Source of the DNA: Chloroflexota bacterium
Lineage (GTDB): Bacteria; Chloroflexota; Anaerolineae; Aggregatilineales; Phototrophicaceae
NCBI GenBank assembly: GCA_014338005.1
Contig: QUBZ01000013.1
Location: 1-64,000, forward strand
DNA: 64,000 bases
Direction of reading: 5' to 3'
Of this stretch, positions 1-64,000 are shown piece after piece. Positions within the stretch are counted from its first letter, which is position 1, and every line of letters begins with the position of its first letter. Under the pieces are notes generated by a model. The model was not told the origin of the DNA. It saw only the letters and a list, made by a program, of their open reading frames with translations, and did not search any database. The translations under genes were made by a program, and so were the position numbers.

Positions 1-2
1 TG

Positions 3-77
3 GAAATCCGGGGACAGGCTGCCCTCGATTCACTCGCCAGATTGCGGATTGAACAGCATAATGGAGATATTGACTAA
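3..77 (+). CDS. C-terminal fragment of an upstream gene (partial)
   Basis: Frame 3 is open from the left edge to a TAA at 75-77 and reads as a plausible helical protein end of about 24 residues, closing in HNGDID. Nothing in so short a piece identifies a family. It overlaps the start region of the next gene, which would fit two translationally coupled plus-strand genes. The call rests only on the composition of the peptide and the position of the stop, so it could be chance. Confidence 0.3.
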   Translation, partial: EIRGQAALDSLARLRIEQHNGDID

Positions 78-654
78 CTTTTATATAGAGAAAAATGCCT
101 TTATGGAAAAACGTTTCCCGGACATCCCCTCCCTGCTGTCAGCCTGTCTGGTTCACGACGAATATCCTGATACCGCCCCCTTGATCGCTTCATTGCGCCA
201 TGTCCGTGAGGTCGGCTATTTCACGCGCAGCGAATTCCTGAGCATGTGTAAATGGAAGGAACAACGGGAGCGTCGTCGGCAGGATTGGATAAGCAATACG
301 GAGGACGAGGTGCAAATGCTTTCAGCGCGGGCGTTAGGCGCATCGGATGAAGCCCGTCGCATCCTTCACCTGTGTCGTTTACGTGGGGTGGGGATTCCGG
401 TAGCATCGGCTTTTCTGACGCTGGTGAATCCCGAACATTATGGGGTGATTGATATACGGGTTTGGCAGCTTTTGGCTTTATACAATGAGGTGGATTACAA
501 CCCGAAGGGGCAAGGTTTACAGGTGCTGCACTGGCTGGATTATCTGGACAAAATCCGGTTGTGGGCGGGCGAACTAAAAGTCACTGTACGTACCATTGAA
601 CGCACCCTGTTCCAGCATCATCGAGATATTCAGACGGAGCGGCTTTATCCTTGA
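61..654 (+). CDS. HhH-GPD-like protein (DNA glycosylase fold)
   Basis: This protein of about 197 residues has a helix-hairpin-helix-like GVGIPVASAFL at about residues 109-119, followed by YGVIDIRVW at about 128-136. The spacing matches HhH-GPD base-excision glycosylases, where a hairpin glycine motif precedes the catalytic aspartate; the candidate here is D131. The rest is not similar enough to assign AlkA, MutY or OGG, so substrate and activity are unknown. The start is uncertain: the frame is open to the left edge, ATG at 61 has no clear Shine-Dalgarno sequence, and TTG at 49 and ATG at 103 are alternatives. It converges on the next minus-strand gene and belongs to the AT-richer element-like region. 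Confidence 0.55.
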   Translation: MEILTNFYIEKNAFMEKRFPDIPSLLSACLVHDEYPDTAPLIASLRHVREVGYFTRSEFLSMCKWKEQRERRRQDWISNTEDEVQMLSARALGASDEARRILHLCRLRGVGIPVASAFLTLVNPEHYGVIDIRVWQLLALYNEVDYNPKGQGLQVLHWLDYLDKIRLWAGELKVTVRTIERTLFQHHRDIQTERLYP

Positions 655-671
655 GGATAATATTGCTGACT

Positions 672-1337
672 TTAGCGGCGTTTTTTCGTCAGGTACTTGC
701 GGGTGGCATCCAGAAATTCCGCCAGTTCATCTGGATTTTCACCGCCGTACCCTTCAATGACGAAATACAGGCATTGTCCGACGGTGTTCAGATACGGCGG
801 GGCTGAAGTAGGCAGCAAAATCACATTTCGTCCTGAACCCCGGTAATCTTCATTCACGACCCATGCCAGATGTTCCAGCAGATACCAGCCAAATTTTCCC
901 GAAGGCAGCGTAAACTTCACATACCAGGTTCCCGCTCGCCACTGGGAAGGGTTAGTGATGGTCTCATGTCCGCCGCAGCTGCCAACCGTCATCACCCCCG
1001 GATACCGATTGAGTGCCTGCACCAGTCTGACGATGTTGGCATCCAGTTCGTCATAGGGGATGCCTTTTTTGCCTGTGCCTTTGGCTGATGGCGTGGTTAG
1101 AGGCTGATCAAGCGCTAACGACAAATCATCTTCATCCATGCCCATAAGGTCTTCCTCTGGTTCCAAAAAAACAGCATCCGTTTCCCCTGCTTTGCGTTTT
1201 TGACGCGCTTCACGTTTCAATTCACGCTGACAGTCCTTGCAGATGTGTAAGGCATGACCCCGCCCACCAAACTTCTCATTGGCTCGGCGGCGACCACAAA
1301 TGCGACAGTAATGTCCGACAGGTTTTTTCTTCCCCAT
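672..1337 (-). CDS. Zinc-ribbon protein of unknown function
   Basis: The protein has about 221 residues. An N-terminal treble-clef or ribbon-like module carries two CXXC knuckles (C11/C14 and C33/C36) followed by a very basic stretch, suggesting nucleic-acid binding. An acidic linker (about 59-80) leads to a C-terminal domain with GSCGGHE at about residues 119-125, a motif seen in uncharacterised element and phage proteins. No enzyme family can be named. ATG at 1337 is preferred over TTG at 1340. It lies nine bases after the stop of the LexA-like gene on the same strand, so the two are probably co-transcribed. Confidence 0.6.
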   Translation of the reverse strand: MGKKKPVGHYCRICGRRRANEKFGGRGHALHICKDCQRELKREARQKRKAGETDAVFLEPEEDLMGMDEDDLSLALDQPLTTPSAKGTGKKGIPYDELDANIVRLVQALNRYPGVMTVGSCGGHETITNPSQWRAGTWYVKFTLPSGKFGWYLLEHLAWVVNEDYRGSGRNVILLPTSAPPYLNTVGQCLYFVIEGYGGENPDELAEFLDATRKYLTKKRR

Positions 1338-1346
1338 CAACCCTGC

Positions 1347-1814
1347 TCATGCTGAATAACGTTCTGGACTTTGCTGTGTCTGGCGCAGTTCCTGTGAGAG
1401 ATACTGAATCTCGCGCTGAAGCGCCGCAACGCGGTTCTTGCTTTCACGGCGCAGACGCTCATTCTCTGCTCGGAGCAGCAGGTTTTCTTTGTGTAGTTGC
1501 CCCAAATCCCCATCTGGCAGGTTGGCATCCAATAACCTATCAATAGGAAAGGTCTCGGTTGCCCGCTTTCTCTGCACAGGATGATTTGATTCAAGCAGTG
1601 CTGAACCACGCTCGGTCAGCCCCAAAGCCCGTGATTTGCCACGTGATTTCACCAGATAGCCCCAGGTAATCAGTCGCTCCAGATTATAGTTCACCACCGA
1701 AGTCGAGGTAATGCCCGTCTCTACGCTGATTTCGCGGATACTCGGCGCAAACCCGTGTTCAAGGGTATGCTGGTGAATGAATCGCAGAATGTGCTGCTGA
1801 CGTTTACTCAACAT
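1347..1814 (-). CDS. LexA-type winged-helix protein with coiled coil, no peptidase
   Basis: The first 65 or so residues match the LexA DNA-binding domain: a RQQHILRFI helix, PSIREIS, then the recognition region TSTSVVNYNLERL and a wing. LexA would continue into an S24 serine peptidase domain. This protein instead ends in a charged coiled coil (about residues 100-150, rich in E/R/L heptads), so it cannot self-cleave as LexA does. It is likely a dimeric transcriptional regulator of the element. ATG at 1814 places the domain as in LexA; a TTG at 1835 is an alternative. The repeat array at 1966-2041 just upstream is a plausible operator. Confidence 0.72.
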   Translation of the reverse strand: MLSKRQQHILRFIHQHTLEHGFAPSIREISVETGITSTSVVNYNLERLITWGYLVKSRGKSRALGLTERGSALLESNHPVQRKRATETFPIDRLLDANLPDGDLGQLHKENLLLRAENERLRRESKNRVAALQREIQYLSQELRQTQQSPERYSA

Positions 1815-1965
1815 GCTCGACAGTTCTCCACTCAATATAACAACTTCTAAACCATTATCGGGTCAAACCAAAATCAGGACAAGCGTTCTGGATTCAAATC
1901 CCATTGCAAACAGGTATGAAGCGGGTTTGAGTTTGAGGTACAAATGCAAATGGAATCGTTGAAAA

Positions 1966-2041
1966 ACCAGTCAAGCCTGTCAAACCAGTCAAACCAATCA
2001 GGAATGCTGACTGGTTGACCGGTTTGACCACTTTGATCGGT
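1966..2041. repeat. Symmetric array of 9-bp repeats (iteron or operator candidate)
   Basis: Four 9-bp units close to ACCAGTCAA run head to tail at 1966-2001. A 4-base centre follows, then four units close to TTGACCGGT (the inverse complement) run at 2006-2041. The last base falls in the stop codon of the primase gene. Such an array could be an iteron origin, an operator for the adjacent LexA-like regulator, or a long imperfect hairpin ending primase transcription. The even 9-base spacing favours protein binding over a simple terminator. The rest of the gap (1836-1965) shows nothing recognisable. Confidence 0.6.
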
Positions 2042-4605
2042 TATTTCGCAGTTCCGTTTTCAATCGGTGGCACATCATAACGCTGCATCATATCCAGCAC
2101 TTCCCGTCGTTCGATAGCATAGAGTTTGCCACCGACATGATGTTTGCGTCGTGACTGGTCAATCAATTGCAGCCGCTTCAGGATATGTCCGATCCATTGA
2201 GCATTACCCATCTCGTCAGCCGATTGCCCCAGCAGGCTGCGAATCTTCTCACGTAAATCCGTTCCCTTCACCCACACGATCTCATCCGCACTGCGCGTGA
2301 GCAGTTCCAACGCCTGCAAGACCGCTTCTTCGCGTTCACTGAGCGACTTACCTTCACTGATCTGTTCATCCCATTCGGCTGCGTTGGAAATCGCATCCAG
2401 CAGTCCGACCACGCCACCTTGCTCCTCAAAAAACGCCGCCAGCGCGACCAACGGCGACCATAATTCACCTGATCGGTTGTGGAGTTTGTGCAATTCAGGA
2501 CGTTCGAAATAGTTGCGATACACGGCTTGAAACTGGGTCAATGCCAGCGTGTAAAGCTGGTGACGCAGAGGTGCGCCGTCGAAATCCGGTGGAAAGGATG
2601 GCATCTTGCGCGTGGTACGGCGCATCGGGATCGCAATACAGCGGCTGGCGAGGATATCTTCCAAACCCATAATCGCTGCCAGTATTTTGGGTGAATACAC
2701 ATCAAACGCCTGCGGTTTCAGATCATCGCCAGTGACACGGATCGCGGGTATTCCCTGTTTGTAGCCGCTGTTGAGTAACTGCCGGATCTGCTGCATTCCG
2801 GGGTCTTTGGGATTGTGGTAACGTTCGGCTTCATCAATCCCGACGGTACAACTGGTTTGGTGGATAAGTCGAAACATGCTCGGACCGGTTGGGTCGGAGG
2901 TGGTAATCATATTGAATGCCAGCGGTTGTAAGACGCGCATCACGGTGCTTTTGCCGCTGTTCTTGGGACCATTCAACGCCAGATAGGGATAAGCGGGAAA
3001 CATGGTGTAGAAGTACGTCCCAATCGTCCACAGCGTCAGCAGACGGCTCTCGATGTCAGAGCGGAAATCGACGTAAGTTTTGAACAAATCGTGGATGGCT
3101 GCGAACACCGCGCCGGGCTGAATCGTTTCGCCATCCAGATAACGCCGAATGTCACTGTAGCGCCAGCGCATCAGGAACTCGGAACCATCAGGAATCACTT
3201 TCAGAGCCACTTCCTGATCGCTGATGGTGATAATCTGCTCATCGGACAGGCGGCGCAGTTCGCGGGTGCTGGTCACGAGATACGGTTGGGTATTCAGCTT
3301 GTTCCCTTTAGTACGCTCAATGACTGACACCGTGACCATTGCCACCTCGCGCCGGAAACCCAGCGCCGGGGACAAAATCGGGATGCTGTCGCTTAACACT
3401 TCGGGCATGTCTGCTCCTTCTGTCTTTTCCTGCTGCAATTGAGCGGCTTTATACATCTCCGCAAAGGTACGCCCCTTCACCCCAATCTTCGCCATCAGGC
3501 TCTTGAATTCTGCCAGCGCGAAGTCATCCAGTCCGCTGGCACAGGTGAACAATTCTCGGATAGCATCCTGTCGTTCCAAGCCTTCAAGATTGGCGACGTG
3601 ATTGACTTCCACCGCCAACCAGTTATCCGCCTTGTTCAGCAGCATGAGCGCATCTTCAGTGGATGCCCCTCTTTGCAGCCATTCGTTGACATCTTTGACA
3701 TCATCGGGCAGCGTGGGCAGGTAGGTTTCACCCTTCAATGTCAGGGCAAGGCTGCGACTTTTGGCGCGAGCATCCTCGGTGTTGTCCAGCGCCACGAACA
3801 GACGGGGATGCGCTTTCAGTCGCTTGAGCAGGTCATCCGCCGCCTGCATCCCACCGATGGCAACGGCTGCGATACCCCATTCGCCAAAGGTGATGGCATC
3901 CGCCTGACCCTCGACGATGACCACCTGTTCCGCCTGCGGACTGTAGAGATGATTGTAGTATGGCTGACGTTCTCCAATGATTTCGCGGAGTGGGTTGTAG
4001 TGCTTCTTGCCTTCGATGCTGCGTCCACTGAGGTACGTCAGCCGTCCTTGCTCCATATGGATGTAAACAATCATGTTGGGTGGGAACTTCTGAATCGCCG
4101 TCCGCCAGTTATCTGACAGATTCAAGTCCGCTAACAAGGGACGTTTATCCTGTGGCATAAACCCCAACCGTGTCGCTTTGATGGTATTCAACTGCCAACC
4201 ACGCTTCTCCGTGACATAGGTGAGCGCGACAGGGGTATTCAACAGTGTTTCGTGCAACCGCTGTATAAGCTGCCTTTCTGCCCATGCCGCCGATTTTTTA
4301 AAATTGACATTCTCTTCCAGTGTGATGCCTACCCGCTGCGCCAGATAACGCACAACTTCCATAAACTGTGCTGCATCACGATTGTTCCATGCACCTAGCG
4401 ACAGCACATGCCGCCCGACAAAATCAAACACGTCGCCATGTTCGCCGCGGGAATTCCAAAAATAAAAACCTGTATTGGGTACTACCACCAGGCTATCATG
4501 CTCTAAACCAATGAAACGTAAGCCTGATTTCTTCAACGCGAATTTCTCCGCGACCACTTCCTCAATTGGATTACGGGAGCGTATCTGCTCCAGATCAACT
4601 GTCAT
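2041..4605 (-). CDS. Primase-helicase (TOPRIM plus P-loop ATPase), element replication
   Basis: The 854-residue protein begins like DnaG (residues 1-65), but the CHC2 zinc-ligand cysteines and histidine are absent. A TOPRIM domain follows at about 226-300, with VIVEGQADAIT (E232) and a LFVALDN strand (D273). The C-terminal half has a P-loop ATPase with Walker A GPKNSGKST at about 546-554 and a Walker B-like TVGIDEAE at about 587-594. This order fits primase-helicases of plasmids, phages and integrative elements. The start is supported by GGAGG eight bases before ATG. Two palindromes upstream (4643-4663, 4702-4735) may control it. It may initiate replication, but no origin is proven. Confidence 0.75.
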   Translation of the reverse strand: MTVDLEQIRSRNPIEEVVAEKFALKKSGLRFIGLEHDSLVVVPNTGFYFWNSRGEHGDVFDFVGRHVLSLGAWNNRDAAQFMEVVRYLAQRVGITLEENVNFKKSAAWAERQLIQRLHETLLNTPVALTYVTEKRGWQLNTIKATRLGFMPQDKRPLLADLNLSDNWRTAIQKFPPNMIVYIHMEQGRLTYLSGRSIEGKKHYNPLREIIGERQPYYNHLYSPQAEQVVIVEGQADAITFGEWGIAAVAIGGMQAADDLLKRLKAHPRLFVALDNTEDARAKSRSLALTLKGETYLPTLPDDVKDVNEWLQRGASTEDALMLLNKADNWLAVEVNHVANLEGLERQDAIRELFTCASGLDDFALAEFKSLMAKIGVKGRTFAEMYKAAQLQQEKTEGADMPEVLSDSIPILSPALGFRREVAMVTVSVIERTKGNKLNTQPYLVTSTRELRRLSDEQIITISDQEVALKVIPDGSEFLMRWRYSDIRRYLDGETIQPGAVFAAIHDLFKTYVDFRSDIESRLLTLWTIGTYFYTMFPAYPYLALNGPKNSGKSTVMRVLQPLAFNMITTSDPTGPSMFRLIHQTSCTVGIDEAERYHNPKDPGMQQIRQLLNSGYKQGIPAIRVTGDDLKPQAFDVYSPKILAAIMGLEDILASRCIAIPMRRTTRKMPSFPPDFDGAPLRHQLYTLALTQFQAVYRNYFERPELHKLHNRSGELWSPLVALAAFFEEQGGVVGLLDAISNAAEWDEQISEGKSLSEREEAVLQALELLTRSADEIVWVKGTDLREKIRSLLGQSADEMGNAQWIGHILKRLQLIDQSRRKHHVGGKLYAIERREVLDMMQRYDVPPIENGTAK

Positions 4606-4642
4606 CTCTAAATCCTCCAGTCATAAGCAAAGCTGAATAAAG

Positions 4643-4663
4643 GTCGTGTTAGAAAAACACGAC
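4643..4663. promoter_or_regulatory. Perfect inverted repeat upstream of primase gene
   Basis: Arms of 8 bp (GTCGTGTT and AACACGAC) are separated by five bases. The site lies 38-58 bases upstream of the primase start codon, within the likely promoter region, so an operator role is plausible. It could also form an RNA hairpin in the leader. No regulator can be assigned from sequence alone. Confidence 0.4.
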
Positions 4664-4701
4664 GAAAGCGCAAAATTCAGTTGCGGGAGATCGGAGGTTG
4701 T

Positions 4702-4735
4702 GATACATTGTGAGTGCCTAAGTCACAAATGTATC
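4702..4735. promoter_or_regulatory. Operator-like palindrome between primase and parB
   Basis: GATACATTGTGA at 4702-4713 is mirrored by TCACAAATGTATC at 4723-4735, with a single extra A in the right arm and a 9-base spacer. The spacing suits a dimeric helix-turn-helix regulator. It sits about 100 bases upstream of the primase gene and downstream of parB, in a 244-base gap with no coding potential I trust. Confidence 0.42.
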
Positions 4736-4824
4736 CCAGCCCGCCGCCCACCCGCCTCGCGTGAAGTGGGCTTTTTCGTTCTAGGGTGGGTCGCGTGTTC
4801 TCGTCGTCATCGGTTCAGTCCTCA

Positions 4825-4850
4825 AAATTGTTCACTCGTGTGAACAATTT
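4825..4850. other. parS-like palindrome or terminator at end of parB
   Basis: Perfect 11-bp arms (AAATTGTTCAC and GTGAACAATTT) flank a TCGT loop, and the right arm touches the parB stop codon. The half-sites TGTTCAC/GTGAACA resemble chromosomal parS (TGTTTCAC/GTGAAACA) but lack one T each and have four extra central bases. A centromere site beside parB would make sense. The same hairpin, followed by a short T-run when read on the minus strand, could instead end parAB transcription. Confidence 0.5.
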
Positions 4851-6052
4851 CAATCACCTGTCAGGTATCGTTCAGCTTCGGTGAGCAGCTTTCGCATTGC
4901 CTGCAACCGGGCACGGGCAAGACTGGCATCGCCTTCCTGTCGCAGCATTGCCTGCGCTAAATCCTGAGCCGATGTGGTGTTACTGGCTTGAGTGATTTTC
5001 GCCAGCTTTACCGCTGAGGCTGGCAAATGTTCGACTTTATCATCCCGATCTGCGGCATCAAGCCCGTCGCCCGCGCAAAGTTCCTTAACCTGTTTGCTCG
5101 ATAAGTTGAAGTCGATGATCTGGCGCACAATCTCCGTATGGTACTCAGGTGCCACGTTGGTCACGTAGCGAAGGCGTCCTTCTTCGATAGCATGACGATC
5201 CGCCAATTCCATCGCTTCATCAGATAAGCGCAGCAACCCTTTGATATAGCTGAACTGACCACGCTTAATACCACCCATCGCGCTGAGTACCGCTTCGGTG
5301 TACTCGCGTTTGCTACGCAAATCGAGTTCAAGTGCTTGGCGATAGAAGTCGTTTGTTACTGCATGAGATGGTATCTCGTACCCATGCACTGTTAGCACTA
5401 GAAGTGCCGCTTGCCGTGCCATCGCTATTGCTGATAAGCCGCTGCGGGCGGTGTTCTCTTTCGCCTGCCGAAACACTGAGGAGCGTTCTGTCGGAATGAT
5501 GATGCAGGGGATCATGCCATCACCTTCGTAACCCGCGATGAAATCGCGCAGTAGCCATGTCGCCCAGTAGCGGCGTTCACCCGTTTCAATCCGAAACTGC
5601 TGCGTCACGCCCTGCGAGACATCCACCACTGTCAGGGGATTCACTTGCCCATCGTCGCGGATGGTGACGGCGAGGTTAACCAGATCGTGTAGGAGTTGTT
5701 CTTCGGGTGAGAGATGTACCGATTGGTCTTCATCACTCTCATCATCTGGATTAGGCAGCAACTCCAGCACATTGTTGAAAGGTCGCCCCCGTTGACGAGC
5801 GGCGACCTGTACCAGTTGAACGAGTTCTTTGAGCGCCTGAGTCGGCGTGAGCCGATTGTTGTGGAAAGCGAAATGAAGCTGCTCTGGCAATACCCGGCGC
5901 GGCTGTACCGGATCTGGACGCACCATTTCCAGCAGGAGGCGCTCTACACGGATGCTGTTATCCTCAAACTGCTGTGGGTTGCCCAGCAGCAGTTCTTCCG
6001 TGACGCTGCCAAGCAGATCATCAATCCGATGGGTCTGGTTTTTCGGTGGCAT
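4850..6052 (-). CDS. parB: ParB-family partition protein
   Basis: The 400-residue protein has the ParB features in order: a start-of-domain MVRPDPVQPRR (residues 43-53), GQVNPLTVVDV (135-145), the nucleotide-binding-type GERRYWA (158-164), KENTARSGLSAIAMA (198-212) and a helix-turn-helix region near 255-300. Compared with ordinary ParB, about 80 residues are inserted between QPRR and GQVNP. The start overlaps the parA stop by one base, with AAAGG eight bases upstream, so translation is coupled. It should bind a centromere near the gene and act with ParA in DNA segregation. The GERR box suggests CTP binding, which is inferred from the family. Confidence 0.85.
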   Translation of the reverse strand: MPPKNQTHRIDDLLGSVTEELLLGNPQQFEDNSIRVERLLLEMVRPDPVQPRRVLPEQLHFAFHNNRLTPTQALKELVQLVQVAARQRGRPFNNVLELLPNPDDESDEDQSVHLSPEEQLLHDLVNLAVTIRDDGQVNPLTVVDVSQGVTQQFRIETGERRYWATWLLRDFIAGYEGDGMIPCIIIPTERSSVFRQAKENTARSGLSAIAMARQAALLVLTVHGYEIPSHAVTNDFYRQALELDLRSKREYTEAVLSAMGGIKRGQFSYIKGLLRLSDEAMELADRHAIEEGRLRYVTNVAPEYHTEIVRQIIDFNLSSKQVKELCAGDGLDAADRDDKVEHLPASAVKLAKITQASNTTSAQDLAQAMLRQEGDASLARARLQAMRKLLTEAERYLTGD

Positions 6053-6876
6053 TACACACCGCCTTTGGCGATGCGCTGTACCAGTTTGCCCACAAACTGA
6101 GCGTAAGCCTTACTCGCGGATGCTTTCGGATCGTAGTTGAAGATGCTCTGGTGATTTTGATGGGCATAAGACACTGCCTCATTTGCTGGAACAACACCGA
6201 GCAGCAGCTTGCCCAAAACGCTGTGTGCCTTGAGTTCATCCAACAGGTGATTATGTCCCCGGATGCGAGTGTTCATCTTTGTGACCAGAATGCCACTGAC
6301 ACGCAGGTTCGGCTGCCGCCAGCCTTCACGAATGTCATTGATTTTGCCGATGACGCTCATCAAACCGACGGTCTCCAGATAACGCGGCTCAACTGGCACA
6401 ATCGCATCCGTCGCGGCAATCAAGCCCATTTCAGTCATGAGCGAAAACGATGGGCACGTGTCAATCACGATGGCAGCATAGCGATTAAGGATACGGCTCA
6501 GTGGGTCAGCGAGGCGATAAGGCGCACCAGCAATACCCATCAATTCACGCTCTGCGCCTTCGAGCATGGGGGAGGCAGGTAAAACATGCAGGTCGGCATC
6601 CCACGTTGATTGCACAATGCAGTTCAGAAGGGTCTGTGCCGCATTCTGGCGATCTGCCATCAGGACGGTGTACAGACTATCATCCGTGCCGTATTCCTTC
6701 GTTCCTGTCGTGACGAGGGTGGCGTGTGCCTGACTATCGGTATCAATGAGCAGGACACGAGCATTTGGAGCGCCAGCGCGTCGCAGCATTCCTGCGATGC
6801 CGAGCGCAGTATTGGTGGCGGATGTCGATTTGCCGACACCCCCTTTGTGATTGGTAAAAACGAAAACGCGAGTCAT
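6052..6876 (-). CDS. parA: ParA-family partition ATPase
   Basis: The protein begins with a beta strand leading into the deviant Walker A KGGVGKST at about residues 11-18, then LLIDTDSQA (Walker A' region) and IVIDTCPS, all typical of ParA/MinD ATPases. Length is about 274 residues, as in small type Ib or chromosomal ParA proteins without an N-terminal helix-turn-helix. ATG at 6876 has AGAGGAA at good spacing, while ATG at 6882 is too close to it. It is first in the parA-parB operon and should drive partition of the element. Nearby palindromes upstream may be autoregulatory sites. Confidence 0.88.
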   Translation of the reverse strand: MTRVFVFTNHKGGVGKSTSATNTALGIAGMLRRAGAPNARVLLIDTDSQAHATLVTTGTKEYGTDDSLYTVLMADRQNAAQTLLNCIVQSTWDADLHVLPASPMLEGAERELMGIAGAPYRLADPLSRILNRYAAIVIDTCPSFSLMTEMGLIAATDAIVPVEPRYLETVGLMSVIGKINDIREGWRQPNLRVSGILVTKMNTRIRGHNHLLDELKAHSVLGKLLLGVVPANEAVSYAHQNHQSIFNYDPKASASKAYAQFVGKLVQRIAKGGV

Positions 6877-6882
6877 TGCCAT

Positions 6883-7161
6883 TTCCTCTCAACTCAACAA
6901 ACTGGATAAAAATCGCTGTGCTGGCAAGGACTTCGCGGAAGCGTGTTAGACTTTCTGCGGGAGTCTTGCTGGCGAGAGCAGCGAGCCTTCAAGGTGGTTG
7001 GGGGAGGTTGAAGCTCCCCTCAATCACCGAACAGCTAAACCTGTGTCCGAGTTTGTGAAGCGCATGAGTTTTGCGCGTTGAGGAAATGTAATGTTGTTGA
7101 TAAAATCGAGGGTATTCAGAGGTGTTGAATGTTCGAATTGGCTACAATTCTTCCAGCAGTG
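6883..7161. other. parA upstream region with inverted repeats
   Basis: I see no convincing gene in this stretch. It contains an imperfect G-rich hairpin at 6993-7028 and a small perfect inverted repeat GAATTG-GCTA-CAATTC at 7135-7150. These could be binding sites for ParA or ParB or part of the parA promoter region. No confident promoter elements were found. Confidence 0.35.
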
Positions 7162-7194
7162 AAAAACCAGCCGTGTAAAAGCGGCTGGTTTTTT
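7162..7194. terminator. Bidirectional Rho-independent terminator
   Basis: Perfect 12-bp arms (AAAAACCAGCCG and CGGCTGGTTTTT) flank an 8-base loop, with an A-run on one side and a T-run on the other. The structure ends transcription equally well in both directions. It separates the partition module from the decayed transposase and is a natural candidate for the right end of the module. Confidence 0.75.
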
Positions 7195-7214
7195 GTTTGA
7201 GGCAGAATGACGGG

Positions 7215-7728
7215 TTATACAAAAAATGTATCCGCCATCCAGCGAGCCGGGTTATTGAGGACATATTCTCGTATACGGTTCAGGTCGGCTTCGCTGCGAA
7301 TGATATGATCGTGATAACGCCCCTGCCAGACGCGCCGTTCGGGTTCGCGGCTTGTTTCGCGTAACACCCGATTTATATGCACCGATCACCGTACCCACCG
7401 TAGGGACACGCTTCTGCGTGTCCGGTTTCCGCGTGTCCGGGACGGCGGACGCCAAGAATGGCGTCCCTACCAGGACCAAAATTATGTGTACATGGTTCGG
7501 CATGACGATGAACAAATCCGTTTCAACATACCCCGGCCAATAAACAGGAATTTGGCAGATTTCGTTGTGTGCAATCCGGCCTATGTCCGATAACATCATC
7601 ACCCCATCGGCCACCGCGCCGAACAGGTGTGCCCGTTCATGGGTGCAGACGGTCACGAAATACGCGCCGGATTGTGAATAATCGTACCCCTGCAAACGGG
7701 GAGAACGCCGCTGCCGCAGCATATTCAT
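7215..7728 (-). pseudogene. Frameshifted REP-associated tyrosine transposase (Y1/HUH)
   Basis: The N-terminal part starts at ATG 7728 behind GAGGAAGG and reads as a RAYT: MLRQRRSPRLQGYDYS, then GAYFVTVCTHERAHLFG and the HUH motif MPNHVHIIL. The family C-terminus (VWQGRYHDHIIRSEAD, then IREYVLNNPARWMADTF) is intact but in another frame and stops at TAA 7215-7217. The frameshift lies at about 7360-7385. A 71-bp palindromic element (7400-7470) is also inserted just after the HUH motif without changing frame at that point. Such transposases act on palindromic REP sequences, and a second copy of the element lies just upstream. The gene is almost certainly inactive. Confidence 0.75.
7400..7470. repeat. 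Palindromic REP-like element, copy 1 (inside the transposase)
   Basis: The 71-bp element starts GTAGGGAC and ends GTCCCTAC. Inside are two further hairpins: GGACACGC-TTCT-GCGTGTCC and GGACGCC-AAGAAT-GGCGTCC. The copy at 7753-7824 is nearly identical. It interrupts the transposase gene in frame and encodes an abnormal peptide between the HUH motif and the downstream helix. The structure fits a non-autonomous palindromic repeat mobilised by a RAYT protein. Confidence 0.7.
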
Positions 7729-7752
7729 GCCTTCCTCTCGGTTATGCCCACC

Positions 7753-7824
7753 GTAGGGACACGCTTCTGCGTGTCCGGTTTCCGCGTGTCCGGGATGGTG
7801 GACGCCCAAAATGGCGTCCGCCTA
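7753..7824. repeat. Palindromic REP-like element, copy 2
   Basis: This copy begins with the same GTAGGGAC and repeats the inner hairpins of the copy at 7400-7470, with a few substitutions and a changed right end. It fills the space between the transposase start and the stop codon of the TIR-FGE gene at 7825. Two copies bracketing a transposase of the matching family support the link between element and enzyme. A short GTAGGGAC also occurs at 9301-9308, just beyond the TIR gene. Confidence 0.65.
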
Positions 7825-9228
7825 TCAAGAGCGGGCGCAGCGGAAGCCGAAGCCGTTGTTCCAGTCCCCAGAATTGCCCCGGAGGCGATACAGGGTATCC
7901 AGGAGTTTTTTATTGAAATTGATCCACGAGCCGCCCCGCAGCACGCGCCGAACGTTCGTACTGCTGCCTGTGTCGCGTTCGCGCCCATCTTTGGCATCAT
8001 AGGGATAACTTTCATACAGCGAACTCGTCCATTCCCATATGTTGCCGCTCATATCCAGCGCGCCCACCCACGAACGTCCGGCGGGAAGACTGCCCACAAC
8101 CGCAGTTCCCTGGAAACTGCTGCGATTCCACACCACTTTGTTCCCGTCCCACTCATTTCCCCAGGGATAGACCAGGCCGTTCGGGCCACGCGCCGCGTAT
8201 TCTCATTCGGCTTCGGTGGGCAGCCGCATTCCCCGCAGTTCACAGAAGTCACGAGCCTCAAACCAGGTGATGTTCTCCACCGGGCGGTTATCGCCGGTGA
8301 AAGCATTCGGGATGACTTTGCTGCCGCCCAACCGGGAAAACTGCCCCTGTGTCACTTCATACTTGTCTATCCAGAAGGGCGCGTCAAAGCACTGTTCGTG
8401 GACGGGTTTTTCGTTATCGTAATTATTGCTCCCCATCATAAAACAGCCCGCCGGCACCAGCACCATTGTTACACCATCAAAATCGCGTTCAACGGGCGTC
8501 CAGTCGGCGTTGCGGGTAACAGGCGTGAGGGCAGCAAGTTGTTCGGGTGACAGCGTGGGTACAGGCGTGTTCGTCGGGCGCGGCGTTGGTGTCGGCGGTA
8601 CAGGCGTATTCGTCGGGTGCGGCGTTGGCGTGTCTGTCGGCGCATCGGTGGCGGTGGGATTACCTGCAATGATCGAGGCGGCAGTAGTCAGCGTTGGCGA
8701 CGGTGTGCCGGGGAGAAGTGATTGGATGATGTTCGGTATGAGGATAGCTGCCGCAGCAACAATGAGCAGTAAGGCCGCAGCGACCAGCAGCACACGCGGC
8801 AGCCGCCGGGGAACGCTCTGGCGAATCATTCGGGCGAGGTCGGCGATAGACTGGTCTACAAACAGATTCCGCACATCGAGAATAGTGATGCCGTCCGATT
8901 GCAGCAGCGCATAAACGTGTTCGTCCGGGATGGGGTCAGGTGGAACATAGGCTTCCTGGAACACGGGAATCAGGATTTTATTCAGCGTATGCGCGTGTTT
9001 GATTTCCTCGCGCACCCAATCCGAATTCAGCGTAGTCGCGCCCAGCAGGCAGACAAACACATCACACTTGGCAATCGCGCGGCGCAGCCGGTCGGGGAAC
9101 GGGCCGCCGCCGTCTATGCTGCGCGTATCCACAAAGGTTTCGATACCCTGGCGTCCCAGTTCTTTCGCCAGCAGGGTCGCCAGCGCCGCGCTGTCTTTTC
9201 GACGGTAGGAGATAAAAATGCGCGCCAT
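7825..9228 (-). pseudogene. TIR-transmembrane-FGE-sulfatase protein with internal TGA
   Basis: Reading from ATG 9228, residues 1-140 form a TIR domain (ARIFISYRRKD, FVDTRSIDGG, DVFVCLLG, NSDWVREE with E74/E75 as candidate catalytic glutamates). A transmembrane helix follows at about 146-168, then a Pro/Thr-rich linker at about 170-245, then an FGE-sulfatase domain from about 250. The frame stops at TGA 8203-8205, exactly where RLPTEAEW has its tryptophan. The same frame then continues with EYAARG, ALDMSGNIWEWT and RVLRGGSW to the domain end at 7825. One base change restores the full 467-residue protein. TIR-FGE fusions are known in predicted conflict and signalling systems. Whether the stop is a real mutation or an assembly error cannot be seen. 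Confidence 0.8.
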
Positions 9229-9595
9229 GAGATTGGTTATTCTTTTGAGGCTTCGAGAAATATATCGCATTAGTATGACAGCAAACCTGTCATCCGGCAA
9301 GTAGGGACGCCCGACAGGCAGGGCAATCGCTCAAAAAGCATTCAGGTTAACCGACATGGCCGCGATAGCTTCCAGACCCCTCTAATCTCCGCCGAATTCG
9401 GGGGCGACTTTGCTGCCAGCGTGATGAAGCTCCCTCCCCGAATTCGGGGAGGGTCGGGGTGGGGTCAAAGGGCAAAAGTCTGCTTACTGAGACGAAGTAT
9501 CTTCAAGCGACTACCCTGCCAGAAGGCCTGGCAGCAAAGCCATCTGCTCACTATACTTACACGGTTAAAAAGGCCAGCGTCGAGAAGGAACAGTT
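9229..9595. other. Gap before glnS with short repeats
   Basis: There is no gene here that I trust. The stretch begins with a GTAGGGAC repeat end (9301-9308) and contains a perfect 22-bp palindrome centred on GAATTC at 9432-9453, plus a shorter GAATTC-centred repeat upstream. These look like dispersed repeats. A TATACT at 9552-9557 is a possible -10 element for glnS, but no good -35 partner is visible. No T-box leader was recognised. Confidence 0.4.
9432..9453. repeat. Perfect 22-bp palindrome upstream of glnS
   Basis: CCCTCCCCG and CGGGGAGGG flank AATT to make a perfect palindrome. It is followed by GTCGGGGTGGGG. This looks like a dispersed repeat unit and not a regulatory site of glnS, since a related sequence occurs in coding DNA at 63910. 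Confidence 0.5.
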
Positions 9596-11329
<1,734 letters not shown>

Positions 11330-11353
11330 CACTTTTCTTCCTCGCGCCGGTAT

Positions 11354-11384
11354 ATCCGCCTCCAATCGGGGGCGGATTTTTCTT
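11354..11384 (+). terminator. Rho-independent terminator after glnS
   Basis: ATCCGCC at 11354-11360 pairs with GGCGGAT at 11371-11377, followed by TTTTTCTTTT. It starts 25 bases after the glnS stop codon and points with the gene. Confidence 0.8.
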
Positions 11385-11507
11385 TTCTACAATTAGAGTT
11401 TCGTAATCAAACCTTAATCAAACGATATTATGACCCTCTGATAATTGGTGTCTTCGTCTAACTCCCATACAATCAAATATAGATTGTACTCTGGGGCAGA
11501 AACAACC

Positions 11508-11891
11508 ATGTCAGACGCGGCAGCGACTCTCCTCATCGCAGTGATGCTGCTTTTTGTGGCGGCCATACTGGGCTTGATTGCCCTTGCTTCCATCCTCCGC
11601 CAGCGGCGTAACTATATGGCAGACCGCGCGCGGGCGGCCTTACAGCCTGCCCTCATCCCGGCAGCCGCCCCGCCGCCAATGCCTCGCCCCGCGCCCAAAC
11701 TTTCCTCGCGCGTTTCTATGCCTTTGCCTGATTATCAGCGCCTGCCGCAGCAAAACGGCAGCCCCGACCAGGTGGTGATGGTCATCGAGCCGGTTGAAGG
11801 CCCGACCCGCGATCAGGTGAACGTCCAGAAGTTGATTGATTTCCTCAAGCAGGAAACCGTTAAATCGAACGCCTCTCCCAAAGTCAGTTAA
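11508..11891 (+). CDS. Single-pass membrane protein, unknown function
   Basis: Counting from ATG 11508, the protein has about 127 residues. A transmembrane helix (about residues 6-28, LLIAVMLLFVAAILGLIAL) is followed by a basic stretch, RQRRNYMADRAR, so the C-terminus is probably cytoplasmic. The middle is rich in Pro and Ala. The C-terminal part ends in a helix VNVQKLIDFLKQET that could be an interaction segment. No family is recognised. It stands alone between the glnS terminator and another small membrane gene. Confidence 0.55.
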   Translation: MSDAAATLLIAVMLLFVAAILGLIALASILRQRRNYMADRARAALQPALIPAAAPPPMPRPAPKLSSRVSMPLPDYQRLPQQNGSPDQVVMVIEPVEGPTRDQVNVQKLIDFLKQETVKSNASPKVS

Positions 11892-11918
11892 GGCAGAAGT
11901 TCTGAGTTTTGAGTTAAG

Positions 11919-11944
11919 GGCTGAATCCGCAGCGGCGTTCAGCC
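11919..11944 (+). terminator. Hairpin after small membrane gene
   Basis: GGCTGAA at 11919-11925 pairs with TTCAGCC at 11938-11944 across a 12-base loop. A T-rich stretch (GGTTTTTTCCCC) begins about 20 bases later, so this is a weak or unusual terminator at best. Confidence 0.3.
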
Positions 11945-12033
11945 TGGCTTTGTGTCGGTGGGGCGGTTTTTTCCCCCTCCGGTTTGGGCTATTACGATTC
12001 GCGGCGCTGGCTATAATGGAAAGGGGAGGTATA

Positions 12034-12267
12034 ATGAATAACAGTCCGTTTAATCGAAATAACCTGTCGAAAGCCAGCGCGGCGGGGGGCGCCCTGGCGG
12101 CGGTGGGCATTATTTTATTTCTGATTCTGTGGGGCGTATTGGGGCAGTTAGGCGCAGAGCCGTTCGCCCGGCTGCTGATCGCGCTCTGCGTGCCGCCCGC
12201 CGTGATTGCGGGCATTCTGGGCGCTTATATTTTGCTGGTAAAACCGTCGGATAAAAACGATGGTTAG
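12034..12267 (+). CDS. Small two-helix membrane protein
   Basis: This 77-residue protein starts at ATG 12034 behind a strong AAGGGGAGGT. It has two hydrophobic helices, about residues 16-37 (ALAAVGIILFLILWGVL) and about 45-68 (LLIALCVPPAVIAGILGAYILL), then a short charged tail. No family is recognised. Its stop overlaps the end of the convergent methyltransferase gene by four bases. Confidence 0.6.
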   Translation: MNNSPFNRNNLSKASAAGGALAAVGIILFLILWGVLGQLGAEPFARLLIALCVPPAVIAGILGAYILLVKPSDKNDG

Positions 12268-12932
12268 CCGTTTTTCTCGAATCGAAAGATGATCGCCACC
12301 GGCCATCCGGCCGGCGCTGATGGGTGATCGGCGCGCGGCTCAAGCACGTCGGCCACATGCAGGCCGACCAATCGCGCCGCCTGATGGTAATCGCTGTACA
12401 GGTGCGTGTGATGTTCGACGGCATAAGTCTGGCCGTTTGGTGTGGTGAAAGTGCGCCGCCCGCCGTTAAGCGCCAGCAGCGGGTGGAAGTCGCTGACCAG
12501 GGCGCAGCCGCCCGGTTTTAACACGCGGCTGATTTCGTACAGCGGTGGCGCGAGCCGGGGCAGATGTCCCAGCGCCAGCCCGCAAAACACGACATCCACC
12601 GAACTGCTGGCGAGTGGAATAGCCCCGGCGTCGGCGAGTACCAGCCGCCGCCTTTGGCTGCGTTTTAACATGGCGGCGCTGTTGTCCATGCCGATGATGA
12701 CCGACGCGCCGCGTTCGGCGGCCAGGCGGCTGTAACGTCCCGTCCCGCAGGCCAGGTCAAGCGCCAGTTTGCCCTGCATATCCGGCAGCAAATCGAGCAT
12801 GGCCTGCTGTTCGGCCTGCATCAGCGGGTTGTGGGCATGAGGGGGATAACTGGCTGCCCACCGTTTGTAGGCTTCCAGACTGTTCAAGGTGGGTGGAACG
12901 GGTCGAAAACGCTTTAAAATTCGTCCGAGCAT
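12264..12932 (-). CDS. Class I SAM-dependent methyltransferase
   Basis: The 222-residue protein has the Rossmann methyltransferase motifs: LALDLACGTGRYSRLA (motif I, about residues 56-71), IGMDNSAAML (motif II), VDVVFCGLALGHL, and LKPGGCALVSDFHP (motif III region). It resembles the BioC/UbiE group of small-molecule methyltransferases, but the substrate cannot be told. It is third in a minus-strand run after the radical SAM gene and a membrane protein, eight bases after the latter's stop, which suggests an operon. Confidence 0.8.
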   Translation of the reverse strand: MLGRILKRFRPVPPTLNSLEAYKRWAASYPPHAHNPLMQAEQQAMLDLLPDMQGKLALDLACGTGRYSRLAAERGASVIIGMDNSAAMLKRSQRRRLVLADAGAIPLASSSVDVVFCGLALGHLPRLAPPLYEISRVLKPGGCALVSDFHPLLALNGGRRTFTTPNGQTYAVEHHTHLYSDYHQAARLVGLHVADVLEPRADHPSAPAGWPVAIIFRFEKNG

Positions 12933-12940
12933 AAAAGAGC

Positions 12941-13465
12941 CTAAGCAGAGTCCTCGCGCGAGTTCAAAAACAGCGCGTCTTCTTCATCCATCACCGTCCC
13001 CATAATAATGTAATCGGCCCAGATGAAAAAGGCGCGGTCATCACTGTTATAGGTAAGCTGCGCCCGCCAGGGCATCCGCAGCCAGGCGTAGGCGATACGC
13101 CGCCGTTCGTAACGGGTGGTGCGGTCACGCAGTTGATGATACCAGCGCGGCAGCTTAAACAGCCGGTAGTACCAGGGCGCGGCGCGTTCGGGATGTTGAA
13201 AAATGAGAAGAGTCGTCAGAATCAGCAGGAACCCCAGTACGATCAGCGGAAAACTGAGATTTGCTAGGATGGACGCCCACGCGCCCAGCGCCATCGCCAG
13301 GATGCCGGCCCAGAACAAAAGCCCCGTCAGCGGCATATAGATGGGTTCCGGGTCGCCGTACTGCTCGAAGGTTCGGATGACCGGGCTTTTCAACCAGCCA
13401 ATTACGATCAGCGTGCTGCGCGCCAGAAAAAAGACGCTGACGAGGACAACCGGGATCACAAACAT
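12941..13465 (-). CDS. Membrane protein, unknown function
   Basis: From ATG 13465 the protein has 174 residues. It has hydrophobic helices at about residues 2-22, 47-65 and 68-88, followed by a basic and aromatic cytoplasmic-like domain (FKLPRWYHQLRDRTTRYERRR) and an acidic C-terminus. No family is recognised. It starts four bases after the stop of the radical SAM gene and is followed closely by the methyltransferase, so all three are probably co-expressed. Confidence 0.65.
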   Translation of the reverse strand: MFVIPVVLVSVFFLARSTLIVIGWLKSPVIRTFEQYGDPEPIYMPLTGLLFWAGILAMALGAWASILANLSFPLIVLGFLLILTTLLIFQHPERAAPWYYRLFKLPRWYHQLRDRTTRYERRRIAYAWLRMPWRAQLTYNSDDRAFFIWADYIIMGTVMDEEDALFLNSREDSA

Positions 13466-13469
13466 GATT

Positions 13470-14552
13470 TTATGACATCCGCAGCAGGGCGCGCGGCCCT
13501 TTGTACAGGGGGCAGACGCAGCGTTCGCATTCTGGGCGCTGGCCGCCGCGATACGCCTGCCGGAGCGCCAGCGCCTCCGGGCCGTTGAGCGTTTCGAGCA
13601 GGGGCGCGCCTTCTGCTTCGATTTTTCCAACTTCGGGCAAAAAATAACATGGGCGCAGCGTGCCGTCCACTTCAACGACGGCGCTGATGTGCGGCGCGTT
13701 GCAGCGCGATTGTGGAAAGTCTGCCGCGCCGTTGAGGGCGGCGAAATAATCCGCCAGCCGCCGCAGTTTGGCCGGCGATTCGGCGATCAGGCCGGAAGCA
13801 AAATCACCGGCAAAACGCGCGGTCATGTCCTCAATAACCTGCCTGAATTCGATCACCTCATCCGGCATCAGGGCGGCGGCTGCCGGGCCGTGTTCCGGCG
13901 GGCTGTCCGGCCCCAGGGTTGCGATCGCAGAAACCGGCACTTCGGCGGAAGGCGCAAAACGCGGCCCGAAGGCATGAATGCTGCTCACATCAACAGCCAG
14001 AAAACTGATGCGATTAACGCCCGCAGCCCGCGCCACTTCGATGATCTGTGGGATTTCATGGTAGTTGGCGCGCTGTACGGTTGTCCGCGTGATGACCGGC
14101 ACGCCGCTGGCGCGGACGGCGCGAATGCCTTCCAGCACCAGGTCAAAAGCATCCACGCCGCGAATGGCGGCATACGTTTCTGCCGTGCCGCCGTCCAGGC
14201 TCACGATGACCTCATCCACGTTGGCGATCACCGCCTCGGCCTGCTTCCGCAGCAGCAGCCCGTTGGTCAGCAGCATGACGGCTGCGCCTTCGTCGCGGAA
14301 GCGGCGGGCAATTTCCGGCCAGTGGGGATGCTGCATGGCTTCGCCGCCGCTGAGCAGCACCCGGCGCGTTTGCAGGTTTTGAAGTGACCCGGCCAGCGCC
14401 TCGACCAGTTCCTGGCGCATGTTGCGGCGTGGACTGCGCCAGATGTCGCAGGTAACACACCGGCTGTTGCAGCCGTCGGTCAAATACAAAACTAGTAGGG
14501 GCAGCGCGTGCAGGCGGCTGCCGATGAGGTTGAGCAGGCTTTTTGTTCCCAT
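13470..14552 (-). CDS. Radical SAM/SPASM protein
   Basis: The 360-residue protein has the radical SAM cluster motif CX3CX2C (C28, C32, C35, in DGCNSRCVTCDIW), then LLSGGEAMQHP, VIVSLDGGTAETYAAIRG and RTTVQRANYHEI. The C-terminal part carries further cysteines, SRCNAPH, RPCYFLPEVG and ECERCVCPLY, typical of a SPASM or twitch domain holding an auxiliary cluster. Such enzymes modify peptides or cofactors, or synthesise carbohydrates. No precursor peptide gene is obvious next to it, so the substrate is unknown. It leads a three-gene operon with a membrane protein and a methyltransferase. Confidence 0.82.
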   Translation of the reverse strand: MGTKSLLNLIGSRLHALPLLVLYLTDGCNSRCVTCDIWRSPRRNMRQELVEALAGSLQNLQTRRVLLSGGEAMQHPHWPEIARRFRDEGAAVMLLTNGLLLRKQAEAVIANVDEVIVSLDGGTAETYAAIRGVDAFDLVLEGIRAVRASGVPVITRTTVQRANYHEIPQIIEVARAAGVNRISFLAVDVSSIHAFGPRFAPSAEVPVSAIATLGPDSPPEHGPAAAALMPDEVIEFRQVIEDMTARFAGDFASGLIAESPAKLRRLADYFAALNGAADFPQSRCNAPHISAVVEVDGTLRPCYFLPEVGKIEAEGAPLLETLNGPEALALRQAYRGGQRPECERCVCPLYKGPRALLRMS

Positions 14553-14643
14553 GATCGTCTTGTGTCCGAAGCTGCCAAATATAAACCCACCACAAGCCTA
14601 TCGCCCATTATAATCTATGCTACAATCCTTACTGTACTTTTAG

Positions 14644-16044
14644 ATGAGTTTTGCATCTCAATTGACCAGAATGCCAACCCTAGACCTGGAAAAACCCGAA
14701 CAAGGGCCGCGCGTGGCCTTTCTGGAAAAAGCGGACTCGGACGTGATTGCCGAGACACTGGTCGCTTTCGCCAATACCGAAGGAGGAACCATCATCTTCG
14801 GTTTAAAAGAAGATGGCGAGCCGGCCTCTAAAAAGATCGAGGCGCAGGCGTTGGAAAAGGCGCTTAAAGCGGCGGATACAGCCTGCAACCCGCCGGTCGT
14901 CGTCGGCACATGGGAGCAGATCGAAAGTGAAAAAGGGACGCTGTTCACCCTGCGCGTACCGCGCAGCATCGAGCTGCACGCCCTGTCCGATGGGCGCGTG
15001 TTGATCCGCAGCGGCGTAAAAAATCGCCCGCTGGGCGGCCAGGAAATCCTCAAACTGGCGAGCGCCAAAAGCACCGGGGATTACGAACTGGAAGTTGTTC
15101 CCGGCGCGACGATGGATGATTTCAGCAACAAGATCATCACCGAGTACCTGACCAAACGTGCCGAACGTACCAAGCGCCCCTACAACGGCAAAATCGCCGA
15201 CCTGATGAAAGAAATCGGGGCAGTCAACGACGAGGGTAAAGCGACCGTCAGCGGCATTCTGCTGTTCGCGGAATATCCGCAGCACTGGCTGCCGCAGAGC
15301 AGCGTCGTTTTCGCCAAGTTCGTCGGCAAAACGCCGCGCGGCGAAAATGGCCTGGCCGGTTATACCCGCCGCGAGGAGCTGACCGGCCCGCTGCCGCGCC
15401 TGATCGAAAATTCCTGGAATCTGATCTGGAGCGAGATGGCGGTGAGCGCGGTCGTTAAGGGGCTGGAGCGCGAGGAAACCTACGAATATCCGCAGTTTGC
15501 CGTCCGCGAGGCGATTGTGAACGCCATCTGCCACCGGGATTACCGGCTGAAAGGGCGGCGCATCGAAATCCGCATGTATTCCGACCGGCTGGAAGTGATT
15601 TCGCCAGGGGGACTGCCGGGGTTCATCACGGTGGAAAACATCGTGGATGAACACTTCAGCCGCAACCCGCGCATCGTCAACGGCCTGTTCCAATGGGGAT
15701 ATATCGAAGAATTGGGGCTGGGTATTGACCGCATGATGGAAGTGATGCAGCAGGCCGGCCACAAGCCGCCCTACTTCGACGCGCGTCCGTACAGTTTCGC
15801 CGTGACGCTGTATAACGAGCGCGAGCGGCAGAAACCCCCGGAATGGGCGCGCAACACGAACCACCGGCAGGCGCGGGCTTTGCAATACATCCGCGAGCAT
15901 GGTTCAATCACCAACCGCGAGTACCGCTCCTTGTGCCAGGGTGTGTCGGCGGAGACGCTGCGCCTCGATCTGGCTGATATGGTAGAGCAAGGAATCTTGC
16001 TTAAAGTAGGGTCTAAGAAAGGCACGTACTATATTTTGAAATAG
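14644..16044 (+). CDS. AlbA_2 / Schlafen-like ATP-binding regulator
   Basis: The N-terminal 130 residues match the AlbA_2 (Schlafen-type) domain, with ETLVAFANTEGGTIIFGLKEDG at about residues 38-59. The middle matches the C-terminal ATP-binding domain usually paired with it: REAIVNAICHRDYRLKGRRIEI, YSDRLEVISPGGLPG and RNPRIVNGLFQWGYIEELGLGI. The last 60 residues look like a winged helix (SITNREYRSLCQGVSAETLRLDL). Proteins of this layout are often annotated as RecG-like or transcriptional regulators. ATG 14644 has no clear ribosome site; ATG 14671 is an alternative. Confidence 0.75.
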   Translation: MSFASQLTRMPTLDLEKPEQGPRVAFLEKADSDVIAETLVAFANTEGGTIIFGLKEDGEPASKKIEAQALEKALKAADTACNPPVVVGTWEQIESEKGTLFTLRVPRSIELHALSDGRVLIRSGVKNRPLGGQEILKLASAKSTGDYELEVVPGATMDDFSNKIITEYLTKRAERTKRPYNGKIADLMKEIGAVNDEGKATVSGILLFAEYPQHWLPQSSVVFAKFVGKTPRGENGLAGYTRREELTGPLPRLIENSWNLIWSEMAVSAVVKGLEREETYEYPQFAVREAIVNAICHRDYRLKGRRIEIRMYSDRLEVISPGGLPGFITVENIVDEHFSRNPRIVNGLFQWGYIEELGLGIDRMMEVMQQAGHKPPYFDARPYSFAVTLYNERERQKPPEWARNTNHRQARALQYIREHGSITNREYRSLCQGVSAETLRLDLADMVEQGILLKVGSKKGTYYILK

Positions 16045-16102
16045 CCGTGCAAGCAGAAAAAGCGATGTACTTTTTACATTTTGCTTTGAGCCAGGAACGA
16101 TC

Positions 16103-18394
16103 ATGACTTCACTTCTCAGCGCGGTCACGGCTGCCAGCGTCGTGCTGCACGCGCTTATTCTAGTTTACGTGCTGGCCCGCCGGAAGTTGGTGCGAACCGG
16201 CTATCTGTGGCTGTCGCTGACGGTGCTTTTTTCGCTGCTGTCGGCGGCGGCATTTTTTCTGCCGCAGGAGGCGTTAATCGCGGGGCGGTTCGGGCGCAGC
16301 GCGGCGATCATGTTTGCTCTGGCCGCGATGGTGATTGCTTTCGGCGCGCTGGTTATCACCGATATGCGCCGCCAGTCGCCGGAACGCTGGCGGCGGCTGT
16401 GGCTGGCGCTGGGCGTTTTATGGTTTGCGGGGCTGGTCGTGACCGGCTTTCTGAGCGAGACGATCAGCATTGCCCAGGGGGAATGGCTGGTGCAGGCGTT
16501 TGCCACACGCAACCCTTTCAGCCTGTTTGCCCTGGCCGGGCTGGTGGTTATGAGCGCGGCGCTGCTGGCGGTGGCGTTTTATTCCTTCTATATCGCCCTG
16601 CTGCCGGAAGTTGCCAACCGGTCGCTGTTCTGGATTATCACCATCGCCGTTATCCTGATCGGCGTCGTGCTGGCGATCAGCGGCAGCACCACGCTTACGC
16701 TGCTGGGACGGGTGATACTGCTGGTGGGCGTGCTGGGCGCGCTGTATGCCCAGGTGTCACACCGCGTTTTTGACATCCGCAGCAGCCTGAGCCTGGGGAT
16801 GCGGACGGCGCTGCTGGTAACACTGACGGCGCTGATCGTTTTTGGGGTGTTACAGGTCGTCAGCCGCGCGCCGGTTCAGCAGGATGCAGAAGGTAATCTG
16901 CTGCTGGCGCTGCTGGCGCTGGCGGTCGCCATTGTGTATGTGCCGGTGCGGCAGATAGCGGACATCCTGGTTCAGCCGCTGCTGCGTGGTTCGTCCATCA
17001 GCCCGACCGTCGCTGCCCGTAAATACAGTCAGAAAGTTTCCGGCGCGGTGGAACTGGATCAGCTGGTCAAAATGGCGACCGAAACCCTGAACGAGTCGCT
17101 GCGCGTCCGCCGCTCTGGGTTGATGCTGGTGAACGATACCGGCGGCGAGGATGGAAAGATTGAACTCATCATCATCGTGGGCGGGGCATTTAATGAAACG
17201 ACCAGAGGTTATATCGCTAAAAACGGCTCGGTCTACCGCCAACTGGCCGTCGAGCAGTCCCCGCTGTCCCAATTCGATCTGGAATTCAGCCCTCAACACG
17301 CCAACCTGGACGCGCAGGAACGGCAGTTTTTCGCTAACCTGCAAATGAGCGCCTTCGCCCCGATCATCGTCGAAAATACGCTTATCGGCATTCTGGCCTG
17401 CGGGCCGAAGCTGAACGATGCGCCGTTTTATGCCCGCGATCTGGAACTGCTGGCGACGATGGCAAACCAGACCGGCGTCGCGCTGCGAAATGCCCGCCTG
17501 GTGGCCGATCTGCGCCACCTTAACCGCAGTATGCAGTCGCTCAATCGCGGGTTAGAGGAGGCCAACGAGCAGCTTGAAAGACTGGATTCGGTCAAAACCG
17601 AGTTTGTGACCATCGCCAGCCATGAGCTGCGTACGCCGCTGGCGCAGATTCGCGGTTATACAGACATCGTGGATGCGCTGAACCAACAGGGGATGCTCAA
17701 CCAGGACCAGACCAGCGGCCTGGTTTCTAACCTGCGGAAAGCCGCCGAGCGGATGGAAGAACTCATCACGGCCATGCTGGATGTCAGCCAGCTCGATGTC
17801 AACGCGATGGATTTGCGCTTCACCCAGACGACACCGGAAGCGGTTGTCCGCATGGCGATCGAGCCGCTGACGGATGTCATCAAACAGCGCAAGCTGACGC
17901 TTTCCGCGCGCGGCCTGCGCGGCCTGCCCGCTATCGAGGCCGATCTTCAACGGCTGGTGCAGGCGTTTCGTAACGTGGTCGTCAATGCCATCAAATTCAC
18001 ACCCGACGGCGGGCGGATTGACATCAATGCCAGCTTGCAGCCCGCCGAAAAACCCGGCGATGTTGACCATATTCTGATCGCTATATCGGATACCGGGGTG
18101 GGTGTCGCCAGGGAAAACCTGGAACTGATTTTCCAGAAGTTCTACCGCGCTTACGACCCCGGCCTGCACTCCACCGGCGCGTATAAATTCATGGGCGCGG
18201 GGCCGGGCCTGGGGCTGACGATTGCAAAGGGCGTCATCGAAGGGCATGGCGGCAGAATCTGGGTGGAAAGCCCCGGCCACAACCTGCAAACCTGCCCCGG
18301 CTCCACTTTTTATATCCTGCTGCCCATTCAACCGCCGGAACACGCCCGGCGCGTGCTGCCCTTCGATGGCGAGGCGGAGAAAACATCGGCCTGA
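16103..18394 (+). CDS. Membrane sensor histidine kinase with GAF domain
   Basis: The protein has 763 residues. About seven or eight hydrophobic helices fill residues 1-280. A GAF-like domain follows at about 310-470 (FAPIIVENTLIGILACG, LELLATMANQTGVALRNARL), then a short coiled coil and a HisKA domain with SHELRTPL (H507). The HATPase domain has NAIKFTPDGG, DTGVGVARENLELIFQKFY and GPGLGLTIAKGV. It senses an unknown signal at the membrane. No response regulator lies beside it; the next gene is a small 2TM protein. AGGA seven bases before ATG supports the start. Confidence 0.88.
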   Translation: MTSLLSAVTAASVVLHALILVYVLARRKLVRTGYLWLSLTVLFSLLSAAAFFLPQEALIAGRFGRSAAIMFALAAMVIAFGALVITDMRRQSPERWRRLWLALGVLWFAGLVVTGFLSETISIAQGEWLVQAFATRNPFSLFALAGLVVMSAALLAVAFYSFYIALLPEVANRSLFWIITIAVILIGVVLAISGSTTLTLLGRVILLVGVLGALYAQVSHRVFDIRSSLSLGMRTALLVTLTALIVFGVLQVVSRAPVQQDAEGNLLLALLALAVAIVYVPVRQIADILVQPLLRGSSISPTVAARKYSQKVSGAVELDQLVKMATETLNESLRVRRSGLMLVNDTGGEDGKIELIIIVGGAFNETTRGYIAKNGSVYRQLAVEQSPLSQFDLEFSPQHANLDAQERQFFANLQMSAFAPIIVENTLIGILACGPKLNDAPFYARDLELLATMANQTGVALRNARLVADLRHLNRSMQSLNRGLEEANEQLERLDSVKTEFVTIASHELRTPLAQIRGYTDIVDALNQQGMLNQDQTSGLVSNLRKAAERMEELITAMLDVSQLDVNAMDLRFTQTTPEAVVRMAIEPLTDVIKQRKLTLSARGLRGLPAIEADLQRLVQAFRNVVVNAIKFTPDGGRIDINASLQPAEKPGDVDHILIAISDTGVGVARENLELIFQKFYRAYDPGLHSTGAYKFMGAGPGLGLTIAKGVIEGHGGRIWVESPGHNLQTCPGSTFYILLPIQPPEHARRVLPFDGEAEKTSA

Positions 18395-18414
18395 GCGAGT
18401 AGAAAGGCGGATAG

Positions 18415-18828
18415 ATGCCGGAAAAAAAGAAAAAACGCGATTTGATCGCTGCTTTTGAGTCTATCGAACGTTTCCACCGGCGGCGGTCGGAACTGGTGAT
18501 TCACGCCGTTCTGTCGCTGACTTTCCAGGCGGCCATGTGGTTGAACTGGTATTCATCTTATGGGGCTGTTGGCCGGGGTTTTGAAGGCACGTTTTTCACC
18601 GACCGGCTCAGCATCACGCTGGCGCTGGTGCTGGCACTGGTCGGGCATCTGGCGCTGGTGTACCTGATGGAGTCCAGAGATTGGCTGGTGGTGCAGGCGC
18701 TCCGGCGGCATCAGCAAGACCTGGCCGATTATGAAGCCGATGATGAGCCGGAGGCCGGCGCAGCGGATGACGAAACCGGCAGCCTGTGGATCGAGGATGA
18801 AAAGATGGATGCGGGTAGAAACCGCTAA
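18415..18828 (+). CDS. 2TM-domain membrane protein
   Basis: This 137-residue protein begins with a very basic segment (PEKKKKRD). A helix-rich region FESIERFHRRRSELVIHAVL leads into two transmembrane segments (about residues 26-46 and 64-84), the arrangement of the 2TM domain family. An acidic tail closes it. It follows the histidine kinase by 20 bases with its own AAAGG site, so the two are likely an operon. Function is unknown. Confidence 0.6.
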   Translation: MPEKKKKRDLIAAFESIERFHRRRSELVIHAVLSLTFQAAMWLNWYSSYGAVGRGFEGTFFTDRLSITLALVLALVGHLALVYLMESRDWLVVQALRRHQQDLADYEADDEPEAGAADDETGSLWIEDEKMDAGRNR

Positions 18829-18913
18829 GCACATGAACCAGCTTAATCTGCATACTGGCAGTGGGCTTAAGCTCACTGTCGGAGGCAGGCATTCTCATCT
18901 GGTTGATGTATTA
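18826..18913. repeat. 88-bp structured repeat, copy 1
   Basis: This copy is about 85 percent identical by eye to the sequence at 49275-49361. It begins in the stop codon of the 2TM gene and ends a dozen bases before the end of murI. The inner part forms a hairpin around TTAA (AGTGGGC TTAA GCtCACT here, perfect in the other copy), enclosed by CTGC and GCAG arms. The outer ends are inverted repeats close to TAGTACAT. It may be a miniature mobile element or a convergent terminator. Confidence 0.6.
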
Positions 18914-18924
18914 GGCGCTTGTTT

Positions 18925-19716
18925 TCAGCCGGTGTGATAATAACCAATGAGCGCTTCTATGCCGGTCAGCCGTTTGAGCATAGCCTGGAAGGCTGCCGGG
19001 CTGCCGCTGGTGAAATACTCGTTCGGCGCGGGTGTTGGCGTTAAACCATTCGGCCAGACACGGGCGACCTGCCGCGCGACCGCCGGGGCGGGGTCTACCA
19101 GTTCCACGCCCGGCCCGGCAATATCCTGAATCGTTTCGCTCAAAAATGGGAAATGGGTGCAGGCCAGCACGATCTGGTCCGCGCCCGCCTCGACCAGCGG
19201 CTCGATGTAACGCCGGATGATGTCCCGATTTTCCGGCGTGTTCGCGCTGCCGGACTCGGCAATCATCACCAGTTCCGGCGCGATCTGCGTCAGCACGCGC
19301 GCGCGCCCGGCGTGGCGCTCCAGCGTGTGCTGGTAAAGCGCGCCGTTCGCCGTCGTGCGGGTGGTCAACACGCCGATGACGCCGGTTCGCGTAGCCGCCG
19401 CTGCCGGTTTAACCGCCGGCTCCATGCCGACGAATGGCACGTTCGGATACTTCTCCCGCAGGTTGTACAGGCTGGCGGCGCTGGCCGCATTACAGGCCAG
19501 CACGATCACCGCCGCGCCGCGTTCCAGCAGAAAGCGCGTGATGGCCGTCACGTATGCGCGCGTCTCCGCTGCCGGGCGCGGGCCGTAGGGCAGGTGGGCC
19601 TGATCGGCGAAATATAGCGTAGGGTGGTTGGGCAAAAGGTGGTGAATCTGCCGCAGCACCGACAGCCCACCGATGCCGGAATCGAGGACGCCGATATATG
19701 AGGTGCTGGCCGTCAT
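18925..19716 (-). CDS. murI: Glutamate racemase
   Basis: The enzyme interconverts L- and D-glutamate for peptidoglycan. The family motifs are all present: GVLDSGIGGLSV (D12, S13), VLACNAASA with catalytic C75, and VLACTHFPF with catalytic C186 and H188. Length is 263 residues, normal for the family. The presence of MurI and UppP in the window shows that the organism makes a peptidoglycan wall. It lies in a minus-strand run with the amidotransferase and rplS genes upstream. Confidence 0.93.
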   Translation of the reverse strand: MTASTSYIGVLDSGIGGLSVLRQIHHLLPNHPTLYFADQAHLPYGPRPAAETRAYVTAITRFLLERGAAVIVLACNAASAASLYNLREKYPNVPFVGMEPAVKPAAAATRTGVIGVLTTRTTANGALYQHTLERHAGRARVLTQIAPELVMIAESGSANTPENRDIIRRYIEPLVEAGADQIVLACTHFPFLSETIQDIAGPGVELVDPAPAVARQVARVWPNGLTPTPAPNEYFTSGSPAAFQAMLKRLTGIEALIGYYHTG

Positions 19717-19803
19717 CGGGATGGCTCGCTCACAAAACCCTGAATAAAACGCCCCCCGTCTCGAACGACGCGGACAGGGGAGCGAGAAGCCGCGAAAAGC
19801 GTG

Positions 19804-20529
19804 TTAAGGGGCGTGAGTTCCATTTGCCGCCTGAACAAAAGCGCGAAATAACCGGCGCATGGGTTCATGCTCGCGGAACAGGTCTTCAGGATGCCACTGC
19901 ACGCTGAGGACGAAGGTTTTATCCGGCAGTTCTGTGCCTTCCAGCACGCCGTCAGGGGCATAAGCCGTCACCTGGAGCGGCGGGGCAGGCCGTTCGACCG
20001 ACTGGTGATGCACGCTGTTCACCGGCAGGTGGGTCGTTCCCAGGATGGCCGCTAACCGGCTGGCGGGGTCAACTTCAACCGTGTGCGCCAGGGCATGACG
20101 CGGCAGGCAGTCATGGTTGATGGTCGTCTGCACCTGGGATGGAACATCCTGAATCAACGTGCCGCCGAGGGCGACGTTCAGCAGTTGGTGTCCCCGGCAA
20201 ATAGCAAAGGTGGGCAGGTCGTCCTCAACTGCCCAGCGAGCAAGCTGTAATTCGGCTTGATCGCGGTCTGCGTCCACCTTGCCGGTAGCCGGGTGGCGCT
20301 CCGCCCCGTAAACTGCCGGATTGATGTCCTCACCGCCGGAAAGCAGCAGGCCGTCCAGCCGTTCGTAAATCTGCCGCCGGATTTCGGCATCCACGCTCAA
20401 CGGAATCAGCACCGGCAGGCCGCCTGCATCGGCGACGGCCTGGATACAGCCCAGATAACCCCGGTTAAAGTGCCAGCCGGTGGCGGGCGAAACATAGTTT
20501 GAAGTTGTAATACCGATGAGCGGCCCCAA
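19804..20529 (-). CDS. Class I amidotransferase-like hydrolase (peptidase C26)
   Basis: The 241-residue protein carries the gamma-glutamyl-hydrolase catalytic triad: C111 in PTFAICRGHQLLNVALGG, and H213 and E215 in VQWHPEDLF. The start-region pattern LIGITTSN and LLLSGGEDINPAVY match PuuD-type gamma-glutamyl-GABA hydrolases. Related enzymes cut gamma-glutamyl-polyamine or folyl-polyglutamate bonds, and the exact substrate is not visible. The start appears to be TTG three bases after the rplS stop, suggesting coupling. A downstream gap of 87 bases separates it from murI. Confidence 0.82.
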   Translation of the reverse strand: MGPLIGITTSNYVSPATGWHFNRGYLGCIQAVADAGGLPVLIPLSVDAEIRRQIYERLDGLLLSGGEDINPAVYGAERHPATGKVDADRDQAELQLARWAVEDDLPTFAICRGHQLLNVALGGTLIQDVPSQVQTTINHDCLPRHALAHTVEVDPASRLAAILGTTHLPVNSVHHQSVERPAPPLQVTAYAPDGVLEGTELPDKTFVLSVQWHPEDLFREHEPMRRLFRAFVQAANGTHAP

Positions 20530-20532
20530 AGC

Positions 20533-20877
20533 CTAGCGCCTTTTCTCCTTCAGGCGGGCGGCTTTACCGCGCAGGTCACGCAGGTAATAAAGCTGGGCGC
20601 GGCGCACTTTGGCGCGGCGTAAAATTTCGATTTTTTCGACGCGCGGGCTTTTGAGCAGGAATGTGCGCTCCACGCCGATGCCATGACTGGCGATGCGGCG
20701 CACGGTGAAGTTTTTCTCGTTGCCGCCGCCGCGCAGCCGGATAACCACGCCCTGGAAAACCTGGATACGCTCCCGGTCGCCCTCGACGATGCGGACATGA
20801 ACTTTTACCGTATCACCGGCCTGGATTTCGGGATGGTCGCGGTCTGGCGCGACCAGGGATGCCATAAGTTCATTCAC
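20533..20877 (-). CDS. rplS: 50S ribosomal protein L19
   Basis: The 114-residue protein has the L19 core: [51 protein letters not shown] and the basic end [23 protein letters not shown]19 sits at the 30S-50S interface. The start is GTG at 20877 behind GGAAGGG; ATG at 20865 is possible. It is usually linked to trmD and rimM, which are absent here; instead an amidotransferase gene follows after three bases. Confidence 0.95.
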
Positions 20878-20986
20878 GATAGTCTGCCCTTCCGAACAAA
20901 ATACGCCCGCAGGCGTATCCGCTTATTCGTCCATAAACCGGAATTATAACATCCTACAGGGCGCGAAAAAAGGCCGTAGTTTGCCG

Positions 20987-21517
20987 CTAAAGCCCCAGCC
21001 GCCGCGCCACCCACAGCAGCGCGATCAGGCTTTTGCCATCGCTGATGCTGCCGCGTTCGATCAGCGCCAGCGCCTCGGCCAGCGGGATGCGCTCTAGCTC
21101 GATGAACTCATCCTCATCGCCATCCAGCCGCGCTTCGCTCAGGCCGGTCGCCAGGTACAGGTGAATGTATTCGGTGGTGTAACCGGGGGTGGGATAAAAA
21201 CCACCCAGCCGCTCCAGGTGGGCGGGGCGGTAGCCCGTTTCCTCCCGGAGTTCACGCTCGGCGCAGGTTTCCGGCGTTTCGTCCGGCTCCAAAAGCCCGG
21301 CGGGGATTTCCAGCATGGCCTGGTTCGCGCCGATGCGGTACTGCCGCACCAGCAGCACGTTCTGGCGATCATCCAGCGCCACCAGCGCCACCGCGCCCTG
21401 ATGCTGGATGACCTCGCGCTGCATAATCTGACCGCCGGGGGTGCGAACGCGGTGAACGTCCAGCTTAACGACGCGCCCCTCATAAATATGCTCGGTATCG
21501 AGAATGGTTTCCTGCAT
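20987..21517 (-). CDS. Nudix hydrolase, ADP-ribose pyrophosphatase type
   Basis: From ATG 21517 the protein has 176 residues. The Nudix box GX5EX7REUXEEXGU is complete (from GLLEPDE through RELREETGY). An N-terminal strand region with QHQGAVALVAL and the downstream GGFYPTPGYTTEYIHLYLA match the ADP-ribose pyrophosphatase subfamily, in which a proline about 15 residues after the box marks the substrate class. It probably clears ADP-ribose or similar nucleoside diphosphates. A GGGAG site precedes the start. The terminator of the upstream LysM gene lies just before it. Confidence 0.87.
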   Translation of the reverse strand: MQETILDTEHIYEGRVVKLDVHRVRTPGGQIMQREVIQHQGAVALVALDDRQNVLLVRQYRIGANQAMLEIPAGLLEPDETPETCAERELREETGYRPAHLERLGGFYPTPGYTTEYIHLYLATGLSEARLDGDEDEFIELERIPLAEALALIERGSISDGKSLIALLWVARRLGL

Positions 21518-21532
21518 AACGCGGCTCCCTGT

Positions 21533-21564
21533 TAAAAAGCAGAGGCGGGTCATCACAACCCGCC
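21533..21564 (-). terminator. Rho-independent terminator after LysM gene
   Basis: On the minus strand GGCGGGT and ACCCGCC form a 7-bp stem (21544-21564), and a short spacer leads to a T5 run. It lies 29 bases past the LysM gene stop and immediately before the Nudix ribosome site, so it could also limit read-through into that gene. Confidence 0.6.
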
Positions 21565-21592
21565 CCATCAGGCACCAGGTTCACAGCCTGGC

Positions 21593-22516
21593 TTAACCCG
21601 GTGGAATCACCAACTGCTGGTTAATCAGAATCAGGTTGATATTTGAGATGCCGTTAGCTGCCGCGATGGACATCACCGGGACGCCGCAGCGCAGCGAAAT
21701 TTTAAACAGCGTGTCGCCCTGCTGGACGGTGTATGGGGAACTGCACAGACCGGTGCCGGGCGTTCCGCCATCCGTCGGCGGTATCGTGCCGCCCGTTCCG
21801 CAGCCGGGGATGGTAATCTGCTGGCCGACGACGATCAGATTCATATTGGGAAGCTGGTTATAGCGAGCGAGTTCGTACACATCCACGCCATAACGCAGGG
21901 AGATGCGGAACAGGTTTTCCCCGGCCTGTACCGTATGCATGCAGTCCGTACCCACAACCGGCTGGTCGGTGAAGGGTGTTGGCGTGGGGGTGGGTGTTTC
22001 GGTCGGGAAGCCAAAGCCGGAGCCGATAGCGGTTGCGGTCAGGTTAAATGCCTCGGTTGCGGTCGCATTAGCGATGATGGCGGTGGCCGTCAGGAATACC
22101 GGGTCAATTTCTTCTTCCAGCGGCTGCTGCTCTTGGAACAGACTCTCCGCCGGGTCAATAGTCGGCAGTTGGGCTATATCCAGGCCGCCCTGCCCCAAAA
22201 TATCGTCGGTGGGCAGGGGTGGGAACAGCAGGTCGGTGGTGGGAACCGCCGCGAAGGTGTCCTGGGTCGGGAAAAACGGTTCCGGCGTGGCGAGGTCAAG
22301 GGGGGATTCGGTCGGGAACACTTCAACCGGCGTTTCGGTCGGAAGGATTGGTTCGGATGTTGGCGGCAGGGTATTGGTCGGCGGGATGAACTCACCCATT
22401 TCAATTGGGGACAGTGGTTGAGGCTCGACGCCGCTCTGCTGGTAACATCCGGCAGCCGCAAGCACCACCAAGAAAGAACCGATCAGCCAGTGCCAACGGT
22501 GTTGTGATTTCAGCAT
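21593..22516 (-). CDS. LysM-domain lipoprotein
   Basis: The protein has about 307 residues from ATG 22516. A lipoprotein signal peptide ends in the lipobox LAAAGC, so it is membrane anchored. A long Pro/Thr/Glu-rich low-complexity stalk follows (TPTPTPT-type segments), then two LysM domains near the C-terminus: HTVQAGENLFRISLRYGVDVYELARYN and YTVQQGDTLFKISLRCGVPVMSIAAANG. LysM binds N-acetylglucosamine polymers, so it probably holds peptidoglycan. Extra cysteines near the two LysM modules may form disulfides. No catalytic domain is visible. The Pro/Thr stalk is typical of Chloroflexota surface proteins. Confidence 0.87.
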   Translation of the reverse strand: MLKSQHRWHWLIGSFLVVLAAAGCYQQSGVEPQPLSPIEMGEFIPPTNTLPPTSEPILPTETPVEVFPTESPLDLATPEPFFPTQDTFAAVPTTDLLFPPLPTDDILGQGGLDIAQLPTIDPAESLFQEQQPLEEEIDPVFLTATAIIANATATEAFNLTATAIGSGFGFPTETPTPTPTPFTDQPVVGTDCMHTVQAGENLFRISLRYGVDVYELARYNQLPNMNLIVVGQQITIPGCGTGGTIPPTDGGTPGTGLCSSPYTVQQGDTLFKISLRCGVPVMSIAAANGISNINLILINQQLVIPPG

Positions 22517-22596
22517 GTTCCCCGGCCTCCCCGCCAGCATAAAATGAGCGTTTCTGTCAGTCTACCATTTGCGCTCATTCTTCACAAGCGGAATCG

Positions 22597-23694
22597 TTAC
22601 AGAACCGGCAGCATAACTGTGACCTTTGTGTACTGGTCGGGGACGCTTTCGATGCTGGTTTCGCCGCCGTATAACTCGGACAGCCGGCGCGTGATAATCA
22701 ACCCCAGTCCCAGCCCCTGCTGTTCAAACCACTTACGCTCAAACTGCATATAAGCGCCGATGGCGCTGATCTGCTTGGGGGTCATGCCTCGGCCATGATC
22801 GAGGACCTGGATGCAGTACTGGTTGTGACTATTTAACTCGGTGGACACCAGCACCGATGTCCCCCAGCGGGAGAACTTAAACGCATTGTCTACCAGTTCC
22901 TCGACGATTTTTTTCAAATGATCCGGCAGGACAGGAAGCGTAACATCGGCTTCGATTTTCAACGACAGGTCATCTTCGCGGTGGAAATCCTGGGCTTTTT
23001 GCAGCGCGGTATCCTGCACGATCAGGCCGGGGTCGCTGGTTGTATAGGTGTGGAGGATTTCTTTCCATTCGGGGTTGGTGGTCATGGCTTCCAGTTGGGC
23101 ATAAGCCAGGTAGTTTTCGGTCAGCCGGTACAGGCGCGACCCGGCGGCGCTGATATACTGTGCCATTTCGGCGATCTGTTCGGCCTCACGGGTATCGCAG
23201 TCGCTGGCGATGATGTCGGAAAAACCCAGGATGCTGGTAAGCGGTGTGCGGATTTCGTGCGGCAGCGCCAGGATGATGTTCTCGCGCAGGTCTTCCAGGC
23301 GTTTATCCGACAGGTTTTTCAGCGCATCGCGTTTTTGAAGCTGGGTGCGAACCGCCGCAATCAATTCCGAAGCGGAGAAGGGTTTGGTGAGGTAGTCGTA
23401 AGCCCCCATTTCCATGCCTTTACGCATGTCGCTTTTATCGGCTTTGGCCGTCAAAAAGATGAACGGCGTGGTTGTGATGCCGGGGTCTTTTTTGAGTTCC
23501 GCCAGCACCCCGTAGCCGTCCAATCCGGGCATGAGAATATCGCAAATGATGAGGTCGGGTACGAATTCGCGGGCGCTTTCTACACCTTTAAGGCCATCTT
23601 CCGCGCCGCGCACGTTAAAACCCTCGTAACTGAGCATCTCGATAATATCTTTTCGCAGCGACAGGGTATCTTCAATGACCAGGATTTTTGACAT
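22597..23694 (-). CDS. Response-regulator receiver / histidine kinase hybrid
   Basis: The 365-residue cytosolic protein has a receiver domain first (phospho-acceptor D52 in CDILMPGLDG, then LTAK and the conserved lysine in YLTKPF). A HisKA domain follows (PHEIRTPLTS, H146), then HATPase (VDNAFKFSRWG, DHGRGM, GLGLGLIITRR). It has no transmembrane segment or output domain. With the receiver at the N-terminus, the kinase may be controlled by phosphorylation from another kinase. No partner is adjacent. Confidence 0.88.
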   Translation of the reverse strand: MSKILVIEDTLSLRKDIIEMLSYEGFNVRGAEDGLKGVESAREFVPDLIICDILMPGLDGYGVLAELKKDPGITTTPFIFLTAKADKSDMRKGMEMGAYDYLTKPFSASELIAAVRTQLQKRDALKNLSDKRLEDLRENIILALPHEIRTPLTSILGFSDIIASDCDTREAEQIAEMAQYISAAGSRLYRLTENYLAYAQLEAMTTNPEWKEILHTYTTSDPGLIVQDTALQKAQDFHREDDLSLKIEADVTLPVLPDHLKKIVEELVDNAFKFSRWGTSVLVSTELNSHNQYCIQVLDHGRGMTPKQISAIGAYMQFERKWFEQQGLGLGLIITRRLSELYGGETSIESVPDQYTKVTVMLPVL

Positions 23695-23826
23695 AACCGT
23701 TTACCTTCCAAAGCGTGTGTGGCGGAACAATTTTATTGTACTACCGGAGAGACAAAAGTTAACAAAAAGTTTTGTGAACAATTCTTGCATTAACGTGGGT
23801 CAGGACGATCAAAAGGCGCGGCAGTC

Positions 23827-23861
23827 GGTCGTCGCGTACCTTCCGCCGGTGCGCGACGACC
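23827..23861. other. Long perfect inverted repeat in an intergenic gap
   Basis: GGTCGTCGCG at 23827-23836 pairs with CGCGACGACC at 23852-23861 over a 15-base loop. It lies in the 242-base gap between the receiver/kinase gene and a small membrane gene. No T-run follows, so it may be an operator or RNA element. Nothing else is recognisable in this gap. Confidence 0.4.
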
Positions 23862-23936
23862 ACAGCTATCTTATAACACCGACGCCGTTTGCGGAATCGG
23901 CGGCCAGTTTTGGAACCGCTGAACGAAACGGCGCGG

Positions 23937-24293
23937 TCAGCTTGAAAGCTGGCTGATTATCACCAGTACGATCAGGGCTACCGGCAGCGACAGCACAACC
24001 GTGACAACCGTATGGATCAGCCGCCGCTGCGGCACCTGAATCCAGACTAGGATTACCGAAACGATTAGCGCAAAGATAAAATACAGGAAAATCAGCGTGA
24101 AGGCCGCGCCGATGCCGCAGGCAAGCCCCGCGCCGATGGCCCCTCCAATTCCGCTGCCGGGGGCGGGCGGCGGGCAGCTAAACCCTACCGCCGTCAGGAT
24201 GCTGTCCAGGACATCGTAGGGCAGAAGCACCAGCAGTGCCACGCCGATAAACGCCGCCAGCAGGGTGCTTATAATGATCGCTCGCCAGTTCAT
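23937..24293 (-). CDS. Small polytopic membrane protein
   Basis: The 118-residue protein has three hydrophobic segments, about residues 5-27, 50-85 (Gly-rich then long hydrophobic, possibly two helices) and 95-115. A strong GAGGTGGGTGG site precedes ATG 24293. No family is recognised. The SCPPP segment and glycine-rich linker lie between helices. A 186-base gap separates it from uppP, in which I see no gene. Confidence 0.5.
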   Translation of the reverse strand: MNWRAIIISTLLAAFIGVALLVLLPYDVLDSILTAVGFSCPPPAPGSGIGGAIGAGLACGIGAAFTLIFLYFIFALIVSVILVWIQVPQRRLIHTVVTVVLSLPVALIVLVIISQLSS

Positions 24294-24479
24294 CGTCCAC
24301 CCACCTCACTAGTATTCCTCATCCCAACAGATACGATTCATCTTGACTCGACGGTGATGGTATTGGCCGCGAAAGCAGGATACAAAACCGCTCTCAGGTA
24401 TTCTAACATTGATTCTTACAACAGCGCCAATCACCACAACCAGAGGGGGGATGTTTCAGGCCAGAACCGGCGGTCAGGG

Positions 24480-25289
24480 TCAGTTCAGCGGCAGCCCTGC
24501 CGCCATCAGCGCGAGGATGAGGATGCCGGCCAGGATGCGGTAAACCCCGAACAGATTAAAGTTGTTGCGAGAGACGTAACGCAGCAGCCAACCCATCGCC
24601 GCCCAGGAAACCACCGCCGAAACTACCGCCCCAACCAGCAAATAGCCCATGTCATCCGGCGAGAGCTTATCCAGGCTGGTTAGCAGGTCGAAGATGGTGG
24701 CTGCGCCGAGGATGGGAATGGTGAGATAAAAGGAAAACTGGGTGGCAGTGCGGCGGTCGAGGCCGGCCACCCGCCCGCCGATGATTGAAGCGCCGGAGCG
24801 CGACACGCCTGGAATCAGCGCGACCATCTGCGCTGCTCCGACGATCACCGCCTGGCGCAGGTTGACGGCGGTGACTTCGGTCGTGCGAACAGGGATAGGG
24901 CGGCGTTCGACGATCAGGAAGATAATACCGCCGACGATCAGCGAAACGGCCACCACCGCCGGCGTGTACAGCACTGTTTTAATCCAGTCTTTGAACAAAA
25001 AGCCAATCACCCCCGCCGGGATGACGGCGACGAGGATACCCAGCCAGAAGCGCCGAACGCCGGCGTCGTGGGGGACGCTACGGATTTGATGAAGCAGTTC
25101 GGCGCGGTAGAAAACCAGCACCGCGACGACCGAACCGACCTGGATGAAAATTTCAAATGTGCCTTCCATCTGCCGGCCAAAGTCCAGCAGCGCGGCGGCG
25201 ACGATTAAATGGCCGGTGGACGAAATCGGCAGGTATTCTGTGACGCCCTGCACGATACCCAGGATAATCACTTTCAACCATTCTAGCAT
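24480..25289 (-). CDS. uppP: Undecaprenyl-diphosphatase
   Basis: This integral membrane enzyme recycles undecaprenyl diphosphate to the monophosphate carrier used for peptidoglycan and surface glycans. The N-terminal GIVQGVTEYLPISSTGHL (E18, H27) and the later LIPGVSRSGASI are the two catalytic motifs of the BacA/UppP family. Length, 269 residues, and about eight transmembrane segments are normal. AAGGAA about nine bases before ATG supports the start. It is divergent from the MFS gene, with a 266-base gap between them containing a small palindrome at 25444-25457. Confidence 0.94.
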   Translation of the reverse strand: MLEWLKVIILGIVQGVTEYLPISSTGHLIVAAALLDFGRQMEGTFEIFIQVGSVVAVLVFYRAELLHQIRSVPHDAGVRRFWLGILVAVIPAGVIGFLFKDWIKTVLYTPAVVAVSLIVGGIIFLIVERRPIPVRTTEVTAVNLRQAVIVGAAQMVALIPGVSRSGASIIGGRVAGLDRRTATQFSFYLTIPILGAATIFDLLTSLDKLSPDDMGYLLVGAVVSAVVSWAAMGWLLRYVSRNNFNLFGVYRILAGILILALMAAGLPLN

Positions 25290-25555
25290 GCTGTGTTTTC
25301 CTTAATGGATTAGCGGAAAAAAGAAATCGCCCGGTAAACAGGTGGTTTTAGCCCGCATTCGATGGGTTGAAACTCGCTGTTTCTCCGGCAGTCCGGCGGC
25401 GGGTTATCATAGCCCTCTGTTAACGGCACTGTCAACCGCCGGTTGTACGATTGTACAGGCCGCCGCCCCGCTCGCCTTATGGTATCATCGGTGTGCGGGG
25501 GGACGTTCCCCACCCCGGTTGTATCTTTGTTTGCGTGTCGAAGCGAGGTATTTGC

Positions 25556-26821
25556 GTGACCGCCTATTTTCAACTTTTGCGAAGAAACCCGGATTTCGCC
25601 CGCCTGTGGATCGCCCAGGTTATCAGCCTGCTGGGGGATTGGTTTAACGTCATTGCCCTCTCGGCGCTGGTTTCGGAATACAGCGGCGGCTCCGGTATGG
25701 CGATCAGCGGTTTGCTGATCGCGCGGTTTCTGCCGCCGCTGGTCGTCAGCCCGCTGGCAGGCGTGCTGATTGATCGCTTCGACCGCAAGCGGCTGCTCAT
25801 CCTCAGCGATGTGCTGCGGGCGATTATCATCCTGCTGCTGCTGTTCGCCACCGGCCCGGATATGTTGTGGCTGATCTATCTGCTCACCGTCATCCAGTTC
25901 TGCCTGTCGGCGCTGTTCGAGCCGGGGCGTTCGGCCATCATGCCCAGCCTGGTGCAGCCGGATGATTTGCTTAAAGCCAATACGCTGGGCAACGTTACCT
26001 GGTCGGTGATGCTGGCCTTCGGCGCGATGGCCGGTGGGGCCGTCACGGCGGCACTGGGTACGGCGGCGGCGCTGGTTATTGATGCGCTGACGTTCCTCGT
26101 CTCGGCCTGGTTTATCACCCAGATCAAAACGCGCCCGGAACCGGCGGCTGCGGTTTCAGCCGCGCATCGCGGCGGCAGTTTTCGGGAGGGCCTGCGCTAC
26201 CTGGCGCAGCACCCGGCGTCGGCGGCACTGCTGTTCGTCAAACTGGGGCTGAGCATCGGCAATGTGGATTCGCTCATCATCGCCTATGGGACGATTTTAT
26301 TTGTGGTGGGGGAAAGCGGCACGGGATCGCTGGGCGTGCTTTACAGCGCCTTTGGCGTCGGCGCGGTGCTGGGGCCGGCGCTGCTGAACCGCTTCAGCGA
26401 TGGCTCGGTGCGAACCCTACGGCGGCTGGTGATCGTCGGTTTTGTGCTGGTGGTGATCGGATGGCTGCTGATGGGCAGCGCGGCGGGTCTGTGGGTTGCC
26501 GCGCTGGCGCTGATCGTTCGCTCGATGGGCGGTTCGGTCAACTGGACGTACAGTTCCACGATGATCCAGATGGGAACGCCAGATCGTTTTCTGGGGCGCG
26601 TATTCTCGCTGGATTGGGTGGGCTTTTCTCTGGCGCAGACCATCAGCACGCTGATAATCGGCCTGCTGCTCGATACACTCGGCGGCCACAACGCACCGGT
26701 AATCGCCCTCGGTACAGGGATAGTTTCCATAATCCCGCTGGCCGTGTGGTGGCTGATCGTTCACCGGCTGGAACACGCCGCGCCTGAGCCGGCAGCTGCC
26801 GCCAGCCCGGTCGAAACTTAA
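25556..26821 (+). CDS. Major facilitator superfamily exporter
   Basis: From GTG 25556 (GAGG upstream) the protein has 421 residues and about twelve transmembrane segments. LWIAQVISLLGDWFNVIALS and LIDRFDRKRLLILSDVLRA (the loop 2-3 motif, about residues 72-90) match the DHA3-type drug and siderophore exporters such as EntS. The substrate is unknown. It converges on the peptide permease gene with an 11-base gap and no visible terminator. Confidence 0.82.
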   Translation: MTAYFQLLRRNPDFARLWIAQVISLLGDWFNVIALSALVSEYSGGSGMAISGLLIARFLPPLVVSPLAGVLIDRFDRKRLLILSDVLRAIIILLLLFATGPDMLWLIYLLTVIQFCLSALFEPGRSAIMPSLVQPDDLLKANTLGNVTWSVMLAFGAMAGGAVTAALGTAAALVIDALTFLVSAWFITQIKTRPEPAAAVSAAHRGGSFREGLRYLAQHPASAALLFVKLGLSIGNVDSLIIAYGTILFVVGESGTGSLGVLYSAFGVGAVLGPALLNRFSDGSVRTLRRLVIVGFVLVVIGWLLMGSAAGLWVAALALIVRSMGGSVNWTYSSTMIQMGTPDRFLGRVFSLDWVGFSLAQTISTLIIGLLLDTLGGHNAPVIALGTGIVSIIPLAVWWLIVHRLEHAAPEPAAAASPVET

Positions 26822-26832
26822 AGGCGCGGCGG

Positions 26833-27783
26833 TCACTCCAAGCGGATGCGCGGATTCAACACCGCGTACAGTACATCGGCGGTCAGGTTCGCCAGCGCAA
26901 AAAAGAAAATTGTCACCATCACCACCGCTTGCAGCACAAACAGATTTTTCTGTTTGACGGCCTCTACCATCAGCGCGCCCAGGCCGGGGTAGTTATAAAC
27001 GTTTTCGATGACCACCAGCCCGCCGATCAACCAGCCAAAGCTGATGGCGATCACGGTGATGGTGGGCAGTAAAGCGTTTCGCAGCACGTGTTTGAAGATG
27101 ACCTGCCGCCGGGGCAATCCCTTCAAAATGGCCGTCCGCACATAGGGTTTTTTAAGTTCATCCAGCACGCCGGCCCGCGTCAGCCGGGACACATAACCGA
27201 TGAGGACGAACGCGGCGGTGATGGCGGGCAGGATAAGCTGGCGAATCCAATCCGCCAGTGTATTGTCCGGGACGGCGGAGGTAGCCGGCAGGCCGAGCGC
27301 CCGCGCCCCCAAAGCGATACCATTGATGAGAACAAGGCCGGTCACAAATTCCGGCAGGCCGACCACCGACAGCGACAGCAGCGAGATGGCGCTGTCCACC
27401 CAGGTATTTTCCCTCAGCGCGGCGGCGATGCCCAGCAAAACCGAGGCCGGGATGGCGATGACCAGCGTCATCAGCGCCAGCCGCAGCGAATTGCCGATTC
27501 GGTCTGTGACCAGAGGGCGCACCGGTCCCTGCGTGCCGGTGAACGAACGCCCCCAATCGCCGGTGACAAATTTTACCAGCCAGTTGGCATACTGCACCGG
27601 CGCAGGGTCGTTGAGGCCAAATTCGGCGCGGAACTGTTCCAGCGCCTCCGGCGATGCCTCGCGCCCCAGGATGAGCCGCGCCACATCGCCCGGCACGAGC
27701 TGTGTTAAAGCGAAGATGATGGCCGAAGTGATAAACATGGTCACGATCAATAGCAGGATGCGGCGGATGATGTAACGGAGCAT
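26833..27783 (-). CDS. Oligopeptide ABC transporter permease, DppB type
   Basis: The 316-residue permease starts with the family signature MLRYIIRRILLLIVTMFITS and LVPGD, and contains the EAA-type loop near ELKKPYVRTAILKGLPRRQVIFKHVLRNAL. Six transmembrane segments are expected. It is the last gene in the importer operon, 22 bases after the ATPase. It pairs with the DppC-type permease to take up peptides or related solutes. Confidence 0.9.
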   Translation of the reverse strand: MLRYIIRRILLLIVTMFITSAIIFALTQLVPGDVARLILGREASPEALEQFRAEFGLNDPAPVQYANWLVKFVTGDWGRSFTGTQGPVRPLVTDRIGNSLRLALMTLVIAIPASVLLGIAAALRENTWVDSAISLLSLSVVGLPEFVTGLVLINGIALGARALGLPATSAVPDNTLADWIRQLILPAITAAFVLIGYVSRLTRAGVLDELKKPYVRTAILKGLPRRQVIFKHVLRNALLPTITVIAISFGWLIGGLVVIENVYNYPGLGALMVEAVKQKNLFVLQAVVMVTIFFFALANLTADVLYAVLNPRIRLE

Positions 27784-27805
27784 AAATGCCTCTGTATAAG
27801 GCGGG

Positions 27806-29872
27806 TCAGGGTGCGCTGTTCTGTAAAACGATCAGGTCTTCGATAGGAATGTGACAGCGAATGCGATGGCCGCTGCCGGCCTCGCGCCAGGGCGGTTCTT
27901 CCTGTTCGCAGATCGCCCCGATTTTGCGCGGGCAGCGGGTGTGAAACCGGCAGCCGCGCGGGATATGGGCTGCGCTCGGCACTTCACCCTCCAGCCGGAC
28001 GTTTCCCTGTTTGATGCGTGGGTCGGGCGCGGGGATGGCCGACAGCAGCGCCTCGGTGTAGGGGTGAGATGGGATGTTATACACCTGTTCGGTGCTGCCT
28101 TCCTCGACGATCTGCCCCAGATACATCACGGCGATCCAGTCGGCCAGATAGGCGATCGCCGCCAGATCGTGCGAGATGACCAGATACGATGCGCCCTCGC
28201 GCGCGCGCAGGTCTTTAAGCAGGTTTAAAATGACCGCCTGCACCGAAACATCCAGCGCCGAGGTCGGCTCGTCGGCCACGACCAGCGCGGGGTTGGCGGC
28301 GAAGGCGCGGGCGATAGCAACGCGCTGTTTTTCTCCGCCGCTCAGTTCGGCGGGGTAGCGCCCGGCATAATCGGGCGTCAGCCGGACGGCAGCCAGCAGG
28401 TCAATCACGCGCGCCTGGATGTGTTCCGGCGTCAGCGGCTCGGTCTTCAGGCGGCGAATGGTGCGCCCTAAAGCCTGCCCGACCGTCTGGTACGGATTGA
28501 GGGTGTCATTCGGGTTTTGAAAGACCATTTGAAGCTCGCGCAGAAAGGCGCGGGAACGCCGGCGCAGCGCATTCGGGATAATGACATCCAGCAGCAGAAT
28601 GCGACCATCGTCCGCTGTTTCCAGTCCCACAATGCAGCGCGCCAGAGTCGTTTTGCCGCTGCCGCTTTCGCCCACCAGCCCCAGCGTGGAACGCGCCCGC
28701 ACCCGCATTGCCACGTCGTCTACCGCCTGCACGAAGCGCGATTTGTCACCGTTCAGGCGGCTGAACAGCGTATGGCTGCCGTAGCGTTTGCTTAACCCTT
28801 CGACATTCAGGACGTACCCTTCGCCGGTGGGCGCGGGGTGCTGCGAGGTGTCCGCCATAGGTTCGTGCGGCGTTTCGACCGCCAGCATCCCTTCGGTGAT
28901 TTCGCGCCAGCGGTGGCACTTCACCAGCCGACCGGGGCCGGGTTCTTCCAGGGGCGGTTTTTCGTCAAAACACTGCTGCAAGGCCACCGGGCAGCGCGGC
29001 GCGAACACGCATCCGCGCGGGCGTTCGGCCAGCGAAGGCGCGACACCGGGGATGGTCGGCAGCCGCGTTTCGTGGCCGGAAAGCGGCCGTGGGATGCTGG
29101 CGAGCAGGCTGATGGTGTAGGGGTGGAGCGGGTTGGCGTACAGTTCATCAACCGGCGCGCAGGCCATCACCTCGCCAGCGTACAGAACCGTCACCCGGTC
29201 ACACATTTGCGCGATCACTCCCAGGTTGTGCGAGACGTACAGGGCTGCGCCGCGATTTTCCTGTATCAGACTGCGGAACAGATCGAGGATGACCGCCTCG
29301 GTGGTGACATCCAGCGCGGTCGTCGGCTCGTCCAGCACCAGCAGTTTGGGCTGCGTGCTGAGCGCCATCGCAATGTTTACCCGCTGCTGCATCCCGCCGC
29401 TTAACTGGTGCGGATATTTACGGGCGACGGCCTCCGGGTCGGCGATTCGCACCCGTTCCAGCACTTCAAAGGCCCGCTGCCGCGCCGCAGGCCGGCTTAA
29501 ACCTTCATGCAGCCGCGTGATTTCCGCGATCTGCTCACCGATAGGGTAGGCGGGGTTCAGCGCGGCCAGGGGGTCCTGCGGCACCAGGCTCATCTGCCGC
29601 CCCCAGATGCGCCGCATTTCGGCGTCGCTTTTGACCAGCAGATTTTCGCCGTAGAACAGCACTTCGCCCGATTCAATCCGCGCGTTAGCGGCCATATAAC
29701 GCATCAGCGCCAGCGCCAGCGTGGATTTGCCGCTGCCGCTTTCGCCCACCAACCCGTGCGTTTCAAACGGGTTGATGGCAAGCGACACGCCGTTGATGGC
29801 GTTTATCCACTGTTTGTCCAGCTTATAATCTATACACAGGTGTTGGGCCGCGATAACCGGCAGTTGAGTCAT
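27806..29872 (-). CDS. Fused double ATPase of oligopeptide importer (DppD-DppF type)
   Basis: From ATG 29872 the protein has about 688 residues and two complete ABC ATPase units. The first has GESGSGKST, LSGGMQQRVNIAMAL and LLVLDEPTTALD. The second has GESGSGKTT, LSGGEKQRVAIARAF and LVVADEPTSALD. Each ends with the peptide-importer C-terminal extension with cysteines (RGCVFAPRCPVALQQC and RGCRFHTRCPRKIGAIC) that bind an iron-sulfur cluster in DppD/DppF. It energises the two adjacent permeases. Confidence 0.92.
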   Translation of the reverse strand: MTQLPVIAAQHLCIDYKLDKQWINAINGVSLAINPFETHGLVGESGSGKSTLALALMRYMAANARIESGEVLFYGENLLVKSDAEMRRIWGRQMSLVPQDPLAALNPAYPIGEQIAEITRLHEGLSRPAARQRAFEVLERVRIADPEAVARKYPHQLSGGMQQRVNIAMALSTQPKLLVLDEPTTALDVTTEAVILDLFRSLIQENRGAALYVSHNLGVIAQMCDRVTVLYAGEVMACAPVDELYANPLHPYTISLLASIPRPLSGHETRLPTIPGVAPSLAERPRGCVFAPRCPVALQQCFDEKPPLEEPGPGRLVKCHRWREITEGMLAVETPHEPMADTSQHPAPTGEGYVLNVEGLSKRYGSHTLFSRLNGDKSRFVQAVDDVAMRVRARSTLGLVGESGSGKTTLARCIVGLETADDGRILLLDVIIPNALRRRSRAFLRELQMVFQNPNDTLNPYQTVGQALGRTIRRLKTEPLTPEHIQARVIDLLAAVRLTPDYAGRYPAELSGGEKQRVAIARAFAANPALVVADEPTSALDVSVQAVILNLLKDLRAREGASYLVISHDLAAIAYLADWIAVMYLGQIVEEGSTEQVYNIPSHPYTEALLSAIPAPDPRIKQGNVRLEGEVPSAAHIPRGCRFHTRCPRKIGAICEQEEPPWREAGSGHRIRCHIPIEDLIVLQNSAP

Positions 29873-29891
29873 GGTCTTTTGTCCGGCATGT

Positions 29892-30791
29892 TCAAACCTG
29901 TCCTTCATAACGGAAAATCCGCCGTAAGCCATCGGCCAGCAGGTTGACGCCGATTACCAGCGCCGCAATCGCGCCCGCCGGAAACCACAGCGCCCAGGGC
30001 GTGCGGGCGTAACTTTCCCGCGCTTCGTTAACCATACGTCCCCAGTCCGGCGAGGGCGGCTGCACGCCCAGCCCCAGGAAACCCAGCGAGGCCGTCAAAA
30101 AGATGGCATAGCTAAAACGCAGCGCGCCCTCGACCGCCAGCGCCGGCAGCACACCCGGCAGGATTTCACGAAAGAGGATGTAAACCACCGGCTCGCCGCG
30201 CAGCCGCGCCGCTTCGATGTAACCGCTGCTGCGGATATTGAGCGTGGCGCTGCGGATGACCCGCGTCACAATCGGTATGTACAGCAGCACGATTACAATC
30301 ACGATGCCGACCGGCGATGGGCCAATCGTCCCCAGCATCACCAGCGCCAGCAGCAGCGCCGGGATGGACAGAAGGCTGTCCAGCGCCCGCGAGATGATTT
30401 CATCCACCCACCCGCCGATGTATCCCAGGAACATACCCAGGCATGTCCCCAGAAAAACCGCGATACCGGTTGCAAGACCGGGAATGGCGATGATTTCCCG
30501 CGCGCCCCACAAAACGCGGCTGAACACATCGCGGCCTAAACGATCGGTCCCAAAAGGGTGTTCGGGGGAGGGCGGCAGACGCGCCGCGCCCCGGATGATG
30601 GCATCGTATGGATAGGGGGCGATGTGCGGGCCGATGATCGCCAGCAGCAAAAACAGCGCCACGATAGCGGCCCCCAGCAGCGTTAGCGGACGCGCCCGAA
30701 ACTGCCGCAGCGTCATAACCAGTGTGCGTGCATAACGTTTCAGGCGCGGGAGGTAGGGAGGCGGTTGGGTAGTCAGAGGGGCGTCGGTCAT
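29892..30791 (-). CDS. Oligopeptide ABC transporter permease, DppC type
   Basis: The protein has about 299 residues counted from ATG 30791; an upstream ATG at 30854 would lie inside repeat hairpins and is less likely. It has the DppC features FGTDRLGRDVFSRVLWGARE, AARLRGEPVVYILFREILPGVL and LGFLGLGVQPPSPDWGRM. The coupling loop and six helices match the family. It lies between the substrate-binding protein gene and the ATPase. Confidence 0.9.
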   Translation of the reverse strand: MTDAPLTTQPPPYLPRLKRYARTLVMTLRQFRARPLTLLGAAIVALFLLLAIIGPHIAPYPYDAIIRGAARLPPSPEHPFGTDRLGRDVFSRVLWGAREIIAIPGLATGIAVFLGTCLGMFLGYIGGWVDEIISRALDSLLSIPALLLALVMLGTIGPSPVGIVIVIVLLYIPIVTRVIRSATLNIRSSGYIEAARLRGEPVVYILFREILPGVLPALAVEGALRFSYAIFLTASLGFLGLGVQPPSPDWGRMVNEARESYARTPWALWFPAGAIAALVIGVNLLADGLRRIFRYEGQV

Positions 30792-30807
30792 GAGCTGCCA
30801 GCCTTGT

Positions 30808-30841
30808 CGCAGATGTAGGGACAGGGTATACCGTATCTGCG
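30808..30841. repeat. Inverted repeat between binding-protein and permease genes
   Basis: CGCAGAT at 30808-30814 and ATCTGCG at 30835-30841 enclose a 20-base loop containing GTAGGGAC. With the next hairpin (30881-30908) it fills the gap after the substrate-binding protein gene. Such hairpins often stabilise the upstream message and lower expression of the following permease. Confidence 0.42.
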
Positions 30842-30880
30842 GAGTGTGCCGCACAAACGTTCTGGCGGGAAAATGGGAAT

Positions 30881-30908
30881 GTAGGGGCGCAAGTCCCTGC
30901 GCCCCTAC
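30881..30908. repeat. 28-bp palindromic repeat
   Basis: GTAGGGGCGC at 30881-30890 is mirrored by GCGCCCCTAC at 30899-30908 around an 8-base loop. It is eight bases past the SBP stop codon on the minus strand. It belongs to a GTAGGGG dispersed repeat type that also occurs inside the last gene of the window (62711). Confidence 0.55.
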
Positions 30909-30915
30909 CGGCGGC

Positions 30916-32430
30916 CTATCCTGAGAGCGAAACCGTCCGCAGATCGGTCAGGCCGGGGAACGGAGCCATCTCCAACCCCTGTACGCTGCTGCGAGTGGCC
31001 CCAAAAATCGGCGCGAACCAGGGAATGATGATCGGCCCGCGCGCTGCGAAGATGTCCGCGATCTGGTGATAAATCGCCACGCGCGCGTCCTGATCGGTGG
31101 TCATCCCGGCCTGCGCTACTAGGTCGTCCAGTTCCGCATCTGACCAGTGGGTTTCGTTGTAAACGCCGCCGCTCACATACGCCTGCGTCAGATACCCCTG
31201 CGGAATGGGACGGTCGCCCCAGCCGGTGATGCCCAGTTCCGCCTGGAGCCAGTTGTCGGGGTTATCGTCGCTGTAGTAAAAACCTTCTTCGTTGACCTGG
31301 ATTTCGACGTTAATGCAGCCTTCCGCCCACTGCTGCTGGAGGACGGTCGCCAGCACATCGTATCCCAGGACGTTGATGGTTTGCAGCGTCATATTCAGAC
31401 CGTCGGGATAACCCGCTTCGGCCAGCAGATCGCAGGCGGCGGCGGGGTCGTGGGCCGGCTCCTGGGTGTTTTCGTTGTAAAACACGCCAAAGCTCGGCCC
31501 GATGGGGTTATTATGGCCGATCACCCCCTGGCCTTCCAGAACCAGTTCGTTAAGCTCCTCGCGGTCGGTCGCCAGTTTGAAGGCTCGCCGCACGCGCTCA
31601 TCCTGCCCCGGCCCCTGGTCGGTACGCAGGCGCACGACCGGATGCTGGTTGGTCGCTTTCTGGATAACGGTGATGCCGGGTTCGTTTGCCAGCACGCCCA
31701 CCTGTTCCGGGCTGATTTTGAAGATGAAATCCACCTGCCCGCTGCGAAGCGCATCCACCTGCGTGATGGGGTCGTTGATGAAGATAAATTCGATGCCGTC
31801 CAGCGCCGGCTGTCCCTCTTTCCAGTAAGCGTCGTTGCGGGTCAGGACGGCGCGTTCGCCTTCGCGGTACTCGCTGAGCATGAACGGCCCGGTGCCGTTA
31901 AAGTCCGGCGGCTGCGAGCCATCCTTGACGATCAGCGCGAAGCGGTCGGCCACGCCATACAGGAAGTCCGCGTTCACCTGCGGAAGCGTAAACACAACCG
32001 TAAACTCGTCCGGCGCGCTGATTTCAAACTCGCCCAGCAGGTTCAGTGCCGGGGACTGGATTTGTTTGAGCCGGTTGAAGGTGTAGACCACATCGGCAGA
32101 GGAAAACGACGAGCCGTCGTGGAAGGTGATGCCTGATTGCAGCGTAAAAGTATAGGTCAGGCCGTCATCGCTGATCGTCCAATCGGAGGCGAGGTTGGGA
32201 ACGATGCTTTTGTCGGGCAGGGCTTCGATCAGATAGTCGTAAAGAGAACGGTTAAGTAAAATTTCAGGGTCATTAGAACCCAGCGCCGGGTCGAGAACCT
32301 GCGGGGCGACCATCCCCACCCGCAGGATATTAGCCTGCGCCTGCACGCCGAAAACGGTGCCGAATAACAGAACGAAAATTACCAGCACGGCGAGGCTGCG
32401 CGGACGGCGCAGCGGTATCTTAAACATCAC
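30916..32430 (-). CDS. Oligopeptide-binding protein (SBP_bac_5)
   Basis: The 504-residue protein begins with a Sec signal peptide (basic start, hydrophobic AVLVIFVLLFGTVFG, AxA cleavage VQAQA before NILRVG). The mature part reads as an SBP_bac_5 peptide-binding protein: LYDYLIEALPD, LTYTFTLQSGITFHDGSSFSSADVVYTFNRL, and NGTGPFMLSEYREGERAVLTRNDAYW. No lipobox cysteine is present, which is unusual for a monoderm. It is the first gene of the importer operon and delivers substrate to the permeases. Confidence 0.9.
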   Translation of the reverse strand: MMFKIPLRRPRSLAVLVIFVLLFGTVFGVQAQANILRVGMVAPQVLDPALGSNDPEILLNRSLYDYLIEALPDKSIVPNLASDWTISDDGLTYTFTLQSGITFHDGSSFSSADVVYTFNRLKQIQSPALNLLGEFEISAPDEFTVVFTLPQVNADFLYGVADRFALIVKDGSQPPDFNGTGPFMLSEYREGERAVLTRNDAYWKEGQPALDGIEFIFINDPITQVDALRSGQVDFIFKISPEQVGVLANEPGITVIQKATNQHPVVRLRTDQGPGQDERVRRAFKLATDREELNELVLEGQGVIGHNNPIGPSFGVFYNENTQEPAHDPAAACDLLAEAGYPDGLNMTLQTINVLGYDVLATVLQQQWAEGCINVEIQVNEEGFYYSDDNPDNWLQAELGITGWGDRPIPQGYLTQAYVSGGVYNETHWSDAELDDLVAQAGMTTDQDARVAIYHQIADIFAARGPIIIPWFAPIFGATRSSVQGLEMAPFPGLTDLRTVSLSG

Positions 32431-32544
32431 TCCTCCTCGAACGTCAACTATAAAAACAGTATGTGTGCAAACACACGGTATCTATACTACCCTAGAATGT
32501 CCGTTCTGAATGCTTCTTACGCCCCGATTCGGTAATATCTAATG

Positions 32545-34506
32545 TTATTCTAATGGACGCAGTTCCAACAGCACGGCATCCACCGGCACAGACTGGCCGA
32601 CCTGATAATAAACTGCCGTCACTTCGCCCGCGTAGGGCGCTTTGATACGGTGTTCCATCTTCATCGCCTCCAAGATGACCAGTGTATCTCCCTCACCGAC
32701 CTGCTGGCCGACTTGCACGTTCACCGCGCGAATCTGCCCCGGCATGGGCGCGTGTAACGAGCCGGCTGCTTCGGCTGCGCGTTTGCTTTCCGGCAGCGGC
32801 GAAAGCCAGATCAGCGCCGCGCTGCGCCCGTCGAGATGCACCCACCAGGTTTCGCCGTCGCCCGGCACGACCGTTACCGTTTGCCGGTGGCCGTCCAGCG
32901 ACAGGGTGATGTCCTGGCCGCCGTTAACACGCGACCATACCCGCACATCATAGGTTTGCTCGTTGATCTGGGCTGTGCAGCGGTCGCCGCCCAATGGCAT
33001 AAGATACACTTCATATTCCACGCCTTCATGTCTGAAGCGTTCCCGGATAGGGCGATTCGGGTTGTTCCGCCAGTGCTGGCCGCCGATAGAGTCTGGATTG
33101 GAAGCAGAGGGCATGGGCTGAAATCGCGCCAGCGCCGCCGCTGCCAGCGCCGCCGCCGGAAGCGGCTCATCAGGCGCGAACAGCTCCGGGTGGTCGCTGA
33201 TAAAGGTGGTGGTGATATTTCCGGCCATGTGGTCGGGGTGGGTTAACACCCGCCGCAGGAAGGCGATATTGTGTCGCAAGCCCAGCAATTGCAGCTCGCG
33301 CAGCGCATGGTCAAGCCGCCGGATCGCGCCCTCGCGGTGTTCGCCATAGGCGACAACTTTCGCCAGCATCGGGTCGTAATAGACGGTCACATCGTCGCCC
33401 GTCCGCACGCCGGAATCCACCCGCACGTCGGCAGGTTCGCGCCAGCGCAGGATGCGCCCGGTCGAGGGTAAAAATTCGTTGGCCGGGTCTTCGGCATAAA
33501 TCCGCACCTCAATCGCGTGGCCGGCGGGGTAAACATCCATATCCGGCAGGGGGAAACCCTCCGCCACCATAATCTGCCAGCGCACCAGGTCGAAGCCTGT
33601 CGTTTCTTCGGTGATGGGGTGTTCGACCTGAAGGCGAGTGTTCACCTCCATAAAATAAAAATTCTTGCGGTCGTCCACCAAAAATTCGACCGTCCCGGCG
33701 CTGTAATAGCCTAACTGTGTGCCGATGCTGCGCGCGGCTTCGAACATACGGGCGCGCAGGTCGGGGGTCAGAGCGGTTGAGGGCGTTTCCTCGATGATTT
33801 TTTGATGCCGCCGCTGGATGGTGCATTCGCGCTCGCCCAGGGCGATGACGTTACCGTGCTGATCGCCAAAAATCTGCACCTCCACATGGCGCGGGTTCTG
33901 GACGACTTTTTCCAACAGCAGGGTATCGTCGCCGAAGGCTTGCTGCGCCTCGCGCCGGGCGGCTTCCAGCGCGCCGGGCAGCTCATCCGGTATCTGCACC
34001 TGCCGCATCCCTTTACCACCGCCGCCCGCCGACGCTTTAACCATGATCGGGAAGCCGATGGTCTGCGCTTCGGCGATTAGGCGCGCGTCGGACTGGTCAT
34101 CGCCCAGATAACCCGGCACGACCGGGATGCCTTTGAGCATCAGCTTTGCGCCGCGTTTGCTGCCCATTGCTTCAATCGCACCCGGCGGTGGGCCAATGAA
34201 TATTAAACCGGCGTCAATTACCGCGCGGGCGAAGCGGGCGTTTTCGGCCAGAAAGCCGTAGCCGGGGTGTACCGCGTCCGCGCCGGTGCGTTTGGCCGCC
34301 GCGATCAGCTTTTCGATGTTCAGGTAGCTTTCCGGCGCGGGGCTTGCGCCCAGGTCTATCGCTTCGTCGGCGCGTTCGACATGCAGCGCCCGCGCGTCGG
34401 CGTCCGAGTATACGGCTACCGTCGAGATGCCCATCTCGCGGCAGGTGCGAATGATGCGGCAGGCGATTTCGCCCCGGTTGGCGATCAAGAGTTTGCGGAT
34501 CATCAT
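32545..34506 (-). CDS. Acyl-CoA carboxylase alpha subunit (biotin carboxylase-BCCP)
   Basis: The 653-residue protein begins IRKLLIANRGEIACRIIRT, followed by an ATP-grasp biotin carboxylase domain to about residue 450 (VKASAGGGGKGMR, EVQIFGD, MEVNTRLQVEHPITEE). A linker leads to a C-terminal biotinyl domain with EAMKMEH, K616 being the biotinylated lysine. The layout matches methylcrotonyl-, geranyl- and propionyl-CoA carboxylase alpha subunits. The carboxyltransferase partner is encoded at the other end of the same cluster (42161-43771). Context favours a methylcrotonyl- or geranyl-CoA role, but the sequence alone does not settle it. Confidence 0.9.
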   Translation of the reverse strand: MMIRKLLIANRGEIACRIIRTCREMGISTVAVYSDADARALHVERADEAIDLGASPAPESYLNIEKLIAAAKRTGADAVHPGYGFLAENARFARAVIDAGLIFIGPPPGAIEAMGSKRGAKLMLKGIPVVPGYLGDDQSDARLIAEAQTIGFPIMVKASAGGGGKGMRQVQIPDELPGALEAARREAQQAFGDDTLLLEKVVQNPRHVEVQIFGDQHGNVIALGERECTIQRRHQKIIEETPSTALTPDLRARMFEAARSIGTQLGYYSAGTVEFLVDDRKNFYFMEVNTRLQVEHPITEETTGFDLVRWQIMVAEGFPLPDMDVYPAGHAIEVRIYAEDPANEFLPSTGRILRWREPADVRVDSGVRTGDDVTVYYDPMLAKVVAYGEHREGAIRRLDHALRELQLLGLRHNIAFLRRVLTHPDHMAGNITTTFISDHPELFAPDEPLPAAALAAAALARFQPMPSASNPDSIGGQHWRNNPNRPIRERFRHEGVEYEVYLMPLGGDRCTAQINEQTYDVRVWSRVNGGQDITLSLDGHRQTVTVVPGDGETWWVHLDGRSAALIWLSPLPESKRAAEAAGSLHAPMPGQIRAVNVQVGQQVGEGDTLVILEAMKMEHRIKAPYAGEVTAVYYQVGQSVPVDAVLLELRPLE

Positions 34507-34555
34507 AGGTATGGTTTCCAGTTGCCGGTTTCCGGTTATGCTGCTTCTTCTTTAT

Positions 34556-35566
34556 TCATTCCGCCAGCACCGCGTCAACTGCCCGCAGCTCGTCGGCGCT
34601 GAACGACAGGTTATGAATCGCCGCCGCGCTGTCGTCTACTTGGCTTACCTTACTCGTGCCGATTAAAGCCGATGTAGAGGCAGGATGCCGCAGCACCCAG
34701 GCCAGCGCCATCTGCGCCAGGGTTTGGCCGCGCCCCTGCGCGATGTCGTTCAGTTTACGGATTTTGGCAATATTCCGTTCCGTGACGTGTTCTGGCCGCA
34801 GGAATGTGTTCGGTTTGCCCGCGCGCGAATCTTCCGGGATGCCGTTCAGGTAGCGATTAGTCAGCAAACCCTGCGCCAGCGGCGAGAAAAAAATCAGCCC
34901 GACGCCGTTTTCCTCACAGGTGTCCAGCAAATCCGGCTCGACCCAGCGATTGAACATATGGTAGATGACCTGGTTAATCAGCAGCGGCGTGCCGAGTTCA
35001 CGCAGGATGTGTGCCGCCTCGCGCGTCTGTTCGGCGTTGTAGTTTGATACGCCAACATACAGCGCCTTACCCTGCCGCACAATCTGGTCGAGCGCCATCA
35101 TCGTTTCTTCCAGCGGCGTATGGGGGTCGGGGCGGTGGTGGTAGAAGATGTCCACATAGTCCAGTCCCATACGTTTCAAACTCTGGTCGAGGCTGGCGAT
35201 CAGGTACTTGCGCGTACCCCATTCGCCATATGGCCCCGGCCACATATAATAACCGGCTTTAGTCGAGATAATCAGTTCGTCGCGGAACGGGCGGAAGTCC
35301 ATTTGCAGGATGCGGCCAAAGTTTTCCTCGGCAGAACCGGGCGGCGGGCCGTAGTTGTTAGCGAGGTCAAAGTGCGTGATGCCCAGGTCGAAGGCGCGGC
35401 GCAGCATGGCGCGTTGATTTTCCAGCGTATCCACGCCGCCGAAGTTGTGCCACAGCCCAAGCGAAATCAACGGCAGCTGCAAGCCGCTGTGTCCGCTGCG
35501 CCGGTACTGCATCTGCTGGTAGCGGTTTTCCGCCGGGAGGTAATAGGGAGGAACGGGTGAAACCAT
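34556..35566 (-). CDS. Aldo/keto reductase, YghZ-like
   Basis: The 336-residue NADPH-dependent reductase contains SLGLWHNFGG, HFDLANNYGPPPGSAEE (catalytic Tyr/Asp region), STKAGYYMWPGPYGEWGTRK (lysine) and DYVDIFYHHRPDP (histidine). This is close to E. coli YghZ, which reduces L-glyceraldehyde 3-phosphate and methylglyoxal. GAGGAGAA precedes ATG 35566. It lies inside the acyl-CoA cluster, so it may reduce an aldehyde or ketone there, but it may also be a passenger. The 183-base gap upstream shows no gene. Confidence 0.85.
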   Translation of the reverse strand: MVSPVPPYYLPAENRYQQMQYRRSGHSGLQLPLISLGLWHNFGGVDTLENQRAMLRRAFDLGITHFDLANNYGPPPGSAEENFGRILQMDFRPFRDELIISTKAGYYMWPGPYGEWGTRKYLIASLDQSLKRMGLDYVDIFYHHRPDPHTPLEETMMALDQIVRQGKALYVGVSNYNAEQTREAAHILRELGTPLLINQVIYHMFNRWVEPDLLDTCEENGVGLIFFSPLAQGLLTNRYLNGIPEDSRAGKPNTFLRPEHVTERNIAKIRKLNDIAQGRGQTLAQMALAWVLRHPASTSALIGTSKVSQVDDSAAAIHNLSFSADELRAVDAVLAE

Positions 35567-35749
35567 TGGGATTTTCTCCTCTAAGCCCTTGATACCGCCG
35601 AGGGTTCAAGGCCACCGGCTAACAATTGCAGCCTGAAGGTTGCTTTAGGGCCGCTGAAAGGGCCAAATAACATTTTTTGAAGGATTAACCGGGTGAAGCG
35701 CATTTTTGTCTTTTACGCATTTCTCGGCACTCATACCCCAGCACTATCT

Positions 35750-36538
35750 TTATTCCGCCCACTTCGGCCTGCGCTTCTGCGCGAAGGCCATCATGCCTTC
35801 CAGCCCTTCTTCGCTGCGGCGCAGTTCTGCCAACAGGTTTGCCCGGTAGGCCAGGGTTTCGTCGGGTGGATTGTCCATGACGGCGAAGATCAGACGTTTG
35901 CAGGCCGCCAGCGCCGCCGGGCTGCACTGGCGAATATCGTCCAGTATGGCATTTATACGTGTTTCAAGCGACTCCGATGGGACGGCTTCCTGCACGATGC
36001 CGTAAGCCGCCGCCGCCGCCCCGTCAAAACGCCGTCCGGTCAGCATCAGCTCGCGGGCGCGCGTCAGCCCCAAACGCTGGATGACATAGGGGGAAATGAG
36101 CGCCGGGACAAGGCCGAGCCGCACCTCCGGCAGCCCCATTCTGGCGTCGGCGCTGGCGATGGCGATGTCCGACACGCATACCAGTCCGAAGCCGCCGCCC
36201 ATCGCCGCCCCTTCGACGCGGGCGATCACCACCTGCGGCGCTTCGTTGACCAGCCGCAGCAGATGATCGAGGGTCGAAGCGTCCTGCATGGCGTCCACCT
36301 CGCCGCCCTGGAGTGCCGCCGCCAGTTCCTTGATGTCCCCGCCGGCGCAGAACGTGCCACCCGCGCCGGACAGCACCACCGCGCGCACGTCGCGGTTTTC
36401 GCGCAGCGCCTCGAATATGGCGATCAAATCAGTCACCATCTGGGCGTTCATGGCGTTTTTGACTTCGGGCCGGTTTAAGGTGATATACGCAAAAGGCGGG
36501 GACAGGGTAACGATAAGTGTTTCAAAAACTGTGTCCAC
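35750..36538 (-). CDS. Enoyl-CoA hydratase/isomerase family protein
   Basis: From GTG 36538 (AAAGGA nine bases upstream) the protein has about 262 residues; ATG 36565 is an alternative. Crotonase motifs are clear: ITLNRPEVKNAMN, GGTFCAGGDIKE (oxyanion hole) and VEGAAMGGGFGLVCVSDIAIA, then MGLPEVRLGLVPA with a likely catalytic glutamate. In Liu and Atu clusters the hydratase acts on methylglutaconyl- or isohexenylglutaconyl-CoA, the product of the carboxylase. The substrate here is inferred from the neighbours only. Confidence 0.88.
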   Translation of the reverse strand: MDTVFETLIVTLSPPFAYITLNRPEVKNAMNAQMVTDLIAIFEALRENRDVRAVVLSGAGGTFCAGGDIKELAAALQGGEVDAMQDASTLDHLLRLVNEAPQVVIARVEGAAMGGGFGLVCVSDIAIASADARMGLPEVRLGLVPALISPYVIQRLGLTRARELMLTGRRFDGAAAAAYGIVQEAVPSESLETRINAILDDIRQCSPAALAACKRLIFAVMDNPPDETLAYRANLLAELRRSEEGLEGMMAFAQKRRPKWAE

Positions 36539-36653
36539 AGCAATAAATCCTTTTGGAAAAAACATATTAAACAGATATAACGCAAAGACGCAAAGGGTTT
36601 TCGCCGCCGGCTTTATCGCTGTGCCTCTGCGCCTCCGGGTTACGCTTTTGTCT

Positions 36654-36962
36654 TCATTCCCATTCCATGTACAGCAGCGCCCCGGCCAATGACTTGCCGA
36701 GCGGGTCAATCCGCAGCGAGCGCGTCGCGCCGCCATCCAGCGCCTCGTAACACACGAAGTTGAGCGCCTCGATATTGTCCAGTTCGTAGCGCACCACACG
36801 GCCTTTGACCAGATCACCGAGATGTGCTTTCACCCGTTCTGCCGTCAGCTTCGCTTTTATTTCCTTATATGCTTCCGGCGAACGCGCGATGACGCTGATA
36901 TTGGCGATGTTGCCTTTGTCGCCCGCGCGCCCGTAAGCCAGATCATACAGCCGTTTCACCAT
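36654..36962 (-). CDS. AtuA-like C-terminal domain protein (split AtuA)
   Basis: This 102-residue protein matches the C-terminal domain of AtuA-type proteins: LYDLAYGRAGDKGNIANISVIARS, then YELDNIEALNFVCYEALDGGATRSL. In many bacteria this part is fused behind a DUF1446 domain in one protein of about 600 residues. Here the DUF1446 part is a separate gene at 37743-39113, with a methyltransferase gene between them. The two proteins probably form a complex. Molecular function is not established in the family. Confidence 0.8.
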   Translation of the reverse strand: MVKRLYDLAYGRAGDKGNIANISVIARSPEAYKEIKAKLTAERVKAHLGDLVKGRVVRYELDNIEALNFVCYEALDGGATRSLRIDPLGKSLAGALLYMEWE

Positions 36963-36991
36963 AGGATTATCTCCTAAGAAATACCCTCAAT

Positions 36992-37723
36992 TCAGGGGAA
37001 GGGTTTCCGGTACAGCCCCACCAGATGCACGCGCCCACGCGGCCAGGCGGCGTCAATCAGGCGTTCGGCCAGCACGCTCAGCCGGAACATCACCTCATTC
37101 ACCGCCAGATAGGACGGGTCGCTGACGTGTTCAAAGCGTTCTTCCTGCAAGCCGGCGCCGGTCAGCAGCCGGTGAAGATCGTTGTAGCCGTTAGCGCGGT
37201 AGTAGGTCGGGTTGATGAACTCCTCGTCGCGCCCGTAAATCCGGTAAACGATGCGTTTGGCCGGGCGGTTGGGGATAACCCGCCGCAGCCAGACGACATA
37301 GTTGTTTTTGTTGGGCGTGATAAACAGAAAACGTCCCCCCGGTTTTAACACCCGTGCCACTTCCGCGAACGTCTTTGCCGGCGTTTGCAGATGTTCCAGC
37401 ACCCACGAACAGGTGACAAGATCGAAGGTGTTGGCGGGGTAGGGCAGTTCGTCTGTGCTTGCTTCGATCAGCGTGGGGATTTCCGCCAGATGTGTGAACG
37501 TGGTGGCGTAGCGGTCAGTCCCCACCACCAGCTTCGCCATCCCAACGTACTCCTTGACCAGTCCGCCCGGCCCGCAGCCGGCGTCCAGCAGCCGCGTGTC
37601 CTCGCTCACAAGGTCGTCCATGAGTGCTTTATAGATTTCCAGCGCGGGGCGATAGCCGGGTTTCATGGCCTTGTATCGCTGCCGCACGCGCTCCTGCCGG
37701 TCGAGGGTGAACATCAAGGGCAT
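36992..37723 (-). CDS. Class I SAM-dependent methyltransferase
   Basis: The 243-residue protein carries RLLDAGCGPGGLVKEYVG (motif I, about residues 44-61), VVGTDRY, DLVTCSWVLEHLQTP and VLKPGGRFLFITPNK. It belongs to the Methyltransf_11/25 type acting on small molecules. It separates the two halves of the AtuA-like protein, with 29-base and 19-base gaps, so it is in the same transcript. A role in the CoA pathway is unclear; it could be an insertion. Confidence 0.82.
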   Translation of the reverse strand: MPLMFTLDRQERVRQRYKAMKPGYRPALEIYKALMDDLVSEDTRLLDAGCGPGGLVKEYVGMAKLVVGTDRYATTFTHLAEIPTLIEASTDELPYPANTFDLVTCSWVLEHLQTPAKTFAEVARVLKPGGRFLFITPNKNNYVVWLRRVIPNRPAKRIVYRIYGRDEEFINPTYYRANGYNDLHRLLTGAGLQEERFEHVSDPSYLAVNEVMFRLSVLAERLIDAAWPRGRVHLVGLYRKPFP

Positions 37724-37742
37724 ATCCAGTTGATAAATGCGG

Positions 37743-39113
37743 TTACACGTCGAAGTATTCTACCACCGGCTGCACGCTGTCCCGCCCGACCAGCGTCGGC
37801 CACAGGCCGATCACGTAGCGCGGCTCTGCGCCGACGGTTGTGCCGCTGACGCTCATGCCTGCCGGGCCGCTAAGTCCGGTGGTCATGATCTGCCGCACCG
37901 CGTTTTTGAGCGTATCCTGATCCTGCGCCGTGAACATCACCCGCACGATGATTTCGAGCGGATCATCCGGCAGCGCCGCCACCGAACCGTACAGGCTGTT
38001 CAAACCAAGATAGCTGTACTCGACGCGCTCGATGCCCGGCAGCCGGCTGAGGATTTCGCCCAGCATGACCTTCATCTGCTCGACTTTTTTCCACGCTTCC
38101 GGCCAGCCGACCGTAAAAATCAACTCGCGCATGAAACCTTCCAGCCGCCCGGCGTTGAGCTTCAGTTTATCGGGGCGCGGCCTGCCGGTGACGCCGGACA
38201 CGCGCACCTGATTCTCGCCGGTTTGTTCCAGCCGCAGCGTCGTGAAGTTCGCCATCACATCCGGTGTGATGTAACTGGCCGGGTCGTGGACTTCGTACAA
38301 AAGCTGCTCTTTCACCGTTTCCAGCGTCACGCAGCCAGGTGTGTCCGGCGTTTTGGTCAGGATAAAACTGCCGTCGGCCTCAACGTGGGTTATCGGATAC
38401 CCCAGGTAGGGCAGTTCTGCCGCGTTGGTGCGGTTGACCAGCGCCAGGCTGTTGCCGCCGACGACCTGCCCGGTACATTCCAGCAGATGCCCGCAGACGA
38501 TTCCCGCCGCCAGTTTGTCCCAGTCATCCCACGCCCAGCCGTAAAACGCTACCAGCGGCGCGAGGTACAGACACGGGTCGGCCACGCGCCCGGTAATCAC
38601 GATGTCCGCGCCGTTTTGCAGCGCCTCGACCAGCGGCGCAGCGCCCAGGTACACGTTGGCAGTAACAAGATTCTGATTGGGACTGTCCGCCAGCCGTTCG
38701 CCGGTTTCAATATGAGCCAGGTCTTCGCCCGCTGCCTGAAGTTCCGGCAGCCGCGCCAGCACGTCGTCACCGCTGACCGCCGCGATCTTCAGCCCGTTCA
38801 ATCCCATCCCCGCCGCCGTCTCGCGCACCATCTCCGCCGCCGCCTGCGGGTTAAGGCCGCCGCCGTTGGTGATGAGCGGGATTTTGCGTTTAAACGCCTC
38901 CGGTAGAATCTTTTGTGCGATGACTCGCAGATCGAAGGTGTAACCGCGTTTGGGGTTCGCCAGTTTGTCTTTTTGTAGAATCGCCAGCGTCAGTTCCGAT
39001 AGCGCCTCGAAACACACCGCGTCCACATGGCCGCCGATAATCATCGGCAGCGCCTTCATTACATCGTCACCGTAAAACCCCTGTGCCGAGCCGATTCGAT
39101 AGGTCATAGCCAT
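37743..39113 (-). CDS. AtuA-like DUF1446 protein, N-terminal part
   Basis: The 456-residue protein is a full DUF1446 domain: IGSAQGFYGDDVMKAL, DAVCFEALSELTLAIL, LITNGGGLNPQAAAEMVRE, NVYLGAAPLVEALQNGADIVITGRVADPCLYLAPL. DUF1446 proteins occur in acyclic terpene utilisation (AtuA) and related acyl-CoA degradation clusters. The usual C-terminal domain is missing here and is encoded separately at 36654. Exact activity is not known; the genetic link to carboxylase, dehydrogenase and hydratase genes is typical. Confidence 0.87.
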   Translation of the reverse strand: MAMTYRIGSAQGFYGDDVMKALPMIIGGHVDAVCFEALSELTLAILQKDKLANPKRGYTFDLRVIAQKILPEAFKRKIPLITNGGGLNPQAAAEMVRETAAGMGLNGLKIAAVSGDDVLARLPELQAAGEDLAHIETGERLADSPNQNLVTANVYLGAAPLVEALQNGADIVITGRVADPCLYLAPLVAFYGWAWDDWDKLAAGIVCGHLLECTGQVVGGNSLALVNRTNAAELPYLGYPITHVEADGSFILTKTPDTPGCVTLETVKEQLLYEVHDPASYITPDVMANFTTLRLEQTGENQVRVSGVTGRPRPDKLKLNAGRLEGFMRELIFTVGWPEAWKKVEQMKVMLGEILSRLPGIERVEYSYLGLNSLYGSVAALPDDPLEIIVRVMFTAQDQDTLKNAVRQIMTTGLSGPAGMSVSGTTVGAEPRYVIGLWPTLVGRDSVQPVVEYFDV

Positions 39114-39201
39114 TAATCTCTTTGGTTGCCAGTTTCCGGTTTACAGTCACCAGATTTTTCTGGAAGCTGGCAACTGATAACTTCTTTACATGTTTTCTGC
39201 T

Positions 39202-40416
39202 TTAGCTTTCCGCCTTCTTGCGCGACGGCATCATGCCTTCCAGCTTGGCGATGATGCCCATCATCACCTCGTCTGCGCCGCCGCCGATGCTCAACAGCCG
39301 CGCGTCCCGGTAATAGCGCGAAATCCAGGTTTCCTCCATGTAACCCATGCCGCCGTAGAACTGGATGCAGGTATCCCCGACCTCGCGCGCCAGCCGCCCG
39401 GCTTTCAGCTTGCACATGCTGGCGATGCGGGTAATTTCTTCCGGCGCGGCCTGCGCTTCCATCAGCGCGGCGCAGTGATAATTCAGGTGGCGCAGGGCTT
39501 CGATCTCGGTCAGCAGTTCGACTAGCTTAAACTGAATCCACTGGTTATGAATCAACGGCTGGCCGAACGTCTCGCGCTCGGAGCAGTATTTCATGGTTTC
39601 GCGCACAGCCAGTTCCATGCCGGATGTGGCGGAAATCGCGCCGACGAGGCGTTCCATCTGGAACTGTTCCATTTGCAGGTAGAAGCCCATGCCTTCCGCG
39701 CCGATTAGGTTGGACTGCGGCACGCGGGCATTCTCGAACGTCAGCACGGCGGTATCGCTGCTGCGGTTGCCCAGCTTCTCCAGCTTGCGGCTAACGCTGA
39801 AACCCGGCGTGCTGGCCGGCACCATGATGAGCGACATGCCCTTATAACCGCGCCCCGGCGTGGTGCGTGCCAGCAGGCACACCCAGTCGGCCTGCACACC
39901 GTTGGTGATGTACATCTTGCTGCCGTTAATCACGTAATCGTCGCCATCCGGCTCGGCGCGGGTGATGATGCCCGCCACGTCGCTGCCCGCGCCCGGTTCG
40001 GTGACGCCGATGCAGCCGACCATTTCGCCCTTAATGGCCGGTTCGAGGAACTGCTTTTTAAGCTCGTGCGAGCCGTATTTCGCCAGGGCAGGGGTACACA
40101 TATCGGTGTGGACGAGGATGCCCATCGGCACGCCGGCGCAGCGGCAGCGCCCCAGTTCTTCCGCCAGCACGACGGTGAACCAGATGTCGGCGTTCGCGCC
40201 GCCGTATTCCTCGTCGTAGTTCAGGCCGAGGAAACCAAGCGTACCCATCTTCTTCAGCACGTCATGGGCCGGCCATGTCCCGGCTTCTTCCCACTCGTCA
40301 CAGTGGGGGTTCAATTCTTTTTCGATAAAACTCCGCACGGATTTGCGGAACATCTCATGTTCGTCGGTGAACGGCGCGGCGAGATTGACAGTAGAACGAT
40401 TCGCTTCCAAGACCAT
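39202..40416 (-). CDS. Acyl-CoA dehydrogenase
   Basis: The 404-residue FAD enzyme has the family motifs CIGVTEPGAGSDVAGI, KMYITNG, LEKLGNRSSDTAVLTFENARVP, ERETFGQPL and QFYGGMGYMEE. At the position where medium-chain enzymes carry the catalytic glutamate (IYEGT) it has IGGGADE. The alternative base E255 in QMERLVG is present, as in isovaleryl-CoA and long-chain dehydrogenases. This fits AtuD (citronellyl-CoA) or Liu-type substrates. It lies between the SRA islet and the DUF1446 gene. Confidence 0.9.
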   Translation of the reverse strand: MVLEANRSTVNLAAPFTDEHEMFRKSVRSFIEKELNPHCDEWEEAGTWPAHDVLKKMGTLGFLGLNYDEEYGGANADIWFTVVLAEELGRCRCAGVPMGILVHTDMCTPALAKYGSHELKKQFLEPAIKGEMVGCIGVTEPGAGSDVAGIITRAEPDGDDYVINGSKMYITNGVQADWVCLLARTTPGRGYKGMSLIMVPASTPGFSVSRKLEKLGNRSSDTAVLTFENARVPQSNLIGAEGMGFYLQMEQFQMERLVGAISATSGMELAVRETMKYCSERETFGQPLIHNQWIQFKLVELLTEIEALRHLNYHCAALMEAQAAPEEITRIASMCKLKAGRLAREVGDTCIQFYGGMGYMEETWISRYYRDARLLSIGGGADEVMMGIIAKLEGMMPSRKKAES

Positions 40417-40438
40417 AGTCTATACCTCACAACATTCG

Positions 40439-40867
40439 CTATTTAACAGGTGTTAGCTCAAAAACAATTACTTTACGTTCATTCCCGTTTACGTCAGGAC
40501 CTTTTCGATGCTGAAATCCACGATACATCATTTGTCCTATGTAGCGAACATATCCCCGGTTTACGTATTCAAATAGATGTAGTTCCTTCTCAAGCTGAAG
40601 ATGATTTCTTATAGCACGATTGCCCCGCGTAAATGTCATATCGCCAACCTGGCCTTCGCCTGTGTAGAGAAAAACCCTATCAGCAGTCCAACCATCTTTA
40701 CAGCCATATTGTTCGCCCGTGTGACTTGTGAATAGCGGGATGATATTATGCTGTGAGGGTGTTTTTATGCCGCCTTGCATCTGCCCGCCGAATTGGTCAT
40801 GCAAATCAGTTCGTTTATAAATATAAATCTCATCTATTAAGAAAAGCTGTTTTGTTTCCTGATTCAT
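40439..40867 (-). CDS. Stand-alone SRA-type modified-DNA reader domain
   Basis: The 142-residue protein reads as the SRA/PUA-like domain found at the N-terminus of ScoMcrA-like HNH endonucleases: YKRTDLHDQFGGQMQGGI, LFTSHTGEQYGCKDGW, FLYTGEGQVGDMTFTRGNRA and a final KVIVFELTPV. Related domains bind 5-methylcytosine or other modified bases. The protein stops exactly where a linker and HNH nuclease would normally follow, so no cutting domain is present. GAGG lies before ATG 40867, which overlaps the upstream ORF by ATGA. It could be a remnant, a regulator or a reader working with other islet proteins. Base composition is AT-richer than the flanks. Confidence 0.72.
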   Translation of the reverse strand: MNQETKQLFLIDEIYIYKRTDLHDQFGGQMQGGIKTPSQHNIIPLFTSHTGEQYGCKDGWTADRVFLYTGEGQVGDMTFTRGNRAIRNHLQLEKELHLFEYVNRGYVRYIGQMMYRGFQHRKGPDVNGNERKVIVFELTPVK

Positions 40868-41088
40868 GGTTGCCTCGTTTCAAAATTGAACATAATTTGG
40901 GCTTGCTTTCGACAGGTTTTTGACTTTAGCCTGAAGGCTTCTAGCTTCTGCTGTATTCGCGCTTTCAATCTTCCCTGTCCCTTTAGTGGACATGGTTTTT
41001 CGGCAGCCGGAGTTTTCAACCTCTGGCGGGGCAGAGGCAACGTTAGTTTATTCGGATAAGCCATGAGTTCTGTCTGCGTTCTCAGCAT
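40864..41088 (-). CDS. Small basic ORF between DUF433 and SRA genes
   Basis: The frame codes for up to 74 residues (66 from ATG 41064) and is strongly basic (many K and R). It overlaps the end of the DUF433 gene by about 40 bases, and its stop codon overlaps the SRA start as ATGA. DUF433 antitoxins are usually followed by a DUF5615 PIN-like toxin, but this peptide does not resemble that. It may be a novel partner or merely an open spacer. Confidence 0.3.
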   Translation of the reverse strand: MLRTQTELMAYPNKLTLPLPRQRLKTPAAEKPCPLKGQGRLKARIQQKLEAFRLKSKTCRKQAQIMFNFETRQP

Positions 41089-41266
41089 ATTCTAGTGCCA
41101 CATAAGTGTCTTCCGGCGTTAAACGGGGATGGGCGCCCATAATTTCCTCGGTAGACATCCCGCCTTTAACCTTCTCCACGATGGATTCAACTGTTATTCG
41201 GGTCCCCTTAATCACTGGCTTGCCGACCATAACGCCGGGGTCTATGGTAATCCGTTCATATTTCAT
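41048..41266 (-). CDS. DUF433 antitoxin-like protein
   Basis: The 72-residue protein matches DUF433 throughout: YERITIDPGVMVGKPVIKGTRITVESIVEKV, then GMSTEEIMGAHPRLTPEDTYVALEYAE. DUF433 proteins are helix-turn-helix antitoxins normally paired with a DUF5615 PIN-domain toxin. No such toxin follows. Its start overlaps the HicB stop as ATGA, so it is translated with the HicAB pair. Confidence 0.85.
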   Translation of the reverse strand: MKYERITIDPGVMVGKPVIKGTRITVESIVEKVKGGMSTEEIMGAHPRLTPEDTYVALEYAENADRTHGLSE

Positions 41267-41505
41267 GCGCTTTTTATCTTCGCTGGTTCAGGGATTGTCA
41301 TACCTTCCTCAATTGCTGTTTCCAGCCACAGGGTTTTAGCCTCGTCAAGCATCTCAAGGGCTTCTACCCGCGAACGACCTTGAGTCATGCAGCCGGGCAG
41401 CAGCCGGATTTCCGCAAACCAATAACCGTCTTCATCGGGGGTGAGTTCAATGGTGTACGGCAGCGACAGGTAGTATTCGAGCGTTTTATTCATCTTCGTT
41501 TTCAT
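41263..41505 (-). CDS. hicB: HicB-family antitoxin
   Basis: From ATG 41505 (AAGGTG upstream) the protein has 80 residues. YTIELTPDEDGYWFAEIRLLPGCMTQGRSRVEALEMLDEAKTLW is the HicB RNase-H-like fold pattern. No DNA-binding domain is seen after it, so autoregulation may rely on a partner. The gene overlaps the end of the HicA gene by 20 bases. Confidence 0.85.
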   Translation of the reverse strand: MKTKMNKTLEYYLSLPYTIELTPDEDGYWFAEIRLLPGCMTQGRSRVEALEMLDEAKTLWLETAIEEGMTIPEPAKIKSA

Positions 41506-41776
41506 CAGCTTCACCTTCTTCATCCTCAACCGTTTCAACAATAATCTGGTCTATGAATATCAGCGCCTTTTTTACATAAACGGCTTGCATAGGTTGATTA
41601 TACGGGATGACGAGTAAGACTTCTTGATCGGCTATTCTGGCAATGAACGAAAAATGACTGCCTCGTGATCGCCTGAGTTCAAATCCATATTGTTCCAAAA
41701 GTTTTCTAAAATCCTCAAAAGAAACGTTTTTCGGATTCCGTCGAATACGTTCCAGTAATTTCCTGCGTTTACTCAC
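41486..41776 (-). CDS. hicA: HicA-family mRNA interferase toxin
   Basis: The 96-residue protein has the HicA double-stranded-RNA-binding fold with FEDFRKLLEQYGFELRRSRGSHFSF; H41 in GSHFSF is the expected catalytic histidine. A later VIPYNQPMQAVYVKKAL segment fits the family, and an acidic tail (VEDEEGEADENEDE) is unusual. HicA cuts mRNA when not bound by HicB, whose gene follows with overlap. It starts 12 bases after the nucleotidyltransferase gene. Confidence 0.85.
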   Translation of the reverse strand: MSKRRKLLERIRRNPKNVSFEDFRKLLEQYGFELRRSRGSHFSFIARIADQEVLLVIPYNQPMQAVYVKKALIFIDQIIVETVEDEEGEADENEDE

Positions 41777-41788
41777 GTTTCCCTACTT

Positions 41789-42103
41789 TCATAACGGGAT
41801 AGCCTCGCGCAGGACGCGCTGTTTGATACGGCGGTGCAGCGTCTTTTCCGTCGAAATATCCACTTTGCGGCCAAGCAGGTTTTCCAAATCAAGCATCAAC
41901 TCAATGCGATCCCACAGGCTGTAATCCGGCTGGAAGTCCACCAGGAAATCTACGTCACTGTCTGGCCTCGCCTCACCGCGAGCAACAGAGCCATACACCC
42001 GCACATTGGATGCACCGTGTTTTGCGGCCAACTGGATGATTTTGTCCCGTTTATCGGTTAAGAGATCGTTTATGCCAAGCCCTTCTTGTTGCGCTTCACT
42101 CAT
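41789..42103 (-). CDS. MNT-type nucleotidyltransferase (MntA-like)
   Basis: The 104-residue protein carries the minimal nucleotidyltransferase motif GSVARGEARPDSDVDFLV (G38-S39, acidic residues D50 and D52). Such proteins usually pair with a HEPN-domain toxin (DUF86), which they silence by adding AMP. No HEPN gene is present; HicA follows directly. It is the first gene of the islet, 57 bases after the carboxyltransferase gene on the same strand. Confidence 0.82.
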   Translation of the reverse strand: MSEAQQEGLGINDLLTDKRDKIIQLAAKHGASNVRVYGSVARGEARPDSDVDFLVDFQPDYSLWDRIELMLDLENLLGRKVDISTEKTLHRRIKQRVLREAIPL

Positions 42104-42160
42104 CGGATACCATCCGCTGCAAATGAACCTTACCCGCTATTTTACACTCACCCCTCATCC

Positions 42161-43771
42161 CTACAGCCTGAACACGCCGTATCTTGGCTGTCCCGCGCTC
42201 ACCCAGTCGCGGTTGTAGCTCATCGAGAGGCCGACGGTCAGCGCCATGCGCGTGTCGCGCGGGTCAATCAGCCCGTCGTCCCACAGGCGCGCTGTGCCGT
42301 AATACGGGTCGCTTTCCTCGTCAAACTTGTGTTTGACCATCATCTTCATCATTTCGATCTGCTGGATGTCGGGTTCTTCGCCTTTGCGCCGCGCCGAGTC
42401 GGTCTGCACAATGCCCAGCACGCCCGCTGCCTGCTCGCCGCCCATGACTGCCGTCCGGCTGGTCGGCCAGGCCAGCAGCAGGCGCGGGTCGTAGGCGCGA
42501 CCGCACATGGCGTAATACCCTGCGCCATATGCCCCGCCGATGAGGACGGTGAACTGCGGCACGCTGCTGTTCGACACGGCGTTAATCATCTGCGCGCCGT
42601 GTTTGATAATACCGCCTTCTTCATACTTCTGCCCGACCATGAAACCGGTGATGTTCTGCAAATAGATCAGAGGGGTGCGGCTGTGGTTACACAGTTGAAT
42701 GAACTGTGCGGCTTTGTTGGCGGACTCGGAAAATAAGATGCCGTTGTTCGCCAGGATACCGACCGGAAAGCCGTTGATGTGCGCGTAACCCGTCACCAGC
42801 GTGCCGCCGTAATCCGGCTTGAACTCGACAAAACGCGAGCCGTCCACGAAACGCGCCAGGATTTCGCGCATGTCGAGTGGTTGGCGAATGGTATCCACCG
42901 GCACAATGCCGAGCAGTTCGTCCGGGTCGTAGAGCGGAGGTTCGGGGGACTGCCGGTTGGGAACGGCCATTTTACGCCAGTTGAGGCGCGCTACAATCTC
43001 GCGCCCGATGCGTATCGCGTCGGCGTCGTCCTCGGCCACGAAGTCCGCCAGGCCGGACATCCGCGCGTGCATGTCTGTGCCGCCGAGCGTTTCTTCGTCC
43101 ACTTCCTCGCCGGTCGCCATCTTCACCAGCGGCGGCCCGCCCAGGAAGGCCAGTGCCTGTTTGCGAACGAACACCGTATAGTCACTGAGGCCGGGGATAT
43201 ACGCGCCGCCCGCCGTACTGTTGCCGAACACCAGTGAAATCTGCGGGATGCCCATCGCGCTCATCCGCGCCTGATTGCAGAAGCCGCGCCCGCCATCCAC
43301 AAAGATGTCCGACTGGTGGGGCAGGTTTGCGCCGCCCGATTCGACCAGATAGATGCAGGGCAGGCCGTTTTCTTGGGCGATCTGTTGGGCGCGCAGCGTC
43401 TTTTTGAGCGTGACCGGGTAGACCGTGCCGCCCTTGACGGTGGCCTCGTTTGCGCCGATCATACATTCGACGCCGTTTACCACGCCGATGCCGTTGATCG
43501 AACCCGCGCCGGGTGTTTCGTCGTTGTACATATCCCAGGCGGCCAGTGTGCTGAGTTCCAGGAAGGGGGCGCCAGGGTCAAGCAGCAGTTCAACCCGTTC
43601 GCGGGGCAGCAGTTTGCCGGCGTCCAGGTGGCGTTTGACGGCGCGCTCGCTGCCGCCCTGCCGCACCTTCGCCTGCCGCTGGCCCAGCGTTTGAACCAGG
43701 GCATGGTTATGTTCGTAATTTTGTCGAAATTCGTCGCTGCGGGTGTCTATTTGTGATTGAATAGTGGGCAT
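42161..43771 (-). CDS. Acyl-CoA carboxylase carboxyltransferase subunit
   Basis: The 536-residue protein fits MCC/PCC beta subunits: KLLPRERVELLLDPGAPFLE, PCIYLVESGGANLPHQSD, FGNSTAGGAYIPGLSD and FLGGPPLVKMATGEEVDEE, then the C-terminal NITGFMVGQKYEEGGIIKHGA and GAYGAGYYAMCGRAYDPR. The LPHQ and glycine-rich motifs are closer to methylcrotonyl- and geranyl-CoA carboxylases than to propionyl-CoA carboxylase. Its biotin-carrying partner is 32545-34506. It is the first gene of the minus-strand cluster. Confidence 0.9.
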   Translation of the reverse strand: MPTIQSQIDTRSDEFRQNYEHNHALVQTLGQRQAKVRQGGSERAVKRHLDAGKLLPRERVELLLDPGAPFLELSTLAAWDMYNDETPGAGSINGIGVVNGVECMIGANEATVKGGTVYPVTLKKTLRAQQIAQENGLPCIYLVESGGANLPHQSDIFVDGGRGFCNQARMSAMGIPQISLVFGNSTAGGAYIPGLSDYTVFVRKQALAFLGGPPLVKMATGEEVDEETLGGTDMHARMSGLADFVAEDDADAIRIGREIVARLNWRKMAVPNRQSPEPPLYDPDELLGIVPVDTIRQPLDMREILARFVDGSRFVEFKPDYGGTLVTGYAHINGFPVGILANNGILFSESANKAAQFIQLCNHSRTPLIYLQNITGFMVGQKYEEGGIIKHGAQMINAVSNSSVPQFTVLIGGAYGAGYYAMCGRAYDPRLLLAWPTSRTAVMGGEQAAGVLGIVQTDSARRKGEEPDIQQIEMMKMMVKHKFDEESDPYYGTARLWDDGLIDPRDTRMALTVGLSMSYNRDWVSAGQPRYGVFRL

Positions 43772-44110
43772 CTTTTTGGGATAATTTTATCAAATGGTGG
43801 TTAGATTATTTAATGATTACCATGAGTCGCCAGCGCCGTCAACCGGATGGCTGCTATATATCGGTAAGCTGTTGCAAAATATACAGTCGGAGGGAATGTA
43901 AATTTGGTATAAAAAACCTGCAAAAGCGTCTGCTCTTGTGGTAAATTAAAGATGCTGCTTTTGTAATCTTCTCGACAGGTTGTCACGTTGATCTCAGGAC
44001 GTGGGAATTTTTATGGCGCTTCCTCCCTAAAAGTCTCTCTTAACAGATACACGACCCTATCTCTATTCGCCTTTAGCGAAAACTGAGCATCGAGAAAGTG
44101 AAGGAGTTCC
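43772..44110. other. Divergent intergenic region, no gene
   Basis: This 339-base region lies between the start codons of the carboxyltransferase gene and the transporter gene. I see no convincing gene, only a stem CAAAAGC (43921) / GCTTTTG (43957) with a long loop and AT-rich promoter-like stretches. I looked for a c-di-AMP (ydaO) riboswitch because the next gene resembles KimA, but the consensus is not apparent. Confidence 0.35.
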
Positions 44111-46174
44111 ATGAATATCCGGCGTATTATCCTGGGGCAGCCGCTGGCGACCAATCAGGCCATTCATCAGCGCCTTTCTAAAGCTAAGGCGCTGGCTGTC
44201 TTTTCATCCGATGCGCTTTCCTCCAGCACCTATGCCACCGAAGCGATCCTGCTGGTGCTGATCGCCGCCGGGACCGGCGCGCTTGGGGTATCCTGGTGGA
44301 TTGCTCTTGGCATTGCCGCTTTGATGATTGTGGTGGCTTTTTCGTATTTCCAGACCATTCACGCCTACCCGAACGGCGGCGGCGCGTATATCGTCTCGAA
44401 GGATAACCTGGGTATAATTCCGGGACTGACGGCAGCATCGGCGCTGCTGATTGACTACGTGCTGACAGTGGCAGTGAGCGTCTCGGCAGGCACAGCCGCG
44501 CTGTCGTCGGCTTTCCCGGAATTAGCGCCCTACCGCGTTCATGCGGCGCTGCTGATCGTCGCGTTCATCACCGTCATGAATCTGCGCGGCGTTAAGGAAA
44601 GCGGCACGTTCTTTTCCATCCCGACTTATATGTTCATCATTGGGATGCTGTTCATGATCGGCGTCGGTTTCATCCGCGTGTTAACCGGTACGGTGACGCC
44701 GGTTCCGCCGCCCGCGCCGGAAGTGCTGGCCGAAGAACTGAAATTCACCGGCGGCCTGACGCTGTTCCTGGTGCTGCGCGCTTTTGCTGCCGGATGCACC
44801 GCGCTGACCGGTATCGAAGCGATTTCCAACGGTATCCCGGCCTTTAAACCGCCGGAAAGCCGCAACGCCGGGCAAACGCTGATGGTGATGGTGGCGCTTT
44901 TGTGTACCATGTTCATCGGCACGACCTTCCTGGCGAACCAGTACCAGGTGGTCGCGGTGCATCACAGCGATACCACCGTGCTGTCGCGGATTGCGGGCGC
45001 AGTGTTTGGCGAAGGTAGCGTCCTGTTTTTCTACATGCAGTTTTCGACCCTGCTCATTCTGTCGCTGGCGGCCAATACCGCTTACGCCGATTTCCCGCGC
45101 CTGGCGGCCATCATCTCCCGCGACCGCTACCTGCCGCGCCAGCTTACCAACCTGGGCGACCGGCTGGTTTTTAGCAACGGCATTATCACGCTGGCGGTGC
45201 TGGCGAGCATCCTGATTGTGCTGTTCGACGCGCGCGAACACAATCTGCTGCCGCTGTATGCGGTCGGCGTGTTCCTCAGTTTTACCCTGTCGCAGTTCGG
45301 GATGGTGGTTCACTGGCTGAAGGAGCGTAAGCTGCCGAATTTTAAGCCTAATCTGGGCTGGCGTTTGCATATCGGCATTAACGGTTTTGGCGCAATCTGC
45401 ACTTTTGTCGTGATGATCGTCCTGATGGTGACGAAGTTCGTTGAAGGCGCCTGGATCGTCATGCTGGCGATTCCTGTTCTGATGGCCGGCTTCATTTCTA
45501 TCCACCGGCATTACGAGACGGTGGCCGCTTCTCTGACGCTGGACGGCATCGAACCCGGCCCAATCTCCGACCGCTACCAGGTGTATACCGACCGCAACCA
45601 TACCCGTGTAGTCGTGCTGATGAACAGCCTCAACCGCTGTTCGCTGCAAGCCCTGGAATACGCGCTGCGGATTTCGGACAATGTGCGCGTTTGCGCCATT
45701 GAAGTCGAACCGGAAGGCGTGGAGCGGCTGCAAAAACGCTGGCAGGACTGGCAGCTTAAAATCCCGCTGGACATTGTGCCGTCGTCGTACCGCGAAATTG
45801 GCCGCCCGCTGATTCAGTATTTGCACACGCTGGACGAGGAAAGCGACGAGTGTATACCAACGGTGGTGGTGCTGCCAGAGTTCGTCGTTTCGCACTGGTG
45901 GGAACGCCTGCTGCACAACCAGACCAGCGTGGCTATCCGCGCTGCGTTGTACCACGACCAGATTACGCGCGGTCGCGGACGCCCTGTCATTGATGTGCCG
46001 TACCGCATTGGCGATAAACTCTATGAACCGCTGGCGCTGCCGGTGCGAAATGGGGGTCTGAACGGTAAAAACGGCAAACCGAAAGCGGTTAAAGAAGAAA
46101 CCGGCGAGGAACAGGCAGCGGTGGATGCAGCGGATACCCCCGCGCCTTCGGACACGCCCGCCTCGCAGCAGTGA
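44111..46174 (+). CDS. KimA/APC-type membrane transporter
   Basis: The 687-residue protein has about twelve transmembrane segments. KALAVFSSDALSSSTYATEAIL, AYPNGGGAYIVSKDNLG and ALTGIEAISNGIPAF match the APC superfamily subgroup that includes the potassium importer KimA. A cytoplasmic C-terminal region (from about residue 460) resembles a USP-like regulatory domain (TRVVVLMNSLNRCSLQALEYAL). The tail is Pro/Ala/Glu-rich. The transported solute is inferred to be K+ or amino acids. AAGGAG precedes ATG 44111. Confidence 0.82.
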   Translation: MNIRRIILGQPLATNQAIHQRLSKAKALAVFSSDALSSSTYATEAILLVLIAAGTGALGVSWWIALGIAALMIVVAFSYFQTIHAYPNGGGAYIVSKDNLGIIPGLTAASALLIDYVLTVAVSVSAGTAALSSAFPELAPYRVHAALLIVAFITVMNLRGVKESGTFFSIPTYMFIIGMLFMIGVGFIRVLTGTVTPVPPPAPEVLAEELKFTGGLTLFLVLRAFAAGCTALTGIEAISNGIPAFKPPESRNAGQTLMVMVALLCTMFIGTTFLANQYQVVAVHHSDTTVLSRIAGAVFGEGSVLFFYMQFSTLLILSLAANTAYADFPRLAAIISRDRYLPRQLTNLGDRLVFSNGIITLAVLASILIVLFDAREHNLLPLYAVGVFLSFTLSQFGMVVHWLKERKLPNFKPNLGWRLHIGINGFGAICTFVVMIVLMVTKFVEGAWIVMLAIPVLMAGFISIHRHYETVAASLTLDGIEPGPISDRYQVYTDRNHTRVVVLMNSLNRCSLQALEYALRISDNVRVCAIEVEPEGVERLQKRWQDWQLKIPLDIVPSSYREIGRPLIQYLHTLDEESDECIPTVVVLPEFVVSHWWERLLHNQTSVAIRAALYHDQITRGRGRPVIDVPYRIGDKLYEPLALPVRNGGLNGKNGKPKAVKEETGEEQAAVDAADTPAPSDTPASQQ

Positions 46175-46210
46175 TCGGCGCGAGCCGAATGATACGCCGA
46201 TAACAAATGG

Positions 46211-46238
46211 GTGGGATGCGTTCCAGGGCGCATCCCAC
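46211..46238. terminator. Convergent terminator hairpin
   Basis: GTGGGATGCG and CGCATCCCAC form a perfect 10-bp stem with an 8-base loop, between the transporter gene and the convergent histidine kinase gene. It touches the kinase stop codon. There is no strong T-run, so termination could be weak or Rho-assisted. Confidence 0.55.
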
Positions 46239-48376
46239 TATGTTTCATGGCTGTTGTGCGGCATTTCCTCGGCCAGAGGCAGCGTCAGGTAGAACGTAGA
46301 GCCGCGACCCAGTGTGCTTTCAACGCTGATCTGTCCCCGGTGCGCCTCGACCAGGCTTTTCACAATTGCCAACCCCAGCCCCGTGCCTTCGATGCTGTCG
46401 GTTTCCGGTCGGCGGACGCGGTAAAAACGGTCGAAGATGTGAATCTGATCTTCCGGGCTGATGCCCAAGCCGTTATCCTGAACCGCGACCCGCAGCATAT
46501 TGCCCCGTTTTTCCGCGCGCACGTTAACCTGGCCCTCTGGCGGCGTGTATTTTACGGCATTGTTGATGAGGTTCATCAAAATCTGGCGCAGGCGGGCATA
46601 ATCGCCGGTTACGGGGGGCAGACTGTTGTCGGTTTCGGAGACGATGGTCATGGATTTGTTCTGCGCCGCCGGGCGCAGCGAGTCAATACAGTCGGTGACG
46701 ACCGTGTTGATCTGAATGGGCTGGAGGTTGAGTTGAATGCCCGACTCGATTTTCGCCAGATCGAGCAGGTCGTCAATAAGCTGGCGCATACTCTGGATTG
46801 AGCGGCGGATCATCTGAACCGCGTGCATCCCCTGGCTGGAGACGGCCTGCTGCATGAGCAGCAGTTCGATATAACCGTTCATCACGCTCAACGGCTGTTT
46901 GAGGTCATGCGAAACGGTTGCAATCAACTCGCTTTTCAGCTTGTCCATTTCTTTAAAAGGCGTGATATCGTGCATGACGATGATCCAGCCCAGGCTGGGG
47001 TTAAACTGCATGTTGGTATGGAAAACGCGCCCGTTGGGCAGCGGCACTTCCTCGGCCAGATTTTCGCCCAGGGCTTTGGCGCGCCGGTAAGTATCGAGCA
47101 GGGGGGTATGGTCTATGGCGTCGAAGATAGTGAGGCCAACATACGATTCGTTCAGGTAGAGGTGCAGCGCCGCCAAGGCGGACTGGTTCAGCAGAATGAG
47201 GCGGTCGTCCAGGTCAACCGCCATGACAATATCGGCGGTATTGCTGAGGATGAGTGAGAGTTTTTCGCGCTCCCGCACGGCTTCGTCGTACAGCCGCGCG
47301 TTATCTATGGCAACTCCGGCGCGAGTCGCCAGTTTTTCGATAAAATCGAGATTTTGCTCGGAAAAACCGTTCAGGCGTTTACTTTCGACCGTAATCACGG
47401 CCACCACGCGGTCTTCACGCATGACCGGCACGGCGACCTGCGAACGGGTGCTGCTGGCAATCGGCACAAAATCCTTGTCCATGCTCACATCCGGCACGAT
47501 TTCCGCATGGCCGGCGCGCGCGACCCGCAGGGCAATTCCGGGCCCGTATTCCTGCCGAAGGGTCGCCAGTTGTTCGTCGGAAATATCGTAACCGTATTCA
47601 GCGACAAACCGCAGCTCATCCTGCTCCTGGTTGTAAAGGGCAATTGAAGCGGCCTGGGCATTGGTAAAACGCAGCGCCCAATCCAGCGTCATCTGAAAGA
47701 CATGCCGCAGGTCAATGGTATCGCTCAATTCGCGGTCAATCCGGCGCAGGATGGACATTTCTGTGACCGAATCGGCCAGTTTATGCACGATGCGCTGGTG
47801 TGCCTGGACGTTGTAAAGCAGGACGGCGGCCTGGGCGGTTAGCGCCAGCAGCGCCGCCTGATGTTCGGCGGTCAGCGGCAGGTCGCTGATGGGGTTGTCC
47901 ACAATGACAACGCCGATCAGGTGGCCGTCGTGGATGAATGGGGCGCTGAAGAACTGATTCGACTGGATGAACCGCGCCAACCATCCCCCGGTTGAGGAAG
48001 GAGAAACCAGATCGGTCTGAATCATCACGGCTTCGCCCATCAGCCAGGCGTCAAGCAGTGGGTCATGATCGGCCTGGTAGAGAGGCAGGCGCAGCGCATT
48101 GAGTTCGGTCTGGCGTTCGGGAGAAGGGAGTTGATAGTTGCTGTAACCAAACTCCAGGGCGCTTTCCTGGTTGTCAGCAAGCAGCAAGATGGCGCGGTCG
48201 CAGCGAACATAATGGATGATGCTGGTGGCGAGTTCCTTCATAAAAACATCGAACTCCAGCGCCGCGGCGACTAATCGAGACAGGAACTGATTCATCGCCG
48301 TCAGTTGGGCGATTTGGTTCCGGGTATTCGAATCTTCGGCAGAGTGATTATCTAGTTGATTATCTAACATAGGCAT
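46238..48376 (-). CDS. Cytosolic GAF-GAF-PAS histidine kinase
   Basis: The 712-residue kinase has two GAF domains (about residues 45-190 and 220-365), a PAS domain at about 370-475 (ILSNTADIVMAVDLDDRLILLN), HisKA with VSHDLKQPLSVMNGY (H490, KQP in place of RTP) and a HATPase domain ending GLGLAIVKSLVEAHRGQI. There is no membrane segment. No response regulator is adjacent. It shares a 151-base divergent upstream region with the XRE regulator gene. Confidence 0.88.
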   Translation of the reverse strand: MPMLDNQLDNHSAEDSNTRNQIAQLTAMNQFLSRLVAAALEFDVFMKELATSIIHYVRCDRAILLLADNQESALEFGYSNYQLPSPERQTELNALRLPLYQADHDPLLDAWLMGEAVMIQTDLVSPSSTGGWLARFIQSNQFFSAPFIHDGHLIGVVIVDNPISDLPLTAEHQAALLALTAQAAVLLYNVQAHQRIVHKLADSVTEMSILRRIDRELSDTIDLRHVFQMTLDWALRFTNAQAASIALYNQEQDELRFVAEYGYDISDEQLATLRQEYGPGIALRVARAGHAEIVPDVSMDKDFVPIASSTRSQVAVPVMREDRVVAVITVESKRLNGFSEQNLDFIEKLATRAGVAIDNARLYDEAVREREKLSLILSNTADIVMAVDLDDRLILLNQSALAALHLYLNESYVGLTIFDAIDHTPLLDTYRRAKALGENLAEEVPLPNGRVFHTNMQFNPSLGWIIVMHDITPFKEMDKLKSELIATVSHDLKQPLSVMNGYIELLLMQQAVSSQGMHAVQMIRRSIQSMRQLIDDLLDLAKIESGIQLNLQPIQINTVVTDCIDSLRPAAQNKSMTIVSETDNSLPPVTGDYARLRQILMNLINNAVKYTPPEGQVNVRAEKRGNMLRVAVQDNGLGISPEDQIHIFDRFYRVRRPETDSIEGTGLGLAIVKSLVEAHRGQISVESTLGRGSTFYLTLPLAEEMPHNSHET

Positions 48377-48467
48377 TAGTTCATCATTTTATGCTGCTCA
48401 CCTTTCTCATTATATCTCTTATGCTTCGCCAGCACATAATCGCGCTTATAATCGGGATGCGCGCCGG

Positions 48468-48496
48468 TTGCCTGGGGGCAGTTCGCGTTCTATAAT
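48468..48496 (+). promoter_or_regulatory. Sigma-70-type promoter for the XRE gene
   Basis: TTGCCT at 48468-48473 and a perfect TATAAT at 48491-48496 are separated by 17 bases. The predicted start site lies about 25 bases before the GGAGGAAG of the regulator gene, an ordinary leader length. Confidence 0.65.
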
Positions 48497-48527
48497 GCGA
48501 ATACATCAGGCGCGTGGAGGAAGTGGG

Positions 48528-49277
48528 ATGGACTTTAAAGATGCAGCGGCCCGCCTGCGAGCCAAACGAGAGGGTGAACCGGAGGAAAAACCGGCCAAAG
48601 AAACCGATTTTGCCGAGTCGTACCGCCTTCGCGGCAAGATGATCGGCGTCCTGCTGCGGGATGCGCGTTTACATGCGGCGCGCAGTGTCGAAGCCTGCGC
48701 CGAGCTGTTGAAAGTGACGCCGCAGGAGGTTGAAGCCTGGGAATATGGCGAAAGCGTACCCAGTCTGCCGCAGCTCGAGCTGCTGGCTTATTATCTGGGT
48801 GTGCCGATCAGCCATTTTTGGAGTACGGATACATTAGAAGCCTCGCAGGGGAGGCACATTGATATTCAGACTGAATACCTGGCGCTGCGCGACCGCATGG
48901 TGGGCGCTTTGCTGCGCCAGGCGCGGGAAGAAATCGGCATGACGGTAGAGGCGTTAAGCCAGGCCTGCGCTGTGCCGGTGGAGCGCATTCAACAGTACGA
49001 AATGGGCGAACTGCCCGTGCCGATGCACGAACTTTCGATGATGGCCGGCATACTCAAACAAAACATGAACTATTTTTTGGAGAGCAGCGGTCATATCGGC
49101 AACTGGCTGGCCGTTCGTGAAGAATGGAAACATTTTAGCAGCCTGCCGGAAGATTTACGCCAGTTCGCGGCGAAACCTGTTAATATGGGTTTTATTGAGA
49201 TTGCGTTGATGTTAAGCCAGATGCCGACCGAAAAACTGCGGCGTGTCGGCGAAAGCGTGCTGGACATCACGCGCTAG
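48528..49277 (+). CDS. Tandem XRE-family helix-turn-helix protein
   Basis: From ATG 48528 the protein has 249 residues. Two XRE-type HTH domains are visible: residues about 36-90 (LRDARLHAARSVEACAELLKVTPQEVEAWEYGESVPSLPQLE) and about 125-180 (LRQAREEIGMTVEALSQACAVPVERIQQYEMGELPV). The C-terminal 65 residues resemble no domain I know. It is likely a transcription regulator, divergent from the histidine kinase. The ribosome site is strong. A structured repeat begins at its stop codon. Confidence 0.78.
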   Translation: MDFKDAAARLRAKREGEPEEKPAKETDFAESYRLRGKMIGVLLRDARLHAARSVEACAELLKVTPQEVEAWEYGESVPSLPQLELLAYYLGVPISHFWSTDTLEASQGRHIDIQTEYLALRDRMVGALLRQAREEIGMTVEALSQACAVPVERIQQYEMGELPVPMHELSMMAGILKQNMNYFLESSGHIGNWLAVREEWKHFSSLPEDLRQFAAKPVNMGFIEIALMLSQMPTEKLRRVGESVLDITR

Positions 49278-49361
49278 TACATGAGCCGGCTTAACCTGCA
49301 TACTGGTAGTGGGCTTAAGCCCACTGTCGAAGGCAGGCATTCTCATCTTGTTGATGTACTA
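49275..49361. repeat. 88-bp structured repeat, copy 2
   Basis: The element runs from TAGTACAT to ATGTACTA, the terminal inverted repeat, with a perfect inner stem AGTGGGC-TTAA-GCCCACT and flanking CCTGC/GCAGG arms. Its first three bases are the stop codon of the XRE gene. A second copy lies at 18826-18913, also starting in a stop codon. It could be a miniature inverted-repeat element with a preference for gene ends. Confidence 0.65.
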
Positions 49362-49437
49362 GGCCTGCTGGTTGGCGTCGGACGACGCCGGCACGCAGCC
49401 GCACCGTTGTAGGCATAAGGATATTTAAGGGGGTAGG

Positions 49438-49977
49438 ATGACAACTGCTCAAGAACTTCAGGAGCGGGGTGTAAAGCTGTTCCAGCAGAAGGACTTCGAG
49501 GCCGCCGCACAGCACTTCCAGCAGGCGATGGATGCTTATGAAGCGGAAGGCCGCCGCGATATAGCTGCCGAGATGCAGGTCAATATCGGCCTGGTACACC
49601 GGGCGCTTGGCGAAAACCAGCAGGCGCTTGAGGCGATGCAGGCGGCACTGGGCGTGTTTCAGGAAACCGGCGACGCGGTGCGAACGGCGAAAGTATTGGG
49701 GAACATGGGCGGCGTGTACGTGGAACTGAACGACCACGAGCAGGCCTATAATTGTTATCGTCAGGCAGCGGATATTTTTGAAGCGCAGGGCGAAAAAAAA
49801 CTCTACGGCGAGACGTTGATGGCAATCGGCGCGCTGCAAGTGGACGAACGTAAATTGATGCAAGGCGCGGCCACCTATGAAGTCGGTCTGGAACAGCTCG
49901 GTGAGTTAACGCCGCGCCAGAAGATGATAAAAGGACTGCTGGGTATTCGGAACAAGCTGTCCGGCGGAAACAAGTAA
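49438..49977 (+). CDS. TPR-repeat protein
   Basis: The 179-residue soluble protein has about three tetratricopeptide repeats, e.g. GVKLFQQKDFEAAAQHFQQAMDAYE, VNIGLVHRALGENQQALEAMQAAL and GNMGGVYVELNDHEQAYNCYRQAADIF. TPRs are protein-binding scaffolds. It lies 13 bases before the GT-C gene and might be co-transcribed, possibly helping assembly of the surface glycan machinery. Confidence 0.82.
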   Translation: MTTAQELQERGVKLFQQKDFEAAAQHFQQAMDAYEAEGRRDIAAEMQVNIGLVHRALGENQQALEAMQAALGVFQETGDAVRTAKVLGNMGGVYVELNDHEQAYNCYRQAADIFEAQGEKKLYGETLMAIGALQVDERKLMQGAATYEVGLEQLGELTPRQKMIKGLLGIRNKLSGGNK

Positions 49978-49990
49978 AATAAACGGTTCG

Positions 49991-52411
49991 GTGGTGGAGC
50001 GTCCTCGCCTGTTATCCATAAACCGGCGGCTTTTGCTGCCGGTGGTTTTGTTTGTGCTGCTGGCGGGCGTTTATTTATCCACCTACAGCGGGCGAATTGA
50101 AAGCGGCGATACGCTGTCGCTGTTCGACGCCGCCGACAGCTTGGCCTTTTATGGCGACGACCTGCTGGACGGCTCGGCTTCGGTGAATATGCCGCCGCCG
50201 GGCCTGAATACCGATCTTTTCCCCCTCGCGCGCGCGAATGTCGAACCTTTACACGTTTTTCTGTCTTCTGTTTTGGTTCGCACCGCCGGCCATCTGCCAG
50301 GCGTCGGGTCGGTTCATGCAGCCTGGCTGCTGAACGTGCTGGTGAGCGCCGCCGCCGCAGTCACATTGTTCTTTTACGCGCTCACGTTGGGTTACGGCGA
50401 CAAAACCGCCGTCCTCGGCGCGCTGCTGTTCGGCCTGGCGACGATAGTCTGGCCGTACAGCAAAACGTTTTTCCGCGAACCCCTGTCCCTGTGGATGATC
50501 TTACTGGCGGCCTGGCTGCTGGAACGCTGGCGCCAGACGAACTACCGTTCCATTCTGTTGTTCGCCGCCTGCCTGCTGGCGCTGGTGGGGGCGTTTTTGA
50601 GCAAAGAGGCGGTCATCCTGGCCGCCCCGACCCTCGCGCTGATCGCCGCGCCGGCGCTGCCGGTGGGGGATAAAACGGTGCGGCGGCTGGCGATTCTGGC
50701 TTTCGGCGCAGCGGGGGTTGGTTTAGGTATTCTGGCATTAGGAGCGGTATTCGCCGGCACGATTAATTTTGAGCCGTTTTATACCTGGATCGGTGGGCTG
50801 CTGCGCCGCTCGCCTTCGGCTGTTGCGACCATGCACGTCGCGCTGCATACCTATCTGTTGAGCATCGGCGGCAGCATATGGGCAACCTCGCCGGTGCTGC
50901 TGCTGGCCGCACCGGGCATGGTCTATATGTTTCGCCGGGGTCACTACCGCTATATTGGCGCGGCGCTGCTGGCCTTGCTGTCTTTCGCGCTAGGATATGC
51001 CGTTTTTCGGGGGAATCACTGGTTTGGCGGGCTTTCCTGGCCGCCGCGTTTTCTGCTGCCGGTCGTGCCATTTTTGATGCTGGTGGTGCTGCCGGCGCTG
51101 GAGCGGCTGTTACAACAGGGGCGTTCCCGATGGCTGCTGGCGAGTGTTGCGCTGCTGGCAATCTACAGCCTGTGGGTGCAGCTCAGCGGCGTGATGCTGG
51201 AGTGGGGCGCTTACACCGCCGCGCTGCCGCCGGAAAGCGGCGGTCTGAGCGAGTGGGGCGGCGGCCTGAACGCCGTCCCGTACCTGCGCTGGGTGGTTAT
51301 TCCGGCGCTGTGGGGGCAGACGCCGCTTGATTTCGCCTGGGCGCGCGTCAATCAGCCCTGGTGGCCGGTACTGTGCATGGCGCTGATCGCCGTGAGCGGC
51401 TGGCTGCTGATTCGTTTCTGGCGGGGGACAGGGCGGGCGATTCGCCTGCCGGGGCTGTGGGCAGCTGCGCTGCCGGTCGCGCTGGCCGCTGTGATGTACG
51501 CCGGGCTGCGGCTGCTTGACGGCGACCCGCTGTATGCCCCGCCCACCAGGGATGTCTTGGCCGGTTTGCAGCCGATACTGGAAGCGGAAAGCGCACCCGG
51601 CGACGTGCTGCTGTTGAGCAGCAATACGTATGAGCCATTTTTCCTGAACGAAGGTCTGCTGACCGTTCCGCGCGTGGTTTCCCTGCCCGACCAGCCCGGC
51701 GAACAGCCCAGCCCGGAACAGCCGCCAGAAGTGGTTTCCGACAACCCGGACGCGCTGCTGACGCGAGGCAGCATCGCTCTGATTTATAATCTGGCTGCCT
51801 CGCGGGAACGTTTGTGGCTGCTGGCCGACTCCGGCCCCTGGCTGCCCTGGAGTGTTCGCCCGGTTGAACGGTTTTTGTCGGCGCATTATTATCCGGTGCG
51901 GGAAATTGCGCCCGACCCGGCGGTGCGCCTGATCGAATACAGCACCGTAGACGCGCCCAACCCGCTCGATTTTCGCGGGCCGGAGCATCTGGCCGGTCTG
52001 GTTTACGGCGATACGCTGCGGCTGGCCGGATTCGATCTGCCCGCCGGCATGGTTTACGCGGCGGGTGATGTGCTGCCGGTATCGTTTTACTGGCAGGCCG
52101 ACCGGACGCCGGAGCAGGATTATATCGTGGCGTGGTTTGTGGTGGATGAAAGCGGCATCCCAGCCGTGCAGGGCATGGACTCGCAGCCCGGCGGCGGTTT
52201 TGAGCGCACGAGCGCCTGGCGTCCGGGGCTGCCAATCTGGGACAACCGGGCGCTGCGCCTGCCGGAAGACCTGTCGCCCGGCAGCTATCGCCTGTGGGTG
52301 CGGTTGTATTTCTGGGATAGTGGGGAAATCCGCCTGCTGCCCGTCACGGCGGGCGAAAGCGTGGAGACGACGACCGGCGTTTTGCCGGTGAACATTGAGG
52401 TTCGTTCGTAG
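49991..52411 (+). CDS. GT-C-type membrane protein with C-terminal surface domain
   Basis: The 806-residue protein begins at GTG 49991 (GTG 49994 possible). A short N-terminal transmembrane helix is followed by a loop with an acidic patch and about ten further transmembrane segments to about residue 510, in the style of PMT/ArnT membrane glycosyltransferases. The final 140 residues form an extracytoplasmic beta-rich domain (FYWQADRTPEQDYIVAWFVVD, PGSYRLWVRLYFWDSGEIRLL). Similar domains end the proteins at 56654 and 62262. The donor is presumably a polyprenyl-linked sugar, inferred from the family. The GT2 gene follows. Confidence 0.75.
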   Translation: MVERPRLLSINRRLLLPVVLFVLLAGVYLSTYSGRIESGDTLSLFDAADSLAFYGDDLLDGSASVNMPPPGLNTDLFPLARANVEPLHVFLSSVLVRTAGHLPGVGSVHAAWLLNVLVSAAAAVTLFFYALTLGYGDKTAVLGALLFGLATIVWPYSKTFFREPLSLWMILLAAWLLERWRQTNYRSILLFAACLLALVGAFLSKEAVILAAPTLALIAAPALPVGDKTVRRLAILAFGAAGVGLGILALGAVFAGTINFEPFYTWIGGLLRRSPSAVATMHVALHTYLLSIGGSIWATSPVLLLAAPGMVYMFRRGHYRYIGAALLALLSFALGYAVFRGNHWFGGLSWPPRFLLPVVPFLMLVVLPALERLLQQGRSRWLLASVALLAIYSLWVQLSGVMLEWGAYTAALPPESGGLSEWGGGLNAVPYLRWVVIPALWGQTPLDFAWARVNQPWWPVLCMALIAVSGWLLIRFWRGTGRAIRLPGLWAAALPVALAAVMYAGLRLLDGDPLYAPPTRDVLAGLQPILEAESAPGDVLLLSSNTYEPFFLNEGLLTVPRVVSLPDQPGEQPSPEQPPEVVSDNPDALLTRGSIALIYNLAASRERLWLLADSGPWLPWSVRPVERFLSAHYYPVREIAPDPAVRLIEYSTVDAPNPLDFRGPEHLAGLVYGDTLRLAGFDLPAGMVYAAGDVLPVSFYWQADRTPEQDYIVAWFVVDESGIPAVQGMDSQPGGGFERTSAWRPGLPIWDNRALRLPEDLSPGSYRLWVRLYFWDSGEIRLLPVTAGESVETTTGVLPVNIEVRS

Positions 52412-52421
52412 AGGAGGAGAG

Positions 52422-53384
52422 ATGATGCCTTCCCTATCGGTTGTGATTCCGGTTTATAACGGCGCGCTCAGCCTTCCTGAATTAGTATCCCGGCTGGGCG
52501 AGGAACTGCCCAAACTGACCGATGCCTTCGAGTTAATTTTTGTTGAGGATGACGGGCGCGATAACAGCTGGGAAGTCATCCAGCAGCTTGTCCGGCAGCG
52601 CCCCTGGATTCGCGGCTTCAAACACATGCGGAACTACGGCCAGCACAACGCGCTGCTGTGCGGCATCCGGGCAGCGCGTTACGAGGTGATCGTCACGATG
52701 GACGATGATCTTCAGCACCCGCCGGAAGAAATTCGGCGTTTGCTTGATAAACTGGCCGAAGGGTACGACGCGGTGTACGGCACGCCGCACCATGAGCAGC
52801 ATGGTTTCTTCCGCGACATGGCTTCTCAGGTGACGAAAATCGCGCTGCAAAGCGCGATGGGCGTGGATGTGGCCCGCAGCGTGAGCGCCTTTCGGGTGTT
52901 TCGCACGCAGCTTCGGGATGCTTTCGCCAATTACCAGAGTCCGTATGTTTCGATTGATGTACTGCTGACCTGGGGAACCAAACGTTTCGCGGCCATCCCC
53001 GTCCGGCACGATCCGCGCAAGCTGGGCATTTCTAATTACACGCTCCGCAAGCTGGTGACACATGCGCTAAACATGATGACCGGCTTCAGCATCCTGCCGC
53101 TGCAAATCGCCAGCCTGGTCGGATTCGCGCTGACGATGTTCGGCGTCATCGTGCTGGTGTACGTCATCGGGCGGGCGCTGATCGAAAACGCCGCCCCGGC
53201 GGGTTTTCCGTTCCTGGCCTCCACGATCGCCGTTTTTTCCGGGGCGCAGCTTTTCGCGCTCGGCATCATGGGGGAATATCTGGCGCGGATGCACGTCCGT
53301 ATCATGGGGCAGCCGTCCAGCGTCGTGCGCGAGGTGGTTGAATACCAGCCGCAGGCCGAAATGGAAAGGGAAACCGCTTCATGA
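52422..53384 (+). CDS. GT2 glycosyltransferase, DPMS/GtrB type
   Basis: Starting at ATG 52422 behind GAGGAGGAGAG, the protein has 320 residues. SLSVVIPVYNGALSLPELV, FVEDDGRDNSWEVIQ, MRNYGQHNALLCGI and VTMDDDLQHPPEEI (DxD) define GT2. Two C-terminal transmembrane segments (GFALTMFGVIVLVYVIG and FSGAQLFALGIMGEYL) make it a polyprenyl-phosphate sugar transferase like GtrB or ArnC. It may supply the lipid-linked sugar used by the GT-C enzymes around it. It overlaps the next gene by ATGA. Confidence 0.88.
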   Translation: MMPSLSVVIPVYNGALSLPELVSRLGEELPKLTDAFELIFVEDDGRDNSWEVIQQLVRQRPWIRGFKHMRNYGQHNALLCGIRAARYEVIVTMDDDLQHPPEEIRRLLDKLAEGYDAVYGTPHHEQHGFFRDMASQVTKIALQSAMGVDVARSVSAFRVFRTQLRDAFANYQSPYVSIDVLLTWGTKRFAAIPVRHDPRKLGISNYTLRKLVTHALNMMTGFSILPLQIASLVGFALTMFGVIVLVYVIGRALIENAAPAGFPFLASTIAVFSGAQLFALGIMGEYLARMHVRIMGQPSSVVREVVEYQPQAEMERETAS

Positions 53385-54109
53385 CCGGCGGGCTGCTAAT
53401 TTCACTGTCGGCGATTGATGAGGAACGCTGGGGGGTTCGCACGGCGCGCGCTTCAGGGGTGACGGCGGAGCGCCTGCCCGATGTGCTGGCCTTTTGCCGG
53501 CAGGAAAAAGTGATGTTCCTGGTCGCGCGCTGCGCGGTTTCGGAACTACGGGCGGCGCAGATGATGGAGGCGCAGGGCTTCCGGCTGATGGATACGCTGC
53601 TGTATTATTCGCGCGATCTGACACAGCCGCTTCCACCCGTCTCGAACGGCGTGCGGCCTGCCGATGCCGGCGAAGCGGAGGCGATTCGGGTGCTTGCGGG
53701 GCGGGCTTTCCGCGCCTACAACGGCCACTACCACGCCGACGAACGGCTGGACCGGGCGGCCTGCGACGCGGTTTACGAGTCCTGGGCCTATCGCTCGTGC
53801 CTTTCGCGCCAGGTGGCCGATGAAGTGCTGGTTGCCGCGCCTAACGGCCAGATCGCCGGGTTTATTACGCTGCGGCTGAACGGCGCGCAAGGCGAAGGGC
53901 CGCTGTACGCCGTAGACCCGGAGGCGCAGGGGCAGGGGATTGGCCGGGCTTTGATGGCCGGCGCGCTGCACTGGCTGCAAGAACGCGGTGTACACCATAT
54001 GCTGATGTCCACCCAGGTGACGAACGTGCCGTCACAGAAGGTCTGGACGCGGCTGGGTTTTGAGCCATCCCATGCGGAATATACGTTTCACAGGTGGTTC
54101 GACGAATAA
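53381..54109 (+). CDS. GNAT acetyltransferase, WecD-like
   Basis: The 242-residue protein has an N-terminal domain and a C-terminal GNAT fold (VRPADAGEAEAIRVLAGRAF, EAQGQGIGRALMAGALHWL as acetyl-CoA loop, VWTRLGFEPSHAEYTFHRWF). The HYHADERLDRAACDAVYESWAYRS segment matches WecD/RffC, which acetylates dTDP-amino sugars. Overlap with the GT2 stop shows co-translation, so the product likely acetylates a sugar attached by these enzymes. Confidence 0.8.
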   Translation: MTGGLLISLSAIDEERWGVRTARASGVTAERLPDVLAFCRQEKVMFLVARCAVSELRAAQMMEAQGFRLMDTLLYYSRDLTQPLPPVSNGVRPADAGEAEAIRVLAGRAFRAYNGHYHADERLDRAACDAVYESWAYRSCLSRQVADEVLVAAPNGQIAGFITLRLNGAQGEGPLYAVDPEAQGQGIGRALMAGALHWLQERGVHHMLMSTQVTNVPSQKVWTRLGFEPSHAEYTFHRWFDE

Positions 54110-54113
54110 GACG

Positions 54114-55562
54114 CTACCTGCCGCTCAGGACGATTTCATGTTTTTCGGCGTCCCCCATCAGCGGATTGCTGAGGATGGCCTGCTTGTAGTCCACGCCGAT
54201 CCAGGCGTTATAGGCCGCCAGCGCCAGCATCAAGGCGATGAGTAGAGGAATGAACGGCCTCAGCCGCCGCTGCGGGCTGTGATTCCAGACTGCGGCCAGC
54301 CATCCGCCGCCCAGCGCCGCCAGTGGTGGCAAAAACAGGAGGATAAAACGCGGGTCGTAGCTGACCAGCAGCCACCAGACCGCAAAAAACGGCAGCGTCC
54401 ATAACAGCAGCAGGAGCATTTCGGGGGACTGCCGCCCGCGCCGCAGTGCGACCCACAGCCCGTAAAACACGCCGCCGAGCATCAGCCACCCCGGCAGACC
54501 GAAGTTGTCCCCCAGGGTGATGAGTATCAGCAGGTTGTTAAGCGTCGGCGCGGCCTGGTCAGTCCAGGCGGTCGGCGGGACGAAAAGCCGGGCTTCGGCC
54601 CAGTTGCGGGCGTACCAGGGCGCGGCCACAAGCGCGCAAGCCAGCAGCGCCGCCAGCACGGTTTTAAGGCTGAAGCGCCGCCGCAGCCAGCCGTAAGCCA
54701 GCCAGACCGCCAGAAAAGCCGCACCCAGCAGGGCGGCATTTTTCGTCCAGGCGGCCAGCCCCATCATCAGGCCGGCCAGCAGCGCGTCTATCATGTGGCC
54801 GTCCGACCATAAACGCCAGGCAAAAACCGCCGCCAGCGTATAGGCGAAAGCCATCGGCAGGTCTACATAACCGGACGATGCCCAGCGCGCGAAGGTCGGC
54901 GCCAGCGCCAGCAGCAGCGCGCCGAGCCAGCCGGCCAGCGGGTTAAACAGGTTTTTGCCCAGGACGTAAACGGCGGGGATGCAGCCCAGGCTGAACAGGG
55001 CCGGAATCACGCGCGCCAGATATTCGTTGAGCCAGCCAGAAGCCAGATAGACGTAGGTATAGGCCAGCGGGATATGTATCGGATAGGCCTGATAAAAGGC
55101 ATCATCGCGCCCGGCGAACGGGACGAGCGTCCCGGTTTCCGTCATGATGCGGGCGTAGCGGGCGTAAATGGCAATCGCGTCGTCGCGGTAAAACGGCCAG
55201 TAGGCCGCGTTGAACAGCACTGCGCCGCCCACCAGCGCCAGCGCCAGCAGCGCCAGCCGTTCCAACCAGGAAGCCGGCAGCACCGGCCAGACGATGCGCG
55301 GCCCCTGCCGCCGCCACAGCAGATAACCCGGCAGCATCAGGGCGAAGTAGGGCAGGGTGATTGTCCACAGTTCCAACCGGAAACCCAGGAGCGCCAGCCA
55401 GAACATCAGCAGCGTCAGCGCGGCGGGGCCGAGCGCCAGCGCCAGCAGAATTGCCAGCCAGAAATCGGGCGGGCGCGGGCTGCGTCCCACCAGCCAGGCC
55501 GCCCAGGGATAAGCCGCCGCCAGGACGAGCGCGACGAGAAGCCAGGCCAGGATGGTTTGCAT
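54114..55562 (-). CDS. GT-C (family 39) membrane glycosyltransferase
   Basis: From ATG 55562 the 482-residue protein has a first transmembrane helix, a long run of hydrophobic segments, and the PMT_2-type loop FYRDDAIAIYARYARIMTETG and YPIHIPLAYTYVYLASG. A short C-terminal tail follows; the extra C-terminal domain of its neighbours is absent. It starts two bases after the stop of the hydroxyacid dehydrogenase gene (minus-strand operon) and converges with the acetyltransferase gene. Confidence 0.8.
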   Translation of the reverse strand: MQTILAWLLVALVLAAAYPWAAWLVGRSPRPPDFWLAILLALALGPAALTLLMFWLALLGFRLELWTITLPYFALMLPGYLLWRRQGPRIVWPVLPASWLERLALLALALVGGAVLFNAAYWPFYRDDAIAIYARYARIMTETGTLVPFAGRDDAFYQAYPIHIPLAYTYVYLASGWLNEYLARVIPALFSLGCIPAVYVLGKNLFNPLAGWLGALLLALAPTFARWASSGYVDLPMAFAYTLAAVFAWRLWSDGHMIDALLAGLMMGLAAWTKNAALLGAAFLAVWLAYGWLRRRFSLKTVLAALLACALVAAPWYARNWAEARLFVPPTAWTDQAAPTLNNLLILITLGDNFGLPGWLMLGGVFYGLWVALRRGRQSPEMLLLLLWTLPFFAVWWLLVSYDPRFILLFLPPLAALGGGWLAAVWNHSPQRRLRPFIPLLIALMLALAAYNAWIGVDYKQAILSNPLMGDAEKHEIVLSGR

Positions 55563-55564
55563 CT

Positions 55565-56533
55565 TTACGGGACGGCGTGCGGCAGCGGCTGACCGGCCAG
55601 CCCGGCCAGCAGATTTTCGGCAGCCATGATCGCCATCTGGTCGCGCGTCCACAGGCTGGCGCTGCCGATGTGCGGCACGATGATGGCGTTCGGCAGGGTC
55701 AGCAGTTGGTGGTCTGGCGGCAGGGGTTCGGGGTCGGTCACGTCCAGCGCCGCGCCGGCGATACGGCCATCCCGCAGCGCCTCGTACAGCGCATCCTGGT
55801 CTATCACCGGGCCGCGCGCCGTGTTCACCAGGATGGCCGTTCGTTTCATTTTATTCAGGGCTTCCCGATTGATAAGGCCACGCGTCTGGGCGGTAAGCGG
55901 CGTGTGGATGGAAATGAAGTCGGATTCGCGCAGCAGCGTGTCCAGGTCAACCAACTGGACGCCGGCGGCTTCCGCTTCGGGCGGCGGCATTCCGGGGTTG
56001 CAGGCGATCAGGTGCATGTCGAAACCCGCCGCGCGCCGGGCGACCGCCTTGCCGATTCGCCCCAGGCCGATGATGCCCAAAGTTGCGCCGCTGAGGTCAG
56101 CGCCGAGCAGGGTTTTTGGCTCCCAGGTGCGCCACTTTCCGGCACGAACGTACTCCACCCCCTCGACAATCCGGCGCGCCGCCGCCAGCAGCAGCGCGAA
56201 GGCGAGATCGGCGGTCGCTTCGGTCAAAACGCCCGGCGTGTGGCCGACCGGGATGCCCCGCGCCCGCGCGGCGGCCAGGTCAATGTTATCCACGCCTACC
56301 GCCATCTGGCTGATGATCTTCAGCCCCGGCCCGGCGGCATCCATCAGGGCGGCGTCTATCCGGTCGGTGATGAGGCACAGCAGGCCGTCAGCGCCGCGCG
56401 TCCGTTCGGTCAGGATTTCGTAGGATGGTGGCAGCGTTTCCGGCCAGATGTCCACCTGGCAGGACTGCCGAATCAGTGACAGGCCGGCTTCAGGTATCTG
56501 GCGGGTGATAAATACGCGGGGTTTGGCAGTCAT
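55565..56533 (-). CDS. D-2-hydroxyacid dehydrogenase
   Basis: From ATG 56533 the protein has 322 residues. LGIIGLGRIGKAVARRAAGFDM is the NAD-binding loop, VNTARGPVIDQDAL and ALDVTDPEPLPPDHQLL contain the catalytic Arg and Glu region, and VPHIGSAS the catalytic His. It is closest to glyoxylate/hydroxypyruvate reductases and D-glycerate dehydrogenases. It shares a transcript with the membrane glycosyltransferase gene that follows after two bases, although a metabolic link is not evident. Confidence 0.9.
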   Translation of the reverse strand: MTAKPRVFITRQIPEAGLSLIRQSCQVDIWPETLPPSYEILTERTRGADGLLCLITDRIDAALMDAAGPGLKIISQMAVGVDNIDLAAARARGIPVGHTPGVLTEATADLAFALLLAAARRIVEGVEYVRAGKWRTWEPKTLLGADLSGATLGIIGLGRIGKAVARRAAGFDMHLIACNPGMPPPEAEAAGVQLVDLDTLLRESDFISIHTPLTAQTRGLINREALNKMKRTAILVNTARGPVIDQDALYEALRDGRIAGAALDVTDPEPLPPDHQLLTLPNAIIVPHIGSASLWTRDQMAIMAAENLLAGLAGQPLPHAVP

Positions 56534-56653
56534 AGTCGGCGTAAGCCTCGTGCGGTACGGGACGATTGGCCGATTGTAACCCAAGGCTTGAATTTGGGTA
56601 TACCCGGCAGTAGCATACAACCGGCTGTTTATGAAGGGGAGAGCGCATCCGGC

Positions 56654-58468
56654 ATGGTTTCAACGTCATCCTGGCGCTTCCGGCTGCTGGCGCTGGCGGT
56701 TTTATTCCTGGTCGCCGTCCTGCTGGTGTTCGGCATCCGCCGGACGTACATGCACCACGACGAGCGGCTGGTGTATCATTTCACGCGCAACGATCTGGCG
56801 TTCACCGTCCAGTTTTTGGGCGAGCGCGACACGCACCCGCCGTTATGGTTTTCATTTTTCTGGGTGTGGCGGCAGTTCACCGGGGACAGCGAGTTCGCCG
56901 GTCGGATGCAGGCGATTTTGTTCAGCCTGCCGGTGCTGGCGGTCGTTTACCAGACCGGACGCCAATGGTTCGGCGCGCCGCGTTACGGCATTTTTGCGAT
57001 GGCCGTGCTGGGCAGTATGGCGCTTTATTTCCAGTATGCGCTGGAGATTCGCCCCTATGGATTGGTGATGCTGCTGGCGAGCCTGTCCATGTTCAGCTTC
57101 CACCGCTGGATAACCCGGCAGCAGCCGCGCTGGGCAGCGGCCTATGCTGTGACGGTCGCCGCCATCCTGTACGTGCATTACTTCCAGGCGGTGCTGGTCA
57201 TCGTCCAGGGTTTTTATTTTCTGGTCTATCTGTTCCGGCATCCGTCGCGGCGGCTGGCGCGGCAGGCCGCCGGGGTGGCGGCGCTGGCGTTCCTGCTGTG
57301 GTCGCCCTGGTTTCCCAGCTTCCTCAACCAGATCAAAAACCTACGGGACGCGGAACTGGTCGGCGGCAATGCGCGGGGTATCATCGGCGCAGGGACAACC
57401 ACCGAACCGACTTCGCCGGAGGCGGTGGCGCGGCTGGCGCAGGTCGCCACCAACGGCCAGGTCGCGTTGTATGGCGCGGTGTTGGTGGTCGGGCTGGTCG
57501 CCCTGCGGCGGCAGGTCAATTACCGTCTGGCGCTGGCCTGGGCTTTCGGCGTCCCGGCACTTTCGCTGCTCATTAACCTGGTGGCGGCGGTTTATGCCCC
57601 GCGTTACATCCTGAATTTTATCATCGGCCTGGCGCTGGTGGTCGGCGCTGGACTGGCAGCGATACCATCACGGGGGCGCTGGGCCGCGCTGGTCGGATTC
57701 GCCGCCGTCAGCCTGTGGGCCATGCCCTCGCAGCTTCCGAAAAACCGCGTCCCTTACCGCGACCTGGCCGCTTCGCTGGCGGCGGCATCCCAACCGGGGG
57801 ATGTGTTATTTTACGATCAGGCCAACGAACGCGACGACATCTGGCAGCGGGAAATCCAGCGCCAGCTTTCGCCGGAACTGCGCGCCGCTGCGGTGAGCAG
57901 CGTTGAAGCGGCAGAAGCCGCGCGGCGCGTGTGGTTTATCACCGCCGATTGGTTCGATCCTGGCGTGCGGGCGCACTTTAAAACCATTGAACAAACGCAC
58001 CCGCTCCAGAAAGTGTTCGGCGACTGCACGAGCAGCTGGTGTTTTTTGATCCAACTGCTGGAAGCGCCGCCCTGGACGCAGCCGCAGGTTTTTGGCGAGG
58101 ACATGGCTTTCTGGGGCGTGGACGTGGACGAAGTGAGCGCCGAAAAAATCAGTGCGCGGCTGTGGTGGCGCGTGTGGCAAACACCCGGTCTGAACTATTC
58201 CATCGGCCTGCAGCTGCTGGACGCCGGCGGTGTGCTGGCGGCACAGAACGACGGGCCGATTCGCCACTACCGCGATACGGTGGTCGAAACGTCGTTGATG
58301 CAGCCGGGCAAAATTTATGTGGACTTCCGGGACATCATTCTTCCCGCGAACCTCACGCCCGGCATTTACCAACTGGCGCTGGTGGTTTACGACTGGCAGA
58401 CCGGGGAAAGGCTGCGGCTGGCCGATTCCGCCGATTACCTCGCGCTGGATACCCTCACGCTGCCGTAA
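56654..58468 (+). CDS. GT-C-type membrane protein with C-terminal domain
   Basis: From ATG 56654 (GAAGGGGAG upstream) the protein has 604 residues. RRTYMHHDERLVYHFTRNDL and TRHPPLWF-like ERDTHPPLWFSFFW are the first-loop features of family 39-like glycosyltransferases. About eleven transmembrane segments follow to about residue 390. The C-terminal 200 residues are extracytoplasmic, with a beta-rich end (RLWWRVWQTPGLNYSIGLQLLD, TPGIYQLALVVYDWQTGERLRL) shared with the neighbouring GT-C proteins. The 120-base upstream gap is divergent from the dehydrogenase gene. Confidence 0.8.
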   Translation: MVSTSSWRFRLLALAVLFLVAVLLVFGIRRTYMHHDERLVYHFTRNDLAFTVQFLGERDTHPPLWFSFFWVWRQFTGDSEFAGRMQAILFSLPVLAVVYQTGRQWFGAPRYGIFAMAVLGSMALYFQYALEIRPYGLVMLLASLSMFSFHRWITRQQPRWAAAYAVTVAAILYVHYFQAVLVIVQGFYFLVYLFRHPSRRLARQAAGVAALAFLLWSPWFPSFLNQIKNLRDAELVGGNARGIIGAGTTTEPTSPEAVARLAQVATNGQVALYGAVLVVGLVALRRQVNYRLALAWAFGVPALSLLINLVAAVYAPRYILNFIIGLALVVGAGLAAIPSRGRWAALVGFAAVSLWAMPSQLPKNRVPYRDLAASLAAASQPGDVLFYDQANERDDIWQREIQRQLSPELRAAAVSSVEAAEAARRVWFITADWFDPGVRAHFKTIEQTHPLQKVFGDCTSSWCFLIQLLEAPPWTQPQVFGEDMAFWGVDVDEVSAEKISARLWWRVWQTPGLNYSIGLQLLDAGGVLAAQNDGPIRHYRDTVVETSLMQPGKIYVDFRDIILPANLTPGIYQLALVVYDWQTGERLRLADSADYLALDTLTLP

Positions 58469-58490
58469 ACCGGACGCGCCCGCCGGTTTA
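58467..58490 (+). terminator. Hairpin at end of GT-C gene
   Basis: AAACCGG at 58467-58473, beginning within the stop codon, pairs with CCGGTTT at 58483-58489. The T-run is only three bases, so this is a weak terminator candidate before the ABC operon. Confidence 0.35.
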
Positions 58491-58586
58491 GACCAATCGG
58501 CGGGAATGGTTGTAGGCGGCTTTAAACGCCATGTGTTACCATAAAAACTGTTTTAAGCGTTAGACCGACTAACTTCAGGACCGGGC

Positions 58587-60365
58587 ATGGCTTCAGAATT
58601 TGTTGCGCGCGTTTCCCACAAAACCGACCGTTCGACTCCGCTCCGTTTTATCTGGTCGCATATCGCGCGCCACCCGCTGGTGGCCGTGCTGATGGTGATC
58701 GGCGCGTTCAGCAACGCGGCGCTGGCATCTGCCGTGCCGTATTTCATCGGGCAGGCGTTTAATGCCGTCATCGAAGGCGGAGACAGCCGGTTCATCGTCA
58801 TCACGGCGCTGGCGGTCATCGGCTCGCAGCTTTTACGCGCCGCGCTGCAATTGATGCGTAATTTTTCGTCAGAGATTTTCGCGCAGCGCATCGAGCGCGA
58901 CGTGCGCGACGAACTGTACGCCAGCCTGCTGGGCAAAAGCATGACTTTTCATGATATGCAGCCGGTGGGCGAGATTATGGCGCGCGTGACCAACGACGTG
59001 CGCGAAATGAACCTGATGATGAACCCCGGCATGAACCTCATCATCGGCTCCGGCATGTTTATCCTGGTGCCGCTGCTGGCCTCGCCGGCCATTTACCCGC
59101 CGCTCGTCGTCGTTCCGGCGGTGTTTATCCTGCTGTATGTGATCGCGCAGTACCGGTTTATCACTGTACTGCATCCGATTGCCCAGGATGTGCGCGTCAG
59201 CTTCGGCCAGATGAATGCCCGCCTGGCCGAGACGATAGACGGCCTCCAGGTGGTTAAGGGCGCTGCGCGCGAGGATGAGGAGATCGAAACCTTCAGCCAG
59301 AAAGCCGACCAGGTGCGCGATTATTTCGTCCGTCAGGGGTATATCGAGGCGCGCTACCTGCCGTTTTTGCTGTTTACACTGTCCATTGTTGGGGGTATGG
59401 TTCACGCCGTTTATCTGTACCGGCTTGGCGAGATCAACACCGGGCAGACTGTGGCCTTTATGGGGCAGATTTTCCTGTTCGGTTTCCCGGTGTTTACGTC
59501 CATGCGCTCGCTGTCTCAGGTGGCGCTGGGTTATGCCGGCGCGCGCCGCATCCTGGACATCATCAATACCGAAACCGACCTCGACCAGAACCGGCAGGGG
59601 TACGACCGGCCCATACGCGGCGCGATCACTTTTGAAAATGTAACCTTCGGTTATCTCGACGGCAACCCGGTTATACACAACGTTTCGTTCAGCATCGAGC
59701 CGGGGCAGACGGTCGCCATCGTCGGGCAGACCGGCGCGGGCAAAAGCACCCTCACCAAACTGGTGAACCGCATTTATGACGTGAATGCCGGGCGGGTGCT
59801 GGTGGATGGCGTGGATGCGCGAGACTGGAATTTGGCTGCTTTGCGGTCGCAGATCAGCATCATTGAGCAGGATATTTTCCTGTTCAGCCGGACGATTGCG
59901 GAGAATATCGCCTTTGGCAAGCGTGACGCCACACGCGCGGAAATTGAGGATGCGGCGCGTAAAGCCCAGGCGCACGAGTTTATCATGAGCTTCCCGGACG
60001 GTTACGAGACGGTCATTGGCCAGCGAGGCGTGACGCTCAGCGGCGGGCAGCGGCAGCGCATCGCCATCGCGCGCGCTTTTTTGACCGATCCGCCGATTCT
60101 GGTGCTGGATGACAGCACCAGCGCGATTGACAGCGCCACCGAAGACCGCATCCAGCAGGCTATCTGGTCGGCCTCGCGCGGGCGGACGACGCTGCTCATC
60201 ACGCACCGGCTGTCACAGATTCGTTGGGCCGACCATATCATTGTGCTGCGGCAGGGGCGTGTGGTGGCGCAGGGCAAACACGAGGAACTGCTGCAATCGT
60301 CGGATGCGTACCGGCGTATTTTTGCGCGTTATGAAGAGCCGATCACAGCGGAGAAAACGGGGTAA
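58587..60365 (+). CDS. ABC exporter half-transporter, degenerate-site subunit
   Basis: The 592-residue protein has six transmembrane segments (residues 1-330) and one nucleotide-binding domain: GQTGAGKST near 383-391, LSGGQRQRIAIARAF, Walker B ILVLDDSTSAID and TLLITHRLSQ. D509 stands where the catalytic glutamate normally is, so this NBD is the non-hydrolysing half of a heterodimer, as in TM287/288 and BmrC-type pairs. The partner gene begins three bases later. The exported substrate may be a lipid-linked glycan or drug; context hints at surface glycan. Confidence 0.9.
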   Translation: MASEFVARVSHKTDRSTPLRFIWSHIARHPLVAVLMVIGAFSNAALASAVPYFIGQAFNAVIEGGDSRFIVITALAVIGSQLLRAALQLMRNFSSEIFAQRIERDVRDELYASLLGKSMTFHDMQPVGEIMARVTNDVREMNLMMNPGMNLIIGSGMFILVPLLASPAIYPPLVVVPAVFILLYVIAQYRFITVLHPIAQDVRVSFGQMNARLAETIDGLQVVKGAAREDEEIETFSQKADQVRDYFVRQGYIEARYLPFLLFTLSIVGGMVHAVYLYRLGEINTGQTVAFMGQIFLFGFPVFTSMRSLSQVALGYAGARRILDIINTETDLDQNRQGYDRPIRGAITFENVTFGYLDGNPVIHNVSFSIEPGQTVAIVGQTGAGKSTLTKLVNRIYDVNAGRVLVDGVDARDWNLAALRSQISIIEQDIFLFSRTIAENIAFGKRDATRAEIEDAARKAQAHEFIMSFPDGYETVIGQRGVTLSGGQRQRIAIARAFLTDPPILVLDDSTSAIDSATEDRIQQAIWSASRGRTTLLITHRLSQIRWADHIIVLRQGRVVAQGKHEELLQSSDAYRRIFARYEEPITAEKTG

Positions 60366-60368
60366 AAG

Positions 60369-62219
60369 ATGGGCTTCTTTGGCGGGCTGGAACAGGAATC
60401 CTACGACCGGCAGTATGGCGATACCTACCTGCTGAAACGCATCGCCCGTTATTTCGCCGGCTACCGCCGGCAGCTGTTGGTGATCGCCGGGACGCTGCTG
60501 GGGCTGTCGCTCATTGGGGCGCTTTACCCGGTGATAATTTCGGCGGTAGTGGACGCACTGGAGACGGGGCGTTCCCCGGATGTTGTGACTCTGCTGCTGG
60601 CCGGGCTGCTGGTGATCGCCGTTTTGGATTATGTTTTTGCGTGGGTGCGCCGCAGCGTGACCAGCCGCGTGATTGGTTATTCGGTGGCGCAGATGCGTAA
60701 GGATGCCTTCGCCGCTGCCGTCAACCGTGACATGGCTTTTTACGACGAGCATAAATCCGGTAAGGTGGTCAGCCGCATCACCAGCGATACGCAGGAGTTC
60801 GGCCAGGTGCTGGTCATCGCGGGCGACATCGCCACCCAGTTCATCGAATTGATCGTGCTGTCGCTGGTGCTGCTCAACCGGGACTGGCGGCTGACGCTGC
60901 TGCTGGTGCTGTGGATGCCGGTTTTCATCGGGGCGTCATTTTTCTTCCGCTGGCTGGCGCGTAAGGCCGGGCGGCAGGGTTCGCGGGCGATGGCCGCCGT
61001 CAATGATAATATTCAGGAAAGCGTATCCGGCATCGGGGTGGCGAAAAACTTCCGCCGGGAAGCGGCCATCTACGAGGAATTTACACGCATCAATCTGCAA
61101 TCGTATACCATCAACCTGCGGCGCGGCTTCGTGCTGGCGCTTATCTTCCCGGTGTTAAACGCGCTGGCGGGGGCAGGTACGGCCTCGCTGGTATACTTCG
61201 GGGGCATGGCGGTTATCGGTGGTTTGATTAACATCGGCTCGTGGTATCTGTTTGTCCAGAGTATAGATCGTTTCTGGTTTCCGTTCATCAGCCTGGCCGG
61301 GTTCTGGAGCCAGATTCAGCAGGGTTTAAGCGCGGCGGAACGAATTTTCGCGCTGATTGATGCTGAAAATACCGTCCGGCAGGTGGACAGCCAGTCGGTG
61401 CATACGCTGCGCGGTCGCATCGAGTTTGATGGCGTGACGTTTGAATACAAACCCGGCGTCCCGGTGCTGGAACGCTTCGATTTGACGATTGAGTCAGGGC
61501 AGAGCGTGGCCTTCGTGGGGCATACGGGCGCGGGTAAAAGCACCATCGCCAAGCTGATCGCCCGATTTTACGAGTTCCAGGGTGGGCAGATTCGTATTGA
61601 TGGGCGCGACATCCGCACTTTTGGTCTGGCCTCGTATCGAAGGCATCTGGGCATCGTGCCGCAGCAGCCGTTTTTGTTCAGCGGCACGATTGCGGATAAC
61701 ATCCGCTACGAAAAGCCGGAAGCCCCCGATGCCGAAATCGAAGAGCTGGCTTACAGCATCGGCGGAGGCGAATGGTTGGAAACGCTGCCGAACGGTTTGC
61801 AGACCGATGTGGGTGAACGCGGCGCGCACCTGAGCATGGGCCAGCGCCAGCTGGTGAGCCTGCTGCGGGTGCTGCTCCAGCGTCCGGCCATCTTCGTGCT
61901 GGATGAGGCGACCGCCAGCATTGATCCCTTCACCGAAACGCAGATTCAGGAGGCGTTGGAGCTGATTCTCAAACAATCCACATCCATTCTGATCGCGCAC
62001 CGTTTAAGCACCGTTCGCAGCGCCGACCGGATCATCGTGCTGCGCGACGGGCATATTATTGAGCAGGGCAGCCATACATCGTTGATGGAGCAGGGCGGCC
62101 ACTATGCCGAACTGTACAACACTTACTTCCGCCACCAGTCCTTGAGTTACATCGAAAACGCCCGGCGCTTTTTCGATACCCAGGAGATGCAGCGGCTCGG
62201 CGCGGCATCCCCGCGCTAA
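60369..62219 (+). CDS. ABC exporter half-transporter, catalytic subunit
   Basis: The 616-residue protein has a 6-TM exporter domain and an NBD with GHTGAGKST, LSMGQRQLVSLLRVL, FVLDEATASID (D512, catalytic E513) and ILIAHRLST. The signature has M in place of the second G, typical of one half of a heterodimeric exporter, and the Walker B glutamate is present. It follows the first subunit by three bases and is translated with it. Confidence 0.9.
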   Translation: MGFFGGLEQESYDRQYGDTYLLKRIARYFAGYRRQLLVIAGTLLGLSLIGALYPVIISAVVDALETGRSPDVVTLLLAGLLVIAVLDYVFAWVRRSVTSRVIGYSVAQMRKDAFAAAVNRDMAFYDEHKSGKVVSRITSDTQEFGQVLVIAGDIATQFIELIVLSLVLLNRDWRLTLLLVLWMPVFIGASFFFRWLARKAGRQGSRAMAAVNDNIQESVSGIGVAKNFRREAAIYEEFTRINLQSYTINLRRGFVLALIFPVLNALAGAGTASLVYFGGMAVIGGLINIGSWYLFVQSIDRFWFPFISLAGFWSQIQQGLSAAERIFALIDAENTVRQVDSQSVHTLRGRIEFDGVTFEYKPGVPVLERFDLTIESGQSVAFVGHTGAGKSTIAKLIARFYEFQGGQIRIDGRDIRTFGLASYRRHLGIVPQQPFLFSGTIADNIRYEKPEAPDAEIEELAYSIGGGEWLETLPNGLQTDVGERGAHLSMGQRQLVSLLRVLLQRPAIFVLDEATASIDPFTETQIQEALELILKQSTSILIAHRLSTVRSADRIIVLRDGHIIEQGSHTSLMEQGGHYAELYNTYFRHQSLSYIENARRFFDTQEMQRLGAASPR

Positions 62220-62261
62220 CCTCATCAGTTCGGTGTTTCGTCAATCCCGAAAAGGTCGCTT

Positions 62262-64000
62262 TTGATTTTCATCTACCGACATGCTCTGGCCTTAATCCTG
62301 GCGGCTTATGTGGCGCTGGCGCTGGTGTATACCTGGGCAACGCCGCCGTTTGAGGCGTCCGACGAGCTGTGGCACTTCGGTCTGGTTCAGCATATCGCGG
62401 AAACCGGCCAACTGCCGGTGCAGGTCGCGGGCGTCGAAACGATATACGAGCAGGAAGGCAGCCAGCCGCCCCTGTATTATCTGCTGGCCGCCGCGCTGGT
62501 GAAGCCGCTCGACCGGGGCGACTTTAAGGCTGCGCGCCAACTCAACCCGCACGTGGTCGCCGGCGTTCCTGGTTACATGGGCAATAAAAATCTGGTGCTG
62601 CACGATTCGCCGCCGGGCGGCACGACGCTGGCCGTGTACATGCTGCGGATGTTCAGCATCGCGCTGGGCGGCGTGACGGTGTGGGCGGTCTACCGATCAA
62701 CCCAAATGCTCGTAGGGGCAAGACATGTTTTGCCCGTGCGCCAGACGATCCCGATTCTCGCTGCCGGGCTGGCGGCTTTTAACCCGATGTTCTTGTTCAT
62801 CAGCGCATCGGTGAACAACGACAATCTGGTGACGGCGCTCAACAGCCTGGTCATCTGGCTGATGCTGGTTTTGCTTCGGGATGGTTTCATGTTCCGGCGC
62901 AGCCTGCTGATTGCCGTCCTGATCGCGCTGGCCTCATTGAGCAAACTCAGCGGCTTGGTGCTGGTGCCGGTGGTGGCGCTGGCCGCGCTGTGGACAGCCT
63001 GCCGGCGGCGCGATTGGCGCGGGTTGGTGACGCTGGGCGCGCTGATGGCCGGCGTCTGGGCTGTTCTGGCCGGGTGGTGGTATGTGCGGAATGTTCAGCT
63101 TTACGGTGAGCTGTTCGGCACCGGCACGATGGCCGCCGTTGCGGGAATGCGCGAAAATCCTTTCACTTTCCAGACGATGCTTGATGAATTTCAGGGCTTT
63201 CGTTTCGGCTACTGGGGGATATTCGGCGCGTTTAATATCATGACGTTCCGCCCGTTTTACGACGTGATGGACGCGCTGACGGCGCTGGCGCTGGCCGGGC
63301 TGGCCGTTCACCTGTGGCGCGCGCGCCGTGACCGTGAGCAGATGGCGCGTTTGCTGCTGATCGGCCTGATTGTTGTCCTTGGCGCGGCAGCGGTGATCGC
63401 CTGGACGGCGCAAACCTACGCCTCGCAGGGGCGGCTGCTGTTCCCCTATGTGGCGGCGATCTGCCCTCTGCTGGCGTTGGGTCTGGCGGAACTCACGACA
63501 TGGGCGCGGATACGCCGCGCGGCGTTTTTATCTGTGGCGGCGACGATTATCCTGGTTGTGTTCGCGCTGGTTGTGCCGTTCGCCAGCATCGCCCCGGTTT
63601 ATGCCGCGCCGGTGCCGCCGGCGAATCTGCCGGACTCGGTGCGGCCTGTGTACGCGCGTTTTGGCGAGGTGGCGCTCGTCGGCTACGAAACGCCTGACCG
63701 CCGTTACGCGCCCGGCGAAACGCTTCCGGTAACGGTTTACTGGCAGGTGTTGGAAAAAACCGACCGTGACCTAAGCCTGTACCTGCACGCCGTTTTATTG
63801 GATGGCAGCGTGATTGGCAAGGTGGACAGCTATCCCGGCGGCGGGCGGCTGCGGACGACGACCTGGCAGCCGGGCGCGATTTACGCCGATGAATACGCGA
63901 TTCCGCTGCTGCCCTCACCCCCTCAGGGAGAGGGGAGTAAAATGGCGCAGGCCGAAATCGTGCCGATGGCCTCTAAACTGCGGGTGCAGGTTGGCTGGTG
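62262..64000 (+). CDS. GT-C-type membrane protein, truncated by window end
   Basis: A frame from TTG 62262 (AAAGG six bases upstream) stays open to the right edge, over 579 codons. The first loop reads ATPPFEASDELWHFGLVQ and EQEGSQPPLYYLL, as in family 39-like membrane glycosyltransferases. Many transmembrane segments follow to about residue 430. The C-terminal part has the beta-rich domain of its neighbours (VTVYWQVLEKTDRDLSLYLHAVL). Two dispersed repeats lie in the coding sequence in frame (62711-62735 and 63910-63937) and add foreign peptides such as LPSPPQGEGS. The stop is beyond the window. Confidence 0.75.
   Translation, partial: MIFIYRHALALILAAYVALALVYTWATPPFEASDELWHFGLVQHIAETGQLPVQVAGVETIYEQEGSQPPLYYLLAAALVKPLDRGDFKAARQLNPHVVAGVPGYMGNKNLVLHDSPPGGTTLAVYMLRMFSIALGGVTVWAVYRSTQMLVGARHVLPVRQTIPILAAGLAAFNPMFLFISASVNNDNLVTALNSLVIWLMLVLLRDGFMFRRSLLIAVLIALASLSKLSGLVLVPVVALAALWTACRRRDWRGLVTLGALMAGVWAVLAGWWYVRNVQLYGELFGTGTMAAVAGMRENPFTFQTMLDEFQGFRFGYWGIFGAFNIMTFRPFYDVMDALTALALAGLAVHLWRARRDREQMARLLLIGLIVVLGAAAVIAWTAQTYASQGRLLFPYVAAICPLLALGLAELTTWARIRRAAFLSVAATIILVVFALVVPFASIAPVYAAPVPPANLPDSVRPVYARFGEVALVGYETPDRRYAPGETLPVTVYWQVLEKTDRDLSLYLHAVLLDGSVIGKVDSYPGGGRLRTTTWQPGAIYADEYAIPLLPSPPQGEGSKMAQAEIVPMASKLRVQVGW
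62711..62735. repeat. GTAGGGG-type repeat inside coding sequence
   Basis: GTAGGGGCAAGACATG followed by TTTTGCCC forms a short inverted repeat (GGGCAA/TTGCCC). It resembles the palindrome at 30881-30908 and lies in frame in the last gene, coding for a VGARHVLPV segment in a cytoplasmic or loop region. Confidence 0.45.
63910..63937. repeat. CCCTC/GAGGG repeat inside coding sequence
   Basis: CCCTCACCCCCTC is followed by GGGAGAGGGG, an imperfect palindrome of a type common between genes in such genomes and related to the palindrome at 9432-9453. Here it lies in the C-terminal domain of the last gene and is translated as a Pro/Gly-rich peptide. Confidence 0.45.

What the first reader, a model, noticed from the sequence alone, without database searches (positions are those of the whole stretch)
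18826..18913. 88-bp structured repeat found twice, each starting in a stop codon
Seen: copies at 18826-18913 and 49275-49361 share TAGTACAT-type ends, an inner stem around TTAA and a flanking CCTGC/GCAGG pair. Both start inside the stop codon of a plus-strand gene. Inferred: a miniature mobile element with a target at gene ends, or a reused terminator or small RNA module.
Basis: partly seen in the sequence, partly recalled or inferred. Interest (0 to 1): 0.55.

Follow-up and report, generated by a model that had tools for sequence, protein, structure and literature searches.

The report
Tiny jumping element inserted at stop codons
The repeat is one of a family of very short, gene-less jumping DNA elements that appear to borrow the enzyme of a larger transposon, and because they favour the rare letters C-TA-G they often land in the TAG stop codon of a gene and rebuild it without damage.

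Summary
In detail: two copies, 90% identical, both starting in a stop codon. They belong to a dispersed family: 11 model matches in the window's genome (G000), 55 in congener G005, 2 in G006, 2 variants in G008.

It is a MITE, a non-autonomous relative of an IS630-family transposon. Congener G015 has a 1,169-bp IS630 element with the same ends in the same order (27 of 29 bp right, 16 of 22 left). Empty sites at four insertions show insertion at TA; three were already gene stops, two of them CTAG.

The stop-codon coincidence needs no special tropism. Flanking bases favour CTAG, which is about 14-fold depleted in G000; 11 of 41 non-genic CTAGs are stops. The element starts with G, so TA+G rebuilds TAG. 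Exact overlap occurs at 9 of 54 sites, no more than the target predicts.

How it spreads is open. A terminator role is unsupported.

The parts
18826..18913 (+). MITE copy 1 including the TA on both sides; decayed ends
49275..49361 (+). MITE copy 2 including the TA on both sides; perfect 8-bp ends
49275..49276 (.). TA, left target duplication of copy 2; with the element's first G it forms the TAG stop of the upstream gene
   Evidence: empty site in G006
49360..49361 (.). TA, right target duplication of copy 2, followed by G (CTAG)
49277..49282 (+). left terminal inverted repeat GTACAT of copy 2
   Evidence: end matches the IS630 element of G015
49354..49359 (+). right terminal inverted repeat ATGTAC of copy 2
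   Evidence: end matches the IS630 element of G015
18860..18877 (.). core palindrome of copy 1 (AGTGGGCTTAAGCTCACT, one change)
49308..49325 (.). core palindrome of copy 2 (AGTGGGCTTAAGCCCACT)
18415..18828 (+). upstream ORF (137 aa) whose TAA stop is the start of copy 1
48468..49277 (+). upstream ORF (269 aa), present in 17 of 17 congeners, whose TAG stop is the start of copy 2

Best explanation
The repeat is a miniature inverted-repeat transposable element derived from an IS630-family (Tc1/mariner-like) insertion sequence. Transposase made elsewhere recognises the ends (GTACAT...ATGTAC) and the element is pasted into a TA dinucleotide, preferably within CTAG, duplicating the TA. CTAG is strongly depleted in this genome but comparatively frequent as a TAG stop codon, so insertions often hit stop codons. 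Read from either strand, the element begins with G, so TA+G rebuilds a TAG stop and the host protein is unchanged. Selection then leaves copies mainly at the 3' ends of genes and away from divergent promoters. Shown here: dispersal, ends shared with an IS630 element, empty sites, bias to CTAG, stop reconstitution. Inferred: mobilisation in trans by such a transposase, and selection as the cause of the 3'-end bias.
For: Copies. IS630 element with both ends in the same order: control. Empty sites: copy 2 absent in G006 and 13 other congeners; sites A, B, C of G005 empty in G000. Outer C at 24 of 38 left ends and G at 28 of 38 right ends. CTAG 104 observed against 1,468 expected, 11 of 41 non-genic CTAGs at stops. 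Exact stop overlap 9 of 54 sites. None of 54 inside an ORF, 3 of 45 in divergent gaps. Two other IS630 elements of the genus also lie in CTAG at both ends.
Against: No matching transposase was found in G000 or G005 with the G015 protein, though both are fragmented assemblies. TA survives at only 17 of 38 left and 22 of 38 right ends, and CTAG on both sides at 3 of 22. Site C inserted at TTATAA, not CTAG. The left-end match to the IS630 element (16 of 22) is hardly above the best control match (15 of 22). Copy 1 has no interpretable empty site.
Confidence: 0.9

Rival explanations
1. It is a regulatory RNA or transcription terminator module kept at gene ends by function; its dispersal is a by-product.
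For: Stable fold; bias to 3' ends and convergent gaps, 11 of 45.
Against: No terminator-like site, no Rfam match in the window, weak covariation, presence at copy 2 in 2 of 16 congeners, decayed ends, and cores of very different length between orthologous sites.
Confidence: 0.05
2. The element specifically recognises stop codons or gene ends rather than CTAG.
For: 9 of 54 sites exactly on a stop codon; the IS630 element of G015 and the G008 copy L023 also sit exactly on a TAG stop.
Against: The fraction is compatible with plain TA choice (p = 0.16) and with CTAG choice (p = 0.12); site C is at TTATAA between genes.
Confidence: 0.04
3. It is a REP-type palindrome moved by a RAYT (tyrosine) transposase.
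For: Short, palindromic, extragenic; GTAG repeats are reported from Chloroflexi (PMC3733652, passages).
Against: It has terminal inverted repeats, a TA target and an IS630 partner with the same ends, and the core palindrome carries no GTAG or CGTC tag.
Confidence: 0.02

Closest known systems
RUP (repeat unit of pneumococcus), proposed to be moved by IS630-Spn1 (PMC2229807, passages)
   Same: About 100-bp extragenic MITE, short inverted repeats, TA at the ends, ends resembling an IS630-family element.
   Different: Here a CTAG preference and stop-codon reconstitution are seen, the core is a palindrome that varies in length and sequence, and the matching transposon was found in a congener, not in the same genome. 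Sequences were not compared.
BOX elements of pneumococcus (PMC3049150, passages)
   Same: Fixed outer parts with a variable number of tandem units in the middle; length differs between strains.
   Different: Here units are 11-22 bp and mostly differ from site to site instead of one fixed boxB module, and the ends are IS630-like.
Correia/NEMIS repeats of Neisseria (PMC2229807 table)
   Same: MITE-like repeats of about 107-155 bp with TA at the termini.
   Different: 24-bp inverted repeats are listed for them; no sequence comparison was made.
IS630 and ISY100 (PMC2170065, passages)
   Same: Insertion at TA with TA duplication; a CTAG preference of IS630 is stated in a reference title there (Tenzen and Ohtsubo 1991, title only).
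   Different: Those are autonomous; the present element has no gene.

Membership tests
MITE of the IS630 family | short, non-coding, many extragenic copies | tested here: met
   87-88 bp in the window; 11 and 55 model matches in G000 and G005; 0 of 54 sites inside an ORF
MITE of the IS630 family | terminal inverted repeats | tested here: met
   TAGTACAT/ATGTACTA in copy 2, imperfect in copy 1
MITE of the IS630 family | TA target duplicated on insertion | tested here: met
   empty sites of copy 2 and site B; site A with a remnant, site C at TTATAA; TA decayed at many other ends
MITE of the IS630 family | ends shared with an autonomous IS630 element | tested here: met
   G015 element, 27 of 29 and 16 of 22 bases, IS630 model above cut-off for the C-terminal ORF; the left match alone is near the control level
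MITE of the IS630 family | transposase able to move it in the same genome | tested here: inconclusive
   no match in G000 or G005 with the G015 protein; assemblies are fragmented
RUP | sequence similarity to the RUP consensus or IS630-Spn1 ends | not tested
   no RUP sequence was fetched
BOX | boxA-boxB(n)-boxC sequence modules | not tested
   architecture is analogous, but no BOX sequence was compared
REP (GTAG/CGTC-tagged palindromes) | GTAG or CGTC tag at one end of the stem | tested here: not met
   the core GACAGTGGGC-TTAA-GCCCACTGTC has neither tag
REP (GTAG/CGTC-tagged palindromes) | associated RAYT transposase | not tested
   no RAYT search was made

The most novel reading that the evidence does not exclude
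The 24-bp core palindrome GACAGTGGGCTTAAGCCCACTGTC is a mobile module in its own right. It is carried in identical form by several MITE families with unrelated ends in genomes of two bacterial families of one order, its place can be taken by another palindrome inside the same MITE arms, it also stands alone between genes, and it expands in place into tandem arrays, so MITEs would serve as vehicles for a smaller selfish or functional palindrome.
Probability: 0.3. Interest if true: 0.65.

Novelty: new variant of a known kind. Interest (0 to 1): 0.4.

Why it matters
It explains without special machinery why a mobile repeat appears exactly at stop codons: a CTAG-seeking transposon in a CTAG-poor genome, with ends that rebuild TAG on either strand, is nearly harmless at the stop codons it finds. 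The tandem, exchangeable core is less expected. If the palindrome moves on its own it would be a mobile unit of about 24 bp riding inside other mobile units, and the close pair G000/G005 would make its expansion directly testable.

Tried and rejected
RNA family: no Rfam match at gathering thresholds in the window. Terminator: no terminator-like site in 48900-49700. Covariation: weak. tRNA association: no tRNA in the window. Viral spread: neither the right end nor the 24-bp core has an exact match in the viral collection. REP membership: no tag. Stop-codon tropism beyond the target: not needed. Copy 1 empty site: the G006 ortholog of the upstream gene ends in diverged sequence and the downstream gene lies elsewhere, so nothing is concluded from it. 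Integron attC sites were considered from memory only and not tested.

Rows dropped: 63 loci were examined for ends; 4 gave no usable end (L003, L042, L131, L145); 5 loci taken as orthologous duplicates of G000 sites were removed, leaving 54. Because L003 had already been dropped, removing its G005 counterpart L105 loses that site altogether. L102 (G000) and the G008 copies were not in this set. L044 is counted as a stop overlap although a 6-nt remnant separates the stop from the element, and L139 was found only with the second ORF procedure. In one search the gene end of G002 was not read, and that of G003 was read from the printed line, not by the frame the script chose. A chance-match figure (27 of 29) is void because the sample held real copies; one search replaces it.

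Full report
What was checked. The two copies lie at 18826-18913 and 49275-49361, are 90% identical over 86 bases, and begin on the TAA of ORF 18415-18828 and the TAG of ORF 48468-49277. A covariance model from 16 copies finds 11 matches at E <= 0.001 in the window's genome G000, 55 in congener G005 (a few places counted on both strands), 2 in G006, 2 in G008, and none in the other 13 of 17 genomes searched. Only 150 of roughly 700-2,300 first-look candidates per genome were scored, so the counts are lower bounds. Contigs with an exact match to the right end are titled as Anaerolineae or Chloroflexi metagenome-assembled genomes, 13 stretches in all.

What it is. In G015 the right end of the repeat lies directly behind a transposase. 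The element there is 1,169 bp with two ORFs of 154 and 209 aa that match the two halves of the NCBIfam IS630 transposase model (the second above the curated cut-off, the first below it) and Pfam HTH and DDE_3 domains. A run of A between the ORFs suggests the frameshift familiar in this family (recalled, not tested). Its ends agree with the repeat in the same left-right order: 27 of 29 bases on the right and 16 of 22 on the left, against best matches of 20 and 15 in 340,800 bases of reversed control sequence. The left match alone is weak; the pair in order is what counts. Two more distant IS630-like elements, in G003 and G002, also sit in CTAG at both ends (read). The protein query found no such transposase in G000 or G005.

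Empty sites. The gene before copy 2 is present in all 17 genomes. Of 16 gene ends that could be read, G000 and G005 carry the element and 14 do not. G006, the nearest empty one, reads CAC-TAA-ACCTG where G000 reads CGC-TAG-element-TAG-GCCTG, the same length once the element and one TA are set aside. Within one 15.4-kb stretch of G005 three further copies are empty in G000: site A (CTAG, the stop of a minus-strand gene, with a 6-nt remnant beside the G005 copy), site B (GCC-TAG, the stop of a long ORF, with the far end of the copy lost in G005) and site C (TTATAA, intergenic). Copy 1 has no interpretable empty site.

Why stop codons. The base outside the TA is C at 24 of 38 left ends and G at 28 of 38 right ends (p = 2e-5 and 2e-8), which gives CTAG. 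TA itself survives at 17 of 38 and 22 of 38 ends and CTAG on both sides at 3 of 22, so most copies are decayed. In 404,800 bases of G000, CTAG occurs 104 times against 1,468 expected from base composition; outside genes 11 of 41 CTAGs are stop codons, against 207 of 1,809 for all non-genic TA. The element starts with G read from either strand, so TA+G remakes TAG. Exact overlap with a stop was found at 9 of 54 distinct sites (L001, L002, L021, L036, L039, L040, L041, L044, L139). That is compatible with a plain TA target (p = 0.16) and with a pure CTAG target (p = 0.12), so no extra stop tropism is needed. Outside this set, the IS630 element of G015 and the G008 copy L023 also sit exactly on a TAG stop. 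None of the 54 lies inside an ORF. Of 45 sites with two neighbours, 31 are between co-oriented, 11 between convergent and 3 between divergent genes; divergent gaps are avoided (p = 1.5e-7 by base pairs, 0.011 by gap count), which fits selection against promoter damage. ORFs here are mechanical calls, not curated genes, and the gap control is from G000 only while most sites are from G005.

The core. Five G000 insertions have orthologous counterparts in G005, so part of the family predates their split. At some of these the core differs: one unit in G000:C77 against about eight 19-bp units in G005:C237, and extra units of the right half at G005:C209 against G000:C151. Tandem Repeats Finder reports central arrays (unit 11-22 bp, 1.9 copies or more) in 20 of the 48 G005 loci given to it, two of them weak (L035, L133), and in none of 9 G000 loci. 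The unit mostly differs from site to site, but L139 and L144 share one 17-bp unit, so transposition of an already expanded copy is also possible. Slippage at the palindrome is the simplest cause (inference). In G008 the same MITE arms enclose another palindrome, GTAGGGACACGGCATGCCGTGTCCCTAC. Conversely the exact 24-bp core GACAGTGGGCTTAAGCCCACTGTC occurs in 5 of 154 genomes of the order (60 places in G005, 8 in G096, 5 in G047, 1 each in G000 and G008; the reversed control pattern is 0 everywhere). In G096 (same family, other genus) 7 of 8 places lie between inverted ends of two kinds, containing TCAGTGAATCAC or ACTTACGCAGTTGA-like repeats; in G047 (another family) 3 of 5 share the inner arms of an element whose ends contain CCATTTGAAAAGTC (one of the three without detectable ends); in G005 the core also sits in elements with GTTTATCCATAA-like ends, one of them empty in G000 and G006. 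Some copies stand alone. Whether the palindrome moves by itself, passes between MITEs by recombination, or is kept by function is not resolved.

What is known. RUP of pneumococcus is the closest precedent for an IS630-dependent MITE with TA ends, and BOX for a fixed frame with a variable tandem core (PMC2229807 and PMC3049150, passages). ISY100 inserts at TA and duplicates it in vitro (PMC2170065, passages); a CTAG preference of IS630 was reported by Tenzen and Ohtsubo in 1991 (only the title seen, in that paper's reference list). Searches for IS630 with MITE and stop codon, IS630 with CTAG and stop codon, MITE and IS630 with Chloroflexi terms, the core sequence, palindromic repeats with MITE and IS630 with CTAG listed no paper that, from titles and abstract openings, describes this family. 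A 2024 review of prokaryotic MITEs has no occurrence of IS630, stop codon, tandem, CTAG or Chloroflex in its main text (PMC10969869, word search). Subscription journals are largely outside that library.

Verdict. An IS630-type MITE, ordinary in mechanism, whose stop-codon association follows from its target and its first base; a variable and exchangeable core makes it a variant worth a closer look.

Noticed in passing
L192:1741-1825 (G005:C122); L054; L183 (G008:C28): A second MITE, with ends like GAGTTTATCCATAAACC/GGTTTATGGATAGGTTC at YTAG, holds the same core palindrome; it is empty in G000 and G006 at L192 and appears nested in a copy of the first MITE in L054.
   Followed up: partly
L248-L253, L257, L258 (G096); L182, L254, L255 (G047): The exact 24-bp core palindrome lies inside MITE-like elements with unrelated inverted ends in genomes of another genus and another family.
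   Followed up: partly
whole G000 sample (window plus L221-L238): CTAG is about 14-fold rarer than base composition predicts (104 against 1,468 in 404,800 bases).
   Followed up: partly
element ends, G005 loci: Where the flanking CTAG is not intact it is often CTGG, CCAG or CCGG, as if the TA had changed by transitions; a bias in mutation or repair at CTAG would be one explanation.
   Followed up: no
L105 (G005:C209), beside the element shared with L003: G005 carries well over 100 bp of extra sequence, absent from G000, directly right of the shared MITE, possibly another repeat.
   Followed up: no
window 18925-19716, minus strand: The gene converging on copy 1 looks like glutamate racemase from its sequence (recalled, no family search was made); its neighbour differs in the relatives examined.
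   Followed up: no
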